Shown here in pieces: positions 1-64,000 of a stretch of 64,000 bases of DNA (its first letter is position 1; every line of letters starts with the position of its first letter). The translations under genes were made by a program, and so were the position numbers. The stretch comes from Zhongshania marina (GTDB lineage: Bacteria > Pseudomonadota > Gammaproteobacteria > Pseudomonadales > Spongiibacteraceae), in assembly GCF_002915595.1 (NCBI RefSeq), contig NZ_PQGG01000006.1, positions 1 through 64,000 on the forward strand, written 5' to 3'. The notes beneath the pieces were generated by a model. The model saw nothing but the letters and a program-made list of their open reading frames with translations, was not told where the DNA came from and did no database searches.

Positions 1-20
1 ACCCGTAGTGCATTTAGGAA
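1..20 (+). repeat. Left terminal inverted repeat of the IS982 element
   Basis: Twenty bases starting ACCCGTAGTGC pair with the right end at 953-972. The only mismatch is base 7 (A here, G in the complement of the right end). Confidence 0.9.
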
Positions 21-83
21 GGAGGTAAGTTACTCACCCTCATAAAGAGGTTATCATTAGTTTACGAGAAAAATGGTAACGAG

Positions 84-959
84 ATGAGTAACTTACACAG
101 CGTTTATAGCAAAATTCTGTCTCTTTTGCACGAAATTGAGCCAGCCGATAATTTTTTGAATCAAATCAGAACACCTAAGCTAAGCGATAAGGAGCTACTC
201 GCGCTCAGTCTTGCAGCTGAAACACTGGGCATTGATTCAGAACACTTTTTGTTCAAACAGCTGCCTGCGTGCATCAATGGGAAAATTGAGCGCTCCGTTT
301 ATAACAGAAGAGCGCGAAGGTTGAGTTTTAAATTAGAAGAAATCAGAAGCGCTATTGTCACGCGATTAGATGTTGATAACGATATAAATATTGTCGATAG
401 CATGCCATTGGAAGTGTGTAAAATGAGTCGATCTAATCGCAGTAAAATTTGCCAAGAATTTGAATCTAGCTCGCCAGATTTTGGTTTTTGTGCAGCACAA
501 AATATGCGCTACTTTGGCTATAAGTTACACGCGGTTTGCTCACCGAGTGGCGTGTTAAAAATGTACGATATATCAAAGGCTTCGGTTCATGACATCCATT
601 ACCTAAACGATATTGAAGGCCAGTTAAACAATTGTGTTTTGATTGGCGATAAAGGGTATTTGAGCAGAGTTTGGCAAACAGATTTATTTTCATCAAGTTG
701 TATCAATTTGCAAACACCGATGCGAAAGAACCAGAAAGAGTTTAGAGACTTTCCGGCTAAATATCGTAAAGCCAGAAAGCGGATCGAAACATTGTTTTCA
801 CAACTTTGTGACCAGTTCATGATACGGCGGAATTATGCAAAATCGTTCAAGGGTATTTCGCGCAGAATTGTGACAAAGATAGCGTCCCTCACATTAATTC
901 AATGGTTCAACCAACGTGAAGGGAATAAATTAAACAACCTGAAAGTGGTCATTTCCTAA
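84..959 (+). CDS. IS982-family transposase
   Basis: This 291-residue protein would cut and join the element ends. Candidate DDE residues are visible: Asp in VDSMPLEVC, Asp in LIGDKGYLS and Glu in RKRIETLFSQL, with the family-typical FGYKLHAV and QFMIRRNYAKSF segments between and after. The length is normal for IS982 transposases and the frame is intact, so it could be active. It lies wholly between the terminal repeats with about 80 bp of leader. I am confident of the family and have no data on activity. Confidence 0.93.
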   Translation: MSNLHSVYSKILSLLHEIEPADNFLNQIRTPKLSDKELLALSLAAETLGIDSEHFLFKQLPACINGKIERSVYNRRARRLSFKLEEIRSAIVTRLDVDNDINIVDSMPLEVCKMSRSNRSKICQEFESSSPDFGFCAAQNMRYFGYKLHAVCSPSGVLKMYDISKASVHDIHYLNDIEGQLNNCVLIGDKGYLSRVWQTDLFSSSCINLQTPMRKNQKEFRDFPAKYRKARKRIETLFSQLCDQFMIRRNYAKSFKGISRRIVTKIASLTLIQWFNQREGNKLNNLKVVIS

Positions 960-972
960 ATGCACCACGGGT
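953..972 (-). repeat. Right terminal inverted repeat of the IS982 element
   Basis: The reverse complement begins ACCCGTGGTGC and matches the left end at 19 of 20 positions. The transposase stop codon (957-959) lies within it. Confidence 0.9.
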
Positions 973-1893
973 AAGTACTTGTATTATTGGTTGACAACTG
1001 AAGCTAAAAAGTACGTTTACTCAGGTATGGGTAATCCGAAGCTAATGAGTCATCAGGTTGAAAAAATTGCAGTCCCCATTCCATGCCCAGATAACCCAGA
1101 AAAATCACTGGCAATACAAGCTGAAATAGTGCGTATTCTGGACGCATTTACCTCCATGACCACCGAGCTGACCGCCGAGCTTAACATGCGCAAAAAACAA
1201 TACAACTACTACCGTGACCAGTTGTTGAGTTTTGAAGAAGGTGATTTTGAATGGATGACCCTAGGTTATGTCACAAAAAAATGGTACTCAGGTGGTACAC
1301 CTACTGCTGGAAAGCCTGAATTCTACGAAGGCGGCAATATTCCTTGGTTGAGAACTCAGGAAGTGAAGTTTTCTGACGTATCTGAAACTGAGGTATTTAT
1401 AACGCCAGCTGCGTTGAAAAATTCATCAGCCAAATGGATTCCAGAAAACTGTGTAATAATTGCTATCTCTGGAGCAACTGCTGGAAGATCAGCAATTAAT
1501 AAGATTCCACTAACAACAAATCAGCACTGTGGATGTTTGGAAATCGACGATAAAAAAGCCCTATACCGATACGTCTTTCATTGGGTTAGTTTCAATTATG
1601 AAAACATAAAAGCTTTAGGACAAGGTGCAAGAGGAGATCTAAATTCGACAATCATTAAGAACTTTAGGTTACCTGTTCCTTACGCAAATGAGCCTGAGAA
1701 ATCATTGGTCGAGCAGGCGCGAATTGTAGCGATATTGGATAAATTCGACACCTTAACAACTTCCCTGCAAGAAGGTCTCCCACGCGAAATCGAGCTACGC
1801 CAAAAGCAATACGAGTATTATCGTGAGCTGTTGTTGAGCTTCCCCCAATTCCCCTCCTCTGGAGGGGTGCCCGAAGGGCGGGGTGGTTCTTGA
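973..1893 (+). pseudogene. hsdS: Type I restriction specificity subunit HsdS, 5'-truncated by the IS element
   Basis: HsdS reads the DNA target for a type I restriction-modification enzyme and docks two HsdM subunits. The remaining frame enters directly from the IS end (KYLYYWLTTEAKKYVYSG) and keeps the end of the first recognition domain, the central conserved helix (RKKQYNYYRDQLLSFEE), the whole second recognition domain (GYVTKKWYSGGTPTAGKPEFY, IPWLRTQEV) and the C-terminal conserved helix (RQKQYEYYRELLLSF). A TTG at 979 is the first possible start but has no convincing ribosome site. The last 15 or so residues ([17 protein letters not shown]) are encoded by an inserted palindromic repeat, so the natural C-terminus is also altered. 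What remains is roughly a half-HsdS. Its stop overlaps the ATG of the next gene. hsdM is not in view. Confidence 0.88.
1847..1889 (-). repeat. Left 43-bp inverted repeat flanking the DUF559 gene
   Basis: This is a perfect 43-bp inverted match to 2246-2288. It holds two small palindromes: GCCC-GAA-GGGC and a CCCCTCC/GGAGGGG stem. It is translated as the tail of the truncated HsdS and ends 3 bp before the DUF559 ATG. Confidence 0.92.
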
Positions 1894-3395
1894 TGAGAAA
1901 AACCAATGCCTACAAATCGCTGCCTTACAATCCAGCCTTAAAAGATAAAGCTAAGGCTCTGCGCAAAGCCGGTATATTGCACGAAGCGTTGCTTTGGTTG
2001 GAATTAAAGTCAAATAAACTTAATGGATTAGACTTTGATCGTCAAAAAATTATTGGCAATTATATTGTTGATTTTTACTGTGCAGAAAAATCCGTTGTGA
2101 TTGAAGTTGACGGCAGTTCTCACGACGGTAAACAAGCGCAAGATGCTAAACGAGATGCTTACTTGAATGATTTAGGACTGACGGTAATTCGTGTTCTAGC
2201 AAAAGATGTTTTGCAAAATATGGATGGGGTTGTTGTGTTTTTAAGGAACCACCCCGCCCTTCGGGCACCCCTCCAGAGGAGGGGAATTATCCCGCCCTTC
2301 GGGCACCCCTCCAGAGGAGGGGAATTATCCCGCCCTTCGGGCACCCCTCCAGAGGAGGGGAATTATCCCGCCCTTCGGGCACCCCTCCGAGGGAGGGGAA
2401 TGATGAGATATAAGCCGCCTTTCACCCTTACCAGCGAAATCCTCAATTTAGTGGCAGAAATCAGCCAACAGGTGGGTGAATTAAATGCCAGCCAGTTGAA
2501 TGCATCATCCCAACTGCGCAAGCAAAACCGCATTAAAACCATTACAGGCACACTGGCGATTGAAGGTAATACGTTAACCGAGGAGCAAGTGACCGCCATT
2601 GTTGAAGGTAAGCCTGTGCTAGGTAGCATGCGCGAACTGGCCGAGGTAAAAGGTGCCATTGCGGCTTACGATGCACTTCCTACATTTACCCCTAGCGCCA
2701 TTGACGATTTACTTACTGCTCATGGCTTAATGCTGTCAGATATTTTTGCCAATGCGGGTGAGTTTCGCAGTAAAGGCGTGGGTATCCATAAAGGCGGTGT
2801 GGTGCATCACGTTACGCCGCCTGCCCATCAGGTATCCGGTTTAATGGCTGATTTAATTCAATGGCTCAAACAAACCAAAGACCATCCATTGATTGCCAGC
2901 TGTGTATTTCATTATGAATTTGAGTTTATTCACCCGTTTGCCGATGGTAATGGTCGCATGGGGCGACTATGGCAAACGCTGATTCTATCTAAATGGCAGC
3001 CCATCTTTATTAATATCCCGGTGGAAAGTTTGGTACACCAGCATCAGGAGGCGTACTACCTTGCTATCCGCAACAGTACCGCCCAAACGGATTGTTCGCC
3101 GTTTATCCGATATATGTTGCAGATGATACTGGATGCCATTGAGGACAGTACTTCCCGCCAGTTTGAAAATGCGGGTATAAGTGCAGGTATAAATGCAGGT
3201 TTAAAACTGTCGCCTCTGGATCACGCCATTCTAGAATTGATAAAAGCAGACCGCTATATCACAAATGCCATGCTAGCCGAACAGACAGGAAAGGCACTCA
3301 GTACCATTGAGCGCCGCATTAAAAAACTGAAAGAGCATTTATTTTTGAAACGGGTCGGTGCCAAGAAAACCGGACATTGGGAGGTTCTTTCGTGA
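1893..3395 (+). CDS. DUF559 nuclease-like domain joined in frame to a Fic AMP-transferase
   Basis: One open frame of about 500 residues starts at the ATG that overlaps the hsdS stop (TGATG). Residues 1 to about 118 are a DUF559 domain, related to Vsr-like and PD-(D/E)XK endonucleases: [27 protein letters not shown], then IVDFYC and [12 protein letters not shown] with the acidic and Lys/His-rich core. Residues about 119-169 are low-complexity and come from four tandem 38-bp repeats read in three frames ([13 protein letters not shown] and variants). The rest is a Fic protein, which also has its own ATG at 2400. Either a fusion or two proteins could be made. The DUF559 part resembles stand-alone proteins of about 120 residues, so the fusion may be secondary. 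The 3' end overlaps hsdR, so it belongs to the R-M operon. Confidence 0.8.
2246..2288 (+). repeat. Right 43-bp inverted repeat flanking the DUF559 gene
   Basis: This is a perfect inverted partner of 1847-1889. Together the two copies bracket a 442-bp unit (1847-2288) that contains only the DUF559 domain gene. This copy overlaps the first unit of the tandem array beginning at 2253. Confidence 0.92.
2253..2400 (+). repeat. Four tandem copies of a 38-bp palindromic repeat
   Basis: Units begin at 2253, 2291, 2329 and 2367. Each starts CCCGCCCTTCGGGC and continues with a CCCCTCC-AGA-GGAGGGG hairpin and AATTAT. The first three units are identical; the fourth has CGAGGG instead of CAGAGG and ends at the Fic start. 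Because 38 is not a multiple of three, successive copies are translated in different frames and only every third change in copy number restores the frame. Confidence 0.92.
2400..3395 (+). CDS. Fic-family AMP-transferase (independent start within the fused frame)
   Basis: Fic proteins usually transfer AMP from ATP to a hydroxyl side chain of a target protein. Counting from the ATG at 2400 (331 residues), the active-site motif [12 protein letters not shown] is at 178-189 with catalytic His178. An inhibitory-helix motif TLAIEGN is at 51-57 with Glu55, upstream of the Fic core, which is the class II self-inhibited arrangement. The C-terminal 80 or so residues look like a winged helix ([27 protein letters not shown]). 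AGGGAGGGG just upstream, from the last repeat unit, could serve as a ribosome site. The stop overlaps the GTG of hsdR, so the two are translationally coupled. The target is unknown. Confidence 0.85.
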
Positions 3396-6300
3396 GCGAT
3401 TACAAAGCAATTGCCGAATCAAAAAACTTTATTGTTTTAGACAAATACAGCAAAGAGTGGAAAGTCGCTGAAAGCTTTCAAAGCGAAGGGGATTTAGAAC
3501 GTGAGCTTATTGAAGATTTAAGCAACCAGGGCTATGAGTATTTACCTGCACTAACGACACCCGATGCCATGATGGCGAATGTGCGCAAGCAGCTACAAGC
3601 CCTTAATAAGGTCGAGTTTACTGATGCCGAATGGGCTCGCTTTTGCGAGCAATACCTGAACACACCCAGCGACAATATTCTCGACAAAACCCGCAAGGTG
3701 CACAGTGACTATATCTTCGATTTTGTCTTTGATGATGGCCATATAGAAAACATCTACCTGTTCGACAAGAAAACCATTGCGCGTAACAAAGTGCAGGTCA
3801 TAAAGCAGTTTGAGCAAACGGGAAGCCATGCCAACCGTTACGATGTGACGATTTTGGTCAATGGTTTGCCTTTGGTGCAAATCGAACTGAAAAAGCGTGG
3901 TGTGGCGATCCGTGAGGCGTTTAACCAAATACATCGCTACAGCAAAGAAAGCTTTAATAGCGATCACTCGTTGTACAAGTTCTTACAGCTGTTTGTGATC
4001 TCTAATGGCACCGACACGCGCTATTTTGCCAATACCACTAAACGAGACAAAAACAGCTTCGACTTTACGATGAACTGGGCGAAGTCAGACAATACGCTGA
4101 TCAAGGATTTAAAAGACTTTACCGCCACTTTTTTCCAGAAAGAGACCTTGCTTGAAGTAATTTTGCGTTACTCGGTATTTGATGTCAGCAATACCTTGCT
4201 TGTAATGCGCCCCTACCAGATTGCGGCCACTGAGCGCATTTTATGGAAGATAAAGAGCGCGTTTAACGCTAAGAACTGGAGCAACACCGAGAGCGGTGGG
4301 TACATTTGGCACACCACAGGTTCAGGAAAAACACTCACTAGCTTTAAAGCGGCACGTTTGGCCACCGATTTAGACTGTATAGATAAAGTCTTTTTTGTGG
4401 TTGACAGAAAAGACCTCGACTATCAGACCATGAAAGAGTACCAGCGGTTCTCGCCTGATAGTGTGAACGGTTCGGACAGTACCGCAGGGCTTAAAAGCAA
4501 CCTGAATAAAGACGATAACAAGATTGTCGTTACCACTATCCAAAAACTCAACAACTTAATCAAAAGCGAAAGCGATTTAGCTATATACCACAAGCAAGTG
4601 GTATTTATTTTCGATGAGTGTCATCGAAGCCAGTTCGGTGAGGCGCAGAAAAACCTGAAGAAGAAATTCAAAAAGTACTACCAGTTTGGCTTTACCGGTA
4701 CGCCAATTTTCCCTGAAAACGCCTTGGGTGCTGAAACCACGGGCAGCGTGTTTGGCCAGCAGTTGCACACTTATGTGATCACTGATGCCATTCGTGATGA
4801 AAAAGTACTCAAGTTCAAAGTGGACTATAACGACGTTCGCCCTCAATTTAAGAGCATTGAGACTGAGCAGGATGATAAGAAGCTCAGTGCCGCGGAGAAC
4901 AAGAAAGCGTTCTTACACCCGATGCGCATTCGTGAAATATCGCAGTATATTCTGAGCCATTTTAACCAGAAAACACATCGAGCCTATTCTGGCGCCAAAG
5001 GGTTTAACGCCATGTTTGCGGTAAGTAGTGTTGATGCAGCGAAAGCATACTATGAAACCTTCAAAACATTGCAGGCCGAAGCTGAGAATGGAGCCACAAG
5101 TAAACCTCTGCGCATTGCGACTATCTTCTCATTTGCTGCCAATGAAGAGCAGGACGCCATTGGTGATATTTTAGATGAGAGTTTTGAAGTAAGTAGCCTA
5201 AACAGCAGTGCGAAAGAGTTTTTGAGCGCCGCGATCATTGACTACAACGCTATGTTTAAATCTAACTATGGCGTGGACAGTAATGGTTTTCAGAACTACT
5301 ACCGTGACCTTGCCCAGCGCGTGAAGAATCAAGAAATAGATCTGCTCATAGTGGTCGGTATGTTTTTAACGGGCTTTGATGCGCCTACGCTTAACACCTT
5401 GTTTGTTGATAAGAATTTGCGCTATCACGGCTTGATGCAGGCATTTTCTCGCACCAATCGCATTTATGATGCGACGAAGACCTTTGGCAATATTGTTACC
5501 TTCCGGGACTTAGAGCAGGCAACCATTGATGCTATCACCTTGTTTGGTGACAAAAACACCAAAAACGTGGTGCTGGAGAAGAGCTACAAAGAATACATGG
5601 AAGGCTTTAACGATATTGCTACTGGCCAAGCGCGTCGAGGTTTTGTTGATATCGTAAAAGAGTTGCAAGAACGCTTTCCAAACCCAGAAAATATTGAAAA
5701 AGAACAAGATAAAAAAGAATTTGCCAAGCTGTTTGGTGAATACTTAAAAGCAGAAAATATTTTACAAAACTACGATGAGTTTGCTGGATTAAAAGCGCTG
5801 CAAAGCTTAGATACCAGTGATGAACAAGCTGTTGAAGAGTTCAAGGCAAAGTACTATCTGGACGATGCTGACATCGAGGCAATGCAAACCATCGATATGC
5901 CGAGCGAACGTGCTATTCAAGATTATCGCTCTACCTACAACGATACCCGCGAGTGGTTGCGACGCGATAAAGAAGGTCAGGACAAAGATAAGTCAACGGC
6001 AAACTGGGACGACGTGGTCTTTGAAATTGATTTGCTTAAATCCCAAGAAATAAACCTCGATTACATTCTTGAACTGATTTTTGATCACAATAAGAAGAAC
6101 AAGAGCAAAGAAGGCTTGATTGAAGAAGTCCGCCGTATGATCCGCGGTAGCCTTGGCAATAGAGCGAAAGAAAGCTTGGTGGTTGATTTTATTAACCAGA
6201 CAAACTTGGATGAGATCAATGACAAAGCCAGCATTATCGACGCCTTTTTCAAATTCGCCCAGGCGGAGCAGAAGCGCGAAGCCGATGCCATTATTGCCTC

Positions 6301-6505
6301 TGAAAAGCTCAATATCGATGCTGCCAAACGCTATATTGCCTCATCACTCAAACGTGAGTACGCCTCTGAAAATGGAACTGCTCTTAATGAAGCGCTGCCC
6401 AAACTTAGCCCATTGAATCCGCAGTACCGAACCCAGAAGCAAACGGTGTTTCAGAAAATTGCCGCTTTTGTTGAAAAATTCAAAGGTGTGGGTGGGCAGA
6501 TATAA
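3392..6505 (+). CDS. hsdR: Type I restriction endonuclease subunit HsdR
   Basis: HsdR is the motor and nuclease subunit that translocates DNA and cuts unmodified DNA when bound to HsdM/HsdS. The 1037-residue frame has the nuclease core near residues 151-167 ([19 protein letters not shown]: Asp151, Glu165, Lys167), Walker A HTTGSGKT near 307, DECH box near 408, FGFTGTP motif III and the late helicase motif [16 protein letters not shown] at 3392 is preferred over the upstream TTG at 3377: it overlaps the Fic stop (GTGA) and has GGAGG about 8 bp upstream. Length is normal and the frame intact. With hsdS broken, its activity depends on whether the half-HsdS works or another HsdS is supplied. Confidence 0.93.
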
Positions 6506-6683
6506 GTGTTGGCAGGGCGGGTGGAAAAGTCCCTTTCACAAAGATGCAGGATTTTCTGTCTGAGCAGAATTCGGTTGCCGGTACGTCGCTAAACGCGCCA
6601 AGCATTACTAAGAACACTGTTTTATTGCATCTATTCCAAGACTATTATACTCAAAGCATATTTTGAATCAGGGAGGATTCACA

Positions 6684-7553
6684 ATGGCTGCGCTTCAATC
6701 CGTTTATTCGGTCTACATAAACTTCTCAACACTACAGCTCGCGCTGCTATTAGTATTTTTATCATCTAGCGCACAGGCAGAAACACAGCCTAAGCTAATG
6801 CTCGCCAACACCTATCACAGCAACATCGAGCTAAAGGACTACTGGGTAAGTGAAAAATTTGATGGTGTGAGAGCCTACTGGGATGGCAAAACGCTTCTGT
6901 CTAGGCAGGGCAATGTCTACCACGCCCCGCCTTGGTTTACCGCCCAATTTCCAGCCACACCCTTAGACGGCGAGTTATGGCTTGGTCGACAACGCTTCGA
7001 CGAACTTTCTGGTGCGGTTCGTAAAGACACGCCAGATGAATCCGAGTGGCGTGAAATACGGTTTATGGTTTTTGACCTTCCAAGGGCGGAAGGTAGCTTC
7101 GATCAGCGCTTAAATAAACTTAAAAACATTATCAGCCAAAACCAGTCACCCTATTTAGTTTTGGTCGCACAGCAAAAATTTGGCGATGAAAAAACGTTGA
7201 TGGCGCATTTAGTCGCACTGGTGGCTGAAGGTGCCGAAGGGCTTATATTGCATTTAGGCAGCGCTCCCTATCGCTCCCAGCGAAGCGATGATCTACTTAA
7301 GTTAAAACTCTATCAAGACGCTGAAGCCACTGTTATTGGCCATATAGGTGGCAAGGGCAAATACAAAGGTATGTTAGGTTCATTGCTAGTAGAAACCGGT
7401 GACGGAATTAAATTTAAAATCGGCAGCGGATTTTCAGACGCCCAGCGTCAGTCACCGCCGGCCATAGGTACGACTATCACCTACAAATACTATGGCCTGA
7501 CTGGAAGCGGCACGCCTCGGTTTGCTAGCTTTTTAAGAATTCGAGAAGAGTAG
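6684..7553 (+). CDS. Secreted ATP-dependent DNA ligase, LigE type
   Basis: This is a minimal ATP-dependent DNA ligase of 289 residues. A signal peptide covers about residues 1-32 (hydrophobic LQLALLLVFLSSSAQA), so it should act in the periplasm. The nucleotidyl-lysine motif is SEKFDGVRAYWDG with Lys58; DGELWLGR, MVFDLP, EGLILH and KLKLYQDAEATV follow as the other ligase motifs, then a short OB fold. The ATG at 6684 follows GGGAGGA; the upstream TTG at 6663 is less likely. LigE enzymes in other proteobacteria are linked to DNA uptake or extracellular DNA. It stands alone between the R-M island and a convergent AraC gene. Confidence 0.88.
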   Translation: MAALQSVYSVYINFSTLQLALLLVFLSSSAQAETQPKLMLANTYHSNIELKDYWVSEKFDGVRAYWDGKTLLSRQGNVYHAPPWFTAQFPATPLDGELWLGRQRFDELSGAVRKDTPDESEWREIRFMVFDLPRAEGSFDQRLNKLKNIISQNQSPYLVLVAQQKFGDEKTLMAHLVALVAEGAEGLILHLGSAPYRSQRSDDLLKLKLYQDAEATVIGHIGGKGKYKGMLGSLLVETGDGIKFKIGSGFSDAQRQSPPAIGTTITYKYYGLTGSGTPRFASFLRIREE

Positions 7554-7565
7554 TAATCGGCGCCG

Positions 7566-8618
7566 CTAGTCTTTATCGCTAAGCTGCGCTGCCTTTTTCA
7601 TTTGTCGGTATTCTATTGGCGTGAGCTCTGTCCAGCGCTTAAACGCGCGATAAAAAGTGCTGGGTTCAGAGAAGCCAGTAAGATAGACCACATCGGCAAT
7701 ACTTTCGTCGGTGCGGGCCAGCAAGCGCTTTGCAAGCACACAGCGATAATCCGCTAACACCTGATTAAAACTGGTACCCGCCTCGGTCAAACGGGCGCGC
7801 AAAATGCGCTCGTTCATATTTAATCGCTCAGCCACATTCTCTAAGCTCGGCTGGCCTAGCTCTAACATCTCGGCAATTATCTGCCTTACGTCTCCAACCA
7901 CATCTTGCCGCGACAAACGCTCTAACTGTTTGCTTGCCAGCTTTTCATGGAGCTTGAGCAAATCCGGCTCGGCATGGGTAGACGGCGTAGCAAGAATAGA
8001 CGAAGCAAAGACTAAGGATGACTCCGAGCTACTAAAATTTACCGGACATCCAAATGCCTTTTCATATTCACTAACATCGCCAACTGCAGCGTGGGTCAAA
8101 TTCACCGCATCAGGCACGAATGCCCCGTCGGTCACCGCCTGAAAGTAGCGAATTAGGAACCGTGCAAAACATTCATTGCGATGACGGAAGCTCGGATCAT
8201 CATCGCCGGCAAACTCCAATATCAACCGTGACTGCGGCTCTGCAATTTGCAGCTCAAATTGCATGGCGTCGGTAACTAAGCGCTGATAATTTTGCGAGCG
8301 TTTTAAGCCTTCGCCAAAATTTGGACTGCTGAGAAAGAGGTATTCCAATACCTGACCGCGATAGACCTGTACCGCGTCTGCTAGATGTAGGCCTATATTC
8401 TGGTCGCCACTGACCTCTTCAAGCACACGCCAGAACTGTAGCTGTGCGGTATGGGGAAAACGCGCGCTGCGATCCTGTAGCAAGGTCGGCGATATGCGGC
8501 ATTCGCTCACAATGCGATCGACATCCAAACCCATGCTTTGCATAGCCGGATAAACCAGCTGAATTAAGAAGCTGGAGTCGCTGAGGTCAGAAAAATGTTT
8601 AGGATTTGATGCTGTCAT
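7566..8618 (-). CDS. AraC-family transcriptional regulator
   Basis: The 350-residue protein has an N-terminal ligand-type domain like the arabinose-binding/OruR group (residues about 20-210) and a C-terminal AraC DNA-binding domain with two helix-turn-helix units (LENVAERLNMNERILRARL and ESIADVVYLTGFSEPSTFYRAFKRWTELTPIEYR). It is divergent from a MaoC-like hydratase gene across about 170 bp, so that gene is a plausible target. The inducer cannot be read from the sequence. Confidence 0.9.
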   Translation of the reverse strand: MTASNPKHFSDLSDSSFLIQLVYPAMQSMGLDVDRIVSECRISPTLLQDRSARFPHTAQLQFWRVLEEVSGDQNIGLHLADAVQVYRGQVLEYLFLSSPNFGEGLKRSQNYQRLVTDAMQFELQIAEPQSRLILEFAGDDDPSFRHRNECFARFLIRYFQAVTDGAFVPDAVNLTHAAVGDVSEYEKAFGCPVNFSSSESSLVFASSILATPSTHAEPDLLKLHEKLASKQLERLSRQDVVGDVRQIIAEMLELGQPSLENVAERLNMNERILRARLTEAGTSFNQVLADYRCVLAKRLLARTDESIADVVYLTGFSEPSTFYRAFKRWTELTPIEYRQMKKAAQLSDKD

Positions 8619-8790
8619 TCAAGTTGGTATCTGTTATACAAAAATATCAACACTGGCATGCATTGACCGAACTGCCGTAAACGACACTGAAGCCGGCAAA
8701 TTCCTGATGCCGCGTTTTTCATTATACTCTAGGGTTTGTTGACGTGTATTACAAACCACTGTGCCAAGCTCAGTATGGAGATAGAGTCGA

Positions 8791-9660
8791 ATGACCGCAA
8801 GCAATGAGTTAAGGCTAAACGCGCTGCCAAGTACCCCACCTATGCTGTTAAAGGCTGCGATTACCCGAAAAAAGCCCAGCAACTCCCCCTCGTTTCCAAA
8901 CTATGTATTAGAAGTTGCCAATATTCGCTGCAATAGCAAGCAACTGCGTCGCTACAATCGGGCCTGTGGTTTTGATGAAAACACCAGCACACTGTCGATG
9001 AGCTTTTTACATGTACAGATGTTTCGTCTGCATATGAAAATGATGTTAGACAAAGCCTTTCCCTTGGCGCCTATGGGCTGCGTACACTTAAGTAATACCA
9101 TTGTTCAGCATCGCCCCATCGCGGCAACAGAGGTACTGCGCCTACGCTGCAATATTGCCGAGCACAGCGTTACTGACAAGGGCTATGAATTTACCTTTCA
9201 CTGCGAAGCCTATAGCGGTGACGAATTAATTTGGGAAGATGACAGCCGCTATTTGTCCCGCGCCAAAACAGGCATTCCCGGCGCACCCAAAGCCGCCCGT
9301 GCAGAGCCTCGCAGCTACGCACAATCTCGCACGATTACGATTAGCCGCAGCGACGCGCGCAGCTATGCCCGTGCCTCGGGCGATTTCAACCCCATTCATT
9401 TGCACGACATCAGCGCCAAAATTCTTGGGTTTAGGCGTATGGTCATTCACGGTATGTGGAGCAAGGCTGCGTGCTTAGCAGCACTGAACAAGGAGATTCA
9501 AGCGGACGCCTACCGCTGCCAGGTTGAGTTTAAAACGCCGATATTTTTGCCCGCGAGTGTCCGTTTAGACTACGAAGCCAAAGGCGCTAGCCTAGAATTC
9601 GAGTTGAGAGATAAGACTGGTGTTAAGCCACATCTGATAGGGCAAATCCAGCCGCTATAA
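8791..9660 (+). CDS. MaoC-like acyl dehydratase (hotdog fold)
   Basis: This 289-residue protein probably hydrates or dehydrates an acyl-CoA thioester. The hydratase-2 signature is in the second half (residues about 185-225: YARASGDFNPIHLHDISAKILGFRRMVIHGM), with the catalytic Asp and His in the GDFNPIH segment. The first half looks like a degenerate hotdog, so the protein may be a double-hotdog. GGAG lies about 12 bp before the ATG. It is divergent from an AraC regulator and ends in a hairpin over its stop codon. The fatty substrate is unknown. Confidence 0.85.
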   Translation: MTASNELRLNALPSTPPMLLKAAITRKKPSNSPSFPNYVLEVANIRCNSKQLRRYNRACGFDENTSTLSMSFLHVQMFRLHMKMMLDKAFPLAPMGCVHLSNTIVQHRPIAATEVLRLRCNIAEHSVTDKGYEFTFHCEAYSGDELIWEDDSRYLSRAKTGIPGAPKAARAEPRSYAQSRTITISRSDARSYARASGDFNPIHLHDISAKILGFRRMVIHGMWSKAACLAALNKEIQADAYRCQVEFKTPIFLPASVRLDYEAKGASLEFELRDKTGVKPHLIGQIQPL

Positions 9661-9682
9661 ACAAGCGGCTGCTCTCTTTTCT
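9649..9682 (+). terminator. Probable terminator after the MaoC-like gene
   Basis: CAGCCGC (9649-9655) pairs with GCGGCTG (9665-9671) around a 9-base loop that contains the stop codon. CTCTCTTTTCT follows as a pyrimidine-rich tail. Confidence 0.5.
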
Positions 9683-9688
9683 ACCCGA

Positions 9689-10612
9689 TTAGCGAAGCAA
9701 GTTCGGCGCGAGGTTTTCAATCATCCCACGAAGCCCTTCGCGCCAATCCACGCGGGTTTCACCGATTAATTCGTGCATCCGCGTGGTGTCTATCGCCAAA
9801 CTGCCAAAGGCCGTGGTTTTCTCGCTAAATTTAGGCTCAAACCCCGTTAATTCGGTCAAATAGGCACACCACTCTTCAATGCTCACCGCCTGCGAGCCGC
9901 CAAAATTAATGGTTGTAACCTCCTTGCTCGCCGCTGCCAATAGGTAGGGAATCTTCTCTATATAATCATCGGCGTGAAGCAAGTTATAGCTATTCGGCCC
10001 CTCGGGGTGAATATCAATTTCCATATTCTCTTTCATCATTAGCAGATGAAAAAACGGCCAACCGCCATTATTGCCATAGGGCACACTCAAGCGTGCAATC
10101 GTGGTTGGAATATCAAATTGCTTAGCCGCAAACCGGCACACCGATTCCGCCGCAATTTTTGCAATGCTATAGGTGGGGAACATCGCGCGGTGATTATCTC
10201 CCAGCGGATCAGTTTCTTTCCGTGGCACTGGCCCAGCGTATTCGTATACCGCCGTAGAAGAAAAATGCACAAAGGCCTTGGCGCTGCGGCATCGCGCCAT
10301 CAAATTTCCCACCCCCTCAGCATTTGCGGCAAGGTCATAATCAAAATTTCCGGACTTAACCACCGCTAGATTCAACACATAATCAAAATCGTCTGGGCAG
10401 GCTGCCAAACTGCCTTTATCGGCAAGGTCTGCTCGGATCACCTTTACACCGCGCTGCTCTAATGCCGTTTTGTCACTGTCTTTGCTAAAGCGCGCTAGGG
10501 CGGTCACATTGGCAATTTTACTCAAGGCGTCAACAATGGGCGCCGCTACCTGCCCTGTCGGGCCGGTAATAAGAATATTGCTATTGTGTAAATCAAGAGG
10601 GCTTACTGGCAT
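9689..10612 (-). CDS. NAD-dependent epimerase/dehydratase (extended SDR)
   Basis: The 307-residue protein has a Rossmann nucleotide site at the N-terminus (ILITGPTGQVAAPI), the LNLA segment, an FSSTAVYEYAG strand and the catalytic YSIAK (Tyr-x-x-x-Lys). The C-terminal half is the variable substrate domain. Such enzymes act on nucleotide sugars or similar carbonyl compounds; which one is not evident. The start has AGGTG about 7 bp upstream. It is a single-gene unit downstream of and co-directional with the DUF3014 gene, separated by a strong hairpin. Confidence 0.85.
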   Translation of the reverse strand: MPVSPLDLHNSNILITGPTGQVAAPIVDALSKIANVTALARFSKDSDKTALEQRGVKVIRADLADKGSLAACPDDFDYVLNLAVVKSGNFDYDLAANAEGVGNLMARCRSAKAFVHFSSTAVYEYAGPVPRKETDPLGDNHRAMFPTYSIAKIAAESVCRFAAKQFDIPTTIARLSVPYGNNGGWPFFHLLMMKENMEIDIHPEGPNSYNLLHADDYIEKIPYLLAAASKEVTTINFGGSQAVSIEEWCAYLTELTGFEPKFSEKTTAFGSLAIDTTRMHELIGETRVDWREGLRGMIENLAPNLLR

Positions 10613-10720
10613 GACTTGTCACCTGTGTTCATAGAATTATTATCAAAGGCGATACCCGCATAGCGCATATCGCCCCTATAAGGCAGTTCTGAAAACAGGA
10701 GTGTAACTAAGGCATTTTAG

Positions 10721-10750
10721 AATATCGCCATCCAAACGGATGGCGATATT
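10721..10750 (-). terminator. Hairpin terminator after the DUF3014 gene
   Basis: A perfect 13-bp stem (10721-10733 with 10738-10750) has a four-base loop. It begins 11 bp beyond the DUF3014 stop on the minus strand. The minus-strand tail is CTAAAATG, with only a weak U-run. Confidence 0.6.
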
Positions 10751-10761
10751 TAGAAGGGGAA

Positions 10762-11538
10762 TTACAGGTAACTTTCTAACTCGCGCAGCCAATTTTGTAA
10801 TTTGGCCATATTGTCTGGGCCAAGACGCCACATCCATTTACTGAGAGGATCGGCATTTTCCAAGGCCGGATCAACATATTCATACAGCACTTTGGGCTGT
10901 TTTAGCGCCGCGTCTGCGGGAATGGGCTCGACGATCAAAAAATGCTCAATCATGGTACGAAGCTGATTATCAAAGGACTGAGGATTACCCAACTCATTAT
11001 AAGTCCCCTCTAAAAAAGGTGACCATTTCTTGTAGTAAATCGCCAAATTCTTAGGGTCAATTGCCGTAACCGTATTGATTAAATGATCCCAACGCTTGTA
11101 ATTACCAGGATCATTCTGAAAGCCATTTTCCGTTTTAACCGCCAAAAATGGCTCTTTGTTATATACCACCGGCAGATGCTTAGTCGGAAAACGGTAGGTC
11201 GCTAATTGGTCAATGACCGACACCCACTTACGCATTTGCTCGGCGGGCTGCAACCAGCCAGCCAAAGGCTCGGAAAGCGTTGCCGCCGCGTCGCGAATTT
11301 GTCCGTCGCTACCATCTATGGCCACCGGTGGCGCCGGTGCCTTGGCCGCTTTCTCGCTGTAGTCTTCCTCAGACTCGACCGCCAGAGTTTCCTTCACCAC
11401 CTTTTTAGGTGTTAAGTCCTCAACCGTTTCGATAACAGTGTCGTTGTATTCACTGTTCGCAGAACGATCCAAGACATACCAGACAAATCCGGCTATCCCG
11501 ACTATCACCACTACCGCAGACAAGGCTTTCCAATTCAT
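10762..11538 (-). CDS. DUF3014-domain membrane-anchored protein
   Basis: The 258-residue protein has one N-terminal membrane segment (residues about 5-25, LSAVVVIVGIAGFVWYVLD), an acidic, charged linker to about residue 75, and a soluble periplasmic domain matching DUF3014 (LAGWLQPAEQMRKWVSVIDQLA, KHLPVVYNKEPFL, YKRWDHLINTVTAIDP). The function of the family is not established. CAGGAT lies upstream of the ATG. It is followed by a hairpin terminator. Confidence 0.85.
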   Translation of the reverse strand: MNWKALSAVVVIVGIAGFVWYVLDRSANSEYNDTVIETVEDLTPKKVVKETLAVESEEDYSEKAAKAPAPPVAIDGSDGQIRDAAATLSEPLAGWLQPAEQMRKWVSVIDQLATYRFPTKHLPVVYNKEPFLAVKTENGFQNDPGNYKRWDHLINTVTAIDPKNLAIYYKKWSPFLEGTYNELGNPQSFDNQLRTMIEHFLIVEPIPADAALKQPKVLYEYVDPALENADPLSKWMWRLGPDNMAKLQNWLRELESYL

Positions 11539-11710
11539 TACTAAATCCTGTTTTATTTATGACGCACGGGTATTTTTTGCCGCCACCCCTAAGGAGTAAG
11601 GATAATAACCCTAACGCCGGCAGCTAATACATGCAAATTCTCTCTGCATGTTATAACCGTCGCCGGTTTTCAGCAATACAAGCCCTTGTGGGGAGTAAAG
11701 GAGATAGGAA

Positions 11711-11743
11711 AGGAAAAGAAAAACGCCACAAAATGTGGCGTTT
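11711..11743 (-). terminator. Intrinsic terminator after the PA3496-family gene
   Basis: A perfect 10-bp stem (11721-11730 with 11734-11743, AAACGCCACA and its complement) has a three-base loop. On the minus strand it is followed by TTCTTTTCC. It lies about 38 bp beyond the stop of the gene at 11782. Confidence 0.75.
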
Positions 11744-11781
11744 AGACGGAAATTACACCAAATGTCAGAGAATTAGCGTCT

Positions 11782-11964
11782 TTACAGGTCGAAATCGTCC
11801 AGTAAATCCAATTCATCCATAAGGCGTTTGCGCTCTAAGCGCTCTTCGATTTTGCGACGAATACTGCTATCGCCACCACCCATTAAACGGCGCTCCTCAA
11901 AGTCATCTGAGGAATCGTCATCTATGATGTCGTCGATATCATCATCGGCTAGGTCATTTGCCAT
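11782..11964 (-). CDS. PA3496-family small acidic protein
   Basis: A 60-residue protein with a very acidic N-terminal half (DDDIDDIIDDDSSDDFEE) and a C-terminal helical segment RRKIEERLERKRLMDELDLLDDF. The RRKIEE...LEEL pattern matches the PA3496 family, annotated as putative envelope-integrity proteins. GGAGTGGG precedes the ATG at good spacing, and an intrinsic terminator follows, so this short gene is credible. Function is unproven. Confidence 0.78.
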   Translation of the reverse strand: MANDLADDDIDDIIDDDSSDDFEERRLMGGGDSSIRRKIEERLERKRLMDELDLLDDFDL

Positions 11965-12160
11965 TACTTGCCCACTCCAGTACTTCGTAGATACAGAATG
12001 AACCCCTCGGCTAACCGTGGTTGTTCAGGGCACTATTTATGATGAACTCGATTTTCTGTCAACAAATATTTATACGTATACCGCAAATAATTTAAAAAAT
12101 TGTGCCCGCCCTCTAAAGCAAGGTAATCACTCACTAACCGGCAACGATTAGCGGTGACGA

Positions 12161-13552
12161 CTATAGACGATTCAAACCATTCAGCGCCGCAGTGCGATAA
12201 GCCTCTGCCATCGTCGGGTAATTAAAGGTGGTGGTCACAAAGTAACGCAGGGTATTACCGCCATTTTGCTGCTTCATAATGGCCTGACCGATGTGAATAA
12301 TCTCCGCCGCTTCGGCCCCAAAGCAGTGAATCCCCAAAATCTCTAGGGTATCGGGGTGAAAGAGGAGCTTGAGCATACCCACTGTTTCGCCACTGATTTG
12401 GCCACGGGCGGTATCCTTAAAAAAGGCGCGACCTACCTCGTAGGGAATCTTTGCCTCGGTCAGCTCGCGCTCGGTCTGACCAACAGAGCTGATTTCAGGC
12501 AGGGTATAAATACCGGTGGGGACGTCATCGACAAAGCGGCAGTGCTCTTTTCCTCTTGCCGACGCCGCCGCCGAGCGACCTTGGTCGTAGGCAGCACTCG
12601 CCAGGCTAGGCCAACCGATAACATCCCCCGCGGCGTAAATGCCCGGTACACGGGTTTGGTAGTGCTCGTCTACCACCAATTGACCGCGATGATCGGTCTC
12701 TAAATCAATATTTTCTAGCCCCAGGTTTTGGGTATTACCGCTGCGGCCATTACACCAAAGCAGTGCATCTGCATGCAGGCGTTTGCCGGACTCCAGCAGT
12801 ACCTCTACGCCCTTATCGCTGGTCACTACCGATTTATACACTTCGCGATGCCGGATCATGACGCCGGTATTGCGCAATTGGTAACTGAGCGCGTCGGAAA
12901 TTTCGTCATCCAAGAATTCCAGCAGACGGTCGCGGCTGTTTATCAGCTCAATTTTGATCCCAATGCCGGAGAAAATTGACGCGTATTCGCAACCAATTAC
13001 CCCCGCCCCATAAATAATGATTTTGCCTGGGGTGTTGGTCATTTTAAGAATGCTGTCGCTGTCGTAGACCCGCGGATGCGAGAAATCGATATTTTCCGGC
13101 TGATAGGGCCGTGAGCCCGTTGCAATAACAACGCTGGCAGCGGTCAACAACTCCACCTGCCCTTCCTCAGAAATCACTTCGATGGTGTGTTTATCGACAA
13201 AGCGACCACGACCAAAAAATAGGCGAATTTGGTTGCGGTAATAAAACCGGCTGCGCATATCTACCTGCCGCGCAATAACCTCATTGGCGTGGCTTAACAA
13301 GCGCGGATAAGTCAGTGTGCGCGGGTCGCCAATATCGCGGAACGCCGGCGTGGTGTTGTACCGAATGGCCTGGCGCACCATATGCCGCAGTGCCTTCGAT
13401 GGAATAGTACCTTGGTGGGTACACGCCCCGCCGACGGTATCCTGCGCCTCAATCACCGCTACGCGATGTCCATGCTTCATCGCATTTAGCGCCGCACTTT
13501 CGCCCGCTGGGCCACTACCTAATACCAATACGTCGTAATCAAATGTCGTCAC
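12161..13552 (-). CDS. sthA: Soluble pyridine nucleotide transhydrogenase
   Basis: SthA moves reducing equivalents between NADPH and NAD+ in the cytosol using FAD. The 463-residue protein has the FAD site [13 protein letters not shown] at the N-terminus, the [14 protein letters not shown] motif, where the second active-site cysteine of lipoamide dehydrogenases is replaced by Thr as is typical of SthA, a second nucleotide site [15 protein letters not shown], and the dimer domain ending [18 protein letters not shown] chose GTG at 13552, which has AGGA about 9 bp upstream, over a TTG at 13573; the protein then starts near the usual SthA N-terminus. It is a single gene divergent from a methyltransferase. 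Confidence 0.93.
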
Positions 13553-13716
13553 AAACTCTATCCTTAGCTTCAATCAAACCAATAAAAGTGCCAGCCCCAC
13601 ACCATGCAATTCTCGGTGCTAATTATGGTATTGCCTCTGTTTCACAATTAAGATCGCTATTTTAAGCTTGCCAGCACACGTAAAAATTAACAGACCAAAT
13701 GTTAGTAGGAATACCC

Positions 13717-14340
13717 ATGCCAAGCGCATCCGCTACCCACGTTCGAGAATATTTTGGTGTTCGCACTTTGCTTGCAGCTCACCCCGATATGCGCCGCCTA
13801 AAACGCGCCACCAAAGCCACCCATTTACACGGCAACAAACTCTGGGGCAGCGCCTACCTGCTCATAGACTACCTGCGGGAAAACCCATTACCCACAGCCA
13901 GCAAAGTGCTTGATTTAGGCTGTGGCTGGGGATTAGCCAGCATATATTGCGCCAAATACCTCAACGCCGACGTAAGCGCAATGGATGCCGATTCTGCTGT
14001 TTTCCCGTATTTATCGCTGCTAGCTGAGCACAATGATGTTGCAATCAAGACCCAGATTGCGCGCTTTACGGAACTGAGCGGCACTGAACTCGCCCAAAAC
14101 GACACCATCATCGCCAGCGACATCTGCTTTTGGGATGAAATGAGTGAAGAAGTCTTCGATCTAATTCATCGAGCGGTAGAAGCCGGTGTTAAAAAAATCA
14201 TCATTGCCGATCCGCACCGCCCACCCTTTCTAGCCGTTGCCGAAGCCTGCATAGACGATTTTTTTGCCGAGCTAATCCCCCGTGAAGTCATCACCAGTCG
14301 TCATCATCGCGGTAGCATACTACTAATCGAAAACGCCTAG
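13717..14340 (+). CDS. Class I SAM-dependent methyltransferase
   Basis: The 207-residue protein has a glycine-rich SAM loop VLDLGCGWGLASIYCA, an acidic residue after strand 2 (VSAMDAD) and a later DTIIASDICFWDEM segment, a pattern seen in small protein or nicotinamide N-methyltransferase-like families. The substrate is unknown. The ATG at 13717 is preceded by AGTAGGA; an ATG at 13699 is possible but has no ribosome site. It is divergent from sthA and precedes a PAP2 phosphatase. Confidence 0.82.
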   Translation: MPSASATHVREYFGVRTLLAAHPDMRRLKRATKATHLHGNKLWGSAYLLIDYLRENPLPTASKVLDLGCGWGLASIYCAKYLNADVSAMDADSAVFPYLSLLAEHNDVAIKTQIARFTELSGTELAQNDTIIASDICFWDEMSEEVFDLIHRAVEAGVKKIIIADPHRPPFLAVAEACIDDFFAELIPREVITSRHHRGSILLIENA

Positions 14341-14432
14341 GAACATCAGCGCGCACTGTCTTTAAACTGCAATATAGTCGTCACAATACTGAAAACACAT
14401 CAGCGTATGGTTTCAGGTGTGAGGATAAAACT

Positions 14433-14963
14433 ATGCGCTTAATACAGTCGATAAATCAGTTCGATGTGCGAATGTTTCTGGCTTGCGTTAACACCCGCCA
14501 CCAGCAGCAATTGTCTCGTGTAGCCCGCAGTATATCAAAAACCGGCGACGGCTACGCTCAACTCGGTCTCCCACTTTGCGTTTACGTCATGGGTGCGAGC
14601 CAAGGCTTAAGCTATTTTAGTGCGGTTATTATTAGTTTTGCCGCATGGCTTCCCGCCTACTGGGTGCTAAAAAACACCTGCCGCAGAAAACGTCCACCGG
14701 CGGCTATTCCAGCCTTTAGCGCCGCCATCATCGCCTCGGACGAATTCAGCTTTCCTTCGGGACACACCGCAGCGGCATTTTTACTGGCGACCATGACGGT
14801 ATTGTTCTTTGGCGCTATCGGCGCACCCCTATTTTTGTGGGCAATCGCAGTAGGTGCTTCTAGGGTCATTCTCGGCGTGCATTTCCCCACCGACACCCTT
14901 GCGGGTGCCGGTTTAGGCATTGGCATTGCACATCTAGGTCACTCGATTGTCACGGCCGTCTAA
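14433..14963 (+). CDS. PAP2-family membrane phosphatase
   Basis: The 176-residue integral membrane protein has the three phosphatase motifs: KNTCRRKRPP (a KX6RP-type motif), FPSGHT with its catalytic His, and SRVILGVHFPTD with the nucleophilic His. Four or five hydrophobic segments are visible. Such enzymes remove phosphate from lipid phosphates such as undecaprenyl pyrophosphate or phosphatidate. GTGAGGAT precedes the ATG. It neighbours a glycosyltransferase gene, which hints at envelope lipid or glycan metabolism. Exact substrate unknown. Confidence 0.88.
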   Translation: MRLIQSINQFDVRMFLACVNTRHQQQLSRVARSISKTGDGYAQLGLPLCVYVMGASQGLSYFSAVIISFAAWLPAYWVLKNTCRRKRPPAAIPAFSAAIIASDEFSFPSGHTAAAFLLATMTVLFFGAIGAPLFLWAIAVGASRVILGVHFPTDTLAGAGLGIGIAHLGHSIVTAV

Positions 14964-15083
14964 ACGCCTTAAGCATCGCGGCGACGGCGCTACGTCCATG
15001 CCATTTATAAATCAGTCCCCCACTCCTTACCGGCCAATTCAGAATGAAAGCGGTCGGCACACACTCACTTCAAGAGAACGACT

Positions 15084-16145
15084 ATGAAATTGCTTTACGG
15101 CGTACAGGGAACCGGCAATGGCCATATTTCTCGCGCCCGCATGATGGCCCAGCACTTCGCAGAAAAAAATGTAGACGTGCAATTTTTATTTTCTGGACGC
15201 GACCCAGAACACTATTTTGATATGGACATTTTTGGCGACTACCAGCTGCGCGACGGACTGACCTTTGCAACTGAAAAAGGCAGTATCAGCGCCGTCAAAA
15301 CATTGATGCAAACCAAGCCATTCCGCTTTATTCGCGACGTTCGCAAACTCGATTTAAGCAGCTACGACGCCATAGTCACAGACTTTGAGCCAGTCACCGC
15401 ATGGGCGGGACGACTGCAGAAAAAGCCAGTGATCGGCGTAGGCCATCAATACGCCTTTGGTTACCCCAATGTGCCGCAAAGCGGGGTAGACTTGCGAAAT
15501 CGACTTATCATGAAATTTTTTGCGCCTACCCAATATCGACTCGGCTTACATTGGGACAGTTTTAACGCCAATATCGCGCCCCCCATTATTAACCCCGACG
15601 AGATTCGTCAACCCTGCACCACGCCCCCACATATTGTGGTGTATTTGCCCTTTGAAGATCAGCAAGAAGTCAGCGCAGCATTGGCAAAATTTCCCCAGCA
15701 GAAGTTTATTCAATATGCGCCTCAGTTAGAGCGTGAGGAGCGCGACAATATCAGCCGACGCCCTACCAGCCTGCACGACTTTAAACACGATCTATGCCGA
15801 GCAAAAGGTGTTATTTGCAACTCCGGCTTTGAGCTAATTAGCGAATGCCTACACATGGGTATTCCCGCACTGACAAAGCCCGTTGCAGGCCAGTCTGAAC
15901 AACTCGGCAATGCCGCCGCGCTGCAACAGCTCGGCGCGGCCACCGTGATGTATGATTTTTCTGCAAGCCATATCGAAAAGTGGCTAGCAAATATTCCTCC
16001 TCAACAAGCTTGCCACTACCCTGATGTTGCCGCAGCGATCTGCGACTGGCTATTAAGTGGCGAGTGGCACGACAGTACTAAATTGGTAGCTGAACTCTGG
16101 GAGCAGACCGGTAGACCCATCGAGGCTATTGCAGCCACAGGTTAA
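15084..16145 (+). CDS. MJ1255/VC2487-type glycosyltransferase
   Basis: A 353-residue protein of the GT-B type. The N-terminal LLYGVQGTGNGHISRARMMAQ segment and the C-terminal CNSGFELISECLHMGIPALTKPVAGQSEQLGNA donor-site region resemble UDP-glycosyltransferases of the MurG/MJ1255 sort. No membrane segment is seen, so it is probably peripheral on the cytosolic side. CAAGAGAACG precedes the ATG. It sits 120 bp after the PAP2 gene and 8 bp before an M14 peptidase gene, so the latter two are likely co-transcribed. Donor and acceptor are unknown. Confidence 0.82.
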   Translation: MKLLYGVQGTGNGHISRARMMAQHFAEKNVDVQFLFSGRDPEHYFDMDIFGDYQLRDGLTFATEKGSISAVKTLMQTKPFRFIRDVRKLDLSSYDAIVTDFEPVTAWAGRLQKKPVIGVGHQYAFGYPNVPQSGVDLRNRLIMKFFAPTQYRLGLHWDSFNANIAPPIINPDEIRQPCTTPPHIVVYLPFEDQQEVSAALAKFPQQKFIQYAPQLEREERDNISRRPTSLHDFKHDLCRAKGVICNSGFELISECLHMGIPALTKPVAGQSEQLGNAAALQQLGAATVMYDFSASHIEKWLANIPPQQACHYPDVAAAICDWLLSGEWHDSTKLVAELWEQTGRPIEAIAATG

Positions 16146-16153
16146 TTCCCGCC

Positions 16154-17284
16154 ATGAGTCACCAAGAACCAGCACGTATTCTCGAGCCAGAAGGCGACAT
16201 GGAGGCCGCTCTCTGCGGCCCCGATTTACCTGACTTCACAACGGTAATGGATGCTTGCCGAGGGCGACTTCGCCAGCGCCTGTCTGAACTCATTTCTATG
16301 GAGCAGCTTTGCCGTCAAGCCGGCGACTTAATCTCCACGCGCACCGAAGCACTCGTTGAAGTAGGCGAATTTACTCTACCCGTCGTCTCACTCACAATTG
16401 GCAATCCCAACACCGCCAAGCACTGCCTAATTCTTACCGCCGGTATTCACGGCGTTGAACGCATCGGCACGCAAGTCTTGTTGGCATGGCTAGAAACCGT
16501 GATAGAGCGCTGCCGCTGGGACACCCATTGGCGAGCGCAATTTGAGCAGGACATTGCAATAGTTGCCGCACCGATAGTAAACCCCGGCGGTATGCTGCAG
16601 GATTCGCGCTGCAATCCCAATGGGGTTGATTTAAATCGACACGCACCGATAGATGCCGAAGACAAAGTTCCTTTTTTAGTCGGCGGCCAGCGCATATCCA
16701 AGACCATCCCATGGTATAGGGGAAAACGCGGCGCCGACTTTGAAGGGGAGTTTGTCGCACTACAAAATATTATTAAACGCTACTGCCAAGTTGGTCGCCC
16801 AAGCATCGTCGTGGACTTCCACTCCGGCTTTGGATTTCAAGATCACTTATGGATTCCCTACGCCTATCGCCGCCAACCCATCGACGACATCGGCAGCTAC
16901 GTCGCCCTAAAACTTTTATGGGAACGCAACTTCCCCCATCACAACTATGTATTTGGCCCCCAAGCCATGCATTATCTAAGTCATGGTGATATATGGGATT
17001 ACTTTCATCGCCAATGTCGCGCCGATGGGGTTACCTTGCTACCCCTCACCCTAGAAATGGGTTCATGGCTTTGGGTAAAAAAGCACCCACAACAGCTATT
17101 TAGTTTTGCCGGCTTATTTAATCCCACCGTCCCCCACCGCCACGCGAGAGTCTTGCGCGGCCATCTTTTACTAATCGACTTTTTATTGGCCGCAGCGAGA
17201 AATATTGAGCACTGGCAACCACGTGGCGAGCAGGAAAGAGAGATGCAACAAATGGCCCAAAGCCTGTGGTATAGACAGCTATGA
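16154..17284 (+). CDS. M14-family zinc carboxypeptidase-like protein
   Basis: The 376-residue protein carries the zinc motif HGVE (His99 and Glu102), PNGVDLNR for substrate binding, DFHSGFG with the third zinc ligand, and LEMGSW with the catalytic Glu. This is the layout of M14 metallocarboxypeptidases and amidoligand deacylases. No signal peptide is seen, so it is probably cytosolic. Its stop overlaps the ATG of the next gene (ATGA), indicating translational coupling with an alpha/beta hydrolase. Natural substrate unknown. Confidence 0.82.
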   Translation: MSHQEPARILEPEGDMEAALCGPDLPDFTTVMDACRGRLRQRLSELISMEQLCRQAGDLISTRTEALVEVGEFTLPVVSLTIGNPNTAKHCLILTAGIHGVERIGTQVLLAWLETVIERCRWDTHWRAQFEQDIAIVAAPIVNPGGMLQDSRCNPNGVDLNRHAPIDAEDKVPFLVGGQRISKTIPWYRGKRGADFEGEFVALQNIIKRYCQVGRPSIVVDFHSGFGFQDHLWIPYAYRRQPIDDIGSYVALKLLWERNFPHHNYVFGPQAMHYLSHGDIWDYFHRQCRADGVTLLPLTLEMGSWLWVKKHPQQLFSFAGLFNPTVPHRHARVLRGHLLLIDFLLAAARNIEHWQPRGEQEREMQQMAQSLWYRQL

Positions 17285-18057
17285 GTCAGCTTGCACTGGA
17301 AACTAACGCAATCAAAGATTGGATATTTCTGCGCGGCCTCAGCCGTGAAAAAGCCCATTGGGGCGATTTTATTGCGCGCTGCGAAACCGAGCTGGGCTGG
17401 CGCTGCCATGCTATAGATCTTACTGGTTTTGGTAGCGAACACCAGCGCCCATCGCCGCTATCTATCGCTGAGATCCGCCAAGATGTTCAGCAACGCCTAC
17501 CTGCAGCCATCTCCAAACCCTTCGGCATCGTAGCGTTATCTTTAGGGGGGATGGTCGCACTTGATTGGCTGGCAAATTCAAATGGCGACATTGCCGCAGC
17601 TATTTTAATCAGCACCAGTAGCGCCGATTGCGGCCTACTAAACAGGCTAAAACCTAGCGCCATTCCCGCAACACTCCATGCTTTATTATCACGCTCAACA
17701 CAGAGCCAAGAGCGCGCCATACTCAATATGGTGAGCAATAACAAAGCACAACACGCCGAGCTATTGCCGCAGTGGTGCCATATACGTGAACGCCGCCCTG
17801 CCACAAAAACGAATGTGGTAAGGCAATTAATCGCCGCCTCGCGTTTTCAATCACCGCACATGGATAAACTCAATAAAGTGCAAGGCTACTTCATAAGCAG
17901 CCGAGCAGATCGAATGGTCTCACATAAATGCAGCGAATATTTAGCGAAGAAATATCATTACCCACTAATACTGCACAACAGCGCAGGCCATGATTTACCC
18001 ATCGATGATGCCGATTGGTTGATTGGGGTATTTCGGCAACTGATCGTTGCCGCTTGA
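17281..18057 (+). CDS. Alpha/beta hydrolase
   Basis: The 258-residue protein has the strand-nucleophile-helix motif VALSLGGM with Ser87 (Ala in place of the usual first Gly) and a late catalytic His in AGHDLP. HAIDLTGFGSE and YFISSRADRMVS fit the fold, the latter carrying the likely acid. It is coupled by a 4-bp overlap to the M14 gene upstream, suggesting successive hydrolytic steps on one compound. Substrate unknown. It converges on the OlsF-like gene. Confidence 0.8.
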   Translation: MSQLALETNAIKDWIFLRGLSREKAHWGDFIARCETELGWRCHAIDLTGFGSEHQRPSPLSIAEIRQDVQQRLPAAISKPFGIVALSLGGMVALDWLANSNGDIAAAILISTSSADCGLLNRLKPSAIPATLHALLSRSTQSQERAILNMVSNNKAQHAELLPQWCHIRERRPATKTNVVRQLIAASRFQSPHMDKLNKVQGYFISSRADRMVSHKCSEYLAKKYHYPLILHNSAGHDLPIDDADWLIGVFRQLIVAA

Positions 18058-18144
18058 ATAAATTTTATTATTCTAGTGTGCTTAAAGCAGATTGCGCCAA
18101 GAGTGGCGAGCAAGGAAGACTCCCTACCGCCGATACATTCATGT

Positions 18145-19884
18145 TTACGCTGCCTCGCTATTTTGCACACCAGAAGGCTGTTCACCTAAATAGCGCTTAC
18201 GACGCGCCGGCTTCATTTTTTCTAAATCAACTAACACCAAACCATCGATGCAGTCAGCAAAATCAGGATCAACATTAAAGGCGGTAAAACTTACCCCACC
18301 CTCGTCGCACAGTTCAGTGTACTGCTTGTATAAGGTGGGTACAGCGCAGCCCATATCTGCCAGCTTCTCTTTAAGTATCGCAAACTCAGTGCGGTAGTCT
18401 TGGCCGCTAAATACTGCTTCTGACAACTCACTTTTATACGGACTATTGGCATTCGCCCAGGGCTGACTCACAGGAAAATGCGCCTGATAGAACTGAATAA
18501 TTAAATCCTTGGCGCCACGCGGCAGACTGTCACTCAAGCTAACGGGGCCGAATAAATAGCGTACTTCGGGGTAGCGACGCAAATACGTACCTAAACCCTG
18601 CCACAAATAATCTAGGCCGTTTCGCCCCCAATAGCGCGGCTGCACAAAGCTGCGGCCTAATTCTGCACCACACTCAAAATACTCTTCAGCATAGGGAATT
18701 TGATATTCAAATAGCGATTCGCTGTAAAGCGTTTGCGCGTCTTCCAAATCACTTACCCGCTTCAATCGGTAGGCACCCACCAGTTCTAACTGGGTTTCGT
18801 CCCACAATACGATATGGTCGTAATAGGCATCAAAAGCATCCACGTCGCGACGGCGCCCGGTACCTTCACCCACCGCTCTAAAACTCACTTCGCGAAGACG
18901 ACCAATTTCACGCATGACGGTGCAATCACCGCTGTACTGATAGCAATAAATTTCCATGCCATCGCGGGTACTGCCTAGGTGATCACATTTGCGAATTGCG
19001 CGGCGTAATTCCTGACGATCTTCTGGATGAGCTACCGCTTGGGCAACCGGCATAAAACACGGTTCACCACCACGCTTACGGCGACCCAATTTATAAATAT
19101 GCTTTTTAAATAAACGCACTTTAGCGGGTGCGGTTAGTGGCAACTTCTCATAAACATCAGCTTCGATAGCCGGCCCAATCGTCACCCGCACGGTACGATT
19201 ATTTTGTTTAAACATTTCCCGAATCAACCATAAAGTCGACAGCGGCTTTGCCAGCATAGACAGGGCATAGAAAAACACCGAGTTTCGCGCATTGATATGC
19301 ACCGGCAAAATTGGCGCCTTGGCTTTACTGGCAAATTTAATAAAACCATTACGCCAGCGACCGTCGCGAATACCAGCGGGACTAAAGCGCGACACCTCGC
19401 CAGCTGGGAAGATAATCACTGCGCCTTCGTCATTTAGGTGATTATGAATTGCCTGCAAATTTTCTTTGCGATTGCGCTTGCCACTCATATTATCGACGGG
19501 CAATAAAAGTGAACGCAGCGGTTTGATGGCGTAGAGCAATTCATTGGCAATGACTTTTACATCACTGCGGACTTCTGACACCAACTTAAGCAAAGCTAAA
19601 CCATCAAGGCTGCCGATGGGGTGATTAGAAATAATCACTACGCGCCCACTTACCGGAATACGCTCTTTATCCAAGGCGCTAATGGCGTAGCCAAAATCAA
19701 AATAGTCCAAGCCCTTTTCAACAAAATCCAAACCCTGAACGTAGGGGTAATCGCGTTCAAACTGTTTAAACTCTGCCTCGTGAAACAAATATTTAAACAA
19801 TACCGTTAAGGTCTTTTTTAAACGGGGACTATTCTTAGAAATTTTGGGAAATTGCTCATCAATCACAGAATCTACAGAAATCAT
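18145..19884 (-). CDS. olsF: OlsF-like bifunctional acyltransferase (ornithine lipid synthesis)
   Basis: This 579-residue protein has two halves. Residues about 70-280 form a PlsC/LPLAT-type O-acyltransferase with NHPIGSLDG (His88, Asp94) and FPAGEVSRF. Residues about 300-560 resemble the OlsB N-acyltransferase (VSFRAVGEGTGRRRDVDAFD, YDHIVLWD, ELVGAYRL, ELGRSFVQPRYWGRNGLDYLW). OlsF proteins of this architecture make ornithine lipids from ornithine and acyl-ACP. I infer membrane-associated synthesis of an aminolipid. The spacing in the first motif is His-X5-Asp rather than X4. It lies 18 bp after an LpxH-like phosphoesterase gene, probably co-transcribed. An unspecific acyltransferase/hemolysin annotation is the alternative. 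Confidence 0.75.
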   Translation of the reverse strand: MISVDSVIDEQFPKISKNSPRLKKTLTVLFKYLFHEAEFKQFERDYPYVQGLDFVEKGLDYFDFGYAISALDKERIPVSGRVVIISNHPIGSLDGLALLKLVSEVRSDVKVIANELLYAIKPLRSLLLPVDNMSGKRNRKENLQAIHNHLNDEGAVIIFPAGEVSRFSPAGIRDGRWRNGFIKFASKAKAPILPVHINARNSVFFYALSMLAKPLSTLWLIREMFKQNNRTVRVTIGPAIEADVYEKLPLTAPAKVRLFKKHIYKLGRRKRGGEPCFMPVAQAVAHPEDRQELRRAIRKCDHLGSTRDGMEIYCYQYSGDCTVMREIGRLREVSFRAVGEGTGRRRDVDAFDAYYDHIVLWDETQLELVGAYRLKRVSDLEDAQTLYSESLFEYQIPYAEEYFECGAELGRSFVQPRYWGRNGLDYLWQGLGTYLRRYPEVRYLFGPVSLSDSLPRGAKDLIIQFYQAHFPVSQPWANANSPYKSELSEAVFSGQDYRTEFAILKEKLADMGCAVPTLYKQYTELCDEGGVSFTAFNVDPDFADCIDGLVLVDLEKMKPARRKRYLGEQPSGVQNSEAA

Positions 19885-19902
19885 GACATTTACCTCTGAT
19901 TA

Positions 19903-20727
19903 TTATCCGGCGCGACGCAGCGGGAGAATATCCGCTTTAGCTGGGCCGCCATTGCCAGCCATGCTTTGCAATAAAGTTTGATGCTCAGTCCACTGCAGCA
20001 ACTCAAGATTGCCCTCATGGGTTTCGCCTAATAAAGTGCAGTTTTCGATCCAATCGCCATCATTGCAGTACAACAAGCCCTTTATTTTTTTCAGTGCCGG
20101 CTGGTGAATATGGCCACAGATGACGCCGTCCAAACCGCGTCGGCTTGCCTCTTTCACCGCGGCTTCTTCAAATACATTAATAACCTGACGGGCATTGGGA
20201 ATACGCTGTTTGATATACGTAGCCAGCGACCAATAATTACGCCCAAAGCGACGGCGGAAAAAATTAGCCCAGCGATTCAAAAATAATAGGAAGTCGTAAG
20301 CGGCATCACCGATTAGGTTCTCCCATTTACTTAAGCGGATATGCTCGTCTAAACAATCGCCGTGGAACATTAATAAGCGTTTGCCGTCGACGGTGCTGTG
20401 AATTGCTTCGCGCTTAATCTCGATTGGACCAAGAATATGGCCAACATAGTCGCGCATCGGCTCGTCATGGTTGCCGGGAATATAAACCACGCGGGTTCCT
20501 TCGCTGGCCTTGGCGAACAACGCCCTTACCACATCGTAGTGGTTTGCCGGCCAGTGAAAAGTACGCTTTAACGCCCACAGATCGACCACATCGCCTACGA
20601 GATATAGCGTCTCGCATTCAACACTGTTCAAAAAATTAAGGAGGTAGTTGGCTCGGCAATCTTTAAAGCCGAGATGTATGTCGGACAACCAGATGGTTTT
20701 GTATCGATTCCTTGTTTCCACGCTCAT
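19903..20727 (-). CDS. LpxH-like metallophosphoesterase
   Basis: The 274-residue protein has the calcineurin-type metal motifs WLSDIHLGF, LVGDVVDLW, IPGNHDEPM, MFHGDCLD and ICGHIHQPA. The spacing resembles the UDP-2,3-diacylglucosamine diphosphatase branch (LpxH and its paralogues), which works in lipid A synthesis. It is longer than LpxH (about 240 residues), so it may be a paralogue. AGAGG precedes the ATG. Being upstream of and close to the OlsF-like gene supports a role in envelope lipid metabolism. Confidence 0.8.
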   Translation of the reverse strand: MSVETRNRYKTIWLSDIHLGFKDCRANYLLNFLNSVECETLYLVGDVVDLWALKRTFHWPANHYDVVRALFAKASEGTRVVYIPGNHDEPMRDYVGHILGPIEIKREAIHSTVDGKRLLMFHGDCLDEHIRLSKWENLIGDAAYDFLLFLNRWANFFRRRFGRNYWSLATYIKQRIPNARQVINVFEEAAVKEASRRGLDGVICGHIHQPALKKIKGLLYCNDGDWIENCTLLGETHEGNLELLQWTEHQTLLQSMAGNGGPAKADILPLRRAG

Positions 20728-20937
20728 GCATCCTCTTTATGCATTTGTGGCAAGATTAGGACTTTAAAGTGACAAACAGAGGGCTTTTTGAAGACAAATT
20801 TATGACAATTTAGCCCGAGGCCCTTTGCCAAAAATTCAGTATTGAGTAGCGAGGATAGTGTCAGTTGATGACGAGAGCATGACGGCCACCTTCACAGATA
20901 GCCATCACGCTGCTATTTTACGCGCCGTTTTACAGCA

Positions 20938-23025
20938 TTAAAATTGATAAGCTATTGAAGCTCTAAAGGTTCTTGGTTCCATAGGATGCGAGTGAAGATC
21001 GTCAATGGGATCTATACCCGCTAAACGCTCCTCAGCAGTGCGCGAGGCATAATAATAGGTAATATCATCGTCGCTATCATCCAAGACATTTATCACTTCT
21101 AAGCCCAAAGACACCCCATTATTAAAGCGGTAGCCAATATTCGCATTCAGAATATGCGAGGCGCTAGACTCAACATCACCCGCTTCATTTAAATTGCGCG
21201 GGCCGAAATATCGCAATCTCGCACCGCCATAAATGCCGTTGTCGAGCTCAATACTCGCGCCCATCGCAAATACATTCTCAACACTGTCTGGCACGTTTTT
21301 ACCTAGTGCGGTAGCGCCGTCGAACTGCTGATTTTTAAAACGTGTTTTCGATCTTGCATAATCAACATCTAACACAAACCACTCTACCGGCTGATAGAAC
21401 ACACTTACTTCAATACCCTCGCGGCGAGTGGCATCCCGAGGCTCAGTGATGGACTCATCGCCAACAAACACCAGTTCAGAATCTAAATCCAAACGGAAAA
21501 GCACTAGCGACAACTGCACATCTTGCGCTAACAGACTGCGCAGTCCTAGCTCGTAACCGGTAGATTCAGACAGCAATGGCACCGAATCACCCGCTGCGCG
21601 GATCACGCCCCGCGCGTCATTGCTATGAAAACCTTCACCATAATTTATAAAAAATTCAGTTTCTGCAAAGGGGCCAAATCGCAACGATAATTTCGGTGAT
21701 AGTAAGGCCTCCCTATCATCACCTTCATCGTCGCCAATGCGCTTTGCCTCCACCGACACATCAATAGTCTGGTAGCGTAAACCGGCAATCGTCGCAAACC
21801 AGTCAGACCACTGACTATGAACACTGCCGTACACACCTAAGGCGGTTTCATCGATAGCTGCCCGCGCAAATAAATCGTATATTTTTGCTTGCTGACTAAA
21901 GCCCACACCAACATCACTAATATTATCAATGCGCAATTCTGCGCCGTAATTTAATTCGTGCTGTTTGCTTAATATCTGGCTAAATGCCAAGTGACCGCCA
22001 TAGCCCATACGATTATCAAACTGGGTAAATTGGTCGCCGCGGAAATCCGGGTCATCAATATCGTCACGAGAAAAATAGCTGGCGTTAGAGGTTAGGCGCA
22101 GCTCATAGTCGAATACATAGAATTGACTATCTAGGCGTAAGCTATCACTCAGTTGTGACCACAATTCTGCTGACAAACTATAGCGATGGGTATCACCACC
22201 GGTGCTGTCGTCAAGCGAGCCGTAACGATCAATAGCGCCACTGCGCACCAAGCGCTGGGGAATTTGGTCTGTAGACGTCCAGTCAGCCTCGTATGCCAAG
22301 GCAGTTAGGCTGTAACCACGATCAAATTCACCGTGGCTAAATTTAAGGACTGCATTTTTCTTATCAAAGCCCTCCTCTACCTGCCAAGGGCCGTCGTTCT
22401 GCATGGATTCAACGGCATACACTAAATGGCCCCCCGCCATATCGTCACCGCCGTATACCAAGACCCTACCATAGCCGTTTTCACCCACCGTCAGTTTTAT
22501 GTTTTGGGTATCGATTTGCCGTTTATATGCAGTGCGTGCAGAACCCGCAGAGGAAAAATCGCCCGACTCCGCGTTGTATGGCCCTTTGCGATAAACAATG
22601 CGATCAACCAATTCCGGAATAAGAAAATTCAAATCGGTGTAACCTTGGCCGTGACCATGACTCACCATATTCACCGGCACGCCATCAACATAATTCGAAA
22701 AATCACTGCCGTGATCCAAATTAAAACCACGCAGAAAGTATTGATTCGCCTTGCCATCACCACTGTGCTGGGTAACCACCATGCCCGGAATAGTTTCTAA
22801 CAGCTCCGCTGGACGCAGGGCCGGACGATGCTCAATTTGAGCCGCCAACACAGTACCCACCGAAGCGGCCTCAGAATTAGCCAAGCTTTGCGCGGTCGCG
22901 GCGTCACCCGCCACATACACCTCTTCAACATCTCTAACTAATTCACCGCTCACACCTGCGGCAAATACAAGAGAATGGGGCGCAGCCAAACTGACTGCCA
23001 TCATAATGTAGAATAATTTTTTCAA
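20938..23025 (-). CDS. TonB-dependent outer-membrane receptor under cobalamin riboswitch control
   Basis: The protein of about 695 residues has a signal peptide (LKKLFYIMMAVSLAAPHSLVFA), a plug domain (RPAELLETIPGMVVTQHSGDGKANQYFLRGFN) and a C-terminal beta-barrel ending in an aromatic residue (FRASIAYQF). I prefer TTG at 23025, with GAGAGG 8 bp upstream, to the frame opening at 23088. A cobalamin riboswitch in the leader and a corrinoid gene upstream point to B12 or corrinoid uptake, but the sequence is not closely BtuB-like (length about 700 against about 600), so another corrinoid or metal ligand is possible. Confidence 0.85.
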   Translation of the reverse strand: MKKLFYIMMAVSLAAPHSLVFAAGVSGELVRDVEEVYVAGDAATAQSLANSEAASVGTVLAAQIEHRPALRPAELLETIPGMVVTQHSGDGKANQYFLRGFNLDHGSDFSNYVDGVPVNMVSHGHGQGYTDLNFLIPELVDRIVYRKGPYNAESGDFSSAGSARTAYKRQIDTQNIKLTVGENGYGRVLVYGGDDMAGGHLVYAVESMQNDGPWQVEEGFDKKNAVLKFSHGEFDRGYSLTALAYEADWTSTDQIPQRLVRSGAIDRYGSLDDSTGGDTHRYSLSAELWSQLSDSLRLDSQFYVFDYELRLTSNASYFSRDDIDDPDFRGDQFTQFDNRMGYGGHLAFSQILSKQHELNYGAELRIDNISDVGVGFSQQAKIYDLFARAAIDETALGVYGSVHSQWSDWFATIAGLRYQTIDVSVEAKRIGDDEGDDREALLSPKLSLRFGPFAETEFFINYGEGFHSNDARGVIRAAGDSVPLLSESTGYELGLRSLLAQDVQLSLVLFRLDLDSELVFVGDESITEPRDATRREGIEVSVFYQPVEWFVLDVDYARSKTRFKNQQFDGATALGKNVPDSVENVFAMGASIELDNGIYGGARLRYFGPRNLNEAGDVESSASHILNANIGYRFNNGVSLGLEVINVLDDSDDDITYYYASRTAEERLAGIDPIDDLHSHPMEPRTFRASIAYQF

Positions 23026-23157
23026 AAGAATCGCCTCTCGATTATAAAAATCTTGATGGCGTCGGGAAAAGTAAAAGGGATCGCTCACTGCAACGACCGG
23101 CGGCCGTTTTGTAGACGTTCACTCCTGATTGCACACCCCGACCATCAGGTAATCGCA

Positions 23158-23355
23158 TATCAGGCAGGTCTACTGGCTCAGGTCTTCAAACAGCGCTATG
23201 GCAGGGCCACAATCATCTATTAATGCACCAACCTCCTTCCCAAGCATTCCTTCCAAACAAAAGGAATAAAACTCAGTGGCTACGGCTAATGCTAAACGCA
23301 TACAGTTGCGGGGACAGCTTCGATTCAAGCAAAAGCGGTGTATTACCGCCTTGCT
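23158..23355 (-). ncRNA. Cobalamin riboswitch
   Basis: On the minus strand the conserved blocks appear in order: CCCGCAACTGTATGC (near 23310-23296), GTAGCCACTGAG (near 23280), GGGAAGGAGG (near 23240) and GAGCCAGTAGACCTGCC (near 23181-23165). These match the cobalamin riboswitch consensus, including the B12 box. It ends about 130 bp before the TTG of the TonB receptor and should repress it when B12 is plentiful. A CCTGAT/ATCAGG hairpin (about 23112-23138) could be the expression platform. Boundaries are approximate. It accounts for most of the 406-bp gene-free stretch 23026-23431. Confidence 0.92.
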
Positions 23356-23431
23356 AGCGAATTCCCTATTAATCTCAATAACAAGAGAACCTAAAAATGC
23401 GCCGCAACTCTAACTCAATAGAAAGTAAAAA

Positions 23432-24736
23432 TCACGCTTCTTTGGCAGCAAACAGCGCCGTTAGCGCGCTGGGATTAGACGGGAAAAACAAATGTAAATA
23501 CGATGCCGTTAATCCTTTCGCTCGGAAAATTGCCTCTCCCGGTGCGGGGTGCCGCTGACGACGCCCATAACTTATTGGCGCGGGCGTATTCTCCGCTGCT
23601 GAACGGTGATGGGAATGAGCACGCAACTCCCCTTCCGGCAGAACTGCGAATTGCATACCCTGACAACCTCCGCGCTCACGCATAGCCGCATCACCGTCTA
23701 ATAAGCCTAGCATCGAAAATTGCTGCCCCTCTAGATCACGCAAGGATTCTAGGCAGTACATAAAGCCACCGCATTCAGCCAATATTGGCTTATCAGCGCA
23801 ATAAAAATCGCGGATCTGCACTTTTAAATGATGGTTTTCTGCCAATGCCTTGGCGTGCAATTCAGGATAGCCACCGGGTAGCCACAGGGCATCAGCAGTG
23901 GGCAACTGTTCGTCGCGAATAGGAGAGAAATACAGCAATTCCGCCCCCATATCCTCTAGCAATTGCACATTAGCCGCGTAGATAAAACTAAAGGCTTCGT
24001 CCCGCGCTATGGCAATACGCTTACCCTCTAGAGTGCGTGGTACTGCCGGCAGATTACATTGTTTGAATTCGACGGGCTCAGGCAGACTTGCAAGCTCCCC
24101 CTGGGCAATCATCTCCGCCGCTTTATTAAAGCAGGCCTCTAGTTCAACACTCACTTCACTTGCCTGCACCAAGCCCAAGTGACGCTCTGGCAAACTGATT
24201 TCAGGATCTCGACTGATTGTTGCCAACAAAGGTAACTCGCTAGGCAGGGCATCAGCTATTAATTGGCGGTGCCGTTCAGAGGCACAGTTATTCGCAATCA
24301 AGCCGACCACACGCACATCGTCGCGATAATTTGCCAACCCCGTTGCTAGAGCTGCGGCGGTCTGAGCCATGCCCTTAACGTCCATCAGCAATGCCACTGG
24401 AATACCAAAAGTCGCGGCCAAATCTGCACTTGAAGGCTCGCCGTCAAACATGCCCATTGCGCCTTCGACTAAAATTAAATCAGCCGTTTCAGCCGCCTTA
24501 TAGAATTGATGACGACAGTATTCCTCCCCCGCCATCCATAAATCTAACTGCACCACGGGGTGCCCCGAAGCCTGCTCTAAAATTTGTGGGTCGAGATAGT
24601 CTGGCCCCATCTTAAAAATACGAACCTTACGTCCCTGTAAGCGATGGTAGCGGGAGATTGCCGCAGTGATGGTGGTTTTTCCCTGACCAGAAGATGGTGC
24701 GGCTATGAACAATGCCGGACAAAAAATACTACTCAT
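23432..24736 (-). CDS. cobB: Cobyrinate a,c-diamide synthase
   Basis: The enzyme amidates the a and c side chains of cobyrinate with glutamine and ATP in corrin synthesis. The 434-residue protein has the N-terminal ATP site FIAAPSSGQGKTTITAA, the GPDYLDP and EGAMGMFDG segments of the CobB/CbiA family, and a C-terminal glutaminase domain with Cys in LAECGGFMYC and late His in ASYLHLFF. It lies upstream of and co-directional with the riboswitch-controlled receptor. No other cobalamin synthesis gene is in the window, so a full pathway cannot be claimed. The ATG has only a weak ribosome site. Confidence 0.9.
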   Translation of the reverse strand: MSSIFCPALFIAAPSSGQGKTTITAAISRYHRLQGRKVRIFKMGPDYLDPQILEQASGHPVVQLDLWMAGEEYCRHQFYKAAETADLILVEGAMGMFDGEPSSADLAATFGIPVALLMDVKGMAQTAAALATGLANYRDDVRVVGLIANNCASERHRQLIADALPSELPLLATISRDPEISLPERHLGLVQASEVSVELEACFNKAAEMIAQGELASLPEPVEFKQCNLPAVPRTLEGKRIAIARDEAFSFIYAANVQLLEDMGAELLYFSPIRDEQLPTADALWLPGGYPELHAKALAENHHLKVQIRDFYCADKPILAECGGFMYCLESLRDLEGQQFSMLGLLDGDAAMRERGGCQGMQFAVLPEGELRAHSHHRSAAENTPAPISYGRRQRHPAPGEAIFRAKGLTASYLHLFFPSNPSALTALFAAKEA

Positions 24737-24806
24737 AACTAAGTATCACTAATTTAATTCGATTTCGTAGGCATATTAGAATTCAAATTAACAAGAATAG
24801 CGATAA

Positions 24807-25232
24807 TTAAGGTAGCTCACGTACACTGCGAGGATAAAATTCTGCTAACACGCCGTCTAATTTTTCAATTGTTAGTGGCTTGCTCGAAAAAGCCTTTACC
24901 CCGTCGATATTGTCCGCCTGCGCTTCGTCATCGGGGTTTAAAGAGGTTGTTAACATCACTACCACAACGCCGGCCTGCTGATTACTGGGAAGGTGTTTGT
25001 AGCTTTCTAGAAACTCCCAACCGTTCATAACCGGCATATTTAAATCGAGAAAAATTAGCTCTGGCGTTGGAAACTCGCCATCCACCTCCGTCGAGAGGTA
25101 GTCTATTGCCTCTTTGCCATTCATAAATTCCGTTATCGCTTCCGCAAAGCCATATTTTTCTATGATTAAACGGTGGATGTAATTCGTTGCCTTGCAGTCG
25201 TCAATCAACACCACACTCTTCAACTTATCCAT
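24807..25232 (-). CDS. Single-domain response regulator (Rcp1-like)
   Basis: A 141-residue receiver with no output domain: acidic pair at residues 11-12, phosphoacceptor Asp63 in FLDLNMPVMNGWEF, Thr in MLTTS and Lys in SSKPL. The extended loop after strand 2 (STEVDGEFPTPE) is common in Rcp1-type receivers paired with phytochrome-like or Cache kinases. Its start overlaps the end of the upstream kinase gene, so the two form a pair. Confidence 0.87.
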   Translation of the reverse strand: MDKLKSVVLIDDCKATNYIHRLIIEKYGFAEAITEFMNGKEAIDYLSTEVDGEFPTPELIFLDLNMPVMNGWEFLESYKHLPSNQQAGVVVVMLTTSLNPDDEAQADNIDGVKAFSSKPLTIEKLDGVLAEFYPRSVRELP

Positions 25233-27219
25233 TATCGATATCCCTCAAACTAAAATAGAACGTGGAACCCTCTCCGAGACTCGACTCCAACCAAATTTTA
25301 CCACTGTGCATCTGAACGATTTTTTTACAGTGCGCCAAACCTATGCCAGCGCCTTCGAAGTCTTCTCGATTATGCAGACGCTGAAAAATATTAAAAATTT
25401 TATCAAAATGCGCTGAACTAATACCTATGCCATTATCCCGCACGCGGAATACCCATTCATCCTCTCCACGCTCGGCACTTATGTGTATACACGGTCTAAC
25501 ATCTTGCCTTGAGAATTTTATGCCATTGCTAATCATATTCTGAAACAGCATTCTAAGTTCGGTGCGCTTGCCAGCAATACACGGCAAATCAGAATAGTGT
25601 ATTTCAGCCTGGGTATCTTCAATCCTTGCACCCAAGTCCTCGCACACGTCATTTAATAACTGCTGGCAATCAACTTCTTCTCGCTCAGAATCAGCCCCCA
25701 AGCGACTGTAGTCTAGCAAGGCCGTCACCAAATCACGCATACGCTGAACCGAATCAAGTATAAAGCCATGAAACACTTTCACCTGTTCATCCTGCTGTTC
25801 AGCATTATGCTCTACTAGCAAATCAACAAAGCTAGCTACTGTACGCAGTGGTTCCTGCAAATCGTGGGAGGCAATATATGCGAACTGCTCCATCTCTCGA
25901 TTCAAGGAAACTAGCTTCTTATTATTTTCTTCAAGCTCTGCTTGCGCGCTTTTTCGCTCCTGAACTTCGGCATGCAGTATTTTTTGGCGACGCGAAAGCT
26001 CAGTTATAAATTGCTCAAATACGCGAGCAAGATCTCCAACCTCGCCACTGGAAGTAAGCGGCAATTCTGTGCTTTGCGTATTGAGGCCCTGATCCGTCAA
26101 GGCGTTTCTCATCCGCACAATTGGCTTAGCTATTCGTCTAGCAACAATAATAGACAGCAACACCGCTATTACTGTTATCAGAATTAGTAAAAAATAGATC
26201 TGCTTTAATAAATGGGATTTTACTTGCAGCGCTGCAGATAAATCATAACTTGTGGCAACAATTAAGCGGCTACTAGGACCGCCGGAACCATAAACAATAG
26301 TCCGCAAAGAATATACTTGCTGCTCACCCCCCTTACCCGCGATACCAGTCTCAAAGCTATCACCCGTAGCTGCCAACAATTCTTTAGCCGCTGGATAATC
26401 AGCAAATATGCTTGAACTGCGATTATATTCAAACTGGAATCGCTTATTTGCCTCGGGATGTAAGATATATTCTCCGACGCTATTACTCAGCAACACATTG
26501 GTGTCGTCACCTGCCAAGCTCCGCAGGCCCTCAAAATCATCCTGTAAATTTTCATTAAAAACTAAGATACCAAAAATAGTGCCATCATCAGCATACACCG
26601 GCGTAGACGCTCGAATTACGGGTCTTTCAGGCAGAGCGACCTTTCCAAACTCACGATTCAATTCAATATCCGACAAATACACTTCGCCAGATTTTAACTT
26701 CAAGGTCTCCTGAAAATAGTTTGTTGCGGACTTGTCTTGTAGTTTTTCATCATCGACAACGCGCACTGCGTTTTGATCACCATGACGATCTATCCGCAAC
26801 CACTCTGTTCCATCTGCGAGTATTAAACGAATCTGGTCGTAGCGACCTTTGAAACCGAGGATTTCAGTAAAAATTATACTTAGCTGGTGCTTCCATGCCT
26901 CGACAGATATACCGCCGCTCACACTGGCGTTCTTGCCAACGCTTTCATTCGCTATTGCCCTTACCGGTGCCGTGCGCGAGACAATCAACACATCATTAAT
27001 AAGCTCATTAATGTTTGATGTGAATTTTACAGCCTGCAATTGAGATATTTGATTTAGCTTGTGCTGTGCCGCCGACAATAGCTGCGTATCTAACTGACGC
27101 ATAATAATTGATACAACGACAATATTGCTGACGACAATGAGCAGCAATAAGGGAAAGAGTATTTGTCGTGCGATGCTGCCTTTCTCGCCTATGGCTAACA
27201 CCCGAGACTCGCCCTGCAT
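25225..27219 (-). CDS. Membrane sensor histidine kinase with periplasmic Cache-like domain
   Basis: The 664-residue kinase has a first membrane segment near residues 15-40 (ILFPLLLLIVVSNIVVVSIIM), a large periplasmic sensor region to about 340 resembling double-Cache (RLILADGTEWLRIDRHG, RPVIRASTPVYADDGTIFGILVFN), a second membrane segment near 340-365, HAMP, a coiled coil, a HisKA box FAYIASHDLQEPLRTV and an ATPase domain (NGIKFSR, DNGIGIS, GAGIGLAHCKKI). It overlaps the receiver gene by 8 bp. The periplasmic ligand is unknown. Confidence 0.88.
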   Translation of the reverse strand: MQGESRVLAIGEKGSIARQILFPLLLLIVVSNIVVVSIIMRQLDTQLLSAAQHKLNQISQLQAVKFTSNINELINDVLIVSRTAPVRAIANESVGKNASVSGGISVEAWKHQLSIIFTEILGFKGRYDQIRLILADGTEWLRIDRHGDQNAVRVVDDEKLQDKSATNYFQETLKLKSGEVYLSDIELNREFGKVALPERPVIRASTPVYADDGTIFGILVFNENLQDDFEGLRSLAGDDTNVLLSNSVGEYILHPEANKRFQFEYNRSSSIFADYPAAKELLAATGDSFETGIAGKGGEQQVYSLRTIVYGSGGPSSRLIVATSYDLSAALQVKSHLLKQIYFLLILITVIAVLLSIIVARRIAKPIVRMRNALTDQGLNTQSTELPLTSSGEVGDLARVFEQFITELSRRQKILHAEVQERKSAQAELEENNKKLVSLNREMEQFAYIASHDLQEPLRTVASFVDLLVEHNAEQQDEQVKVFHGFILDSVQRMRDLVTALLDYSRLGADSEREEVDCQQLLNDVCEDLGARIEDTQAEIHYSDLPCIAGKRTELRMLFQNMISNGIKFSRQDVRPCIHISAERGEDEWVFRVRDNGIGISSAHFDKIFNIFQRLHNREDFEGAGIGLAHCKKIVQMHSGKIWLESSLGEGSTFYFSLRDIDNG

Positions 27220-27418
27220 TCCAACGCCCTTGTCTGATAGTAAATTACGGAGACACCACTAAGAAATACCACTATAAAATGCAGGGCGGCCGTTTACTAT
27301 TGCTATAATCGAATGCCATATACGTATTAACGCGCATAGCATCGCAACTAAAGAGAAGACCTAAGTCGAGAAGATATTTAAGAATGGGCGAACGTTCTTT
27401 AATAAATTTTACGCAGTA

Positions 27419-28114
27419 CTAGTTAGCGAGCAAGTCTGAAAAGTGGTCAACTAATAAGTCAGGATTTTCATCCGCCACCGGCGCGCCGTGATTGTAGCCA
27501 TAACTCACGCAGGCTACCGGCATACCCGCTGCCCGCGCGGCCCTTACATCATTAACAGAATCACCCACCATCACCGTATTAGCAACATCAACACCTAGTT
27601 GCTCGCAGGCTAAAAGCAAAGGCGCGGGGTCTGGTTTGCGTACGCTGAGTGTATCGCCCCCTATCAACACCGGCATGAACACATCCATACCAAAGTGTTT
27701 CAAAATAGGCTGACTAAAGCGAGCAGGTTTATTTGTCACGCAAGCCATGCGAACACCCTGTCCGTGCCAACTAAGCAGCGCGCTATTAACGCCGGGGTAC
27801 AGAACCGTTTGCTCACAGCTTTGCTCACCGTAATAGCCAAAAAACACTGTGAGTAATTGATCTATTAAGGCGGAGCTAACAGATTTTTCTGGAATTTCTA
27901 AGGCGTGGGCCAATGCGCGCTGTACTAATTTTCGCGCGCCATTGCCAACCCAAGATCGCGTACGCGCAAGACCTGCCGGCGTGTAATTTAGCTGCTCTAA
28001 ACTTGCATCTAGCGCGGCAGCCAAATCCGGCACACTGTCAATTAGAGTGCCATCTAGATCGAATAAAATAGCTTTTAGTTCTCGACCTTCAAGCAAGTCC
28101 TGCAGTTTTTTCAT
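27419..28114 (-). CDS. gph: Phosphoglycolate phosphatase
   Basis: A 231-residue HAD-superfamily enzyme that dephosphorylates 2-phosphoglycolate. Motif [11 protein letters not shown] near residue 18, VTNKPARFS as motif II, and [17 protein letters not shown] as motif IV are all present. It overlaps rpe by 4 bp, the usual rpe-gph order of gammaproteobacteria. In Pseudomonas trpE follows; here a gap and then a sensor kinase follow. Confidence 0.92.
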
Positions 28115-28779
28115 ACGCCAGCCAATTCACTTCGCATTTTTTCAATAACCTCAGCATAGTCGCCGCCGTTAAAGATTGCAGAACCGGCAACAAACGTATC
28201 TGCCCCCGCTGCGGCAATTTCCGCAATATTTTTTGCAGAAATCCCACCATCTACTTCAAGGCGAATATCGCGACCTGAGGCATCAATAAGTGCCCGCACT
28301 TCTTTTATTTTATCTATGGTTGACGGAATAAAACTCTGGCCACCAAAGCCAGGGTTTACCGACATTAATAAAATCATGTCGAGTTTATCCATCACATACT
28401 TCAAAACCTCTGGGCCGACTGCGGGATTTAAAACCAAGCCGGCTTTGCAACCCGCATCGCGAATCATCTGTAAAGAGCGGTCAACGTGGGTAGAGGCATC
28501 TGGATGAAAGGTAATAATACTCGCGCCTGCCTCGGCAAAATCGCCAATCATACGATCCACCGGCTCGACCATTAAATGCACGTCAATCGGCGCTTTTACA
28601 CCATGTTTACGCAGCGCCTTGCACACCATAGGACCAATAGTCAGGTTTGGCACGTAGTGATTATCCATTACATCGAAGTGGACGATGTCGGCACCGGCCT
28701 CTAGCACGGCGTCAACTTCCGCGCCCAAACAGGCAAAATTTGCTGATAATATTGAAGGGGCTATCCAGTAATCTGCCAT
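28111..28779 (-). CDS. rpe: Ribulose-phosphate 3-epimerase
   Basis: The 222-residue TIM-barrel enzyme interconverts ribulose 5-phosphate and xylulose 5-phosphate. Visible are [14 protein letters not shown], the metal/catalytic [44 protein letters not shown] and [12 protein letters not shown]. Length and motifs are standard. It has GGAAAC before the ATG and is coupled to gph. Confidence 0.95.
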
Positions 28780-28876
28780 CTTGGTTTCCGCTTAATAAAT
28801 TGATTGTAGGTGTTCACAGGCCACAAACGCCGTCGGCGCATTTTACGGCAATCTGCCAAGAGATTCAGCCATCGCC

Positions 28877-29560
28877 TTATAGCGCCAAAAATGCATCCAA
28901 TGCCGCTAGACGCTCGGGGGTACCAATGTCCCACCAATGCCCCTCGTATAACTGTCCGCTTAAGGCCTTGTTTGCGATGGCGGCATCCATGATGGGCTTT
29001 AAGGCGCGCTTACCGCAGACAAAGCCACTAAATACCGATGGCCGCCAAACGCTAATCCCGGAGAAGGTGTAAGCGTCCTCGCCGGCGCCTGATTTTTCCG
29101 CAAGTCTATTATTCTCACCCAATGCAAAATCACCCTGCGGATTATGCGGTGGGTTTTTTATCATCACCAAATGCCCGGCTACCGGATGAATATCCCGCAG
29201 GCTCGCAAAATCGAAATCTGTCCAAATATCGCCATTCACGACCAGAAAAGGATCATCACCGCCATCCTCACACAGCAAGGGCAGGGCTTGCACAATGCCG
29301 CCGCCGGTTTCCAAGGGCTCCTCTTCCCGAGAAACAAAGATGCGGACACCGTAACGACTGCCGTCACCCAAGTATTCTTCTAGCTGATCTGCCAGCCACG
29401 AGCAGTTGACCACAATATTGCAAATACCGGCCGCCGCCAGTTTTTCGATATGGTAGTCAATCAAGGCTTTGCCGCCTGCGCGTAGCAGGGGCTTTGGCGT
29501 GTGGTCGGTCAAAGGTCGCATCCGCGTACCCAAGCCAGCGGCAAGAATCATTGCCCTCAC
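28877..29560 (-). CDS. murU: N-acetylmuramate alpha-1-phosphate uridylyltransferase
   Basis: MurU makes UDP-MurNAc from MurNAc 1-phosphate in the cell-wall recycling route that bypasses MurA. The 227-residue protein has the nucleotidyltransferase signature LAAGLGTRMRPLTDHTPKPLL, VVNGDIWTDFDF for metal binding and WWDIGTPERL at the end. It overlaps amgK by 4 bp, the conserved pairing in Pseudomonas-like genomes. Confidence 0.93.
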   Translation of the reverse strand: MRAMILAAGLGTRMRPLTDHTPKPLLRAGGKALIDYHIEKLAAAGICNIVVNCSWLADQLEEYLGDGSRYGVRIFVSREEEPLETGGGIVQALPLLCEDGGDDPFLVVNGDIWTDFDFASLRDIHPVAGHLVMIKNPPHNPQGDFALGENNRLAEKSGAGEDAYTFSGISVWRPSVFSGFVCGKRALKPIMDAAIANKALSGQLYEGHWWDIGTPERLAALDAFLAL

Positions 29561-30591
29561 AGCTCAACGTCCTTATACCAAGGCTGTTTGACGATACGGG
29601 GCATGAGCTTCTCGACAAACCAAGCACAAAAATCTTCAAACTCGGGATACTGGCTAGCCACGCTAAGGGTGTAAGCAATCACCAGCGGTAAATCACCTAA
29701 ATAGCCAGATTTGCCATCGCGCAGATGCAGGCGAGCAAATATTCCCAGCACTTTTATGTGCCGCTGCACGCCCATCCAATCGACGTCCTGCAAAAAATCC
29801 GCTTCACTTACATTTGTCAAAACACCGGCGCGTATCGCCATTTGCCGGTAAATGCCAATCCAGTCGTCTACCTGCTCCGGCGCCCAACTGATGTAACAAT
29901 CTCGCACCAGTGAAACAAGGTCATAACTGATAGGGCCGAGCACCGCGTCTTGGAAATCGATCATGCCAAGGCGCTCATCTGCCAATACCATGAGGTTGCG
30001 ACTATGGAAGTCTCGATGCACCACTACCTGAGTTTGCTGCAAAGCGCGCTGGCTCAGCTGCTCAAAGGCCTCATTTAACATGGTTCGCTCATCGGCGCTG
30101 AGGGTGTAATCCAATAAACCCTGCACAAACCACTCGGGGAACAGCGCCATTTCCGTGTGCAAGCGCCCGCTATCGTAGTGGGGCAAACTGTGCTCTTCTG
30201 CCGGAATGGCCTGCATGGCCAGCAGAGTGCGAAACGCTTGCCGATAATAATGGTCTGCCGCAGCGCTGTTCACGAGCATCGGACACAGCAATTGGTCGCC
30301 AAAATCCTCCTGCAATAAAAAACCTCGGGGCTCATCCCAAGCCAGCAATTTTGGCACCCGCGCACCGTGACGATGCAGTAATTCCTGAACCGTTGCGAAG
30401 GCCAAATTATCTTCTTTCTCTGGCGGCGCGTGGACGGCAATCACGCTGCCACCTGCCGTTAAGGGCAAGCGGTAATAGCGCCTAAAACTGGCATCCCCCG
30501 ACACAACCTCTAACGCATTCGCCGCATCTGCTGAAGACAAAGACAACTGCTGAAGGCACCAGCTGTGCAGTTCGCTTAAAATTTGATCCAT
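29557..30591 (-). CDS. amgK: N-acetylmuramate/N-acetylglucosamine kinase
   Basis: AmgK phosphorylates recycled MurNAc and GlcNAc at C1, feeding MurU. The 344-residue aminoglycoside-phosphotransferase-fold protein shows GDASFRRYYRL, VVHRDFHSRNLMV (catalytic Asp) and MIDFQDAVLGP (metal Asp). The ATG at 30591 has GGA 8 bp upstream and gives the expected N-terminus; the frame is open to 30654. It is divergent from lptD, as in Pseudomonas. Confidence 0.92.
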   Translation of the reverse strand: MDQILSELHSWCLQQLSLSSADAANALEVVSGDASFRRYYRLPLTAGGSVIAVHAPPEKEDNLAFATVQELLHRHGARVPKLLAWDEPRGFLLQEDFGDQLLCPMLVNSAAADHYYRQAFRTLLAMQAIPAEEHSLPHYDSGRLHTEMALFPEWFVQGLLDYTLSADERTMLNEAFEQLSQRALQQTQVVVHRDFHSRNLMVLADERLGMIDFQDAVLGPISYDLVSLVRDCYISWAPEQVDDWIGIYRQMAIRAGVLTNVSEADFLQDVDWMGVQRHIKVLGIFARLHLRDGKSGYLGDLPLVIAYTLSVASQYPEFEDFCAWFVEKLMPRIVKQPWYKDVEL

Positions 30592-30737
30592 ATTTTGTTC
30601 CGTTAACGACCTTGATGAGACCTCTGCAGACGAGATTTTCAGCCTTTTATGCACTCAGGCGGGCATCCTAGCAGAGAATGCTTTATTATCCACCTTCGCC
30701 AATCCGGGCTCCATCATCAGAATAAAATCACTAACCG

Positions 30738-33143
30738 ATGCCAGTGTTTCGTCTATCTCTTTTATCACTGCTCGCCGCCCTATCGGGTTCGGCAATTGCG
30801 CAGGTAGATACCACCGCAGATTGCGGCAGCACCGACGCATCGGCACTTAATACTGACACCTCGGATTTACCAGCGTATTACCAGCATTGGCACTGGGTTC
30901 CCAACTCACATTTAAGCGAAGCATCAAAGTGCGGATTAACCCCAGGCTGCCAAGGTCGATTTATCGAACCGCTACGGGACTGGGAGGGCGCAAACCAAGC
31001 CCCTGTGCGCGCACCATTAAATGTCTCGGCCGACACCATCGAATCGGTCGGCAGCAAAGCAACCATGACCGGCGATGTGCAGCTTCGCAAGGGCGATCTC
31101 AGCCTAGATGCCGGCTATGCCCAATACAACCGCAGCAATAGTACCGTCATGCTCCGCGACAATGTGGTTTTACGCCAGCCAGGGGTTTTACTGCGAGGCC
31201 AATACGCGCAGATCGACACCAACAAAGGGTTTGGCGAATTAGAACAGGCCGAAATTCTCAGCTTTGACACCGGCGCCCGCGGCACCGCTGGACGCATATC
31301 TCGCCCAGGCTACACTCGCTTTGAGCTAGAAACCGCCAGCTACACCCAATGTACGCCAGACAATGAGACCTGGTCGCTACACGCCGACAGTATCGAGCTC
31401 GACTACGAAAGTGGTCGCGGTGTCGCGCGGGGAACGAGCATTAGAGTCTATGACTTTCCCGTATTTTATAGCCCTTATTTGAATTTTCCGGTTGATGACC
31501 GCCGAGCCACGGGGTTTTTATTCCCATCATTTGGCGTGGCCGACAGCAGCTTAGACATTTCGATTCCCTACTATCTAAACCTCGCGCCAAACTACGACGC
31601 CATTATTACCCCACGCTTTATTGAGCAGCGCGGCGAGGCTCTGGAAACCAAGCTGCGCTATTTAAACAAGTACAGCGAGTGGGCAGTCAACACCAGCTAC
31701 CTAGCCAACGACAATAAAAGCGAAACCGATCGCTGGCTGCTGGGGGTGAGCGAAGAAGGCTATATGAATGAGCACTGGGGCACCGAAATTGACTTCACCA
31801 AAGTCAGTGACGACGATTATTTCAGCGACCTAGGTTTGGCAAATTTAGCAGTAAAACGCAGCACCCACCTCAATCAACAAGCCGCCGTCAATTACAGCTC
31901 CGACGACTGGACCGGCCGGATAGAAGTGCAGCGCTACCAAACCATCGCCGCCGTTGAAGACCCCTATCAAAAGCTGCCCCAACTGCGGCTAAATTATCAA
32001 TCCCCTGCTAAAAACTTCCAGCTAGAACCCAGCATGGAGTTTGAATACACCCAATTTGATCACCGCGACAAACTCCGCGATGGCGGCAGCAAAATTACCG
32101 GCCGCCGCCTATTCGGCACCGCCGGTGCGAGCCTGCCAATGCGCTGGCGCTGGGGCTTTATTGAACCCGCCTTTAAAACCCGTCACGTAAGTTACGAGCT
32201 GGAAGACGCCAATCTTGCCGGCGTCGATGGCAGCCCCAATGCCAATAGCGGCCAAATCAGCATAGACAGCGGCCTTTATTTTGAACGCGACTTAGCGGTA
32301 GCCGACCAAGATTGGACCCAAACCCTGGAGCCACGGCTTTTCTATCGCTACTCCGAATATGAAAATCAAAGCGACCATCCCGATTTTGATAGCTCTGCAC
32401 TTACTTTTACCTATCAGCAACTCTTCCGCGACACCCGCTTTACCGGCCACGACCGGCTAGACGACGCCAACCAAGTCGCCGTGGGCATCAGCAGTCGCTT
32501 TATTAATAACGACGCCGGTCGCGAAATATTAACCACCAGCATTGGCCAACTGCACTACTTTGACGAAGGTCGCGTACAACTGCCCGGCGACCCAGAGCGC
32601 AAAAGCAGCAATTCAGACTTAGCGGGACAAATTCGCATTTTACCCAACGACAATAGCTGGGTAAGTGCCGATATTCTGTATGATGCCCGCCAAGGGGTGC
32701 TTAATCAGACCAATCTGAGCTACCATCAGCGCAGCGATAACGGCACACTGTTAAATGCCGGCTACACCTTCCGCCGCGAAGGTAATAATCTCGGCGGTTT
32801 AGAAAACGATGTTAAGCAGGGCGATATCTCACTGAGCCTACCGATCAACGACCAGTGGAAATTATTCGCCAAGACCCAATATGATTTTGAAGACGACCGC
32901 CCCGTTGAAAACCTTATTGGTGCGGAGTATCAAAACTGCTGCTGGCTCACCCGTATTGTTTATCAGCGGGCGCTGGAACCCGACGACGACAATGGGTCTA
33001 ACATCAGTGGCATCGGCAATACCGGAACTCAAAACAATTCCGCAGTGTTGATAGAATTTCAGTTAAAAGGACTGGGGGGCCTCGGCACCGCAGTTACCAG
33101 TGTTTTAAAGGACAGTATTTTTGGCTACTTATCTGATGAATAA
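30738..33143 (+). CDS. lptD: LPS-assembly outer-membrane protein LptD
   Basis: LptD, with LptE, inserts lipopolysaccharide into the outer leaflet. The 801-residue precursor has a signal peptide (VFRLSLLSLLAALSGSAIAQ), an N-terminal OstA-like jellyroll (NVSADTIESVGSKATMTGDVQLRKGDLSLDAGYAQYNR) and a C-terminal barrel. Cys residues near the N-terminus and a late CCW pair could form the interdomain disulfides needed for function. Its stop overlaps the probable surA start. Confidence 0.95.
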   Translation: MPVFRLSLLSLLAALSGSAIAQVDTTADCGSTDASALNTDTSDLPAYYQHWHWVPNSHLSEASKCGLTPGCQGRFIEPLRDWEGANQAPVRAPLNVSADTIESVGSKATMTGDVQLRKGDLSLDAGYAQYNRSNSTVMLRDNVVLRQPGVLLRGQYAQIDTNKGFGELEQAEILSFDTGARGTAGRISRPGYTRFELETASYTQCTPDNETWSLHADSIELDYESGRGVARGTSIRVYDFPVFYSPYLNFPVDDRRATGFLFPSFGVADSSLDISIPYYLNLAPNYDAIITPRFIEQRGEALETKLRYLNKYSEWAVNTSYLANDNKSETDRWLLGVSEEGYMNEHWGTEIDFTKVSDDDYFSDLGLANLAVKRSTHLNQQAAVNYSSDDWTGRIEVQRYQTIAAVEDPYQKLPQLRLNYQSPAKNFQLEPSMEFEYTQFDHRDKLRDGGSKITGRRLFGTAGASLPMRWRWGFIEPAFKTRHVSYELEDANLAGVDGSPNANSGQISIDSGLYFERDLAVADQDWTQTLEPRLFYRYSEYENQSDHPDFDSSALTFTYQQLFRDTRFTGHDRLDDANQVAVGISSRFINNDAGREILTTSIGQLHYFDEGRVQLPGDPERKSSNSDLAGQIRILPNDNSWVSADILYDARQGVLNQTNLSYHQRSDNGTLLNAGYTFRREGNNLGGLENDVKQGDISLSLPINDQWKLFAKTQYDFEDDRPVENLIGAEYQNCCWLTRIVYQRALEPDDDNGSNISGIGNTGTQNNSAVLIEFQLKGLGGLGTAVTSVLKDSIFGYLSDE

Positions 33144-34401
33144 TATGCGTTTATTTAAAGTTTTCTCCGCTGTGCTCCTGATAGCACTCGCGCCGCTCAC
33201 CCAAGCTGAAACTAAATGGCTAGACAAAGTGGTGGCCATCGTCGATGACGACATTATTCTCGCCAGCGAACTTGACGAGCGCTTTGATACCATAAAAGCC
33301 AATATTGCCCGCACCGGAAAGCAGGCACCGCCGGATGACGAGTTGCGTAAAGAGATACTCGACCTGCTCGTGCTTGAAAACATTCAAATGCAAATGGCGA
33401 ATCGCTACGGTGTGCGCATCGACGATGAAGAGCTCAATGGTGCGGTGGCTCGGATTGCGGCTAACAACAATATGACGCTGTCTGAATTCCAACAAACACT
33501 GGTCGCCAGCGGCGCCTCCTACCTTGCCATACGCGAACAGATCGCCCGCGAAATGATTTTGCAGCGCGTGCAAATGGGTAATGTGAACCAGCGAATTCAA
33601 GTGACCGAGCAGGAAATTCAAAACTACCTGCAATCATCAGAAGGTAAAGAAGTTACCTCACCTGAGTTCCATTTCGCCCACGTGCTTATTCCCGTTCCCT
33701 CAGAGGCAACCGTCGCCGAACGCGCGCAAGCTGAGAACAAAGCCAAGTCACTGAGCGCGCAACTGCGGGCCGGCAAAGACATCGACAACGCCAATGACGA
33801 CATTAGCATTAGCGACCTAGGCTGGCGCAAAGGCACTGAATTACCAGCACTCTTTAAAGGTGTCGCTTCAAAAATGACTGATGGCGATGTGTCTGAACCG
33901 CTGCAAAGTGCCAGTGGTTTCCATATCATCAAACTGCTGGAAAGCCGCGGCGTAAAACAACTTGTTAAACAAACCCGCGCTAGCCACATCCTGCTAAAGC
34001 CTTCAGCAATCCGCGACGAAGCGCAGACCATCGCCCTAGCCAAACAGCTGCGCCAACGCGCGCTAAATGGCGAGGATTTCCGCGAGTTAGCCAAAGAGTA
34101 TTCTGAAGATATCGGCTCCGCACAGGAAGGCGGCGACCTCGGCTGGACTAGCCCAGGCCAGCTAGTACCGGAATTCCAAAAGGCGATGGACGAAACCACC
34201 CCCGGTGAAATTCATGTTCCCGTTGCAAGTCAATTCGGCTGGCATGTGATTAAAGTTATCGACCGTCGCACTAAAGACGTCACCGAAGATATGCGCAAGC
34301 AAATAGCTCGCAATGCACTTCATGAGCGCAAATACGCCGACGAACTTGATATCTGGCTACGCAAAATCCGCAGCGAAGCCTTTGTCGACATTAAAATTTA
34401 A
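33136..34401 (+). CDS. surA: Periplasmic chaperone/peptidyl-prolyl isomerase SurA
   Basis: SurA escorts unfolded outer-membrane proteins, including LptD, through the periplasm. The protein of about 421 residues has a signal peptide ([16 protein letters not shown]), the N-terminal chaperone helices ([20 protein letters not shown]) and two parvulin domains ([11 protein letters not shown] and RASHILLKP as their starts). The ATG at 33136 overlaps the lptD stop; an ATG at 33145 is nearly as good; the frame is open from 33121. Its stop overlaps the pdxA ATG. Confidence 0.94.
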
Positions 34402-35396
34402 TGCCCCTACGTATTGCCATCACCCCCGGCGAACCAGCCGGGGTTGGACCAGAACTTCTGGTGAAGCTCGCCCAGCACGACTTTGACGCAGAACTGATTG
34501 CCTTCGCAGACCCCAGCTTGTTGTTGCAGCGCGCCGCCGATATTGGCCTACCGCTGGAACTCAGCGAAGTCGACTTTGCTGCGCCTGCACAGGCGCATCG
34601 CAGCGGCCATTTAAAAGTGGCGAGCATTTCCTGCCACAGCCCTGTCGAGGCGGGCAGCCTCAACGTCAATAATGCGAAATATGTTTTAGAGACCCTGAGC
34701 CGCGCGACTGATGCCTGCAAAAGTGGCGACTGCCAAGGCTTGGTCACTGGGCCGGTGCAGAAATCTATTATTAACGATGCAGGTATTCCGTTTAGCGGCC
34801 ACACCGAATTTCTGGCCGAGCGTTGCGAAGTCGACAAAGTCGTCATGATGCTGGCCAGCGAGCAACTACGCGTCGCCCTAGTCACCACCCATCTCCCCCT
34901 AAGTGCCGTGCCAGCCGCCATTACTGGCGACAATCTGCAGCGCGTGACCGAAATTCTGCACGCCTCATTGCTGCGGCAGTTTGGCTGTCAAAATCCGCGT
35001 ATTCTGGTCTTGGGCCTAAACCCCCACGCCGGCGAAGGCGGTCATATGGGCAGAGAAGAAATCGATACAATTATTCCCTGCCTTGAGCAGCTGCGCCAGC
35101 GCGGTTGGCAGCTCGAAGGCCCACTACCCGCAGACACAGCATTTACGCCACGGCACTTAGATAAGTGTGATGCGGTATTAGCCATGTATCACGACCAAGG
35201 CCTTCCGGTACTCAAGTATCAGGGCTTTGGCAGAGCCGTCAACATCACCCTCGGTTTGCCGATTGTTCGCACCTCCGTCGACCACGGCACCGCATTAGAT
35301 TTAGCCGGCAGCGGTCGCGCCGACAGCGGCAGCTTCTACGCCGCGCTCACCACCGCCATTTCGATGGCGGAGAACAGCAGCAGGAATCATCATTAA
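34401..35396 (+). CDS. pdxA: 4-hydroxythreonine-4-phosphate dehydrogenase
   Basis: PdxA oxidises 4-phosphohydroxythreonine in vitamin B6 synthesis. The 331-residue enzyme shows [55 protein letters not shown] and [27 protein letters not shown], with the metal-binding histidines in place. It overlaps surA and rsmA by one base each, so the operon is tightly coupled. Confidence 0.95.
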
Positions 35397-36193
35397 TGCA
35401 GTCTCCACCGCTTCATCAAGCACGAAAACGGTTTGGCCAAAACTTCTTAAATGACCAAGGTATTATTCGCCGCATCGTGCGCTCGGTTGCACCCTTAGGA
35501 CATCAGCGGGTGCTGGAAATCGGCCCGGGCCAAGGCGCCATTACCGAATCCATTCTTGCCTCGGGCTGTCAACTCGACGTTATAGAGCTAGACCGCGACC
35601 TCATTCCCATTCTGGAAACCAAATTCGGTGGCGAAGCGAATTTTCGCATCCATCAAGGCGACGCTCTTAAATTTGACATCACCGCCCTAGCTGCAGGCGA
35701 AAAGTTGCGCGTAGTCGGCAACCTTCCCTACAACATCTCAACGCCGCTCATTTTTCACCTTCTGACCGCCCATAACTGCATTACTGACATGCATTTTATG
35801 CTGCAAAAAGAAGTAGTCGACCGGCTGGCTGCGCAGCCCGGCAGCAAAACTTACGGGCGCCTTGGCATCATGGCCCAGTACTATTGCGAAGTAGAATCGT
35901 TATTTGACGTTCCACCGGAAGCTTTTACCCCTCGTCCCAAGGTACAATCCGCCATCGTTAGACTTACACCCTACGAAACACCACCGTGCCCAGCGAACAA
36001 CGTCGACACTTTGCAAACGGTCCTGCGCAGCGCATTCAACCAGCGCCGAAAAACCTTGCGCAACACCCTAAAAGGGATTATCGATAGCGAGGCGATAGAA
36101 AGCTTGGGAATCGACTCAGGCCTTCGACCCGAGCAGCTGGGCTTAGCGGAATATGTCGCCATCGCCAACGCGGTCGACAGCAACAGCGAGTAA
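35396..36193 (+). CDS. rsmA: 16S rRNA adenine dimethyltransferase RsmA (KsgA)
   Basis: RsmA dimethylates two adjacent adenosines near the 3' end of 16S rRNA during small-subunit assembly. The 265-residue protein has ARKRFGQNFL, SAM loop LEIGPGQGAIT and catalytic VGNLPYNIST. The start overlaps the pdxA stop. Standard length and context. Confidence 0.95.
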   Translation: MQSPPLHQARKRFGQNFLNDQGIIRRIVRSVAPLGHQRVLEIGPGQGAITESILASGCQLDVIELDRDLIPILETKFGGEANFRIHQGDALKFDITALAAGEKLRVVGNLPYNISTPLIFHLLTAHNCITDMHFMLQKEVVDRLAAQPGSKTYGRLGIMAQYYCEVESLFDVPPEAFTPRPKVQSAIVRLTPYETPPCPANNVDTLQTVLRSAFNQRRKTLRNTLKGIIDSEAIESLGIDSGLRPEQLGLAEYVAIANAVDSNSE

Positions 36194-36208
36194 TTTGCGG
36201 AGCACATC

Positions 36209-36586
36209 ATGCCAGAATCAGCACCAGTAGAAATTCAAGTAGAAAGCCAATTTCTACCCGACCAATCAGAGCCCGCACAACAACGCTTTGCCTTTGCCTA
36301 CACCATCACCATTCGCAATACCGGCGACGAAGCCGTGCGCTTACTCAATCGCCACTGGATCATTACCGACGGCGACAACCAAGTACAAGAAGTACAAGGC
36401 GAAGGCGTTATTGGCAAACAGCCCCTAATTGGCCCCGGCGAGTCTTTTAGCTACACCTCCGGCGCCGTCATCGACACCGCTGTTGGCACGATGGAAGGCA
36501 GCTACGAAATGATTAGCGCCTCTGGCCGGCCATTTATTGCACCGATTGGTATTTTCTCCCTCGCTCGCCCCTCGGCATTGCACTGA
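36209..36586 (+). CDS. apaG: ApaG protein
   Basis: A 125-residue protein with the typical ApaG beta-sandwich pattern (FAYTITIRNTGDEAVRLLNRHWIITDGDNQVQEVQGEGVIGKQP, SFSYTSGAVIDTAVGTMEGSYEM). Its biochemical role is not settled. GCGGAG precedes the ATG. It lies between rsmA and apaH as in most gammaproteobacteria. Confidence 0.94.
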   Translation: MPESAPVEIQVESQFLPDQSEPAQQRFAFAYTITIRNTGDEAVRLLNRHWIITDGDNQVQEVQGEGVIGKQPLIGPGESFSYTSGAVIDTAVGTMEGSYEMISASGRPFIAPIGIFSLARPSALH

Positions 36587-36595
36587 GAGGATCCC

Positions 36596-37402
36596 GTGAG
36601 TCGTTACGCCGTAGGTGATTTGCAGGGCTGCTTAAAACCCCTGCAATGCCTGCTAGAACTCGTCAACTTCAAGCCCGAACACGACCAACTCTGGCTGGTG
36701 GGTGACCTCGTTAACCGCGGCCCCGACTCCCTCGACACTCTGCGCTACCTATACAACATCAAAGACAGCCTGCGAATTACCCTGGGCAACCACGATCTGC
36801 ACTGCATAGCCTTAGCCCTCGGCACCACCGACCGCGGGCGCCACCCCAGCCTTGAGGCACTTCTAAACGCGCCAGACTGCGACGAACTCATGCACTGGCT
36901 GCGCCAACAGGCTTTAATATTAAAGTCTGAGGATGGCCGCTACCTAATGAGCCACGCAGGTATCCCCAGCGCGTGGACAAGCGAGCAAGCGCTGGCGCTT
37001 AGCCGCGAAGTAGAAACCGTATTACAAAGCCCCGACGCCAATGACTTCTTCCGCAATATGTACGGTGATGAACCACGAACATGGGACGACAGCCTTAGCG
37101 GCTATGATCGCCTGCGCGCCATTACCAATCATCTAACCCGTATGCGAATCTGCGACGCCGACGGTCAACTGCAACTAAGCTTCAAAGGCTTCGCCGCAGA
37201 CATCCCCGCACCGTATCGGCCCTGGTTCGAATGGCAAACCGAAGGCAGCCGCGAAGAAACCCTCATCTTCGGCCACTGGGCCGCGCTGGAATGTAAAACA
37301 GATCGCAGCGATATTATTGCGCTAGACAGCGGCTGCGTTTGGGGACGGCATATGACGATGCTGGATATGGATAGTGGGGAGTTGCATAGGTGCTATTGCT
37401 AG
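36596..37402 (+). CDS. apaH: Symmetrical bis(5'-nucleosyl)-tetraphosphatase
   Basis: ApaH splits Ap4A into two ADP and also removes Np4 caps from RNA. The 268-residue phosphoesterase shows YAVGDLQGCLKPL, LVGDLVNRGPDSL, LGNHDLH and SHAGIP, ending FGHWAALE and LDSGCVWG. It starts with GTG, with GAGAGGATCC just upstream. It is the last gene of the lptD operon; a repeat-rich spacer follows. Confidence 0.94.
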   Translation: MSRYAVGDLQGCLKPLQCLLELVNFKPEHDQLWLVGDLVNRGPDSLDTLRYLYNIKDSLRITLGNHDLHCIALALGTTDRGRHPSLEALLNAPDCDELMHWLRQQALILKSEDGRYLMSHAGIPSAWTSEQALALSREVETVLQSPDANDFFRNMYGDEPRTWDDSLSGYDRLRAITNHLTRMRICDADGQLQLSFKGFAADIPAPYRPWFEWQTEGSREETLIFGHWAALECKTDRSDIIALDSGCVWGRHMTMLDMDSGELHRCYC

Positions 37403-37434
37403 TCGGACGTCAGACGTCGGGGGTCGGACGTAAA

Positions 37435-37501
37435 AAAACTCGCACCTAACTGCTTTTGACGTTTCGTCAGACTTCCGACACCCGACACCCGACTCGCTCT
37501 T
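37435..37501 (+). repeat. 67-bp direct repeat, copy 1 (apaH-cca spacer)
   Basis: This copy matches 37569-37635 with only a few substitutions; both contain GACTTCCGACACCCGAC and end GACTCGCTCTT. The two copies begin exactly 134 bp apart, twice the unit length. GTCGGACGT-type words just upstream (37402-37431) are near-complements of its CCGACACCCGAC core. Confidence 0.85.
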
Positions 37502-37568
37502 CGGCATCCGACGCAGGATTTCGCTAAAAGCCTGATGTAGGACGTAAAAGCATTCGCTGCACTCATCT

Positions 37569-37635
37569 AAAACTCGCTCCTAACCGCTTTTGACTTTTCG
37601 CCAGACTTCCGACACCCGACGCCCGACTCGCTCTT
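37569..37635 (+). repeat. 67-bp direct repeat, copy 2 (apaH-cca spacer)
   Basis: The second copy ends about 44 bp before the cca ATG. The intervening 67 bp (37502-37568) is not an evident third copy, although it keeps fragments such as ATCCGACGC and AGGACGTAAAA. Confidence 0.85.
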
Positions 37636-37678
37636 TTTGCTATACTCCCTGAAATTTCCCAACACCGAACCCTGCACC

Positions 37679-38770
37679 ATGAAAACCTACCTCGTCGGCG
37701 GCGCCGTGCGCGACAAATTATTAGGCTATCCCTTTCATGAGCGGGACTGGGTGGTGGTGGGTGCACGCCCTAAGGATTTACTCGAGCAGGGTTTTCAGCA
37801 GGTTGGTAAAGATTTCCCGGTTTTTTTACACCCCAAGACCAAGGAAGAATACGCCCTTGCGCGCACTGAGCGAAAATCCGGTGCCGGCTATCACGGTTTT
37901 ATCTGTGACTTCAGCCCAGACATCACTTTAGAAGAAGACCTAAGTCGTCGCGACCTAACTATCAACGCGATGGCGGAGGATACCAAGGGCGATATCATCG
38001 ATCCCTACGGCGGCATGCAAGATCTCAATAGTCGCCTACTTCGTCATGTGTCACCGGCCTTTAGCGAAGACCCGCTGCGAATTTTGCGAGTGGCGCGTTT
38101 CGCCGCGCGCTACGCCCACCTAGGCTTTAAGGTCGCCGACGAAACCCAAGAATTAATGCGCAAGATGAGTGACAACGGCGAGCTGGCTACCATCGCCGCC
38201 GAGCGTATTTGGGTGGAATTATCCAAGGCCTTAAACGAAAAATCTCCCGCTGTTTTTTTTAGTGTTTTACTCGACTGCCGCGCCTTACACGCGCTGTTTC
38301 CACTCTGGCCTAGGGCGCTGAATAACACTGTTTTAGACAGTTTAAACAACGCCGCTAAAGCAGGTGCCGATGCCGACGTCCGCTTTGCCATCAGCTGCAG
38401 CGACTTAAATATAGAGCAATGCAAAACCCTGTGTAACGAATTGCGCGCCAGCAATAGCGCTGCATGGCTTGCTGAGCGCTGCGCAGCGAATATTCCCCTG
38501 CCGCCGCTAAGCAAGGCCGAGGAATGGCTAAGTTTGCTCGAACAGTTTGATTACACACGACGCCCGCCATTACTCGACGCCTTCGTCACGGCCGCAACAT
38601 TGCTTTTACCGAATGAAAAACGCCTAGGGCTTTTGCAAAACGCCGCTGCGGAACTACGAGAAGTTCAAGCTGCCGATTTAATAGCACAGGGATTTAAAGG
38701 CCCAGCCCTAGGTCAGGCGATGCGCACGGAGCGTCTAAAACGATTAAAAGAAATGGAGTGCGGCGAATAA
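37679..38770 (+). CDS. cca: CCA-adding tRNA nucleotidyltransferase (short form)
   Basis: The enzyme builds or repairs the CCA end of tRNA. The 363-residue class II protein shows [22 protein letters not shown] (DxD-like metal site), [28 protein letters not shown] and [16 protein letters not shown]. The C-terminal HD phosphohydrolase domain of the E. coli enzyme (about 412 residues) is not seen. The ATG at 37679 gives the family N-terminus; an upstream TTG at 37637 is not supported. Confidence 0.92.
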
Positions 38771-38773
38771 TCG

Positions 38774-39283
38774 CTAGCACTGAGAAATATCACGGCCCTG
38801 CCACCGAAACGGCACCGGCCACAACTTCTGATCCGACTCATAAGCCTGCCATAAATCGCGATAGCTGCGACCAGCGATGGGGTGGCGATGATCCGGTGCT
38901 ATTTCACTGAGCGGCAATAATACAAAGGCATTGTATAGGACCTCATCCCGCGGCAATTCTATTCCGGCGTGGCAGCCCGTAAGCTCACCATAACTTAAAA
39001 TATCAATATCGAGGGTACGGGGGCTAAATTTAGGCGCATCCGCCAAGCGGCCATTGCTTAATTCAATGTCCCGCAACTGGGCAGCTAAATCAGCCAAGGG
39101 AAGATCAGTGGAAAAACTCACCGCCATATTTAAAAACAAGGTGCCGCGAAACCCCACCGACTCGCTTTCATACACCCGCGACAGACTCAATGAACCGTAT
39201 AATTGAGTGAGGGTATCGAGCGCAATAGTCATGTGTTTATAGCGGGCGGTATTACTGCCTAAGCTCAAAAAAACCTCGGCCAT
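38774..39283 (-). CDS. folK: 2-amino-4-hydroxy-6-hydroxymethyldihydropteridine pyrophosphokinase
   Basis: FolK moves pyrophosphate from ATP to the pterin in folate synthesis. The 169-residue protein has LSLGSNTARYKH, FLNMAVSFSTDLP, the PRTLDIDILSYGE signature and ELPRDEVLYNAFVLLPLSEIAPD with catalytic acidic and His residues. It follows folB by 2 bp and is convergent with cca. Confidence 0.93.
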   Translation of the reverse strand: MAEVFLSLGSNTARYKHMTIALDTLTQLYGSLSLSRVYESESVGFRGTLFLNMAVSFSTDLPLADLAAQLRDIELSNGRLADAPKFSPRTLDIDILSYGELTGCHAGIELPRDEVLYNAFVLLPLSEIAPDHRHPIAGRSYRDLWQAYESDQKLWPVPFRWQGRDISQC

Positions 39284-39285
39284 AA

Positions 39286-39639
39286 TCAGCGCTGACCACG
39301 CTCAATAATAATACCTACGTCGCTAGCCTGGCGCATCGCCCCCGGCTTGCTCAAACTCAGCCGCAACCACGGCACATTGAATTCGCTCATAATCATTTCT
39401 GCACAGCGCTGCGCCAGTGTTTCAACCAAGGCAAAATCGCTGTCTTTTACAAAGCGCTCAACCGTTTCGGTAACAGCCTTATAATTTAAGGTGAGACTAA
39501 TATCATCCCCCGCCGCCGCAGGACGAATATCGGTGCCCAATTCCAAATCCAGCACCAAGCTCTGGCGATGCGCACGCTCAAAGTCGTAAATGCCGATGAC
39601 TGTATCGACCCGCAAACCACGTATATACACAATATCCAT
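39286..39639 (-). CDS. folB: Dihydroneopterin aldolase
   Basis: FolB cleaves dihydroneopterin in folate synthesis. The 117-residue protein has IRGLRVDTVIGIYDFERAHRQSLVLDLELG at the N-terminus, LNYKAVTETVERFV, the catalytic Glu in FALVETLAQRCAE, and a C-terminal LSLSKPGAM with the conserved Lys. It forms a two-gene folB-folK unit. plsY, which usually lies upstream in Pseudomonas, is absent. Confidence 0.93.
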   Translation of the reverse strand: MDIVYIRGLRVDTVIGIYDFERAHRQSLVLDLELGTDIRPAAAGDDISLTLNYKAVTETVERFVKDSDFALVETLAQRCAEMIMSEFNVPWLRLSLSKPGAMRQASDVGIIIERGQR

Positions 39640-39668
39640 AAACGGCCCTTTGCCCGACGATTAGTAAA

Positions 39669-40694
39669 TCAGACTGAGCTTAATTCAGTCATCGGCCAAC
39701 GGGGCCGTATTGCAACACCAAGATCCTCGTGCTGCCCTGCCAGCAAACGACAGTGCCCCGCATAGGCGATCATCGCCCCATTATCTGTGCAAAATTCTGG
39801 CCGCGGATAAAACACCTTGCCGCCGGTTTTGGCTAATTTTTGCGCCAAGCGTTCACGCAAAACCTTATTCGCACTGACTCCCCCCGCCATAACCAAGGTG
39901 CTTAAATTCTCTTGTATAAGCGCTCGGGTACATTTAATGACCAGCGTATCGACCACCGCCTCTTGAAAGGCGGCGGCAATATCTGCCTGATCCTGAGCAT
40001 TATAGGTGCCCGCCTCACGGCTTGCGGCCACGGTATTTAGGGTAAAGGTTTTCAAACCGCTAAAACTAAAATCCAAACCCGGGCGATTCACCATCGGCCT
40101 AGGAAAAGTGTATTTGCCGACTGTTCCTCGCTCTGCGGCCTTAGCGACCTGCGGCCCACCGGGATAGCCTAAATCGAGCATTTTTGCGGCTTTATCAAAT
40201 GCCTCGCCGGCTGCGTCATCCAGTGACTCACCTAAAATTTGATACTGACCAATACCATCAACACGCACAAGCTGGGTATGCCCCCCGGACACCAGCAGGG
40301 CGACAAAGGGAAAGCTCGGTGCATTCTCTTCCAGCATCGGCGCCAGTAAATGCCCCTCCATATGGTGCACCGCCACTGCGGGAATCCCCCAACCGTAGGC
40401 CATTGCCCGACCGGCGCAAGCGCCCACCATTAAGGCCCCCGCCAAACCGGGGCCATTGGTAAAGGCTACGCCATCTAATTGCTCGCCACGCATTCCAGCC
40501 TTGTCTAAGACTTCGCGCACCAAGGGCAGCAGTTTGCGCACATGGTCTCGCGACGCCAATTCGGGCACTACACCACCAAACTCTGCATGCAGCGCAATCT
40601 GGCTATATAAAGCTTCAGCAAGCAAACCTTGCTCAGAATCGTATATCGCCACACCTGTTTCGTCACAGGAGGTTTCCAGTCCTAAAACACGCAC
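39669..40694 (-). CDS. tsaD: tRNA N6-threonylcarbamoyladenosine transferase TsaD
   Basis: TsaD transfers the threonylcarbamoyl group to A37 of ANN-decoding tRNAs, working with TsaB and TsaE. The 341-residue protein has [15 protein letters not shown], the metal-binding [23 protein letters not shown] and [14 protein letters not shown] chose GTG at 40694, which gives the family N-terminus; the frame is open to a TTG at 40739. It is divergent from rpsU, the conserved order in gammaproteobacteria. Confidence 0.94.
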
Positions 40695-40770
40695 TTTCCG
40701 ACATCCCACACTAATTGAGCGCGCATGATACTGGCTCAACAGGATTCACACCAGTTATCGCCTTAATGGC

Positions 40771-40798
40771 TTTGCTTTTTGCCACAACAGAGTATAGA
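40771..40798 (+). promoter_or_regulatory. Candidate promoter for rpsU
   Basis: TTTGCT (40771-40776) and TATAGA (40793-40798) are separated by 16 bp, about 80 bp before the rpsU ATG and within the tsaD-rpsU divergent region. The match to the sigma-70 consensus is moderate. Confidence 0.35.
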
Positions 40799-40879
40799 AT
40801 TCAGCGCCCTTGGAGTGCCGCTTTCAATTTTGCGGTGCAAACAGCAAATTTTGCACATTGATTAGGACAGGTTTAACGA

Positions 40880-41095
40880 ATGCCTTCAGTCAAACTCAAA
40901 GAAAACGAACCATTTGATATCGCCCTACGCCGTTTTAAGCGTTCTTGCGAGAAAGCAGGCGTATTAGCGGAAGTTCGTCGTCGTGAATTCTACGAAAAGC
41001 CAACTTCTGTTCGTAAGCGCCAAGCAGCAGCCGCTGTTAAGCGTCACGCTAAAAAAGTATCACGCGACAACAAAAAGCAGCAGCGCCTTTACTAA
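40880..41095 (+). CDS. rpsU: 30S ribosomal protein S21
   Basis: The 71-residue basic protein matches bS21 throughout ([39 protein letters not shown]), with a Lys/Arg-rich tail. It helps mRNA engage the 30S subunit. GGACAGG precedes the ATG. It is the first gene of the rpsU-yqeY-dnaG-rpoD cluster. Confidence 0.97.
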
Positions 41096-41117
41096 GATCT
41101 CGAATTAGCGAGTTCTT
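41094..41117 (+). terminator. Possible attenuator hairpin after rpsU
   Basis: AAGATCTCG (41094-41102) pairs with CGAGTTCTT (41109-41117) at 8 of 9 positions around AATTAG, directly at the rpsU stop. There is no U-run. A partial terminator between rpsU and dnaG is known in the E. coli operon, so partial attenuation here is plausible. Confidence 0.4.
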
Positions 41118-41171
41118 AGCAGCACTTTGCGCTTTAGCTACACCCTCCTTATATAGGAATCTCTGCGAGCC

Positions 41172-41624
41172 ATGGCAGATCAAACGCTGAAACAAACACT
41201 CACAGACGCGATGAAAACCGCGATGCGAGCCAAAGAGAAAGCGACATTGAATGCCGTGCGACTCATACTCGCCGAGATAAAACGCATAGAAGTCGACGAG
41301 CGCATCGAATTAGACGATGCACGCGTGCTCGCCATACTCGACAAAATGTGCAAGCAACGCCGCGATTCGATCAGCCAGTATGAAAATGCTGGCCGTGAAG
41401 AGCTGGCCGAGCAAGAACGCTTTGAAATGAGCGTTATCCAATCTTATATGCCCACCCCCTTGAGCGACGACGAACTGGAAGGCCTCATTAAAGAAGCCAT
41501 TGCCAGCAGCGGCGCTGAAGCGGTAAAAGATATGGGCAAAGTAGTCGCCGTACTCAAGCCCAAGGTTCAGGGCCGTGCCGACATGGGCGCCGTGAGTCAA
41601 AAAATTAAGGCACTACTGGCTTAG
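41172..41624 (+). CDS. yqeY: GatB/YqeY-domain protein
   Basis: A 150-residue helical protein related to the tail domain of the GatB amidotransferase subunit (LKQTLTDAMKTAMRAKEKATLNAVRLILAEIKRIEVDER, QSYMPTPLSDDELEGLIKEAI, MGKVVAVLKPKVQGRADMGAVSQ). Its cellular role is unknown. It sits between rpsU and dnaG, a frequent position in proteobacteria. Confidence 0.93.
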   Translation: MADQTLKQTLTDAMKTAMRAKEKATLNAVRLILAEIKRIEVDERIELDDARVLAILDKMCKQRRDSISQYENAGREELAEQERFEMSVIQSYMPTPLSDDELEGLIKEAIASSGAEAVKDMGKVVAVLKPKVQGRADMGAVSQKIKALLA

Positions 41625-41696
41625 CACTGCCAAGGCAATTGCTAGGACTAACATCAGCTGATACGCTCACTCAACTTCTGCTCCGGAAACACTAAC

Positions 41697-43562
41697 GTGG
41701 CCGCAAAAGGACGTATCCCCCAATATTTTATCGACGAGCTGCTCTCCCGAGTCGATATTGTTGATGTTATAAATCGCCGCGTTCCCCTCAAAAAAACCGG
41801 CAAGAATTACAGTGCGCGCTGCCCCTTTCACGAAGAAAAAACGCCCTCTTTCAGCGTTAACCCAGACAAACAGTTCTACTACTGCTTCGGATGCGGCGCA
41901 GGCGGCAATGCCGTCGGCTTTATCATGGACTACGAGCGCCAAGATTTTCCAAGCGCAGTAGACAATCTTGCCCACATCGCCGGACTAGAGGTTCCCCGCG
42001 AAGAACTCAGCCCGCAGCAACAGGTAAAGCAAGAACGCCGCAAAACTATTTACGATCTTATGGAGCAGGTCTCGACCTATTACCAAAAGCAGCTCCGCGT
42101 AGATCCACAATCCCAGCGCGCCATCGACTATTTAAAACGGCGCGGCCTCAGCGGACGTATCGCTCGGGATTTCAATATCGGTTTTGCGCCCCCCGGCTGG
42201 GACAATTTGCTAAAAACCTTTGGCGACACCGACGAGCACAAACAACAGCTGATCGACGCTGGCATGCTTATCGAAAAAGAAGACGGCAAACTCTACGACC
42301 GTTTTCGCGACCGAATTATGTTCCCCATCCGCGACAACCGCGGACGCGTGATCGCTTTTGGTGGTCGAGTATTAGGTGACGACAAACCCAAATATTTAAA
42401 CTCGCCAGAAACCGATATATTTCACAAAGGCAAAGAACTCTACGGCCTGTATCAAGCTCGCCAAAACAACCGCCACCTAGAACAACTACTGGTGGTTGAA
42501 GGCTATATGGATGTCGTCGCACTGGCCCAGCACGGCATCATGACAGGCATCGCCACCCTCGGCACCGCCAGCAATACCGAGCATTTACGCACCGCATTCC
42601 GCTATGCCAGCGAACTTATATTCTGTTTCGACGGCGACGCCGCCGGCCGCAAAGCCGCCGAGCGCGCATTAGAAAATGCCTTGCCGGTAATGGAAGATGG
42701 CCGCCGAATCCGATTTTTATTTTTACCCGAAGGCGATGACCCAGATAGCGTGGTTAACCGCGACGGCGCCGCCGGCTTTCAAAAACTTTTGGCTGGCGCT
42801 GCGCCACTAGAGCGCTATTTTTTTGAATCTCTGCATGAACAAACCGATCCAGACACCCTGGAGGGTAAAGCGCGACTCAGTAAATTAGCCCTGCCCCGAC
42901 TAAAGCTCTTACCCGACGGCGTGTTTCGCCAGCTTATGCTGGACTCCCTAGCCGAACGTACTGGACTTAGCCGCCAATCTATCGACCAACTGCTAAACGA
43001 CACTGAAGCCGCTCCAGTGGAAGATCAAGCAGTAAAGCCAGCAGCGCCAGAGCAACGTCGCAACACCGCCCAGAAACTGACGGCAAAACTACCCGGAACC
43101 CGTCGCGACCCGCTGCTTTTTGCCTTGGCGATGTTGCTATACAACCCCCGCGCAGCCGCCACCAGCACCGCTAATGTCGGTGATGTAGAGGCGTCGCCAG
43201 CGGCCGCACTTCTCAGCAACACCATCACCCTACTTAAAAAACGCCCAGAATCCAGTACCGCCATGCTGCTCGGCCACTGGTATGGGCAGCCAGAATATGA
43301 GGTGATGACCGAAGCGCTCAAAACCATTGAGCTGCTCGGCACGGAATTAAGCGACGAGAAGGCCGAAACCGCCTTCGCCGACACCTTAGCGTATTTAGAA
43401 GCGCAAAAATCGACCCAAATCCTGCGCGAACACGTAGATAAATTAAGGGAAGGTAATGAAGTCGACAAAACCGCCAGCGCGAACTACGCTGAACTAAGTG
43501 AGACGGATAAACAGCAATTATTAGCGATTCAGCAGCTTTTAAAGCAAAAGCATCGCTTGTAA
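41697..43562 (+). CDS. dnaG: DNA primase
   Basis: DnaG makes RNA primers for replication. The 621-residue protein has the CHC2 zinc finger near residue 40 (CPFHEEKTPSFSVNPDKQFYYCFGCG), the catalytic core with TOPRIM motifs VVEGYMDVVAL and CFDGDAAGRKAAERA, and a C-terminal helicase-binding domain. It starts with GTG after CCGGAAACACTAAC. It is followed by rpoD with its own probable promoter. Confidence 0.96.
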   Translation: MAAKGRIPQYFIDELLSRVDIVDVINRRVPLKKTGKNYSARCPFHEEKTPSFSVNPDKQFYYCFGCGAGGNAVGFIMDYERQDFPSAVDNLAHIAGLEVPREELSPQQQVKQERRKTIYDLMEQVSTYYQKQLRVDPQSQRAIDYLKRRGLSGRIARDFNIGFAPPGWDNLLKTFGDTDEHKQQLIDAGMLIEKEDGKLYDRFRDRIMFPIRDNRGRVIAFGGRVLGDDKPKYLNSPETDIFHKGKELYGLYQARQNNRHLEQLLVVEGYMDVVALAQHGIMTGIATLGTASNTEHLRTAFRYASELIFCFDGDAAGRKAAERALENALPVMEDGRRIRFLFLPEGDDPDSVVNRDGAAGFQKLLAGAAPLERYFFESLHEQTDPDTLEGKARLSKLALPRLKLLPDGVFRQLMLDSLAERTGLSRQSIDQLLNDTEAAPVEDQAVKPAAPEQRRNTAQKLTAKLPGTRRDPLLFALAMLLYNPRAAATSTANVGDVEASPAAALLSNTITLLKKRPESSTAMLLGHWYGQPEYEVMTEALKTIELLGTELSDEKAETAFADTLAYLEAQKSTQILREHVDKLREGNEVDKTASANYAELSETDKQQLLAIQQLLKQKHRL

Positions 43563-43695
43563 AACCAGCGATCCGCCACCACAACAGTGGTATCAACAAT
43601 TTATCGCAGCACGCAGACACACCGGCCACAGACGAATTAGCTAAGCGCCCCTGAACAAGTCCGGAATTTACTGGTCGTACGGGGGGTAAATAGAG

Positions 43696-43701
43696 TATAA
43701 T
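43696..43701 (+). promoter_or_regulatory. Candidate -10 element for rpoD
   Basis: A perfect TATAAT lies 45 bp before the rpoD ATG in the 183-bp dnaG-rpoD gap. No good -35 hexamer is found at 16-18 bp, so the assignment is tentative. Confidence 0.35.
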
Positions 43702-43745
43702 TCGCGGCTATTTTTTAACCTGCACCTAACGAGTAATTTGAAAGA

Positions 43746-45533
43746 ATGAGTGACTCAAAGCATCAATCGCGCCTCAAACAACTCATTGCCAAAGGCAAGG
43801 AGCAGGGTTATCTAACGTACTCTGAGGTCAACGACCACTTACCGGAAGACATTTCTGATCCGGATCAGGTCGAAGAAATCATCCAAATGATCAATGACAT
43901 GGGTATTCAGGTGTTTGAACACGCACCTGATGAAGATACCCTGATCATGGCTGGCAGCGATTCGCCAGACGATATCGCCGCCGCCGAAGCTGCAGCAGCA
44001 CTTGCAGCAGTAGAGACGGAAACTGGCCGCACCACCGACCCAGTGCGTATGTATATGCGCGAAATGGGCACGGTCGAGCTACTGACCCGTGAAGGCGAGA
44101 TTGTCATTGCCAAGCGAATCGAAGAAGGTATTCGCGAAGTTATGGCCGCACTGGCCTACTACCCCGGTGTTGTTACTGGCGTATTAGCCGAGTACGACAA
44201 AGTTGCCACTGAAGAGCGCCGCCTTGGCGACATCATGAGCGGCTATTTAGATCCCGCCGACAATGTGCCGTCACCTCAGGCGCAGGCCGCCGCCGCTGCC
44301 GAAGCCAGCGACGACGATGAAGAAGCCGTTTCTGGCCCAGATCCAGAAGAAGCAAAAATCCGCTTCGCCGCCCTGAAAAAGCAATCAGACAAAGTAGAAA
44401 AGTCGATTGCCGAACACGGCCGCTATAGCAAACAAACCGCAAAAGAATTAAATGCCCTAGGTGAGTTGTTCAAATACTTCAAACTTACCCCGAGCATGTT
44501 CGACCCATTGATTGAAGAAGTTCGCACGACGCTGAGCTCGATCCGCGCAATGGAGCGCGAGATCATGACCGTGTGCGTGAAAAACGTCGGGATCGATCGC
44601 AAAGAGTTTATTCGCAGCTTCCAAGGCAATGAAGCGAACTTGAAGTGGGCTGACGAGCTATTAAAGAAACACCCCAAGCTCGCCGACTACAGCGATATTA
44701 TCCGTCGTATTCAAAACAAAATTGCCTATATAGAAGAGCGCCAAGACCTCACGATTTCTGACATAAAGGAAATCAACCGTCGCGTGTCTATCGGTGAAGC
44801 CCGCGCCCGTCGCGCCAAGAAAGAAATGGTCGAGGCCAACCTGCGTCTGGTTATCTCGATTGCGAAAAAATATACCAACCGTGGTTTGCAGTTCCTCGAT
44901 CTGATTCAGGAAGGCAATATCGGTTTGATGAAAGCAGTAGATAAGTTTGAATACCGTCGCGGTTACAAGTTCTCTACTTATGCGACATGGTGGATACGTC
45001 AGGCCATTACCCGCTCTATTGCGGACCAAGCCCGCACGATTCGTATTCCGGTACACATGATTGAAACGATTAACAAACTGAATCGTATCTCTCGTCAAAT
45101 GCTTCAGGAAATGGGTCGCGAACCCACGCCAGAAGAACTCGGCGAGCGCATGGAAATGCCAGAAGACAAAGTTCGCAAAGTGCTGAAAATCGCCAAAGAG
45201 CCGATTTCGATGGAAACCCCCATCGGTGACGACGAAGATTCGCATTTGGGCGACTTTATTGAAGACAGCACCATCTCGTCACCCATTGAGTCTGCTACCG
45301 GCGAAGGCCTGCGCGAAGCAACCAAAGACGTGTTGGCTGGACTGACTGCCCGCGAAGCGAAAGTACTGCGTATGCGTTTCGGTATCGATATGAACACCGA
45401 CCACACGCTAGAAGAGGTTGGCAAGCAGTTCGACGTAACCCGCGAACGTATTCGTCAAATCGAAGCCAAGGCATTGCGCAAATTGCGCCATCCTACCCGC
45501 TCAGATCATCTGCGCAGCTTCCTAGACGAATAA
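43746..45533 (+). CDS. rpoD: RNA polymerase primary sigma factor RpoD
   Basis: Sigma-70 directs RNA polymerase to housekeeping promoters. The 595-residue protein has region 1.1 ([24 protein letters not shown]), region 1.2 ([21 protein letters not shown]), an acidic non-conserved region, region 2 ([34 protein letters not shown]), region 3 and region 4 ([20 protein letters not shown]). Full length. It ends the macromolecular synthesis cluster and is followed by a large hairpin. Confidence 0.97.
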
Positions 45534-45548
45534 CGACAGCACCACAAA

Positions 45549-45588
45549 CCGAGCTTGCCCGCCAGTACACACTGGCAGGCAAGCTCGG
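45549..45588 (+). terminator. Large hairpin after rpoD
   Basis: CCGAGCTTGCC and its complement, then GCCAGT-ACAC-ACTGGC inside, form a stem of about 17 bp with one C-A mismatch and a four-base loop, 16 bp past the rpoD stop. No U-tract follows (GAGCTCACTT), so it may act as an RNA 3'-end stabiliser or a Rho-assisted terminator rather than a classic terminator. Confidence 0.6.
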
Positions 45589-45616
45589 AGCTCACTTAGA
45601 CAATGGAATTATTACG

Positions 45617-46159
45617 ATGCTAGCTAAAGCTCCACAACTGCTACGCACCGCTAGCATTTCACTTGTATTAGCAGCCCTTCTTGGCGGCTGCCAATCTGCT
45701 CCGCCAAACACTGACAGCCCCGCACCGCCAACATTCAATACCAGCATCCAAACCACCAGTCTTAGCCAAGCTCTGCAACAACTTGAGTCACGGCAATTTG
45801 TGGCCGCTGAAGCTGACTTCCAATCAATACTTAGCGCTAGCTCAGATCAAGCCGCTATTCAACAGGCTTTAGCGGGTCTGACACTGGTTTATTTATACGA
45901 CGACAGCCCACTTTTTAGTCTGCCGCTGGCTACCGCAACAATGGACCGGCTATACCAGCACATCATGCGCTGGCCTCAAAACAGACCGAGCATAAATATG
46001 CTACTGCTAAGCTTAAATATGTGTTTTGACCAAAGGCTAAAGCTGAACCAAGAAATTGATCTGCGTGAAAAAACAGAAGCGAGAGAGCAAAAGCTCATAA
46101 ACGAAACCATTGCCCTGCAACGCGCAATCGAAAAATTACGACGCCTCACACTGCATTAA
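45617..46159 (+). CDS. Lipoprotein with helical repeat and coiled-coil tail
   Basis: I do not recognise the family firmly. The 180-residue protein has a lipobox LLGGC with Cys25, a Pro/Ser/Thr-rich linker, a TPR-like helical middle (LSQALQQLESRQFVAAEADFQSIL, QAALAGLTLVYLYDDSPLFSLP-like helices) and a charged coiled coil at the end. The layout recalls QseG-type lipoproteins that sit with sensor kinases, and its 3' end faces a hybrid kinase gene 13 bp away. The link is only suggestive. Confidence 0.7.
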   Translation: MLAKAPQLLRTASISLVLAALLGGCQSAPPNTDSPAPPTFNTSIQTTSLSQALQQLESRQFVAAEADFQSILSASSDQAAIQQALAGLTLVYLYDDSPLFSLPLATATMDRLYQHIMRWPQNRPSINMLLLSLNMCFDQRLKLNQEIDLREKTEAREQKLINETIALQRAIEKLRRLTLH

Positions 46160-46172
46160 ATTTACTTGCGGC

Positions 46173-48371
46173 TCACGCACCGCGATTCAAATACGCCCCA
46201 AGCTGTTCGCGCAGACTTTGAATTTCCTCTTCGGTCTGCGCCATTAACACCGGTACTGTGCGCCAATGTTCGGTCCGTAAATGTGCAACTAAACGACTTA
46301 TTTGACTGCTGTCATTATGCGGCCCCATCACAATCAACTGCCACGGAAGTTCAGTGAGCAATTCAGCCACCCTCGCCAAATCGCCGGTGTGATAAATTTT
46401 CCAATGTTCCGCCCCTGGCAACTGCTCAATAACCTGAGCGAGAATATCTCCCTCTTCAATCAACAGCATATTTCCAACCGCCGTCGCCGGCAGTAAGTCC
46501 CTCACCACCGCTGTTAATTCAGCACTCTCTACGGGTTTAACCAAATAGCCACTTGCGCCTAGTAACAAGCCCAGATCATGCTCATTTAACATCGACAGCA
46601 TTAACACCGGCACACTGCCCAACACCGCGTCGCCACGCAAACTATGTAAAACCTGCCAACCATCTAGGCCTGGCATCATGACATCCAACACCACCAGATC
46701 TGGGCGATGCTCCTTGGCCATTGCCAAACCCTCTGCGCCGGATGAGGCCGTGCGCACGCGGTAGCCTTCGCGACTCAACGCCCTGTGGCTCAAATCTAGC
46801 GCCGCCAAATCGTCATCGATCACCAAAATGTCGCCACTGGCGTTTTTCTCTAAATTAGCGAATTTGCTGTCACTCACATCTATCGGCAGTCTTAGTTCAA
46901 AACGTGAACCCAGCCCCAACTCGCTACTGGCGGTAATAGTACCCCCCAATAATTCCGCAAACTTTCGCGAAATCGTTAAGCCCAAGCCAGAGCCGCCGTA
47001 TTGTTTGGTGGTTGATAAATCAGCTTGCACAAAAGCATCAAATACCCGTCCAAGCTGTTCTTCGCTCATGCCAATACCGGTATCTTTCACCTCTGCGAGT
47101 AAATAATTTCGCCCCCCCTCGGCCAACTCAGACACCGTTAAATGCACGTCGCCAGCGCGGGTAAATTTGGCGGCATTACTGAGCAGATTGAGCAATATTT
47201 GCCGTAGGCGGGTGACATCGGTGCGAATACGTGCATTCTGCAAATTGAATTCACAGCGCAAGGTATTGCCATTTTTTTCCATCAGCGGTGCCACGGTAAT
47301 TTCCACATCCCGCAGCACTGTCTCTAGGGCAACATCTTCCCAATAAACCGCCATGCGGCCGGACTCTATTTTCGAGATATCCAAGACATCATTAATCAAG
47401 GTGAGCAGGTGCTTGCCTGCCAATTGAATTTTTTCGAGGTCGGGCTGCAAGTCATTCACTGAGAGCTGCTCTTCCTCGGCTATTTCTTCTAGCAGCATTT
47501 CGGAATAGCCGATAATGGCATTCATCGGCGTGCGCAACTCATGGCTCATATTTGCCAAAAAACCACTCTTGGCCTGATTAGCGGCATCTGCGCGACGGCT
47601 CGCCTCCCGCACCCGACCCATCGCCTGACGAAGACTGGCGGCCATATCATTGAAGGAGTTCGCCAATTGGCCAAACTCGTCATGCCCCATATCACCTATG
47701 CTGTAATCAAAATTCCCGCCACCCCACTCAGAAGTGCCCTTCTGTAGTTGGCGAATTGCTCGGCGGGTATAGCGGGTCATGTAGTAACCCAACACAAACG
47801 TCGTAATAAGCGCCAATAAAAACACCCCTAAGGCGACCTTATTGGTTCTGCTCACCACCTCTCGCAAGCCCATATTGATTTCGTCAGAGCGCGCCAATAA
47901 ATACCATTCATTCGCGCTAATACGCGAACTCAGCGCGTCATATTCACGCTGCAATTCCTCCCCTGTAGGGCTGCCATTGCCAAGTAGAAATTGCTGCCAA
48001 TATTCAAGCAAAAGCGAGGCTTCCAAAGGCTCATAGCCGCCCTCTTCTAAGTACTCCTGTAAATCGCCACTCAACTCTTCTTCTAATGCTGCAAGGGCTT
48101 CTATGCCACCCAACAATTCACTGCGCTCTTCTGCTGTCACACCGTTTTGAGCACCCGACTCCGCCAGTGCATCTACCACCAATATTTTGCGATGCGCGCT
48201 ATACATACGCTGACTAAAATCATTAAGCTCAGATTGCGTTCGTATCACGTGCTGAAGCAACCACACATTGCGCCTACGGGTGTCATTACCCCATATTTGA
48301 ATTAACACACTTCCCAGTGACAACACCAAAATTGCGACAAAAGATAAGGTCAGGCGGCGGGTAAAACTCAT
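46173..48371 (-). CDS. Hybrid sensor histidine kinase/response regulator
   Basis: The 732-residue membrane kinase has TM1 near residues 9-28, a short helical periplasmic region, TM2 near 178-198, HAMP (about 200-255), HisKA with His277 in NMSHELRTPMNAIIGYSE, an ATPase domain (NLLSNAAKFTR, VKDTGIGMS, GGSGLGLTISRKFAE) and a receiver with PDLVVLDVMMPGLDGW. A last segment of about 110 residues (NMLLIEEGDILAQVI to LIVMGPHNDSS) looks like a second receiver lacking the phosphoacceptor Asp. It overlaps the upstream receiver gene by 4 bp. Confidence 0.88.
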   Translation of the reverse strand: MSFTRRLTLSFVAILVLSLGSVLIQIWGNDTRRRNVWLLQHVIRTQSELNDFSQRMYSAHRKILVVDALAESGAQNGVTAEERSELLGGIEALAALEEELSGDLQEYLEEGGYEPLEASLLLEYWQQFLLGNGSPTGEELQREYDALSSRISANEWYLLARSDEINMGLREVVSRTNKVALGVFLLALITTFVLGYYMTRYTRRAIRQLQKGTSEWGGGNFDYSIGDMGHDEFGQLANSFNDMAASLRQAMGRVREASRRADAANQAKSGFLANMSHELRTPMNAIIGYSEMLLEEIAEEEQLSVNDLQPDLEKIQLAGKHLLTLINDVLDISKIESGRMAVYWEDVALETVLRDVEITVAPLMEKNGNTLRCEFNLQNARIRTDVTRLRQILLNLLSNAAKFTRAGDVHLTVSELAEGGRNYLLAEVKDTGIGMSEEQLGRVFDAFVQADLSTTKQYGGSGLGLTISRKFAELLGGTITASSELGLGSRFELRLPIDVSDSKFANLEKNASGDILVIDDDLAALDLSHRALSREGYRVRTASSGAEGLAMAKEHRPDLVVLDVMMPGLDGWQVLHSLRGDAVLGSVPVLMLSMLNEHDLGLLLGASGYLVKPVESAELTAVVRDLLPATAVGNMLLIEEGDILAQVIEQLPGAEHWKIYHTGDLARVAELLTELPWQLIVMGPHNDSSQISRLVAHLRTEHWRTVPVLMAQTEEEIQSLREQLGAYLNRGA

Positions 48372-48739
48372 TCAGCAGCACCTAGCAAATGCGCAATTTT
48401 TCCGAGCAATCTTGGCAGATCAACGGGCTTGGTATCGTAATCATCGCAGCCCGCCAACAAGGCGCGCTGGCGGTCATCAGCCATTGCATGGGCGGTCAGG
48501 GCAATAATCGGAATATGCTGCAAAGCGGGGGTCGCCTTCATTTCTCTTGCGACCTGCCATCCATCTTTAACCGGTAAGCTCATATCTAACAGCATTAATG
48601 CGGGCGGGTTCTGTAAACACATATCTATGCCCTGTTGGCCGTCCACTGCTAGCACCACCTCGTAACCCTTGCGCTTTAAACGGCGACTAAGCATATCGCG
48701 GTTCATCTCATTGTCTTCGACCAGCAATATTGTTTGCAT
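48368..48739 (-). CDS. Single-domain response regulator (DivK/CheY type)
   Basis: The 123-residue receiver has ILLVEDNEMNRDML, phosphoacceptor Asp52 in LMLLDMSLPVKDGWQV, Thr in IALTAHAM and Lys in DTKPV. With no output domain it likely relays phosphate between the hybrid kinase and another partner. It overlaps both neighbours (1 bp upstream, 4 bp downstream), so all three genes are translationally coupled. Confidence 0.9.
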   Translation of the reverse strand: MQTILLVEDNEMNRDMLSRRLKRKGYEVVLAVDGQQGIDMCLQNPPALMLLDMSLPVKDGWQVAREMKATPALQHIPIIALTAHAMADDRQRALLAGCDDYDTKPVDLPRLLGKIAHLLGAAE

Positions 48740-50613
48740 TAGCGCCCCCGTGAACTATTCATTTGCAGCAGGCTTCGCAGCTGCGTATTTGCGGAGGTCA
48801 GCGTTAAAACATACTCCCTGCCCGAGAGCTGCTCGGTAATTTTGGCGTAACAAGCCACCTCAAATCCCTCAATACTGACATCGGCCAACACCGGCAAGAC
48901 CTCGGCGCTAACAACACGCAGGCTCTCACCGGCACGGGCACATACCTCAACCTTAAACTGCTTTGCCCCATTTTTCTTTCCCGCCATAACACTAAGCGTC
49001 AAGCTGATATTTTCCTTATAGGACTGCCATTCTTCAGGCGCTGATTCCAGCAGTAGGTCATAGGGTATCCCCACGCCAAGCACCTCAGTCAACATCACTG
49101 CATCGCCCATGCCCTTCAGTGACACGCTGATTCGGCGTCCAGCCAAGACCTGAACCGTTGACGCGGCAATGGTCGCTGGCGCCGCCAATATCTGCCCACC
49201 CACCGTACAGGACTCGATTCGTCCCGTCAGATTCACATTGTGACCAACAACACCGTACTTAGAACGCAGCTCAGAGCCAATATTGCCCGCCACCACATCG
49301 CCGGTATTTAAGCCGATACCAATCGTAATTTCCGGTAAATTATCGGCACGGTTGCGCTCATTTACCGTTTCAACCGCCAACTGCATTGCCACAGCACAAG
49401 CTAATGCGCGGTCACAATCGTCGCTATCACTTAACGGCGCGCCAAAAATGACGAGTATTCCGTCGCCAACAAACTCATCCACCGTTCCTCTAAAACGCTG
49501 AATTACCTCCGTCATGGCCGCAAAATAGTTATTTAATAACTGCACGCATTGCTCAGGGGCAAGCTGCTGGCTCAGTGCAGAAAATCCACGAATATCCGCC
49601 ATTAAGATGGTGACTTGGCGCAGCTCGCCCCCCAATTGCAAGCCGTCATTGTCATCGAGCAAACGCTGGACGATCTCGTCAGACAGGTAGCGCCCGAAAA
49701 TCTTACGTATAAAGCGCTGACTTTTTTCCAGCTCAGCAAGATACTCCCGCTCGCGGTCTCGCCAGCGTTTCGCTTCTAACGAGGCGCCAATCCTTGCTCG
49801 CAGCAATGTGCCGTTTACGGGCTTAAGCAGGTAATCGCTGGCGCCCGCGTCAATGCACCGCACCGCGCCCTCCTCGTCCTGCATTCCACTGACCACCACT
49901 ACCGGAATACGGCGTAGAGCCTCGTCAGCGCGAATAACCTGTAATACCTCATAGCCGTTCATATCCGGCATCACCAAATCCAGCAATACCAAATCTGGCT
50001 CGGCGCTGCGCATAATCTCCAAACACCGTGCGCCGCTGGCGGCCTCAATTACCATATAATTTTGACGTTGCAACTGATGGGCCAATAAATCACGGCTACT
50101 GTCATTGTCGTCAACCACCAAAATGCTGGCGGCCATATGCTCGCGATCATCGCGGATAATACCGCGCTTAAAACTCTTGAAAATTGCCGCAATTGGGTCT
50201 GATGCGACCTTGCCGTCATCACCCAGGTTAAATTGCTCTAAACGCCCCTGAAACAAACGCGACTGGTGGCGAATCTGCCTAATATAGTCGCCAGCCACCT
50301 CGTCATCACAATCCTCAAGCAACATATCGCCGTAACCATCGACAAGACCAATGGCATTGCGTAAATCGTGACGTAAACGAGAAAGCTCGGTTTGAGAATC
50401 TTGCGCAAAACCAGATATAGACGCCAACATTTCCGTCATCGTCACCGCGGCCTTCGCAATTTTTTTCACATCGGCCTTTAATTCAGACGACTGCGAAATA
50501 GCATCCTGCTCCAACAAAGACTCGGTAAACGCCTGCACCGACGCCAAGGGCGCCTGCAAAGACTGGCGCTGATCATCCAAATACGCCCTGAATATACGAT
50601 CGCGATTACTCAA
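48739..50613 (-). CDS. Receiver-linked class III nucleotide cyclase with HisKA-like domain
   Basis: The protein of about 624 residues begins at TTG 50613, which has GGGGGGA 8 bp upstream (the frame is open to 50676). Residues 50-130 look like a HisKA dimer domain with His82 in RLRHDLRNAIGLVDGYGDML, but no kinase ATPase domain follows. A receiver follows (Asp212 in LVLLDLVMPDMNGYEV), then a coiled-coil linker and a class III cyclase domain with metal residues Asp340 (LMADIRGFS) and Asp384 (EFVGDGILVIFGAP). The residue that is Lys in adenylate cyclases is Glu380 here. A C-terminal region of about 120 residues has no assignment. Product (cAMP or cGMP) is uncertain. Confidence 0.85.
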   Translation of the reverse strand: MSNRDRIFRAYLDDQRQSLQAPLASVQAFTESLLEQDAISQSSELKADVKKIAKAAVTMTEMLASISGFAQDSQTELSRLRHDLRNAIGLVDGYGDMLLEDCDDEVAGDYIRQIRHQSRLFQGRLEQFNLGDDGKVASDPIAAIFKSFKRGIIRDDREHMAASILVVDDNDSSRDLLAHQLQRQNYMVIEAASGARCLEIMRSAEPDLVLLDLVMPDMNGYEVLQVIRADEALRRIPVVVVSGMQDEEGAVRCIDAGASDYLLKPVNGTLLRARIGASLEAKRWRDREREYLAELEKSQRFIRKIFGRYLSDEIVQRLLDDNDGLQLGGELRQVTILMADIRGFSALSQQLAPEQCVQLLNNYFAAMTEVIQRFRGTVDEFVGDGILVIFGAPLSDSDDCDRALACAVAMQLAVETVNERNRADNLPEITIGIGLNTGDVVAGNIGSELRSKYGVVGHNVNLTGRIESCTVGGQILAAPATIAASTVQVLAGRRISVSLKGMGDAVMLTEVLGVGIPYDLLLESAPEEWQSYKENISLTLSVMAGKKNGAKQFKVEVCARAGESLRVVSAEVLPVLADVSIEGFEVACYAKITEQLSGREYVLTLTSANTQLRSLLQMNSSRGR

Positions 50614-50771
50614 GCACCGTCCCCCCTGAAAAATTCTAAATGAGATTATCAGATTTCGAGCATCTAATGCGCTCAATGCCTATTTCTGTGCAGCGAATAT
50701 CGTCAAGCACTGGCCAACCCAGCCACCGCGCACTATAATGCGCGCACGTTTTTCGACGGCAGCAGAAATTA

Positions 50772-50848
50772 GGGCCCATAGCTCAGTTGGTTAGAGCATC
50801 CGACTCATAATCGGCAGGTCCCAGGTTCAAGTCCTGGTGGGCCCACCA
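50772..50848 (+). tRNA. tRNA with CAU anticodon (Met or lysidine-modified Ile2)
   Basis: The 77-nt gene folds well: acceptor GGGCCCA/TGGGCCC, D-arm GCTCAGTTGGTTAGAGC, anticodon loop CTCATAA (anticodon CAT), T-arm CCAGGTTCAAGTCCTGG, with CCA encoded. The first base pair of the anticodon stem is a T-C mismatch. In Pseudomonas a CAU tRNA follows rpoD, and tRNA-Ile2 is often G-C rich in the acceptor stem, so Ile2 is possible; elongator Met cannot be ruled out. Confidence 0.93.
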
Positions 50849-50884
50849 TTTATAGAAGTCGCGACACAAGTCGCGCATCCGACC

Positions 50885-50916
50885 TTAGTCTAGTTGATTT
50901 AAGCGAGCTAGACTAA
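50885..50916 (+). terminator. Possible terminator after the tRNA gene
   Basis: A perfect 9-bp stem TTAGTCTAG/CTAGACTAA (50885-50893 with 50908-50916) with a 14-base loop lies 37 bp beyond the tRNA end. No strong U-run follows. Confidence 0.4.
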
Positions 50917-51065
50917 ATACCCTCTCCTCCGTATCCCGCAATACCTGCAGTCAAGGCGCAAACCTATCTCGTCGATTCCGACGATTTTCTTGTTATCTTG
51001 AACTGCTATTATTTTTTCTCATTAACAATCTATAAATTTGAACACAACAATTAAACGAGACCCAC

Positions 51066-51347
51066 ATGAGCGCCCTCTTAAAAACGCGGGAAACAGCGGT
51101 ATGGCTAATTCTGATGGTGGTATCCATTAGCAACTGGGTACTCGGCAGCCAACGCAGCTCGCTTGAATCCGACAGTTCCGCCGCCGTTATCATTTTACTG
51201 ACACTCGCCTTTTTCAAAGTCAGTTTAATCATGCAGTATTTTATGGAGGTGCGGCACGCCAACAACGAGTTAAAGGTCAGCTGCAATCTTTGGTTACTAG
51301 CTGTATTTTTATTGGTGACTAGCGCAAATGTAGGAGTGTTCAATTGA
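51066..51347 (+). CDS. Small membrane protein, prokaryotic cytochrome c oxidase subunit IV-like
   Basis: The 93-residue protein has three hydrophobic segments (AVWLILMVVSISNWVLG, SAAVIILLTLAFFKVSLIMQYF, LWLLAVFLLVTSANVGVF). The AFFKVSLIMQYFMEVRHA segment is characteristic of the subunit IV/NorF-like family. It is coupled to a subunit III-like gene by a 4-bp overlap, without catalytic subunits nearby. It may serve a haem-copper enzyme encoded elsewhere. Confidence 0.8.
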   Translation: MSALLKTRETAVWLILMVVSISNWVLGSQRSSLESDSSAAVIILLTLAFFKVSLIMQYFMEVRHANNELKVSCNLWLLAVFLLVTSANVGVFN

Positions 51348-51928
51348 ATACCGGCATCAGCAGCATGAGCAAACCAAAACGAATTACCGGCGACGCCATC
51401 ATTTGGGTAATGATTCTGGGCGATATGACCAATTTTATGATTGGCTTTGCCTACTATGGTTATTTGCGCAATGCCGACCTTGCCCTGTTTAGGCAATCGC
51501 AAGAGACACTTAGCATTCCCATAGGTGCAAGCAACTCACTCATTATGCTATTTAGCTCTTGGCTGATGGTATTAGCCCTGAGCTGTGTTCGTCAGGGACG
51601 GCACAAACAAGCGGCAAATTTTGTCCTTGGCGCCCTCGCTTGCGGCCTCGCATTCACGGCACTTAAAGCTTGGGAGTTTGCGCAAAAGGCCGAGGCCGGC
51701 ATCCATTTTCTGACTAATGATTTTTATACCTTGTACTACACACTCACGGGGCTGCATTTCACCCACGTAGTGGTCGGCACCGGATTACTGGCCTGTTACG
51801 CCTATATTTTAAAAAATAAGCCAATGACTCCCGGCAAAGTATTCTATTTTGAAACCGCCGCGATTTACTGGCATATGGTTGATCTGCTGTGGATAGTTAT
51901 ATTTACATTGATGTACTTACTACCCTGA
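51344..51928 (+). CDS. Haem-copper oxidase subunit III-like protein (NorE-like)
   Basis: The 194-residue integral membrane protein has five hydrophobic helices and subunit III features: WVMILGDMTNFMIGFAYYGY, ALKAWEF with the conserved Glu, TGLHFTHVVVGTG and AAIYWHMVDLLWIVIFTLMYL. NorE proteins of this type accompany nitric oxide reductases. A TTG at 51344 with TAGGAG upstream overlaps the previous stop; an ATG at 51365 is the alternative. No norCB is in the window. Confidence 0.82.
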   Translation: MNTGISSMSKPKRITGDAIIWVMILGDMTNFMIGFAYYGYLRNADLALFRQSQETLSIPIGASNSLIMLFSSWLMVLALSCVRQGRHKQAANFVLGALACGLAFTALKAWEFAQKAEAGIHFLTNDFYTLYYTLTGLHFTHVVVGTGLLACYAYILKNKPMTPGKVFYFETAAIYWHMVDLLWIVIFTLMYLLP

Positions 51929-51983
51929 AACAACAGCCAACATCTCAACCTGCTCATGCTCTCTTAAACTCTGTTTAACTTTA

Positions 51984-52019
51984 GCAGCCGCCCCGTACAC
52001 CTATATACGGAGCGGCTGC
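51984..52019 (+). terminator. Strong hairpin after the subunit III-like gene
   Basis: GCAGCCGC/GCGGCTGC outside and CCGTA/TACGG inside form a 13-bp stem with one C-A mismatch, 55 bp beyond the gene. No U-tract follows. The rest of the 275-bp spacer to 52203 shows no convincing gene. Confidence 0.5.
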
Positions 52020-52203
52020 AGCTACATGCCGCCAATGCAAATTTGTCTTAAATCAAAATTCAGTGCGAATTAACACACTGACGCTAGCTTCATGCTTTTG
52101 ATCTCGATTTAATTAATTCCTATACACGTACGGGCCGAGATGACGCGTTAGCACAGCACCGCAAGTCTTAGGTATTGAGTATTGGATTCGAGAGAAACAA
52201 ACA

Positions 52204-52407
52204 ATGCATGATAAAAAGGCAAATTTTGTCGGTGATGCCAAGCGAGGCAGTTTATATACCGAAACCACCTTAAGTGCGCAAGAATTCACAGAATTGAAGC
52301 GTCGCATACTTAGCGACTCAGCACGCAAAATTAGTATTGATGAAAAAATTGAAAGCCTAAAGAAAGAGCTAGATTTTTTACGCAGGACATCACAGAAGAT
52401 TCTATAA
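52204..52407 (+). CDS. Small hypothetical protein (67 residues)
   Basis: I do not recognise it. The protein is charged and mostly helical, with a C-terminal segment (ISIDEKIESLKKELDFLRRTSQ) likely to form a short coiled coil. GAGAGAAACAAACA precedes the ATG, giving a plausible ribosome site. It stands alone between the oxidase pair and a convergent MFS gene. No signal or membrane segment is seen. Confidence 0.5.
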   Translation: MHDKKANFVGDAKRGSLYTETTLSAQEFTELKRRILSDSARKISIDEKIESLKKELDFLRRTSQKIL

Positions 52408-52506
52408 GCCCTGCGTTCGCAGCCCGCTAAGAAATGTCGTTTCTAGAAAATCCGACCTTAGGGTGGCTACGTCCTTTGTATTTATGCAAACCCAAAATAG
52501 AACGAA

Positions 52507-53820
52507 TTAATCTACAGCCTCCAAATGTTTGTTAATGCGCAAGGCTAGTAGTGTACACACCGCACCAGAAATCAAATATAAGCTCACCGCCACCAAGCCT
52601 AAATGTACTGATAGGCCCAGCGCAATAAGGGGCGCAAAGGCCGCCCCAAACAACCACGCAAAGTCCGACGTTAAAGCTGCACCGGCGTAGCGGAAACGGC
52701 GCTCAAAGTTTGCGGTTACCGTTCCTGAGGCCTGCCCATAGGAGATACCTAGCAAGGCGAATCCGATAAGAATAAAAGCGTCTTGCATCACGGGTGTTCC
52801 GCTCATTAGTAGCGGCGCAAATAATGCAAATATTGCGATCAGTACCGCCATTAAAGATACGGTGGTGCGTTTGCCTATACGGTCAGCAATCACTCCAGAC
52901 AGAATGGTTGCGACAATCCCGATGCACGCACCAAACACTTGAACAATTAATACATTGCCAATGAGCTGCGATTCACCAAGCAATATCCACGACAGCGGAA
53001 AGATAGTCACAATATGAAAAAGTGCGTAGCTTGCCAAAGCAGCAAAGGCGCCAAGGAATATGTTTGGGCCTTGCTTATCTAGCATTTCGCGGGTGCTGAT
53101 TGGCTCTAACTCGCTTTCTTCTAAGGCCATTGTGTACTCTTCTGTGAGTACCAAGCGCAGGCGAGCAAACAGAGCTACTACGTTAATTGCAAAGGCAACA
53201 AAGAAAGGATAGCGCCAGGCCCATGCTTGAAAATCTTCGCTACTTACGCTGTGAATCAAATAGAAGAATAATAAATTAGCAATTAAAAAACCGATTGGCG
53301 CGCCGAGCTGCCCCATCATCGCATACCAGCTGCGCTTGGCTCGCGGAGCGTTTAATACTAATAGCGACGGCAAGCCATCCCAAGAACCGCCAAGAGCAAA
53401 GCCTTGTAAAATACGGAACATGGCCAACAAGAAAATGGAGGCCCCACCCAAGGTGCCGTAACCCGGCAAGAAGGCGATACCGGCCGTGGCTGTACCTAGT
53501 AAAAACAAGGAAGTGGTAAGTTTTACGCTGCGGCCCCAGCGGCGCTGAATATTCATAAACAAGGCGGTGCCGAAAGGTCTGGCAATAAATGCCATAGAGA
53601 AAATGGCAAATCCGTATAACATGCCTTCTAAGCTACTGGCGAAGGGAAAGAACACGCCGGGGAATACCAGTACGCAGGCAATGCCAAACACGAAGAAGTC
53701 AAAGTGTTCAGAGGCGCGCCCAATAACGACCCCTATGGCTATTTCGCTAGGAGCAACGGAGGAGTGCCCCGCTGGCGTTTGCATATCATGTGTGGAGGAG
53801 CTATTTGTGGTACTGGCCAT
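52507..53820 (-). CDS. MFS transporter, metabolite:H+ symporter-like
   Basis: The 437-residue protein has about 12 hydrophobic segments. The N-terminal IGVVIGRASEHFDFFVFGIACVLVFPGVFFP and loop 2 FIARPFGTALFMNIQRRWGR resemble the MHS (metabolite:proton symporter) branch; a second half begins near VIADRIGKRTTV. ATG at 53820 is preferred, with GGAAG about 11 bp upstream; the frame is open to 53991. It is divergent from cyoA. Substrate unknown. Confidence 0.82.
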   Translation of the reverse strand: MASTTNSSSTHDMQTPAGHSSVAPSEIAIGVVIGRASEHFDFFVFGIACVLVFPGVFFPFASSLEGMLYGFAIFSMAFIARPFGTALFMNIQRRWGRSVKLTTSLFLLGTATAGIAFLPGYGTLGGASIFLLAMFRILQGFALGGSWDGLPSLLVLNAPRAKRSWYAMMGQLGAPIGFLIANLLFFYLIHSVSSEDFQAWAWRYPFFVAFAINVVALFARLRLVLTEEYTMALEESELEPISTREMLDKQGPNIFLGAFAALASYALFHIVTIFPLSWILLGESQLIGNVLIVQVFGACIGIVATILSGVIADRIGKRTTVSLMAVLIAIFALFAPLLMSGTPVMQDAFILIGFALLGISYGQASGTVTANFERRFRYAGAALTSDFAWLFGAAFAPLIALGLSVHLGLVAVSLYLISGAVCTLLALRINKHLEAVD

Positions 53821-53967
53821 GGCGCGGCTTACTTCCAAAATTTGTGAATATCGAAAGACTACTCTTATTGCGGCGAGCCAGCCATAGGACAAATTGTCCA
53901 ATTCTTTCCCCCAAGCAATTAGCTTAGAGTTTGCACCCTCTCCTAACATCTGGACTTGCGAGTGGCG

Positions 53968-54933
53968 ATGTCGATTCTCAGAACTCTGCACAAAACATCT
54001 ATTGCGGCCCTTGGTTTCGCACTATTAGCGGGCTGCGACACGGTGGTCATGTCTCCTTCAGGTGATATCGCCGCGCAGCAGGCGAGCTTGATTATATGGG
54101 CGACGGTATTGATGTTGATTGTGGTTATACCGGTCATTGTTCTCACCCTGCTATTTGCATGGCGCTATCGTTCCAGCAATAAGAACGCGACCTATGCACC
54201 GGACTGGGATCATTCCACTAGCTTAGAACTGGTCATTTGGGCTGCACCGCTCGCCATTATTATTGCCCTAGGCGCCTTAACTTGGGTTAGCACTCACCAG
54301 CTAGACCCTTATCGCCCACTGGATCGTATCAGTGAAGGCCAGCCTGTTCCCGAGGGCGTAGAACCACTAATCGTTGAAGTCGTAGCAATGGATTGGAAGT
54401 GGCTGTTCTTCTATCCCGAGCAAGGTATTGCGGTAGTTAATCAGCTTGCGGCCCCGGTAGATCGCCCCATTAAATTCAAGATCACCGCCACCACAATGAT
54501 GAACTCGTTTTATATTCCAGCCCTAGCGGGACAAATCTACGCTATGGGCGGTATGGAAACCCAGCTACATGCAGTCATCAACGAAGCCGGCAGTTACGAC
54601 GGCTTTTCTGCAAACTATTCTGGCGCCGGTTTTAACGGTATGCGTTTTAAATTTCTTGGTATGTCTGAAAGTAATTTTGAGCAATGGGTGGCCAAGGTGA
54701 AAAGCGACGGCGATGACCTCAGCCGCAAAGCCTACAAAGAGCTAGAAGTTCCTAGCGAATACAACCCTGTTCACTACTACAGCAAAGTAGAGCCAGGACT
54801 TTACGACGCCATTCTCAATCGCTGCGTCGACCCAGGTAGCATTTGCATGAAGGATTTAATGTCCCACCACCATCGTGATGATAAGGCCGCAGAAAAGTCG
54901 AATGCGCCAAGTGAGAGCCACCATGCCCACTAA
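53968..54933 (+). CDS. cyoA: Ubiquinol oxidase subunit II (CyoA)
   Basis: Subunit II of the bo3-type quinol oxidase. The precursor of about 321 residues has a lipobox LLAGC (Cys23), two membrane helices, and a periplasmic cupredoxin domain (VVAMDWKWLFFYPEQGIAVVNQ, MMNSFYIPALAGQIYAMGGM). The CuA ligands of cytochrome oxidases are missing (NYSGAGFNGMRF where Cys-x3-Cys would be), which marks a quinol oxidase. The ATG at 53968 is chosen over TTG at 53956. The His-rich tail (SHHHRDD, SHHAH) is notable. Confidence 0.93.
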   Translation: MSILRTLHKTSIAALGFALLAGCDTVVMSPSGDIAAQQASLIIWATVLMLIVVIPVIVLTLLFAWRYRSSNKNATYAPDWDHSTSLELVIWAAPLAIIIALGALTWVSTHQLDPYRPLDRISEGQPVPEGVEPLIVEVVAMDWKWLFFYPEQGIAVVNQLAAPVDRPIKFKITATTMMNSFYIPALAGQIYAMGGMETQLHAVINEAGSYDGFSANYSGAGFNGMRFKFLGMSESNFEQWVAKVKSDGDDLSRKAYKELEVPSEYNPVHYYSKVEPGLYDAILNRCVDPGSICMKDLMSHHHRDDKAAEKSNAPSESHHAH

Positions 54934-55011
54934 ATCATTTGATGTATCTATAGCAAGCGCCTCGCGCTCTTCCCTTTCACTGACTAAGCCTTGCGGGCGC
55001 GGGTAATTCGT

Positions 55012-57006
55012 ATGTCTGAACAGTTCGAACTAAGCAAGCTAATATTCGGCCGACTCAGTTGGGAATCCATCCCACTTCACGACCCAATTATTTTGGCGAC
55101 TTTTGTCATGGTGCTATTAGGTGGTGGCGCAATTGTTGGCGCACTCACCTATTACAAAGTGTGGGGCTATTTGTGGCGGGAATGGATCACCAGCATTGAC
55201 CACAAGCGCATCGGCGTGATGTATATGATTTTGGGTATAGTCATGCTTTTGCGGGGCTTTGCCGATGCCATCATGATGCGTATTCATCAAGCCATGGCCT
55301 TTGGCGATGCGACCGGATATTTACCTCCCCATCATTACGACCAAATATTTACTGCCCACGGCGTCATCATGATTTTCTTTGTGGCCATGCCCTTTGTCGT
55401 TGGTCTAATGAACTATATTGTGCCGCTGCAAATTGGCGCCCGCGACGTCGCTTTCCCCTTCTTAAATAATTTAAGTTTTTGGATGACGGCAGCAGGTGCA
55501 GCACTCGTTATGGCATCGCTATTTATAGGCGAATTTGCCAAATCTGGCTGGCTAGCTTACCCGCCATTAACGGGGATATTACAAAGTCCGGGGGTCGGGG
55601 TAGATTATTATATTTGGTCCCTGCAAATAGCAGGGGTAGGGACGCTACTTTCTGGTATTAACTTCGTAGTGACCATTGTAAAAATGCGTGCACCCGGCAT
55701 GAATATGATGAAAATGCCGGTATTTGTATGGACGGCGCTATGTACTAATATTTTGATTGTCGCCGCCTTCCCTGTGCTTACCGCGGTGATGACCTTGCTT
55801 TCCCTCGACCGCTACTTAGGTATGAATTTTTTCACCAATGATCTTGGCGGTAACGCCATGATGTACGTAAACCTAATTTGGATTTGGGGTCATCCAGAAG
55901 TCTATATTCTAATTCTGCCTATTTTTGGCGTGTTCTCAGAAATAGTGTCTACCTACAGTGGCAAGCGTCTTTTTGGCTACTCGTCGATGGTCTACGCCAC
56001 ACTCGTCATTACCATATTGTCGTATTTGGTATGGCTGCATCATTTCTTTACGATGGGTTCTGGTGCAACGGTGAACAGCTTCTTTGGTATCACCACCATG
56101 ATCATCTCGATACCGACGGGTGCAAAAATATTTAACTGGCTGTTCACTATGTACCGTGGTCGCATCAAATTTGATGTCCCCATGTTGTGGACGGTTGGCT
56201 TTATGATTACCTTCGTTATTGGCGGCATGACTGGAGTGTTATTAGCTGTACCACCGGCTGACTTTGTACTGCATAACAGCTTGTTCCTTATTGCTCATTT
56301 CCACAATGTCATCATTGGTGGTGTGGTATTTGGCACCTTCGCCGCTATTACTTACTGGTATCCCAAAGTCACCGGCTACAAACTAGATCCATTTTGGGGT
56401 AAGGCATCATTCTGGTGCTGGTTCATCGGCTTCTATCTCGCCTTTATGCCGCTGTACATGCTCGGATTTATGGGCGTGACTCGACGTATGAGTCATTTTG
56501 ATGATCCGTCATTGCAGATCTGGTTCCAAATTGCCTTGGGCGGCGCGGTATTAATTGGCTTGGGTATCGCCTGTTTCTTAATCCAGCTTTACGTCAGCTA
56601 CAAAAAGCGCGACTCACTGCGCGACGAAACCGGCGACCCTTGGGATGGCCGCACGCTGGAGTGGTCAACCTCTTCACCACCACCAAAATACAACTTCGCA
56701 TTTACACCAAAGGTGTATGACAACGACGCGTGGTGGCACATGAAGGCAAATGGATTTGTGCGTCCAACAAGCGACTTCCTCGCCATCCATATGCCCAAAA
56801 ATACAGCGGCGGGAATTATTGTTGCCGGTATCAGCACCGTATTCGGCTTCGCGATGATTTGGCATATGTGGCTACTAGCCGGCCTTTCTTTTACCGGCTT
56901 AATTATTGCCATCATCATTCATACCTTTAACTACAAGCGCGACTACTATATTCCCGTCGAAGAAGTCGCTCGCACTGAAGCCCAACGCACAGAGGTACTA
57001 GCCTGA
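55012..57006 (+). CDS. cyoB: Ubiquinol oxidase subunit I (CyoB)
   Basis: The catalytic subunit reduces O2 to water and pumps protons. The 664-residue protein shows [10 protein letters not shown] (low-spin haem His), [15 protein letters not shown] (CuB His and cross-linked Tyr), WLHHFFTMG (CuB His pair) and [12 protein letters not shown] (haem ligands). About 15 membrane segments. ATG at 55012 gives the typical CyoB length. It lies between cyoA and cyoC. Confidence 0.95.
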
Positions 57007-57007
57007 G

Positions 57008-57640
57008 ATGTCACATTCTGCAGTAATACCCGCCGCCGGCGAATCTAGTAAATTTGAATTTTTAGAACGCGGCGAACACCACGTCGCCAATGGCACCCTG
57101 CTAGGTTTCTGGCTGTACTTGATGAGCGACTGCCTTGTATTCGCGGCGCTTTTTGCCACCTACGGTGTGTTAAGCCAAAACTTTGCTGGCGGACCAACTG
57201 GGGCAGATTTATTCGACCTTCCTCTAGTCGCCATCAACACTAGCTTTTTACTTTTCTCGTCGATCACCTACGGCTTTGCAATGTTGCAAATGCAACAAAA
57301 AAAGCTAAAAGGAACCATGATTTGGCTAGCCATTACCGGCGTGCTCGGCTCGGCCTTTCTAGGCTTAGAACTATATGAGTTCTACCACTTAATTCACCAA
57401 GGCGCAGGCCCACAGCGCAGCGCATTTTTATCATCATTCTTTACCTTGGTCGGCACCCACGGACTGCACGTTAGCTTCGGTATAATTTGGTTGGTCACAC
57501 TGCTGGTACAACTCAAGAAGCACGGACTTACCACCGCCAACCGCCGCCGCTTATTCTGCCTATCCATGTTCTGGCACTTTCTTGACGTAGTATGGATTGG
57601 CGTATTCACCATTGTTTATCTTATGGGATCAATGTCATGA
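57008..57640 (+). CDS. cyoC: Ubiquinol oxidase subunit III (CyoC)
   Basis: The 210-residue subunit has five membrane helices and family features [31 protein letters not shown] with Glu, [10 protein letters not shown] and [18 protein letters not shown]. It begins 1 bp after the cyoB stop and overlaps cyoD by 4 bp. Confidence 0.94.
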
Positions 57641-58002
57641 GCGAACATCATTTACACAGCTCGGAACATCACGAAGAAGAAGGCCCACACAGCAGTTTTA
57701 GCGGCTATATGATTGGGTTTATGGCCTCGGTTATACTCACCGCCATTCCCTTCTGGTTAGTGATGGCAGATGTACTCAGTTCACGCAATGCAACGGTCAT
57801 CGTCATTCTTGGCTTTGCCTTGGTGCAAATTTTGGTTCACATGATCTTCTTTTTGCATATGAATTTTCACTCCGAAGGCGGCTGGAATATGTTGTCGCTA
57901 ATATTTACGGTGGTGCTTTTGTTTATTACTTTAGCCGGCTCGCTCTGGGTGATGTATCACATGAACGTGAATATGATGCCAGGCATGATGGGCAGCAGCT
58001 AA
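57637..58002 (+). CDS. cyoD: Ubiquinol oxidase subunit IV (CyoD)
   Basis: The 121-residue subunit has three membrane helices and a His-rich N-terminus ([14 protein letters not shown]). The [35 protein letters not shown] segment is characteristic of CyoD. ATG at 57637 overlaps the cyoC stop. No cyoE (haem O synthase) follows. Confidence 0.93.
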
Positions 58003-58033
58003 TTAATAGCGATCACATACGCTTTGGTGACCT

Positions 58034-58762
58034 ATGTTTAAGCGCCAGACTTTAAAAAAATGGGGATTCGCTATTGTTGGGCTGATCGCATTTATTGGTT
58101 TTATTGCACTTGGCAATTGGCAGCTTGAGCGACGTACATGGAAGCTAGATCTTATACAGCGGGTCGAGGAACGGGTTCACGCCCAAGCTGAGGCCGCACC
58201 AAGCCCCGAAAGCTGGGCAAACATCACGAAAGCTCACGATGAGTATCGAAAAGTTTTTCTCACCGGCAGCTATGTTCCCAATCAAGACGCATTGGTTGTT
58301 GCGGCAACGGAACATGGCAGCGGCTATTGGGTGCTCACCCCCTTCAAAACGCAAGACAATAGCGTCGTCTATATTAACCGAGGTTTTATCACTCAGGGCG
58401 TTAAAGCCTCAAGCCCGCCAGCGGGCCAGCAGCAGGTCATTGGTCTACTCCGCCTAAGCGAACCCAAAGGCAGTGTACTTCGTGACAACGACCCAAGCTC
58501 CAACCGCTGGTATTCTCGAGACACGCAGGCACTAGCCACCAAACACAATATTGTTGCTGCGCCGTTTTTTATCGATATTGAAAAAAGCGCACTGGACAAT
58601 TCACGCCCGCTAGGCGAAAACCAACAACATCCGATTGGCGGCCTAACTATTATTAACTTTCATAACAGCCATTTAGTTTATGCCATCACCTGGTACGGCC
58701 TCGCCGCAATGGTGGTAGTCGCAGGCCTAATTGTAATTAGAGAAGAACGCGGCAAGTCGTGA
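58034..58762 (+). CDS. SURF1-family oxidase assembly protein
   Basis: SURF1 proteins help insert haem a-type cofactors into haem-copper oxidases. The 242-residue protein has an N-terminal membrane helix followed by GNWQLERRTWK, a soluble domain (YRKVFLTGSYVPNQDALV, YWVLTPFKTQDNSVVYINRGFI) and a C-terminal helix (NSHLVYAITWYGLAAMVVVAG), the standard layout. It replaces cyoE in this operon. A SURF1 linked to a quinol oxidase is known in Paracoccus. It likely matures the neighbouring oxidase. Confidence 0.9.
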   Translation: MFKRQTLKKWGFAIVGLIAFIGFIALGNWQLERRTWKLDLIQRVEERVHAQAEAAPSPESWANITKAHDEYRKVFLTGSYVPNQDALVVAATEHGSGYWVLTPFKTQDNSVVYINRGFITQGVKASSPPAGQQQVIGLLRLSEPKGSVLRDNDPSSNRWYSRDTQALATKHNIVAAPFFIDIEKSALDNSRPLGENQQHPIGGLTIINFHNSHLVYAITWYGLAAMVVVAGLIVIREERGKS

Positions 58763-58849
58763 TGTAAGGCTGGCTGCGACATTGCCGCACTCATAGGTAT
58801 ACTGTGCCTAATCCAGCAATAAGATAACGATGACAATAAGCGCACTTCA

Positions 58850-60154
58850 ATGACCGACGATATACGCCAGTACATTCAGTTTGAAAGCAGCGATGCCGAT
58901 ACCCTCGGCAAGCATATGCGGCAACTCGTGCAACTGCGTTGGTTGGCCGTGCTCGGACAGCTCCTAACCATCCTGCTCACTCACTACGGCTTTGGTGTTG
59001 AGCTACCCTTACAAGTCATGCTCAGCGTATTGGCAGGACTTGCCCTTTTTAATGCATTTAATGAATTAGGACTGCGACTCAAACATCGGGTACGAACCGC
59101 CGAGTTGTTCATGGGCCTGTTAGTAGACATGGGCACACTCACCATTCAACTTTACTTGAGCGGTGGAGCAACCAACCCCTTTGTATTCCTGTATTTACTG
59201 CAAGTTGGACTCGCCGCCGTACTCTTAGCCCCCTCGTTTGCCTGGGCATTGCTCGGCGTTGCAACACTGTGTTTTCTTTGGCTTGCCGAGGCTGGGCGAC
59301 CACTTGATTTACCGCAGGATTACCATTTAGGTATACGAAGTTACTATGTAGAGGGAATGCTAATTTGTTTGGTACTTAACGCCGCCTTATTAGTGGTGTT
59401 TATTAACCGGATTAATCGCACTCATCGAGAGCACGATGCACGATTAGCTGAACTGCGCCAACGCGCAGCAGAGGAAGAACACATATTACGCATGGGGTTG
59501 TTAGCATCTGGCGCCGCCCACGAACTTGGAACTCCGTTAGCAACCATTTCAGTCATTCTTGGTGATTGGCGCCACATGCCCAAGCTCAATTCTGACCCAG
59601 ACCTTTACGAAGAAATTACCGAGATGCAAACCCAGCTCCAGCGCTGTAAAACCATCGTCAGCGGTATCCTTATGTCTGCAGGCGAAACCCGCGGCGAATC
59701 ATCCGAGGAAACCAGCGTTTGTGATTTCTTTAATGAACTCGTTAACGAGTGGAAAAACACAAGAAAAGTACGTGAATTCAACTTCCAAAATCGCTTTGGA
59801 GAAGATATCGATATCGCTTCTGATACCGTATTAAAACAGACTATCTGCAATCTTCTCGACAATGCCTTAGAAGCGTCACCAGATTGGGTGGGACTAGACC
59901 TTAGCCGTGACGAGGATATGCTACTTATTCAAGTTTTTGACCGCGGTCCTGGCTTTGCAAAGGAAGTATTCAATCGCCTCGGACAACCCTATCAATCTAC
60001 CAAGGGTAGACCGGGCAGCGGACTAGGTTTATTTTTAGTTTTCAATGTTGCCCGCATTTTAGGCGGGCAAGTTAGCGCTAGAAACCTTGAAAATCGAGGA
60101 GCGGAAATCAGCCTTCGCCTCCCCATTGATGCACTCCGGCTAAAGGAGGTTTAA
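58850..60154 (+). CDS. regB: RegB/PrrB/RoxS-type redox sensor kinase
   Basis: The 434-residue kinase has six hydrophobic segments. The quinone-sensing loop motif GGATNPF is at residues 105-111, the phosphorylated His224 lies in ASGAAHELGTPLATI, and Cys266 in QLQRCKTIVSG aligns with the redox-active cysteine of RegB. An ATPase domain follows (NLLDNALEASP, DRGPGF, GSGLGLFLVFNV). It senses membrane redox state. It lies just after cyoABCD-SURF1 and 4 bp before regA; the P. putida orthologue RoxSR controls cyo. Confidence 0.92.
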   Translation: MTDDIRQYIQFESSDADTLGKHMRQLVQLRWLAVLGQLLTILLTHYGFGVELPLQVMLSVLAGLALFNAFNELGLRLKHRVRTAELFMGLLVDMGTLTIQLYLSGGATNPFVFLYLLQVGLAAVLLAPSFAWALLGVATLCFLWLAEAGRPLDLPQDYHLGIRSYYVEGMLICLVLNAALLVVFINRINRTHREHDARLAELRQRAAEEEHILRMGLLASGAAHELGTPLATISVILGDWRHMPKLNSDPDLYEEITEMQTQLQRCKTIVSGILMSAGETRGESSEETSVCDFFNELVNEWKNTRKVREFNFQNRFGEDIDIASDTVLKQTICNLLDNALEASPDWVGLDLSRDEDMLLIQVFDRGPGFAKEVFNRLGQPYQSTKGRPGSGLGLFLVFNVARILGGQVSARNLENRGAEISLRLPIDALRLKEV

Positions 60155-60158
60155 TTCG

Positions 60159-60731
60159 ATGCCAGACCACACGGATCACTCTGCCGCACCTACGGAGCCT
60201 AGCTCGCCAACCCTCCTGCTAATAGAAGACGATGCCGCCTTTGCCCGAACTTTAGGGCGCTCGTTTGAGCGGCGGGGTTACACAGTGATCAACGCCAATA
60301 GCCTAGAGGCCACACAGCTACTATTAAAAACACATTCGCCGGCTTATGCGGTAGTAGACCTAAAACTTGACGGCGAAGCCTCTGGTCTATCCTGCGTACA
60401 AGCCTTGCACAAACACGATCCAGAAATGCTTATCGTCGTTCTAACTGGCTATGCGAGTATCGCCACCGCTGTTGAAGCGGTAAAACTTGGGGCCTGTCAT
60501 TATCTAGCCAAACCATCTAATACCGATGATATAGAAGCCGCGTTTAACAATGCCGAAGGCAATGTAGGGGTCGAAATTCGCGGCCGCGCAACGTCAATCA
60601 AAACCTTAGAATGGGAACGCATACACGAAACACTGGCAGAAACAGGCTTTAATATCTCAGAAACGGCGAGAAGGCTAGGCATGCACAGACGAACTCTGGC
60701 CAGAAAACTCGCAAAGCAGCAGGTAAAGTAA
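60159..60731 (+). CDS. regA: RegA/PrrA/RoxR-type response regulator
   Basis: The 190-residue regulator has a receiver (acidic residues 24-25, phosphoacceptor Asp67 in AVVDLKLDGEASG, LTGYASI, LAKPS) and a Fis-type C-terminal helix-turn-helix NISETARRLGMHRRTLARKLAK, which is nearly invariant in RegA proteins. It probably adjusts oxidase gene expression, including the adjacent cyo operon, to redox state. Confidence 0.93.
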   Translation: MPDHTDHSAAPTEPSSPTLLLIEDDAAFARTLGRSFERRGYTVINANSLEATQLLLKTHSPAYAVVDLKLDGEASGLSCVQALHKHDPEMLIVVLTGYASIATAVEAVKLGACHYLAKPSNTDDIEAAFNNAEGNVGVEIRGRATSIKTLEWERIHETLAETGFNISETARRLGMHRRTLARKLAKQQVK

Positions 60732-60863
60732 GCTATTCAAGGACTTAGCTAAGTTTGTAAGTACTTTTCCGTGTTCACCCGCCCGCACAAAGCGTATAGA
60801 TTCAATAATCCCTTATTCAATCGATATAAATGCCATGAACAGCCCATTAAGTCGCGGCCAAAA

Positions 60864-62399
60864 ATGAGCAGTAAAGACGCCGTTAACGATTTACTGTCGC
60901 GAACTAAAGCGATAGTAGACACGATTGTGGACGGTGTTATCACCATCAGCGATCACGGTCTCATCGAAACCGTGAACCCCGCAGCAGAAAATATATTTGG
61001 CTATAGCAAGGAAGAGCTCATAGGCAAAAATGTGTCTATGTTAATGCCTGCACCCTATCAGCACGAACATGACGGCTATTTGCGAAATTACCTCAACACC
61101 GGCAATAAAAAAATTATCGGTATAGGCCGCGAAGTAACTGGCCGCCGTAGCGACGGAAGCACCTTTCCATTAGAGCTTGCGATCAGCGAAATGGAAGTAA
61201 ATGGCCAACGAATGTTTACCGGCATCGTCCGTGACATCTCTCAACGCAAAGACACTGAAGAAAAGCTACGGGAATTATTAGCTCGAACCAAAGCAATTCT
61301 AGACACGATTGTGGATGGCGTTATTACCATCAGTGATCGCGGCCTGATAGAAACGGTAAATCCGGCAGCGGAAAAAATTTTCGGCTATAAACTAGACGAG
61401 CTTGCAGGCAAAAATGTTTCTATGCTCATGCCCAACCCATATCGAGCGGAGCACGATCAATATCTAAATAACTACCTAAGCACAGGCGAGAAAAAGATTA
61501 TTGGTATAGGCCGCGAGGTAACAGGCCTACGGAAGAACGGCAGCACATTCCCGCTAGAGCTCGCCATTAGTGAGATGGAGGTCAACGGCCTCCGTATGTT
61601 TACAGGGATTGTCCGCGACATCTCTGAGCGTAAAGAAACGGAAGACCAGCTTCGTAGCGCTATGCGACGAGTTCACGAACAGCAAATTAAAGACGAATTC
61701 ATCGCCACCGTAAGCCACGAACTTCGCACGCCGCTCACCTCGATTAAGGCGTCATTAGAACTGATTATTGGCGGTGCAATAGACAAAAAATCTAGCCAAG
61801 CAGATATGCTAATCAATATTGCACATAAAAATAGCGACCGCCTGCTTTTATTGATTAATGATATTCTCGATATATCGAAAATTGAATCAGAAAAAATGCA
61901 GTTCAATCGGCAGGATATTCGAGTCAAACCCTTTCTCGAAACTGCCATATTCGACAATCAAGCCTACGCCAAAAAGCATCAGGTCAAATTCGTACTAAAG
62001 CAATGTCCGGACTCTCTCTACATCAATGTAGACCCAGACCGTCTTATGCAGGTCATGAGCAATCTCATGTCTAATGCGGCTAAGTTTTCACATCATGATT
62101 CTATAGTTGAAATTAGTGCCGACAATATCAATGGCAGCGTTCGCATTGCAGTATGTGACAAAGGGCGAGGAATTCCGAAAGACTTCCAAAATAGGGTATT
62201 CGATAAATTTACCCAAGCAGATACATCTGACAAGCGTGAAATAAATGGTACAGGCTTAGGATTACATATATCTAAAGCCATCGTCGAACAACACGATGGG
62301 ACGCTCTCTTTTGTTTCAACACCAGGCAAAGGCAGTGAGTTCTACATAGATCTGAGTATGACAGAGGGTTCAGCGCAACAAGGGCATCATAGTGAGTGA
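60864..62399 (+). CDS. Cytosolic histidine kinase with tandem FixL-like PAS domains
   Basis: The 511-residue soluble kinase has two near-identical PAS domains (about 13-140 and 141-268, a 128-residue offset), then HisKA with His285 in VSHELRTPLTSIKAS and an ATPase domain (NLMSNAAKFSH, DKGRGIPK, GTGLGLHISKAI). Both PAS domains keep the FixL-type haem ligand (His69 and His197 in EHDxYL) and the Arg of IIGIGREVTG (Arg89, Arg217) that contacts bound O2 in FixL. ATG at 60864 is chosen; the frame is open to 60771. It overlaps a receiver gene. Confidence 0.88.
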   Translation: MSSKDAVNDLLSRTKAIVDTIVDGVITISDHGLIETVNPAAENIFGYSKEELIGKNVSMLMPAPYQHEHDGYLRNYLNTGNKKIIGIGREVTGRRSDGSTFPLELAISEMEVNGQRMFTGIVRDISQRKDTEEKLRELLARTKAILDTIVDGVITISDRGLIETVNPAAEKIFGYKLDELAGKNVSMLMPNPYRAEHDQYLNNYLSTGEKKIIGIGREVTGLRKNGSTFPLELAISEMEVNGLRMFTGIVRDISERKETEDQLRSAMRRVHEQQIKDEFIATVSHELRTPLTSIKASLELIIGGAIDKKSSQADMLINIAHKNSDRLLLLINDILDISKIESEKMQFNRQDIRVKPFLETAIFDNQAYAKKHQVKFVLKQCPDSLYINVDPDRLMQVMSNLMSNAAKFSHHDSIVEISADNINGSVRIAVCDKGRGIPKDFQNRVFDKFTQADTSDKREINGTGLGLHISKAIVEQHDGTLSFVSTPGKGSEFYIDLSMTEGSAQQGHHSE

Positions 62400-62796
62400 C
62401 ACAATAGAACTTGAACGACTTATGTATATTGAAGACGAACCCGATATTCGTCTTGTTGCCGAAATTGCGCTCGCGCAAGTAGCGGGCTTTAATGTAAAAA
62501 TATGCAAGGATGGAAATGAAGGTCTAGCGTCTATTAATGACTTTAAACCCCAATTAGTACTGCTCGACGTCATGATGCCGGGAATGGATGGCCCGCAAAT
62601 ACTGAATAAGATTAAGGCGCTGGACGAATTTAAACAAATCCCTATCGTTTTTATTACAGCCAAAGCGCAAGCGGAAGAAATAGCAAAACTCAAAAAGCTC
62701 GGGGCTGAAAGCGTTATAACCAAGCCTTTCAACCCAATGACATTAGGCGACAATATTAGAACGATTTGGCGGAATCACCATGAGTCAAAACAATAA
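62392..62796 (+). CDS. Single-domain response regulator
   Basis: The 134-residue receiver begins with GTG overlapping the kinase stop. MYIEDEPDIR supplies the acidic pair, Asp59 lies in LVLLDVMMPGMDGPQI, Thr in FITAKA and Lys in ITKPFNP. No output domain. It overlaps the HPt gene, so kinase, receiver and HPt form one unit. Confidence 0.9.
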   Translation: MSDTIELERLMYIEDEPDIRLVAEIALAQVAGFNVKICKDGNEGLASINDFKPQLVLLDVMMPGMDGPQILNKIKALDEFKQIPIVFITAKAQAEEIAKLKKLGAESVITKPFNPMTLGDNIRTIWRNHHESKQ

Positions 62797-63169
62797 ACAC
62801 ACTCCTGAGTCCATAGACGCCCAACTAGCCGAGTTGCAAAAAGGCTATATATCTAAATTAAGTGAAAAACTGCAAGCAATAATGGTGCTGTGGAACACCT
62901 ACACCGCTAATAAAAACGATGCCGATGAACTCCACAAACTCTATCGAGCAGTGCACTCTGTAGCAGGTACATCTGCCATGTTGAACATCACTGAAGTGCA
63001 TCAAATCTGCGCTGAAATAGAATTAATTTTACTGCAAATGCTAAATCCAGAAGCTGACGAAATAAGTGACCATACCAAATTACATCAGCTATTTAGCCAG
63101 CTGCAGATATTGCGAAGCAACCATGACTTTAAAGCTATGCCAATTAACCTTAACGAGCATCTCAGCTAA
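62780..63169 (+). CDS. HPt-domain phosphotransfer protein
   Basis: The 129-residue helical protein has the HPt signature YRAVHSVAGTSAMLN with His59. It would accept phosphate from the adjacent receiver and pass it to a receiver elsewhere. It overlaps the receiver gene by 17 bp and ends the signalling region before the IS66 element. Confidence 0.85.
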   Translation: MSQNNKHTPESIDAQLAELQKGYISKLSEKLQAIMVLWNTYTANKNDADELHKLYRAVHSVAGTSAMLNITEVHQICAEIELILLQMLNPEADEISDHTKLHQLFSQLQILRSNHDFKAMPINLNEHLS

Positions 63170-63178
63170 GAACTTTAA

Positions 63179-63208
63179 ACGCAGAACGCAGAACGCAGAA
63201 CGCAGAAC
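63179..63208 (+). repeat. Heptamer tandem repeat at the IS66 boundary
   Basis: Four exact copies of ACGCAGA start at 63179, 63186, 63193 and 63200, followed by AC. The IS66 left end (GTAAGCG) begins at 63209, so the repeat ends exactly where the element starts. Confidence 0.9.
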
Positions 63209-63257
63209 GTAAGCGTCCGGGCAACTCACCTTCCCATCCAATTTTAGGATAGTAGTC

Positions 63258-63289
63258 TTGGTGTCCACCTCATACTAAGTGGACACCAA
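63258..63289 (+). promoter_or_regulatory. Inverted repeat just before the IS66 tnpA start
   Basis: A perfect 11-bp inverted repeat TTGGTGTCCAC/GTGGACACCAA with a 10-base loop ends 2 bp before the tnpA ATG. The only ribosome-site-like word (GTGGA) is inside the 3' arm, so the hairpin could block translation of read-through transcripts. Confidence 0.6.
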
Positions 63290-63291
63290 CG

Positions 63292-63654
63292 ATGGATATT
63301 CAAGGATTACTTCCCGCGCCAGCCAAACCACCACGCCGCCAACATTCTCTCGAATTTAAGGAGCAAGTCGTGGCAGCGAGTTATACCGCCAATACTTCGG
63401 TGGCAAGCGTAGCGCAGCAGTTTAAAATCAATGCCAATCTCGTGCATAAATGGCGGCGCCAGTTTGAAGCGAAGGCGGCTGGGCGTGATGACTTTATTAA
63501 AGTTGCACCGCGAATTCCCGTCAAGGCAATGGACGCCTCATGCCCTGATACCACGCTAAAAGTCGAACTAAGCAGCCCCCTTGGTCCCGTCACGATCCAC
63601 TGGCCAATGTCCGGTCTTGCCGATTTAGCTTCATGGCTGAAGTCCCAATCATGA
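63292..63654 (+). CDS. tnpA: IS66-family accessory protein TnpA
   Basis: The 120-residue protein has an N-terminal helix-turn-helix typical of IS66 OrfA (HSLEFKEQVVAASYTANTSVASVAQQFKINANLVHKWRRQFE) and the family's C-terminal region (VELSSPLGPVTIHWPMSGLADLASWLKS). It is needed with TnpB and TnpC for IS66 transposition. Its stop overlaps the tnpB ATG. Confidence 0.9.
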   Translation: MDIQGLLPAPAKPPRRQHSLEFKEQVVAASYTANTSVASVAQQFKINANLVHKWRRQFEAKAAGRDDFIKVAPRIPVKAMDASCPDTTLKVELSSPLGPVTIHWPMSGLADLASWLKSQS

Positions 63655-63986
63655 TTCGTATCGACGAGATTTGGTTGGCGCGTGAACCGCTGGATATGCG
63701 CGCTGGCCCAGATACCACTTTGGCGCGCGTGGTACAGAGCTTCGGCGAAGCCCGCCCCCATTGCGCCTACCTTTTTGCCAACAAGCGGGCCAATCGGATG
63801 AAGGTATTGGTGCACGATGGCTTTGGTTTGTGGCTAGCCGCTCGGCGATTACACCAAGGTAAATTCAGCTGGTGCGCGCTGCGTGAAGGGCGGGCAATCG
63901 CGCTAGATGAGGAACAACTGCAAGCGCTCGTCGTCGGCTTGCCCTGGCAACACGCGGGTGGCGCAGCCACCATCTCGGTGCTGTAA
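63651..63986 (+). CDS. tnpB: IS66-family accessory protein TnpB
   Basis: This protein of about 111 residues matches IS66 OrfB: IWLAREPLDMRAGPDTTLARVV, AYLFANKRANRMKVLVHDGFGLWLAARRLHQGKF. The ATG at 63651 overlaps the tnpA stop (ATGA). It ends 14 bp before the window edge, so tnpC is not visible. Confidence 0.92.
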   Translation: MIRIDEIWLAREPLDMRAGPDTTLARVVQSFGEARPHCAYLFANKRANRMKVLVHDGFGLWLAARRLHQGKFSWCALREGRAIALDEEQLQALVVGLPWQHAGGAATISVL

Positions 63987-64000
63987 TCTCGACCAAACGG

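Follow-up and report, generated by a model that had tools for sequence, protein, structure and literature searches.

Between hsdS and fic, Zhongshania marina carries a short gene with a nuclease-like domain, DUF559, that has a palindromic repeat at each end. Is this unit (1847-2288) a mobile cassette, in which a nuclease moves together with palindromic ends of its own, as the original prediction proposed? We analysed it in the window, the whole stretch of 64,000 nucleotides at positions 1 to 64,000 of contig NZ_PQGG01000006.1 (forward strand), and compared it with DUF559 loci of other bacteria.

The locus and its nuclease

A repeat search of the window recovered the predicted 43-nt arms, each made of two palindromes, as inverted and 100% complementary copies enclosing an intact DUF559 gene (Table 1). 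Two repeat copies had been proposed. Both exist, but the locus holds five, i.e., the two arms and three tandem copies past the right one. In the left arm, a hairpin pairs CCCCTCC (1851-1857) with GGAGGGG (1861-1867) around TCT, and is followed by the mini-hairpin GCCCGAAGGGC (GCCC-GAA-GGGC) and by the block GGGGTGG. The arm has no stop codon in any of the six frames. The DUF559 start codon (ATG, 1893) overlaps the stop codon of hsdS (1891-1893), and the DUF559 frame is open through the right-hand repeats into Fic, its first stop being that of fic (3393-3395). According to the original prediction, the unit overwrites the C-terminus of hsdS. Its end is indeed coded by the repeat, but comparison with Shewanella baltica indicates that the last few codons alone were lost, swapped for repeat-coded residues. 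The gene sits in a restriction-modification operon, and the 5' side of hsdS is already interrupted by an insertion sequence. Two Rfam matches in 1780-2460 scored far under the gathering scores and were taken as chance.

Table 1. Features of the DUF559 locus in the window.
Feature	Positions	Strand	Evidence
hsdS (type I specificity subunit); the left repeat recodes its 3' end	979-1893	+	ORF; PF01420; S. baltica comparison
Left 43-bp repeat: hairpin 1851-1867, mini-hairpin 1869-1879, third block 1880-1886 mirroring the purine arm	1847-1889	+	Repeat search; grammar test
DUF559 nuclease gene, domain about 1938-2234, predicted EDxHD-type residues	1893-2264	+	PF04480, E 1.2e-31; alignment; model/fold; ORF
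Right 43-bp repeat, perfect inverted copy	2246-2288	-	Repeat search
Three more tandem copies, 38-bp spacing, last one more diverged	2284-2401	-	Repeat search
fic, ATG 2400 or 2403, immediately 3' of the array, in frame with DUF559	2400-3395	+	PF02661; ORF

Within the 4.13-Mb host genome, the exact repeat and DUF559 were found only at this locus. Allowing up to two mismatches, CCCCTCCNNNGGAGGGG occurred at seven places, of which five were exact, all at the window locus, and the profile PF04480 had a single match, the window gene.

Pfam matched the nuclease to DUF559 and weakly to MTES_1575, and to nothing else. The only match among PDB sequences was 3hrl, an endonuclease-like protein (E 1.3e-18). 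We searched for similar folds with an AlphaFold model (pLDDT 88.7, 11 sequences). The first match was 3hrl, which is a DUF559 structure, followed by the homing endonuclease I-Bth0305I (3r3p; probability 1.00, E 5.6e-3); the matches to Vsr were weaker (E 0.075 and 0.12). Neither Pfam nor the fold search related the protein to a known transposase fold. Caulobacter VsrA is a DUF559 protein, reported to be linked to DNA damage in cells without a cytosine methyltransferase (PMC12907096). In our alignment, the catalytic residues proposed for VsrA in that paper have counterparts in the window nuclease (E31, D60, D73, H77, and D84). As modelled, the enzyme has an EDxHD-type fold and the predicted catalytic residues are present.

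Repeats at the flanks of DUF559 genes

We compared the 300 bp on each side of DUF559 genes and counted inverted matches with a score of at least 14, using shifted windows as controls. The first sample (S1) included repeat-selected genomes, their relatives, and the window (109 genes, 101 once duplicates were removed). The two others, from Bacteroidota (S2, 68 loci) and Pseudomonadota (S3, 70 loci), were sampled regardless of repeats and consist of the best-scoring matches among those listed, not of random draws. DUF559 domains shorter than 86 residues were left out. As a second control we used GIY-YIG genes of Bacteroidota, the phylum of S2, leaving out loci shorter than 3100 bp (4/30, leaving 26).

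Inverted flanks bracketed 65/101 of the DUF559 genes in S1, 35/68 in S2, and 45/70 in S3, against 4/370, 1/258, and 3/278 of the shifted windows. Strong DUF559 genes (E <1e-32) found in relatives without use of the repeat scored at least 17 in seven out of eight cases. Arms shared by the two sides and carrying a hairpin of C/G runs occurred at 56/101, 32/68, and 37/70 genes (1/370, 0/258, and 1/278 shifted windows). Two results count against the model. First, inverted matching flanks were absent from 36/101, 33/68, and 25/70 DUF559 genes. Second, the direct match was better than the inverted one at 42/101, 41/68, and 31/70 genes; being often direct, the flanks differ from classical terminal inverted repeats. 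When either orientation was accepted, flanks matched at 75/101, 49/68, and 46/70 genes (11/370, 5/258, and 10/278 shifted windows). Of the GIY-YIG genes, 16/26 also had flanks that matched in either orientation; some of the matching sequence consists of tandem paralogues, and it was other than that of DUF559 genes. The GIY-YIG genes had inverted flanks less often than the DUF559 genes of S2 (5/26, p 0.005), and shared arms with a C/G-run hairpin in 1/26 cases.

The repeats at DUF559 genes have a common grammar: a C/G hairpin and a third, G-rich block repeating the purine arm in mirror image, where A may face T or A. The window arm follows it. On sequence grounds, this is the published motif for intrastrand triplexes, termed BoxC, PIT, or TM, a type of repeat that has long been described from many places in bacterial genomes. 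The consensus in Escherichia coli (TM_ECO) is CCCTCNCCCN3-6GGGNGAGGGN3GGGNGAGGG, and triplex formation by TM_ECO in vitro has been reported (PMC4666352). We tested the grammar mechanically, with 7-nt blocks and one mismatch. Both flanks showed it at 42/101, 26/68, and 24/70 DUF559 genes (S1, S2, and S3), in contrast to 2/185, 0/129, and 1/139 shifted controls, 0/239 shuffled controls, and 0/26 GIY-YIG genes.

The exact TM_ECO consensus, which flanks some DUF559 genes, matched 28 of 462 loci, 27 of them holding DUF559; as these loci were mostly collected for DUF559, the figure shows presence, not enrichment. By inspection, the window arm does not match this consensus, and the 28 include no locus that covers the window. 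The window repeat resembles the BoxC/PIT/TM repeats (PMC4666352) in its hairpin and mirrored third block, in being C/G-rich, and in being dispersed, but differs by its 7-nt blocks and by a mini-hairpin replacing the 3-nt spacer. In E. coli RP437, a K-12 derivative, a TM_ECO copy (2169-2203 of locus L462) lies downstream of ycjD, which is a DUF559 gene (1648-2001). No matching repeat was found upstream of ycjD, i.e., its repeat is downstream only, and the strict 7-nt test misses this copy.

Of 398 Pseudomonadota genomes, 66 had the TM_ECO-type pattern, one of them as many as 147 times, and the reversed control had one match among those listed. Fifty genomes had the pattern and DUF559, 16 the repeat only, 60 DUF559 only, and 272 neither, a co-occurrence with p 2e-19 by a statistic that ignores phylogeny. 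Some of the 16 genomes without DUF559 (at E 1e-12) have many copies, e.g., 125 in G226 (a partial genome), 48 in G382, 35 in G281, and 18 in G125.

The 26-mer core of the window repeat was found in one of the same 398 genomes, namely the window's own. Among close relatives, the strict window repeat was at no DUF559 locus but the window's own, and the DUF559 genes of these relatives are accompanied by different repeats that follow the same grammar. Species genomes scanned for the 26-mer yielded at least 118 stretches (824 kb, 136 copies). The 80 matches listed came from Bacteroidota, Cyanobacteria, Chlamydiota and other PVC bacteria, Nitrospirae, Acidobacteria, Armatimonadetes, several proteobacterial groups, and others. 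The DUF559 profile matched in 10 of the 118 stretches, each time at most 185 bp from a repeat. In viral contigs the 26-mer occurred in 12 stretches, and neither tblastn nor the profile detected DUF559 in any of them.

We then picked 50 genomes with the 26-mer for diversity; the reversed pattern had no match in them. DUF559 was detected at E 1e-10 in 44 of the 50, and 27 had it with a window-type repeat (at most five substitutions) within 400 bp. The 23 genomes without such proximity count against the model. Six had no DUF559 at E 1e-10, and two of these have 19 and 31 copies of the repeat. Palindromes of this kind are frequent as solo copies in other genomes, and none is solo in the window's own. 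The possibility of repeats in bulk and unrelated to DUF559, raised with the original prediction, is therefore half borne out: solo copies abound elsewhere, but the relation to DUF559 is strong.

The sequences of the nuclease and of its repeat co-vary. We studied 167 cassettes with readable arms. Arms matched with a score of at least 16 in 1-4% of the pairs below 50% protein identity, 14% at 50-60%, 48% at 60-70%, and 68% at 70-85%. The arm match between nearest neighbours was 13.97, against 8.69 in permuted data (sd 0.35; largest of 500, 10.15). The 12 cassettes closest to that of the window by protein (52-79%) all match the window arm, with scores of 20-40, and the next four have scores of 6-13. 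These 12 come from several phyla and include one of the Bacteroidota sample, which was not repeat-selected (L303). In the repeat-bearing genomes, the window-type repeat flanked 13/14 of the DUF559 genes with at least 50% identity to that of the window, 4/5 at 45-50%, and 15/73 below 45% (p 4e-7).

We regard it as probable that triplex-type palindromes have DUF559 nucleases as their cognate mobility enzymes, and that the unit at 1847-2288 represents one copy of a small mobile element that is widespread. A competing explanation, which we find unlikely but serious, is that the palindromes spread otherwise (by replication slippage, host repair, or an unrelated enzyme) and that DUF559 was caught between copies and moved as a passenger by recombination between repeats. 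Genomes rich in repeats and without detectable DUF559 fit this explanation, as does the roughly equal frequency of inverted and direct flanks. Holder et al. 2015 found no mobility function for BoxC/PIT/TM repeats, and attribute the variation of TM sites to effects of replication and repair (PMC4666352). Yet, the absence of DUF559 from repeat-bearing genomes is not decisive, since REP families are likewise on record from species that lack their REPtron (PMC3733652). Moreover, the bracketing is specific to DUF559, as the triplex grammar separates it from GIY-YIG genes of the same phylum, and a passenger need neither be a nuclease nor fit the repeat subtype, whereas protein and repeat co-vary.

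Cassettes within genes and at unrelated sites

We observed that 58/239 DUF559 domains are in frames of at least 300 aa. Pfam searches of 25 DUF559 frames, 24 of them of this length, identified another domain in 19 of the 24 and none in five. Host domains are on both sides of DUF559 in QueA, MetH (with two DUF559), IleRS, LeuRS, a UvrD-type helicase, AsnB, and MmeI-type and ISP-type enzymes, which read as in-frame insertions. DUF559 is near one end in SpoU, MurB, a GATase, a radical SAM protein, and HsdM. Several of the host genes encode restriction-modification enzymes. When proteins were scanned in pieces, the host profile resumed past DUF559, i.e., 135-249 and 253-322 for QueA, 1-59 and 58-130 for GATase_6 of AsnB, and 1-178 and 186-342 for ISP. 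No protein-splicing (intein) domain was among the Pfam matches of the 25 frames. The repeat-derived tails that the original prediction mentioned for DUF559 proteins of unrelated bacteria are present at other DUF559 genes.

In IleRS, the insert is in the loop after FDSGAMPYAQ. IleRS was matched in 55 of 60 genomes; we fetched 30 Bacteroidales loci and aligned the 29 others. The loop is short in 28/29 of these, and L399 has a solo in-frame palindrome at the position of the cassette. Among inverted-flanked cassettes, the arms are open in all six frames in 51/145 cases and in at least four in 114/145. As several frames are open in most arms, insertions in coding DNA can stay in frame, hence the element is also found inside housekeeping genes.

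An hsdS-DUF559-fic order shared by all relatives, which would have spoken against the predicted cassette, was not observed: junctions between hsdS and fic without DUF559 were found on two Shewanella baltica plasmids (L038 and L039), which encode hsdM-hsdS-fic-hsdR. An Aeromonas plasmid has hsdM-hsdS and hsdR and no DUF559 by profile (its gene table is incomplete). On these plasmids, hsdS follows the window sequence as far as GAGCTTC and diverges beyond it, and one S. baltica plasmid has a different short palindrome, CCTGCCAGTCCGGCAGGCGGG, at the same 3' spot. The hsdS-repeat-DUF559 junction of the window is also present in Serratia (L072). As the S. baltica and Aeromonas plasmids are not near-identical to the window, the exact insertion is unreadable from them. 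A search with the DNA of fic in 96 relatives gave, outside the window, short weak matches only. Hence, no near-identical empty site is available for this locus, and the S. baltica plasmids are the best substitute.

Alignments indicate that cassettes at unrelated sites can share the cassette alone. Two loci of one genome (L246 and L247) have 548 aligned bp in common (96.6% over 552 bp), and both edges are the outer edges of the palindromes. Two other pairs, each from one genome (L330/L351 and L281/L285), have the cassette in common, and its edges are no more than about 25 bp away from the palindromes. For L004/L021 (one genome) and for the window and L303 (different phyla), homology starts exactly at the outer left edge, AATTCCCC, and the alignments stop short of the right repeat. 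In the pair L365/L376 the left edge of the common cassette lies inside and is not the outer palindrome, which counts against the model. In many other pairs the homology extends far into the flanks, which is what vertical inheritance predicts. No target-site duplication was recognised by eye at the aligned edges. Empty hsdS-fic junctions, cassette-only homology, and flank matches far above shifted controls in three samples all agree with a nuclease that travels with its palindromic ends, and from them we infer the movement of DUF559 cassettes.

It is improbable that DUF559 is instead a Vsr-like repair or restriction nuclease, with repeats acting as targets or regulators, e.g., as structures to be cleared, and with incidental mobility. 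Such a role would suit the link of Caulobacter VsrA to DNA damage (PMC12907096), the operon of the window gene, and the restriction-modification enzymes among the hosts, but leaves unexplained both the cassettes within IleRS, LeuRS, MetH, QueA, and AsnB and the homology limited to cassettes between unrelated sites. It is most implausible that the hsdS-fic array is no more than a hotspot of recombination in a shuffled restriction operon: although its own genome has the repeat at no other locus, an S. baltica plasmid has another palindrome at the same hsdS 3' end, and hsdS has already been disrupted on its 5' side by an insertion sequence, the same repeat-gene-repeat unit is found in unrelated settings in other phyla, and the proposed catalytic residues are intact.

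A candidate class of mobile elements

The mobile-element reading invites comparison with known systems. The original prediction likened the locus to a REPIN/RAYT arrangement, an identity that we rejected given that Pfam found no tyrosine transposase and that no GTAG abuts the window arms. In REP/RAYT REPtrons, a dedicated nuclease gene lies between short palindromes that have GTAG at the foot and are found as solo copies too (Di Nocera et al. 2013, PMC3733652). DUF559 units share the arrangement, with solo copies seen in genomes other than that of the window, but encode a PD-(D/E)XK/EDxHD-type nuclease instead of a tyrosine (HUH) transposase. The DUF559 unit works like a REPtron, yet has neither the transposase nor the GTAG that define one. 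DUF559 resembles EDxHD homing endonucleases (I-Bth0305I) and Vsr in its predicted fold and in insertion into conserved genes; it differs from the homing endonucleases by its palindromic ends and by having no surrounding intron or intein. Rickettsia palindromic elements and CGTC REPs are also tolerated in frame within genes (PMC3733652). CGTC REPs have a CGTC end and, in the account given there, no dedicated transposase, whereas the repeats of DUF559 belong to another sequence class and have a nuclease gene. Like an insertion sequence or a MITE, the window unit has terminal inverted repeats (43/43), but it has no known transposase fold. As to the BoxC/PIT/TM repeats, the main text of PMC4666352 contains neither the word "endonuclease" nor "DUF" and ties no gene to them, whereas here they come with a nuclease gene.

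The mechanism that we infer starts from the gene of an EDxHD/Vsr-like nuclease bracketed by palindromes that could fold as a hairpin plus a third strand. Nuclease and repeat would be a cognate pair, in which the nuclease would recognise the repeat in its folded form and nick or cut the DNA there or close by, thereby driving movement. Repair of the break would then copy the cassette, or a solo repeat, to a new place. Solo repeats might be the non-autonomous form of the element, or its remnants.

A broader proposal, on which we are evenly divided, is that DUF559 (including YcjD of E. coli) and the BoxC/PIT palindromes constitute an unrecognised class of mobile elements across phyla, in which a homing-type nuclease of Vsr fold recognises a hairpin-triplex and spreads itself and, in trans, solo repeats, even in frame into essential genes. 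We found no link between DUF559 and palindromic repeats in the titles and abstract openings of the literature; novelty is provisional, as most subscription papers and all bioRxiv-only preprints were outside this scope.

If this is true, a domain of unknown function would gain a role and a scattered class of repeats would gain a mechanism, which would answer how BoxC-type repeats disseminate. It would also explain why tRNA synthetases and other enzymes contain DUF559 domains. A second, unrelated class of enzymes would join the principle of REP/RAYT systems and, together with a possible parallel pairing of GIY-YIG nucleases with GTCA-type palindromes, a small nuclease plus its cognate palindrome would become a general principle. 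The proposal would be testable in E. coli K-12 derivatives, which carry ycjD with a TM_ECO copy downstream.

hsdS and the DUF559-fic frame

The window hsdS lies directly 3' of an insertion sequence and retains 304 codons, compared with about 400 in the hsdS of Shewanella baltica plasmids. Two of these plasmids, both without DUF559 (L038 and L039), are distinguished at their hsdS 3' ends by another short palindrome, CCTGCCAGTCCGGCAGGCGGG, located at the position where the cassette starts in the window. A single open frame runs from DUF559 through four palindromes into fic, and a DUF559-Fic fusion is possible. The GGAGGGG of the last repeat stands immediately 5' of the fic ATG and resembles a ribosome-binding site.

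Features in the window and loci with flanking GTCA..(T/C)GAG palindromes
Feature	Location	Details
Insertion sequence	window 1-972	DDE transposase 84-959; 20-bp ends, 95% complementary
DUF559-fic open frame	window 1893-3395	
GIY-YIG genes with GTCA..(T/C)GAG palindromes (examples)	L424, L427, L434, L441, L443	

DUF559 in other contexts

The presence of the E. coli DUF559 gene, ycjD, between sapF and fabI (L458, L461 and L462) is variable in this species: its region had a match covering at least 80% in 3362 of 5426 genomes, and in strain SBF22 sapF is followed by efflux genes instead. Elsewhere, one methionine synthase (MetH) frame carries two separate DUF559 domains (L165). A fold search with the predicted model of the window DUF559 also showed a resemblance between the DUF559 fold and several mitochondrial ribosomal proteins from Toxoplasma (9i05, 9g6k).

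GTCA palindromes beside GIY-YIG genes

Palindromes with a GTCA..(T/C)GAG core form a separate class, found beside small GIY-YIG nuclease genes of Bacteroidota (among loci L418-L447). They stood on both sides of 5 of the 26 GIY-YIG genes and of none of the 239 DUF559 genes. PMC3733652 describes CGTC-type REPs as lacking a dedicated transposase; the GIY-YIG enzyme with these flanks may be their nuclease.
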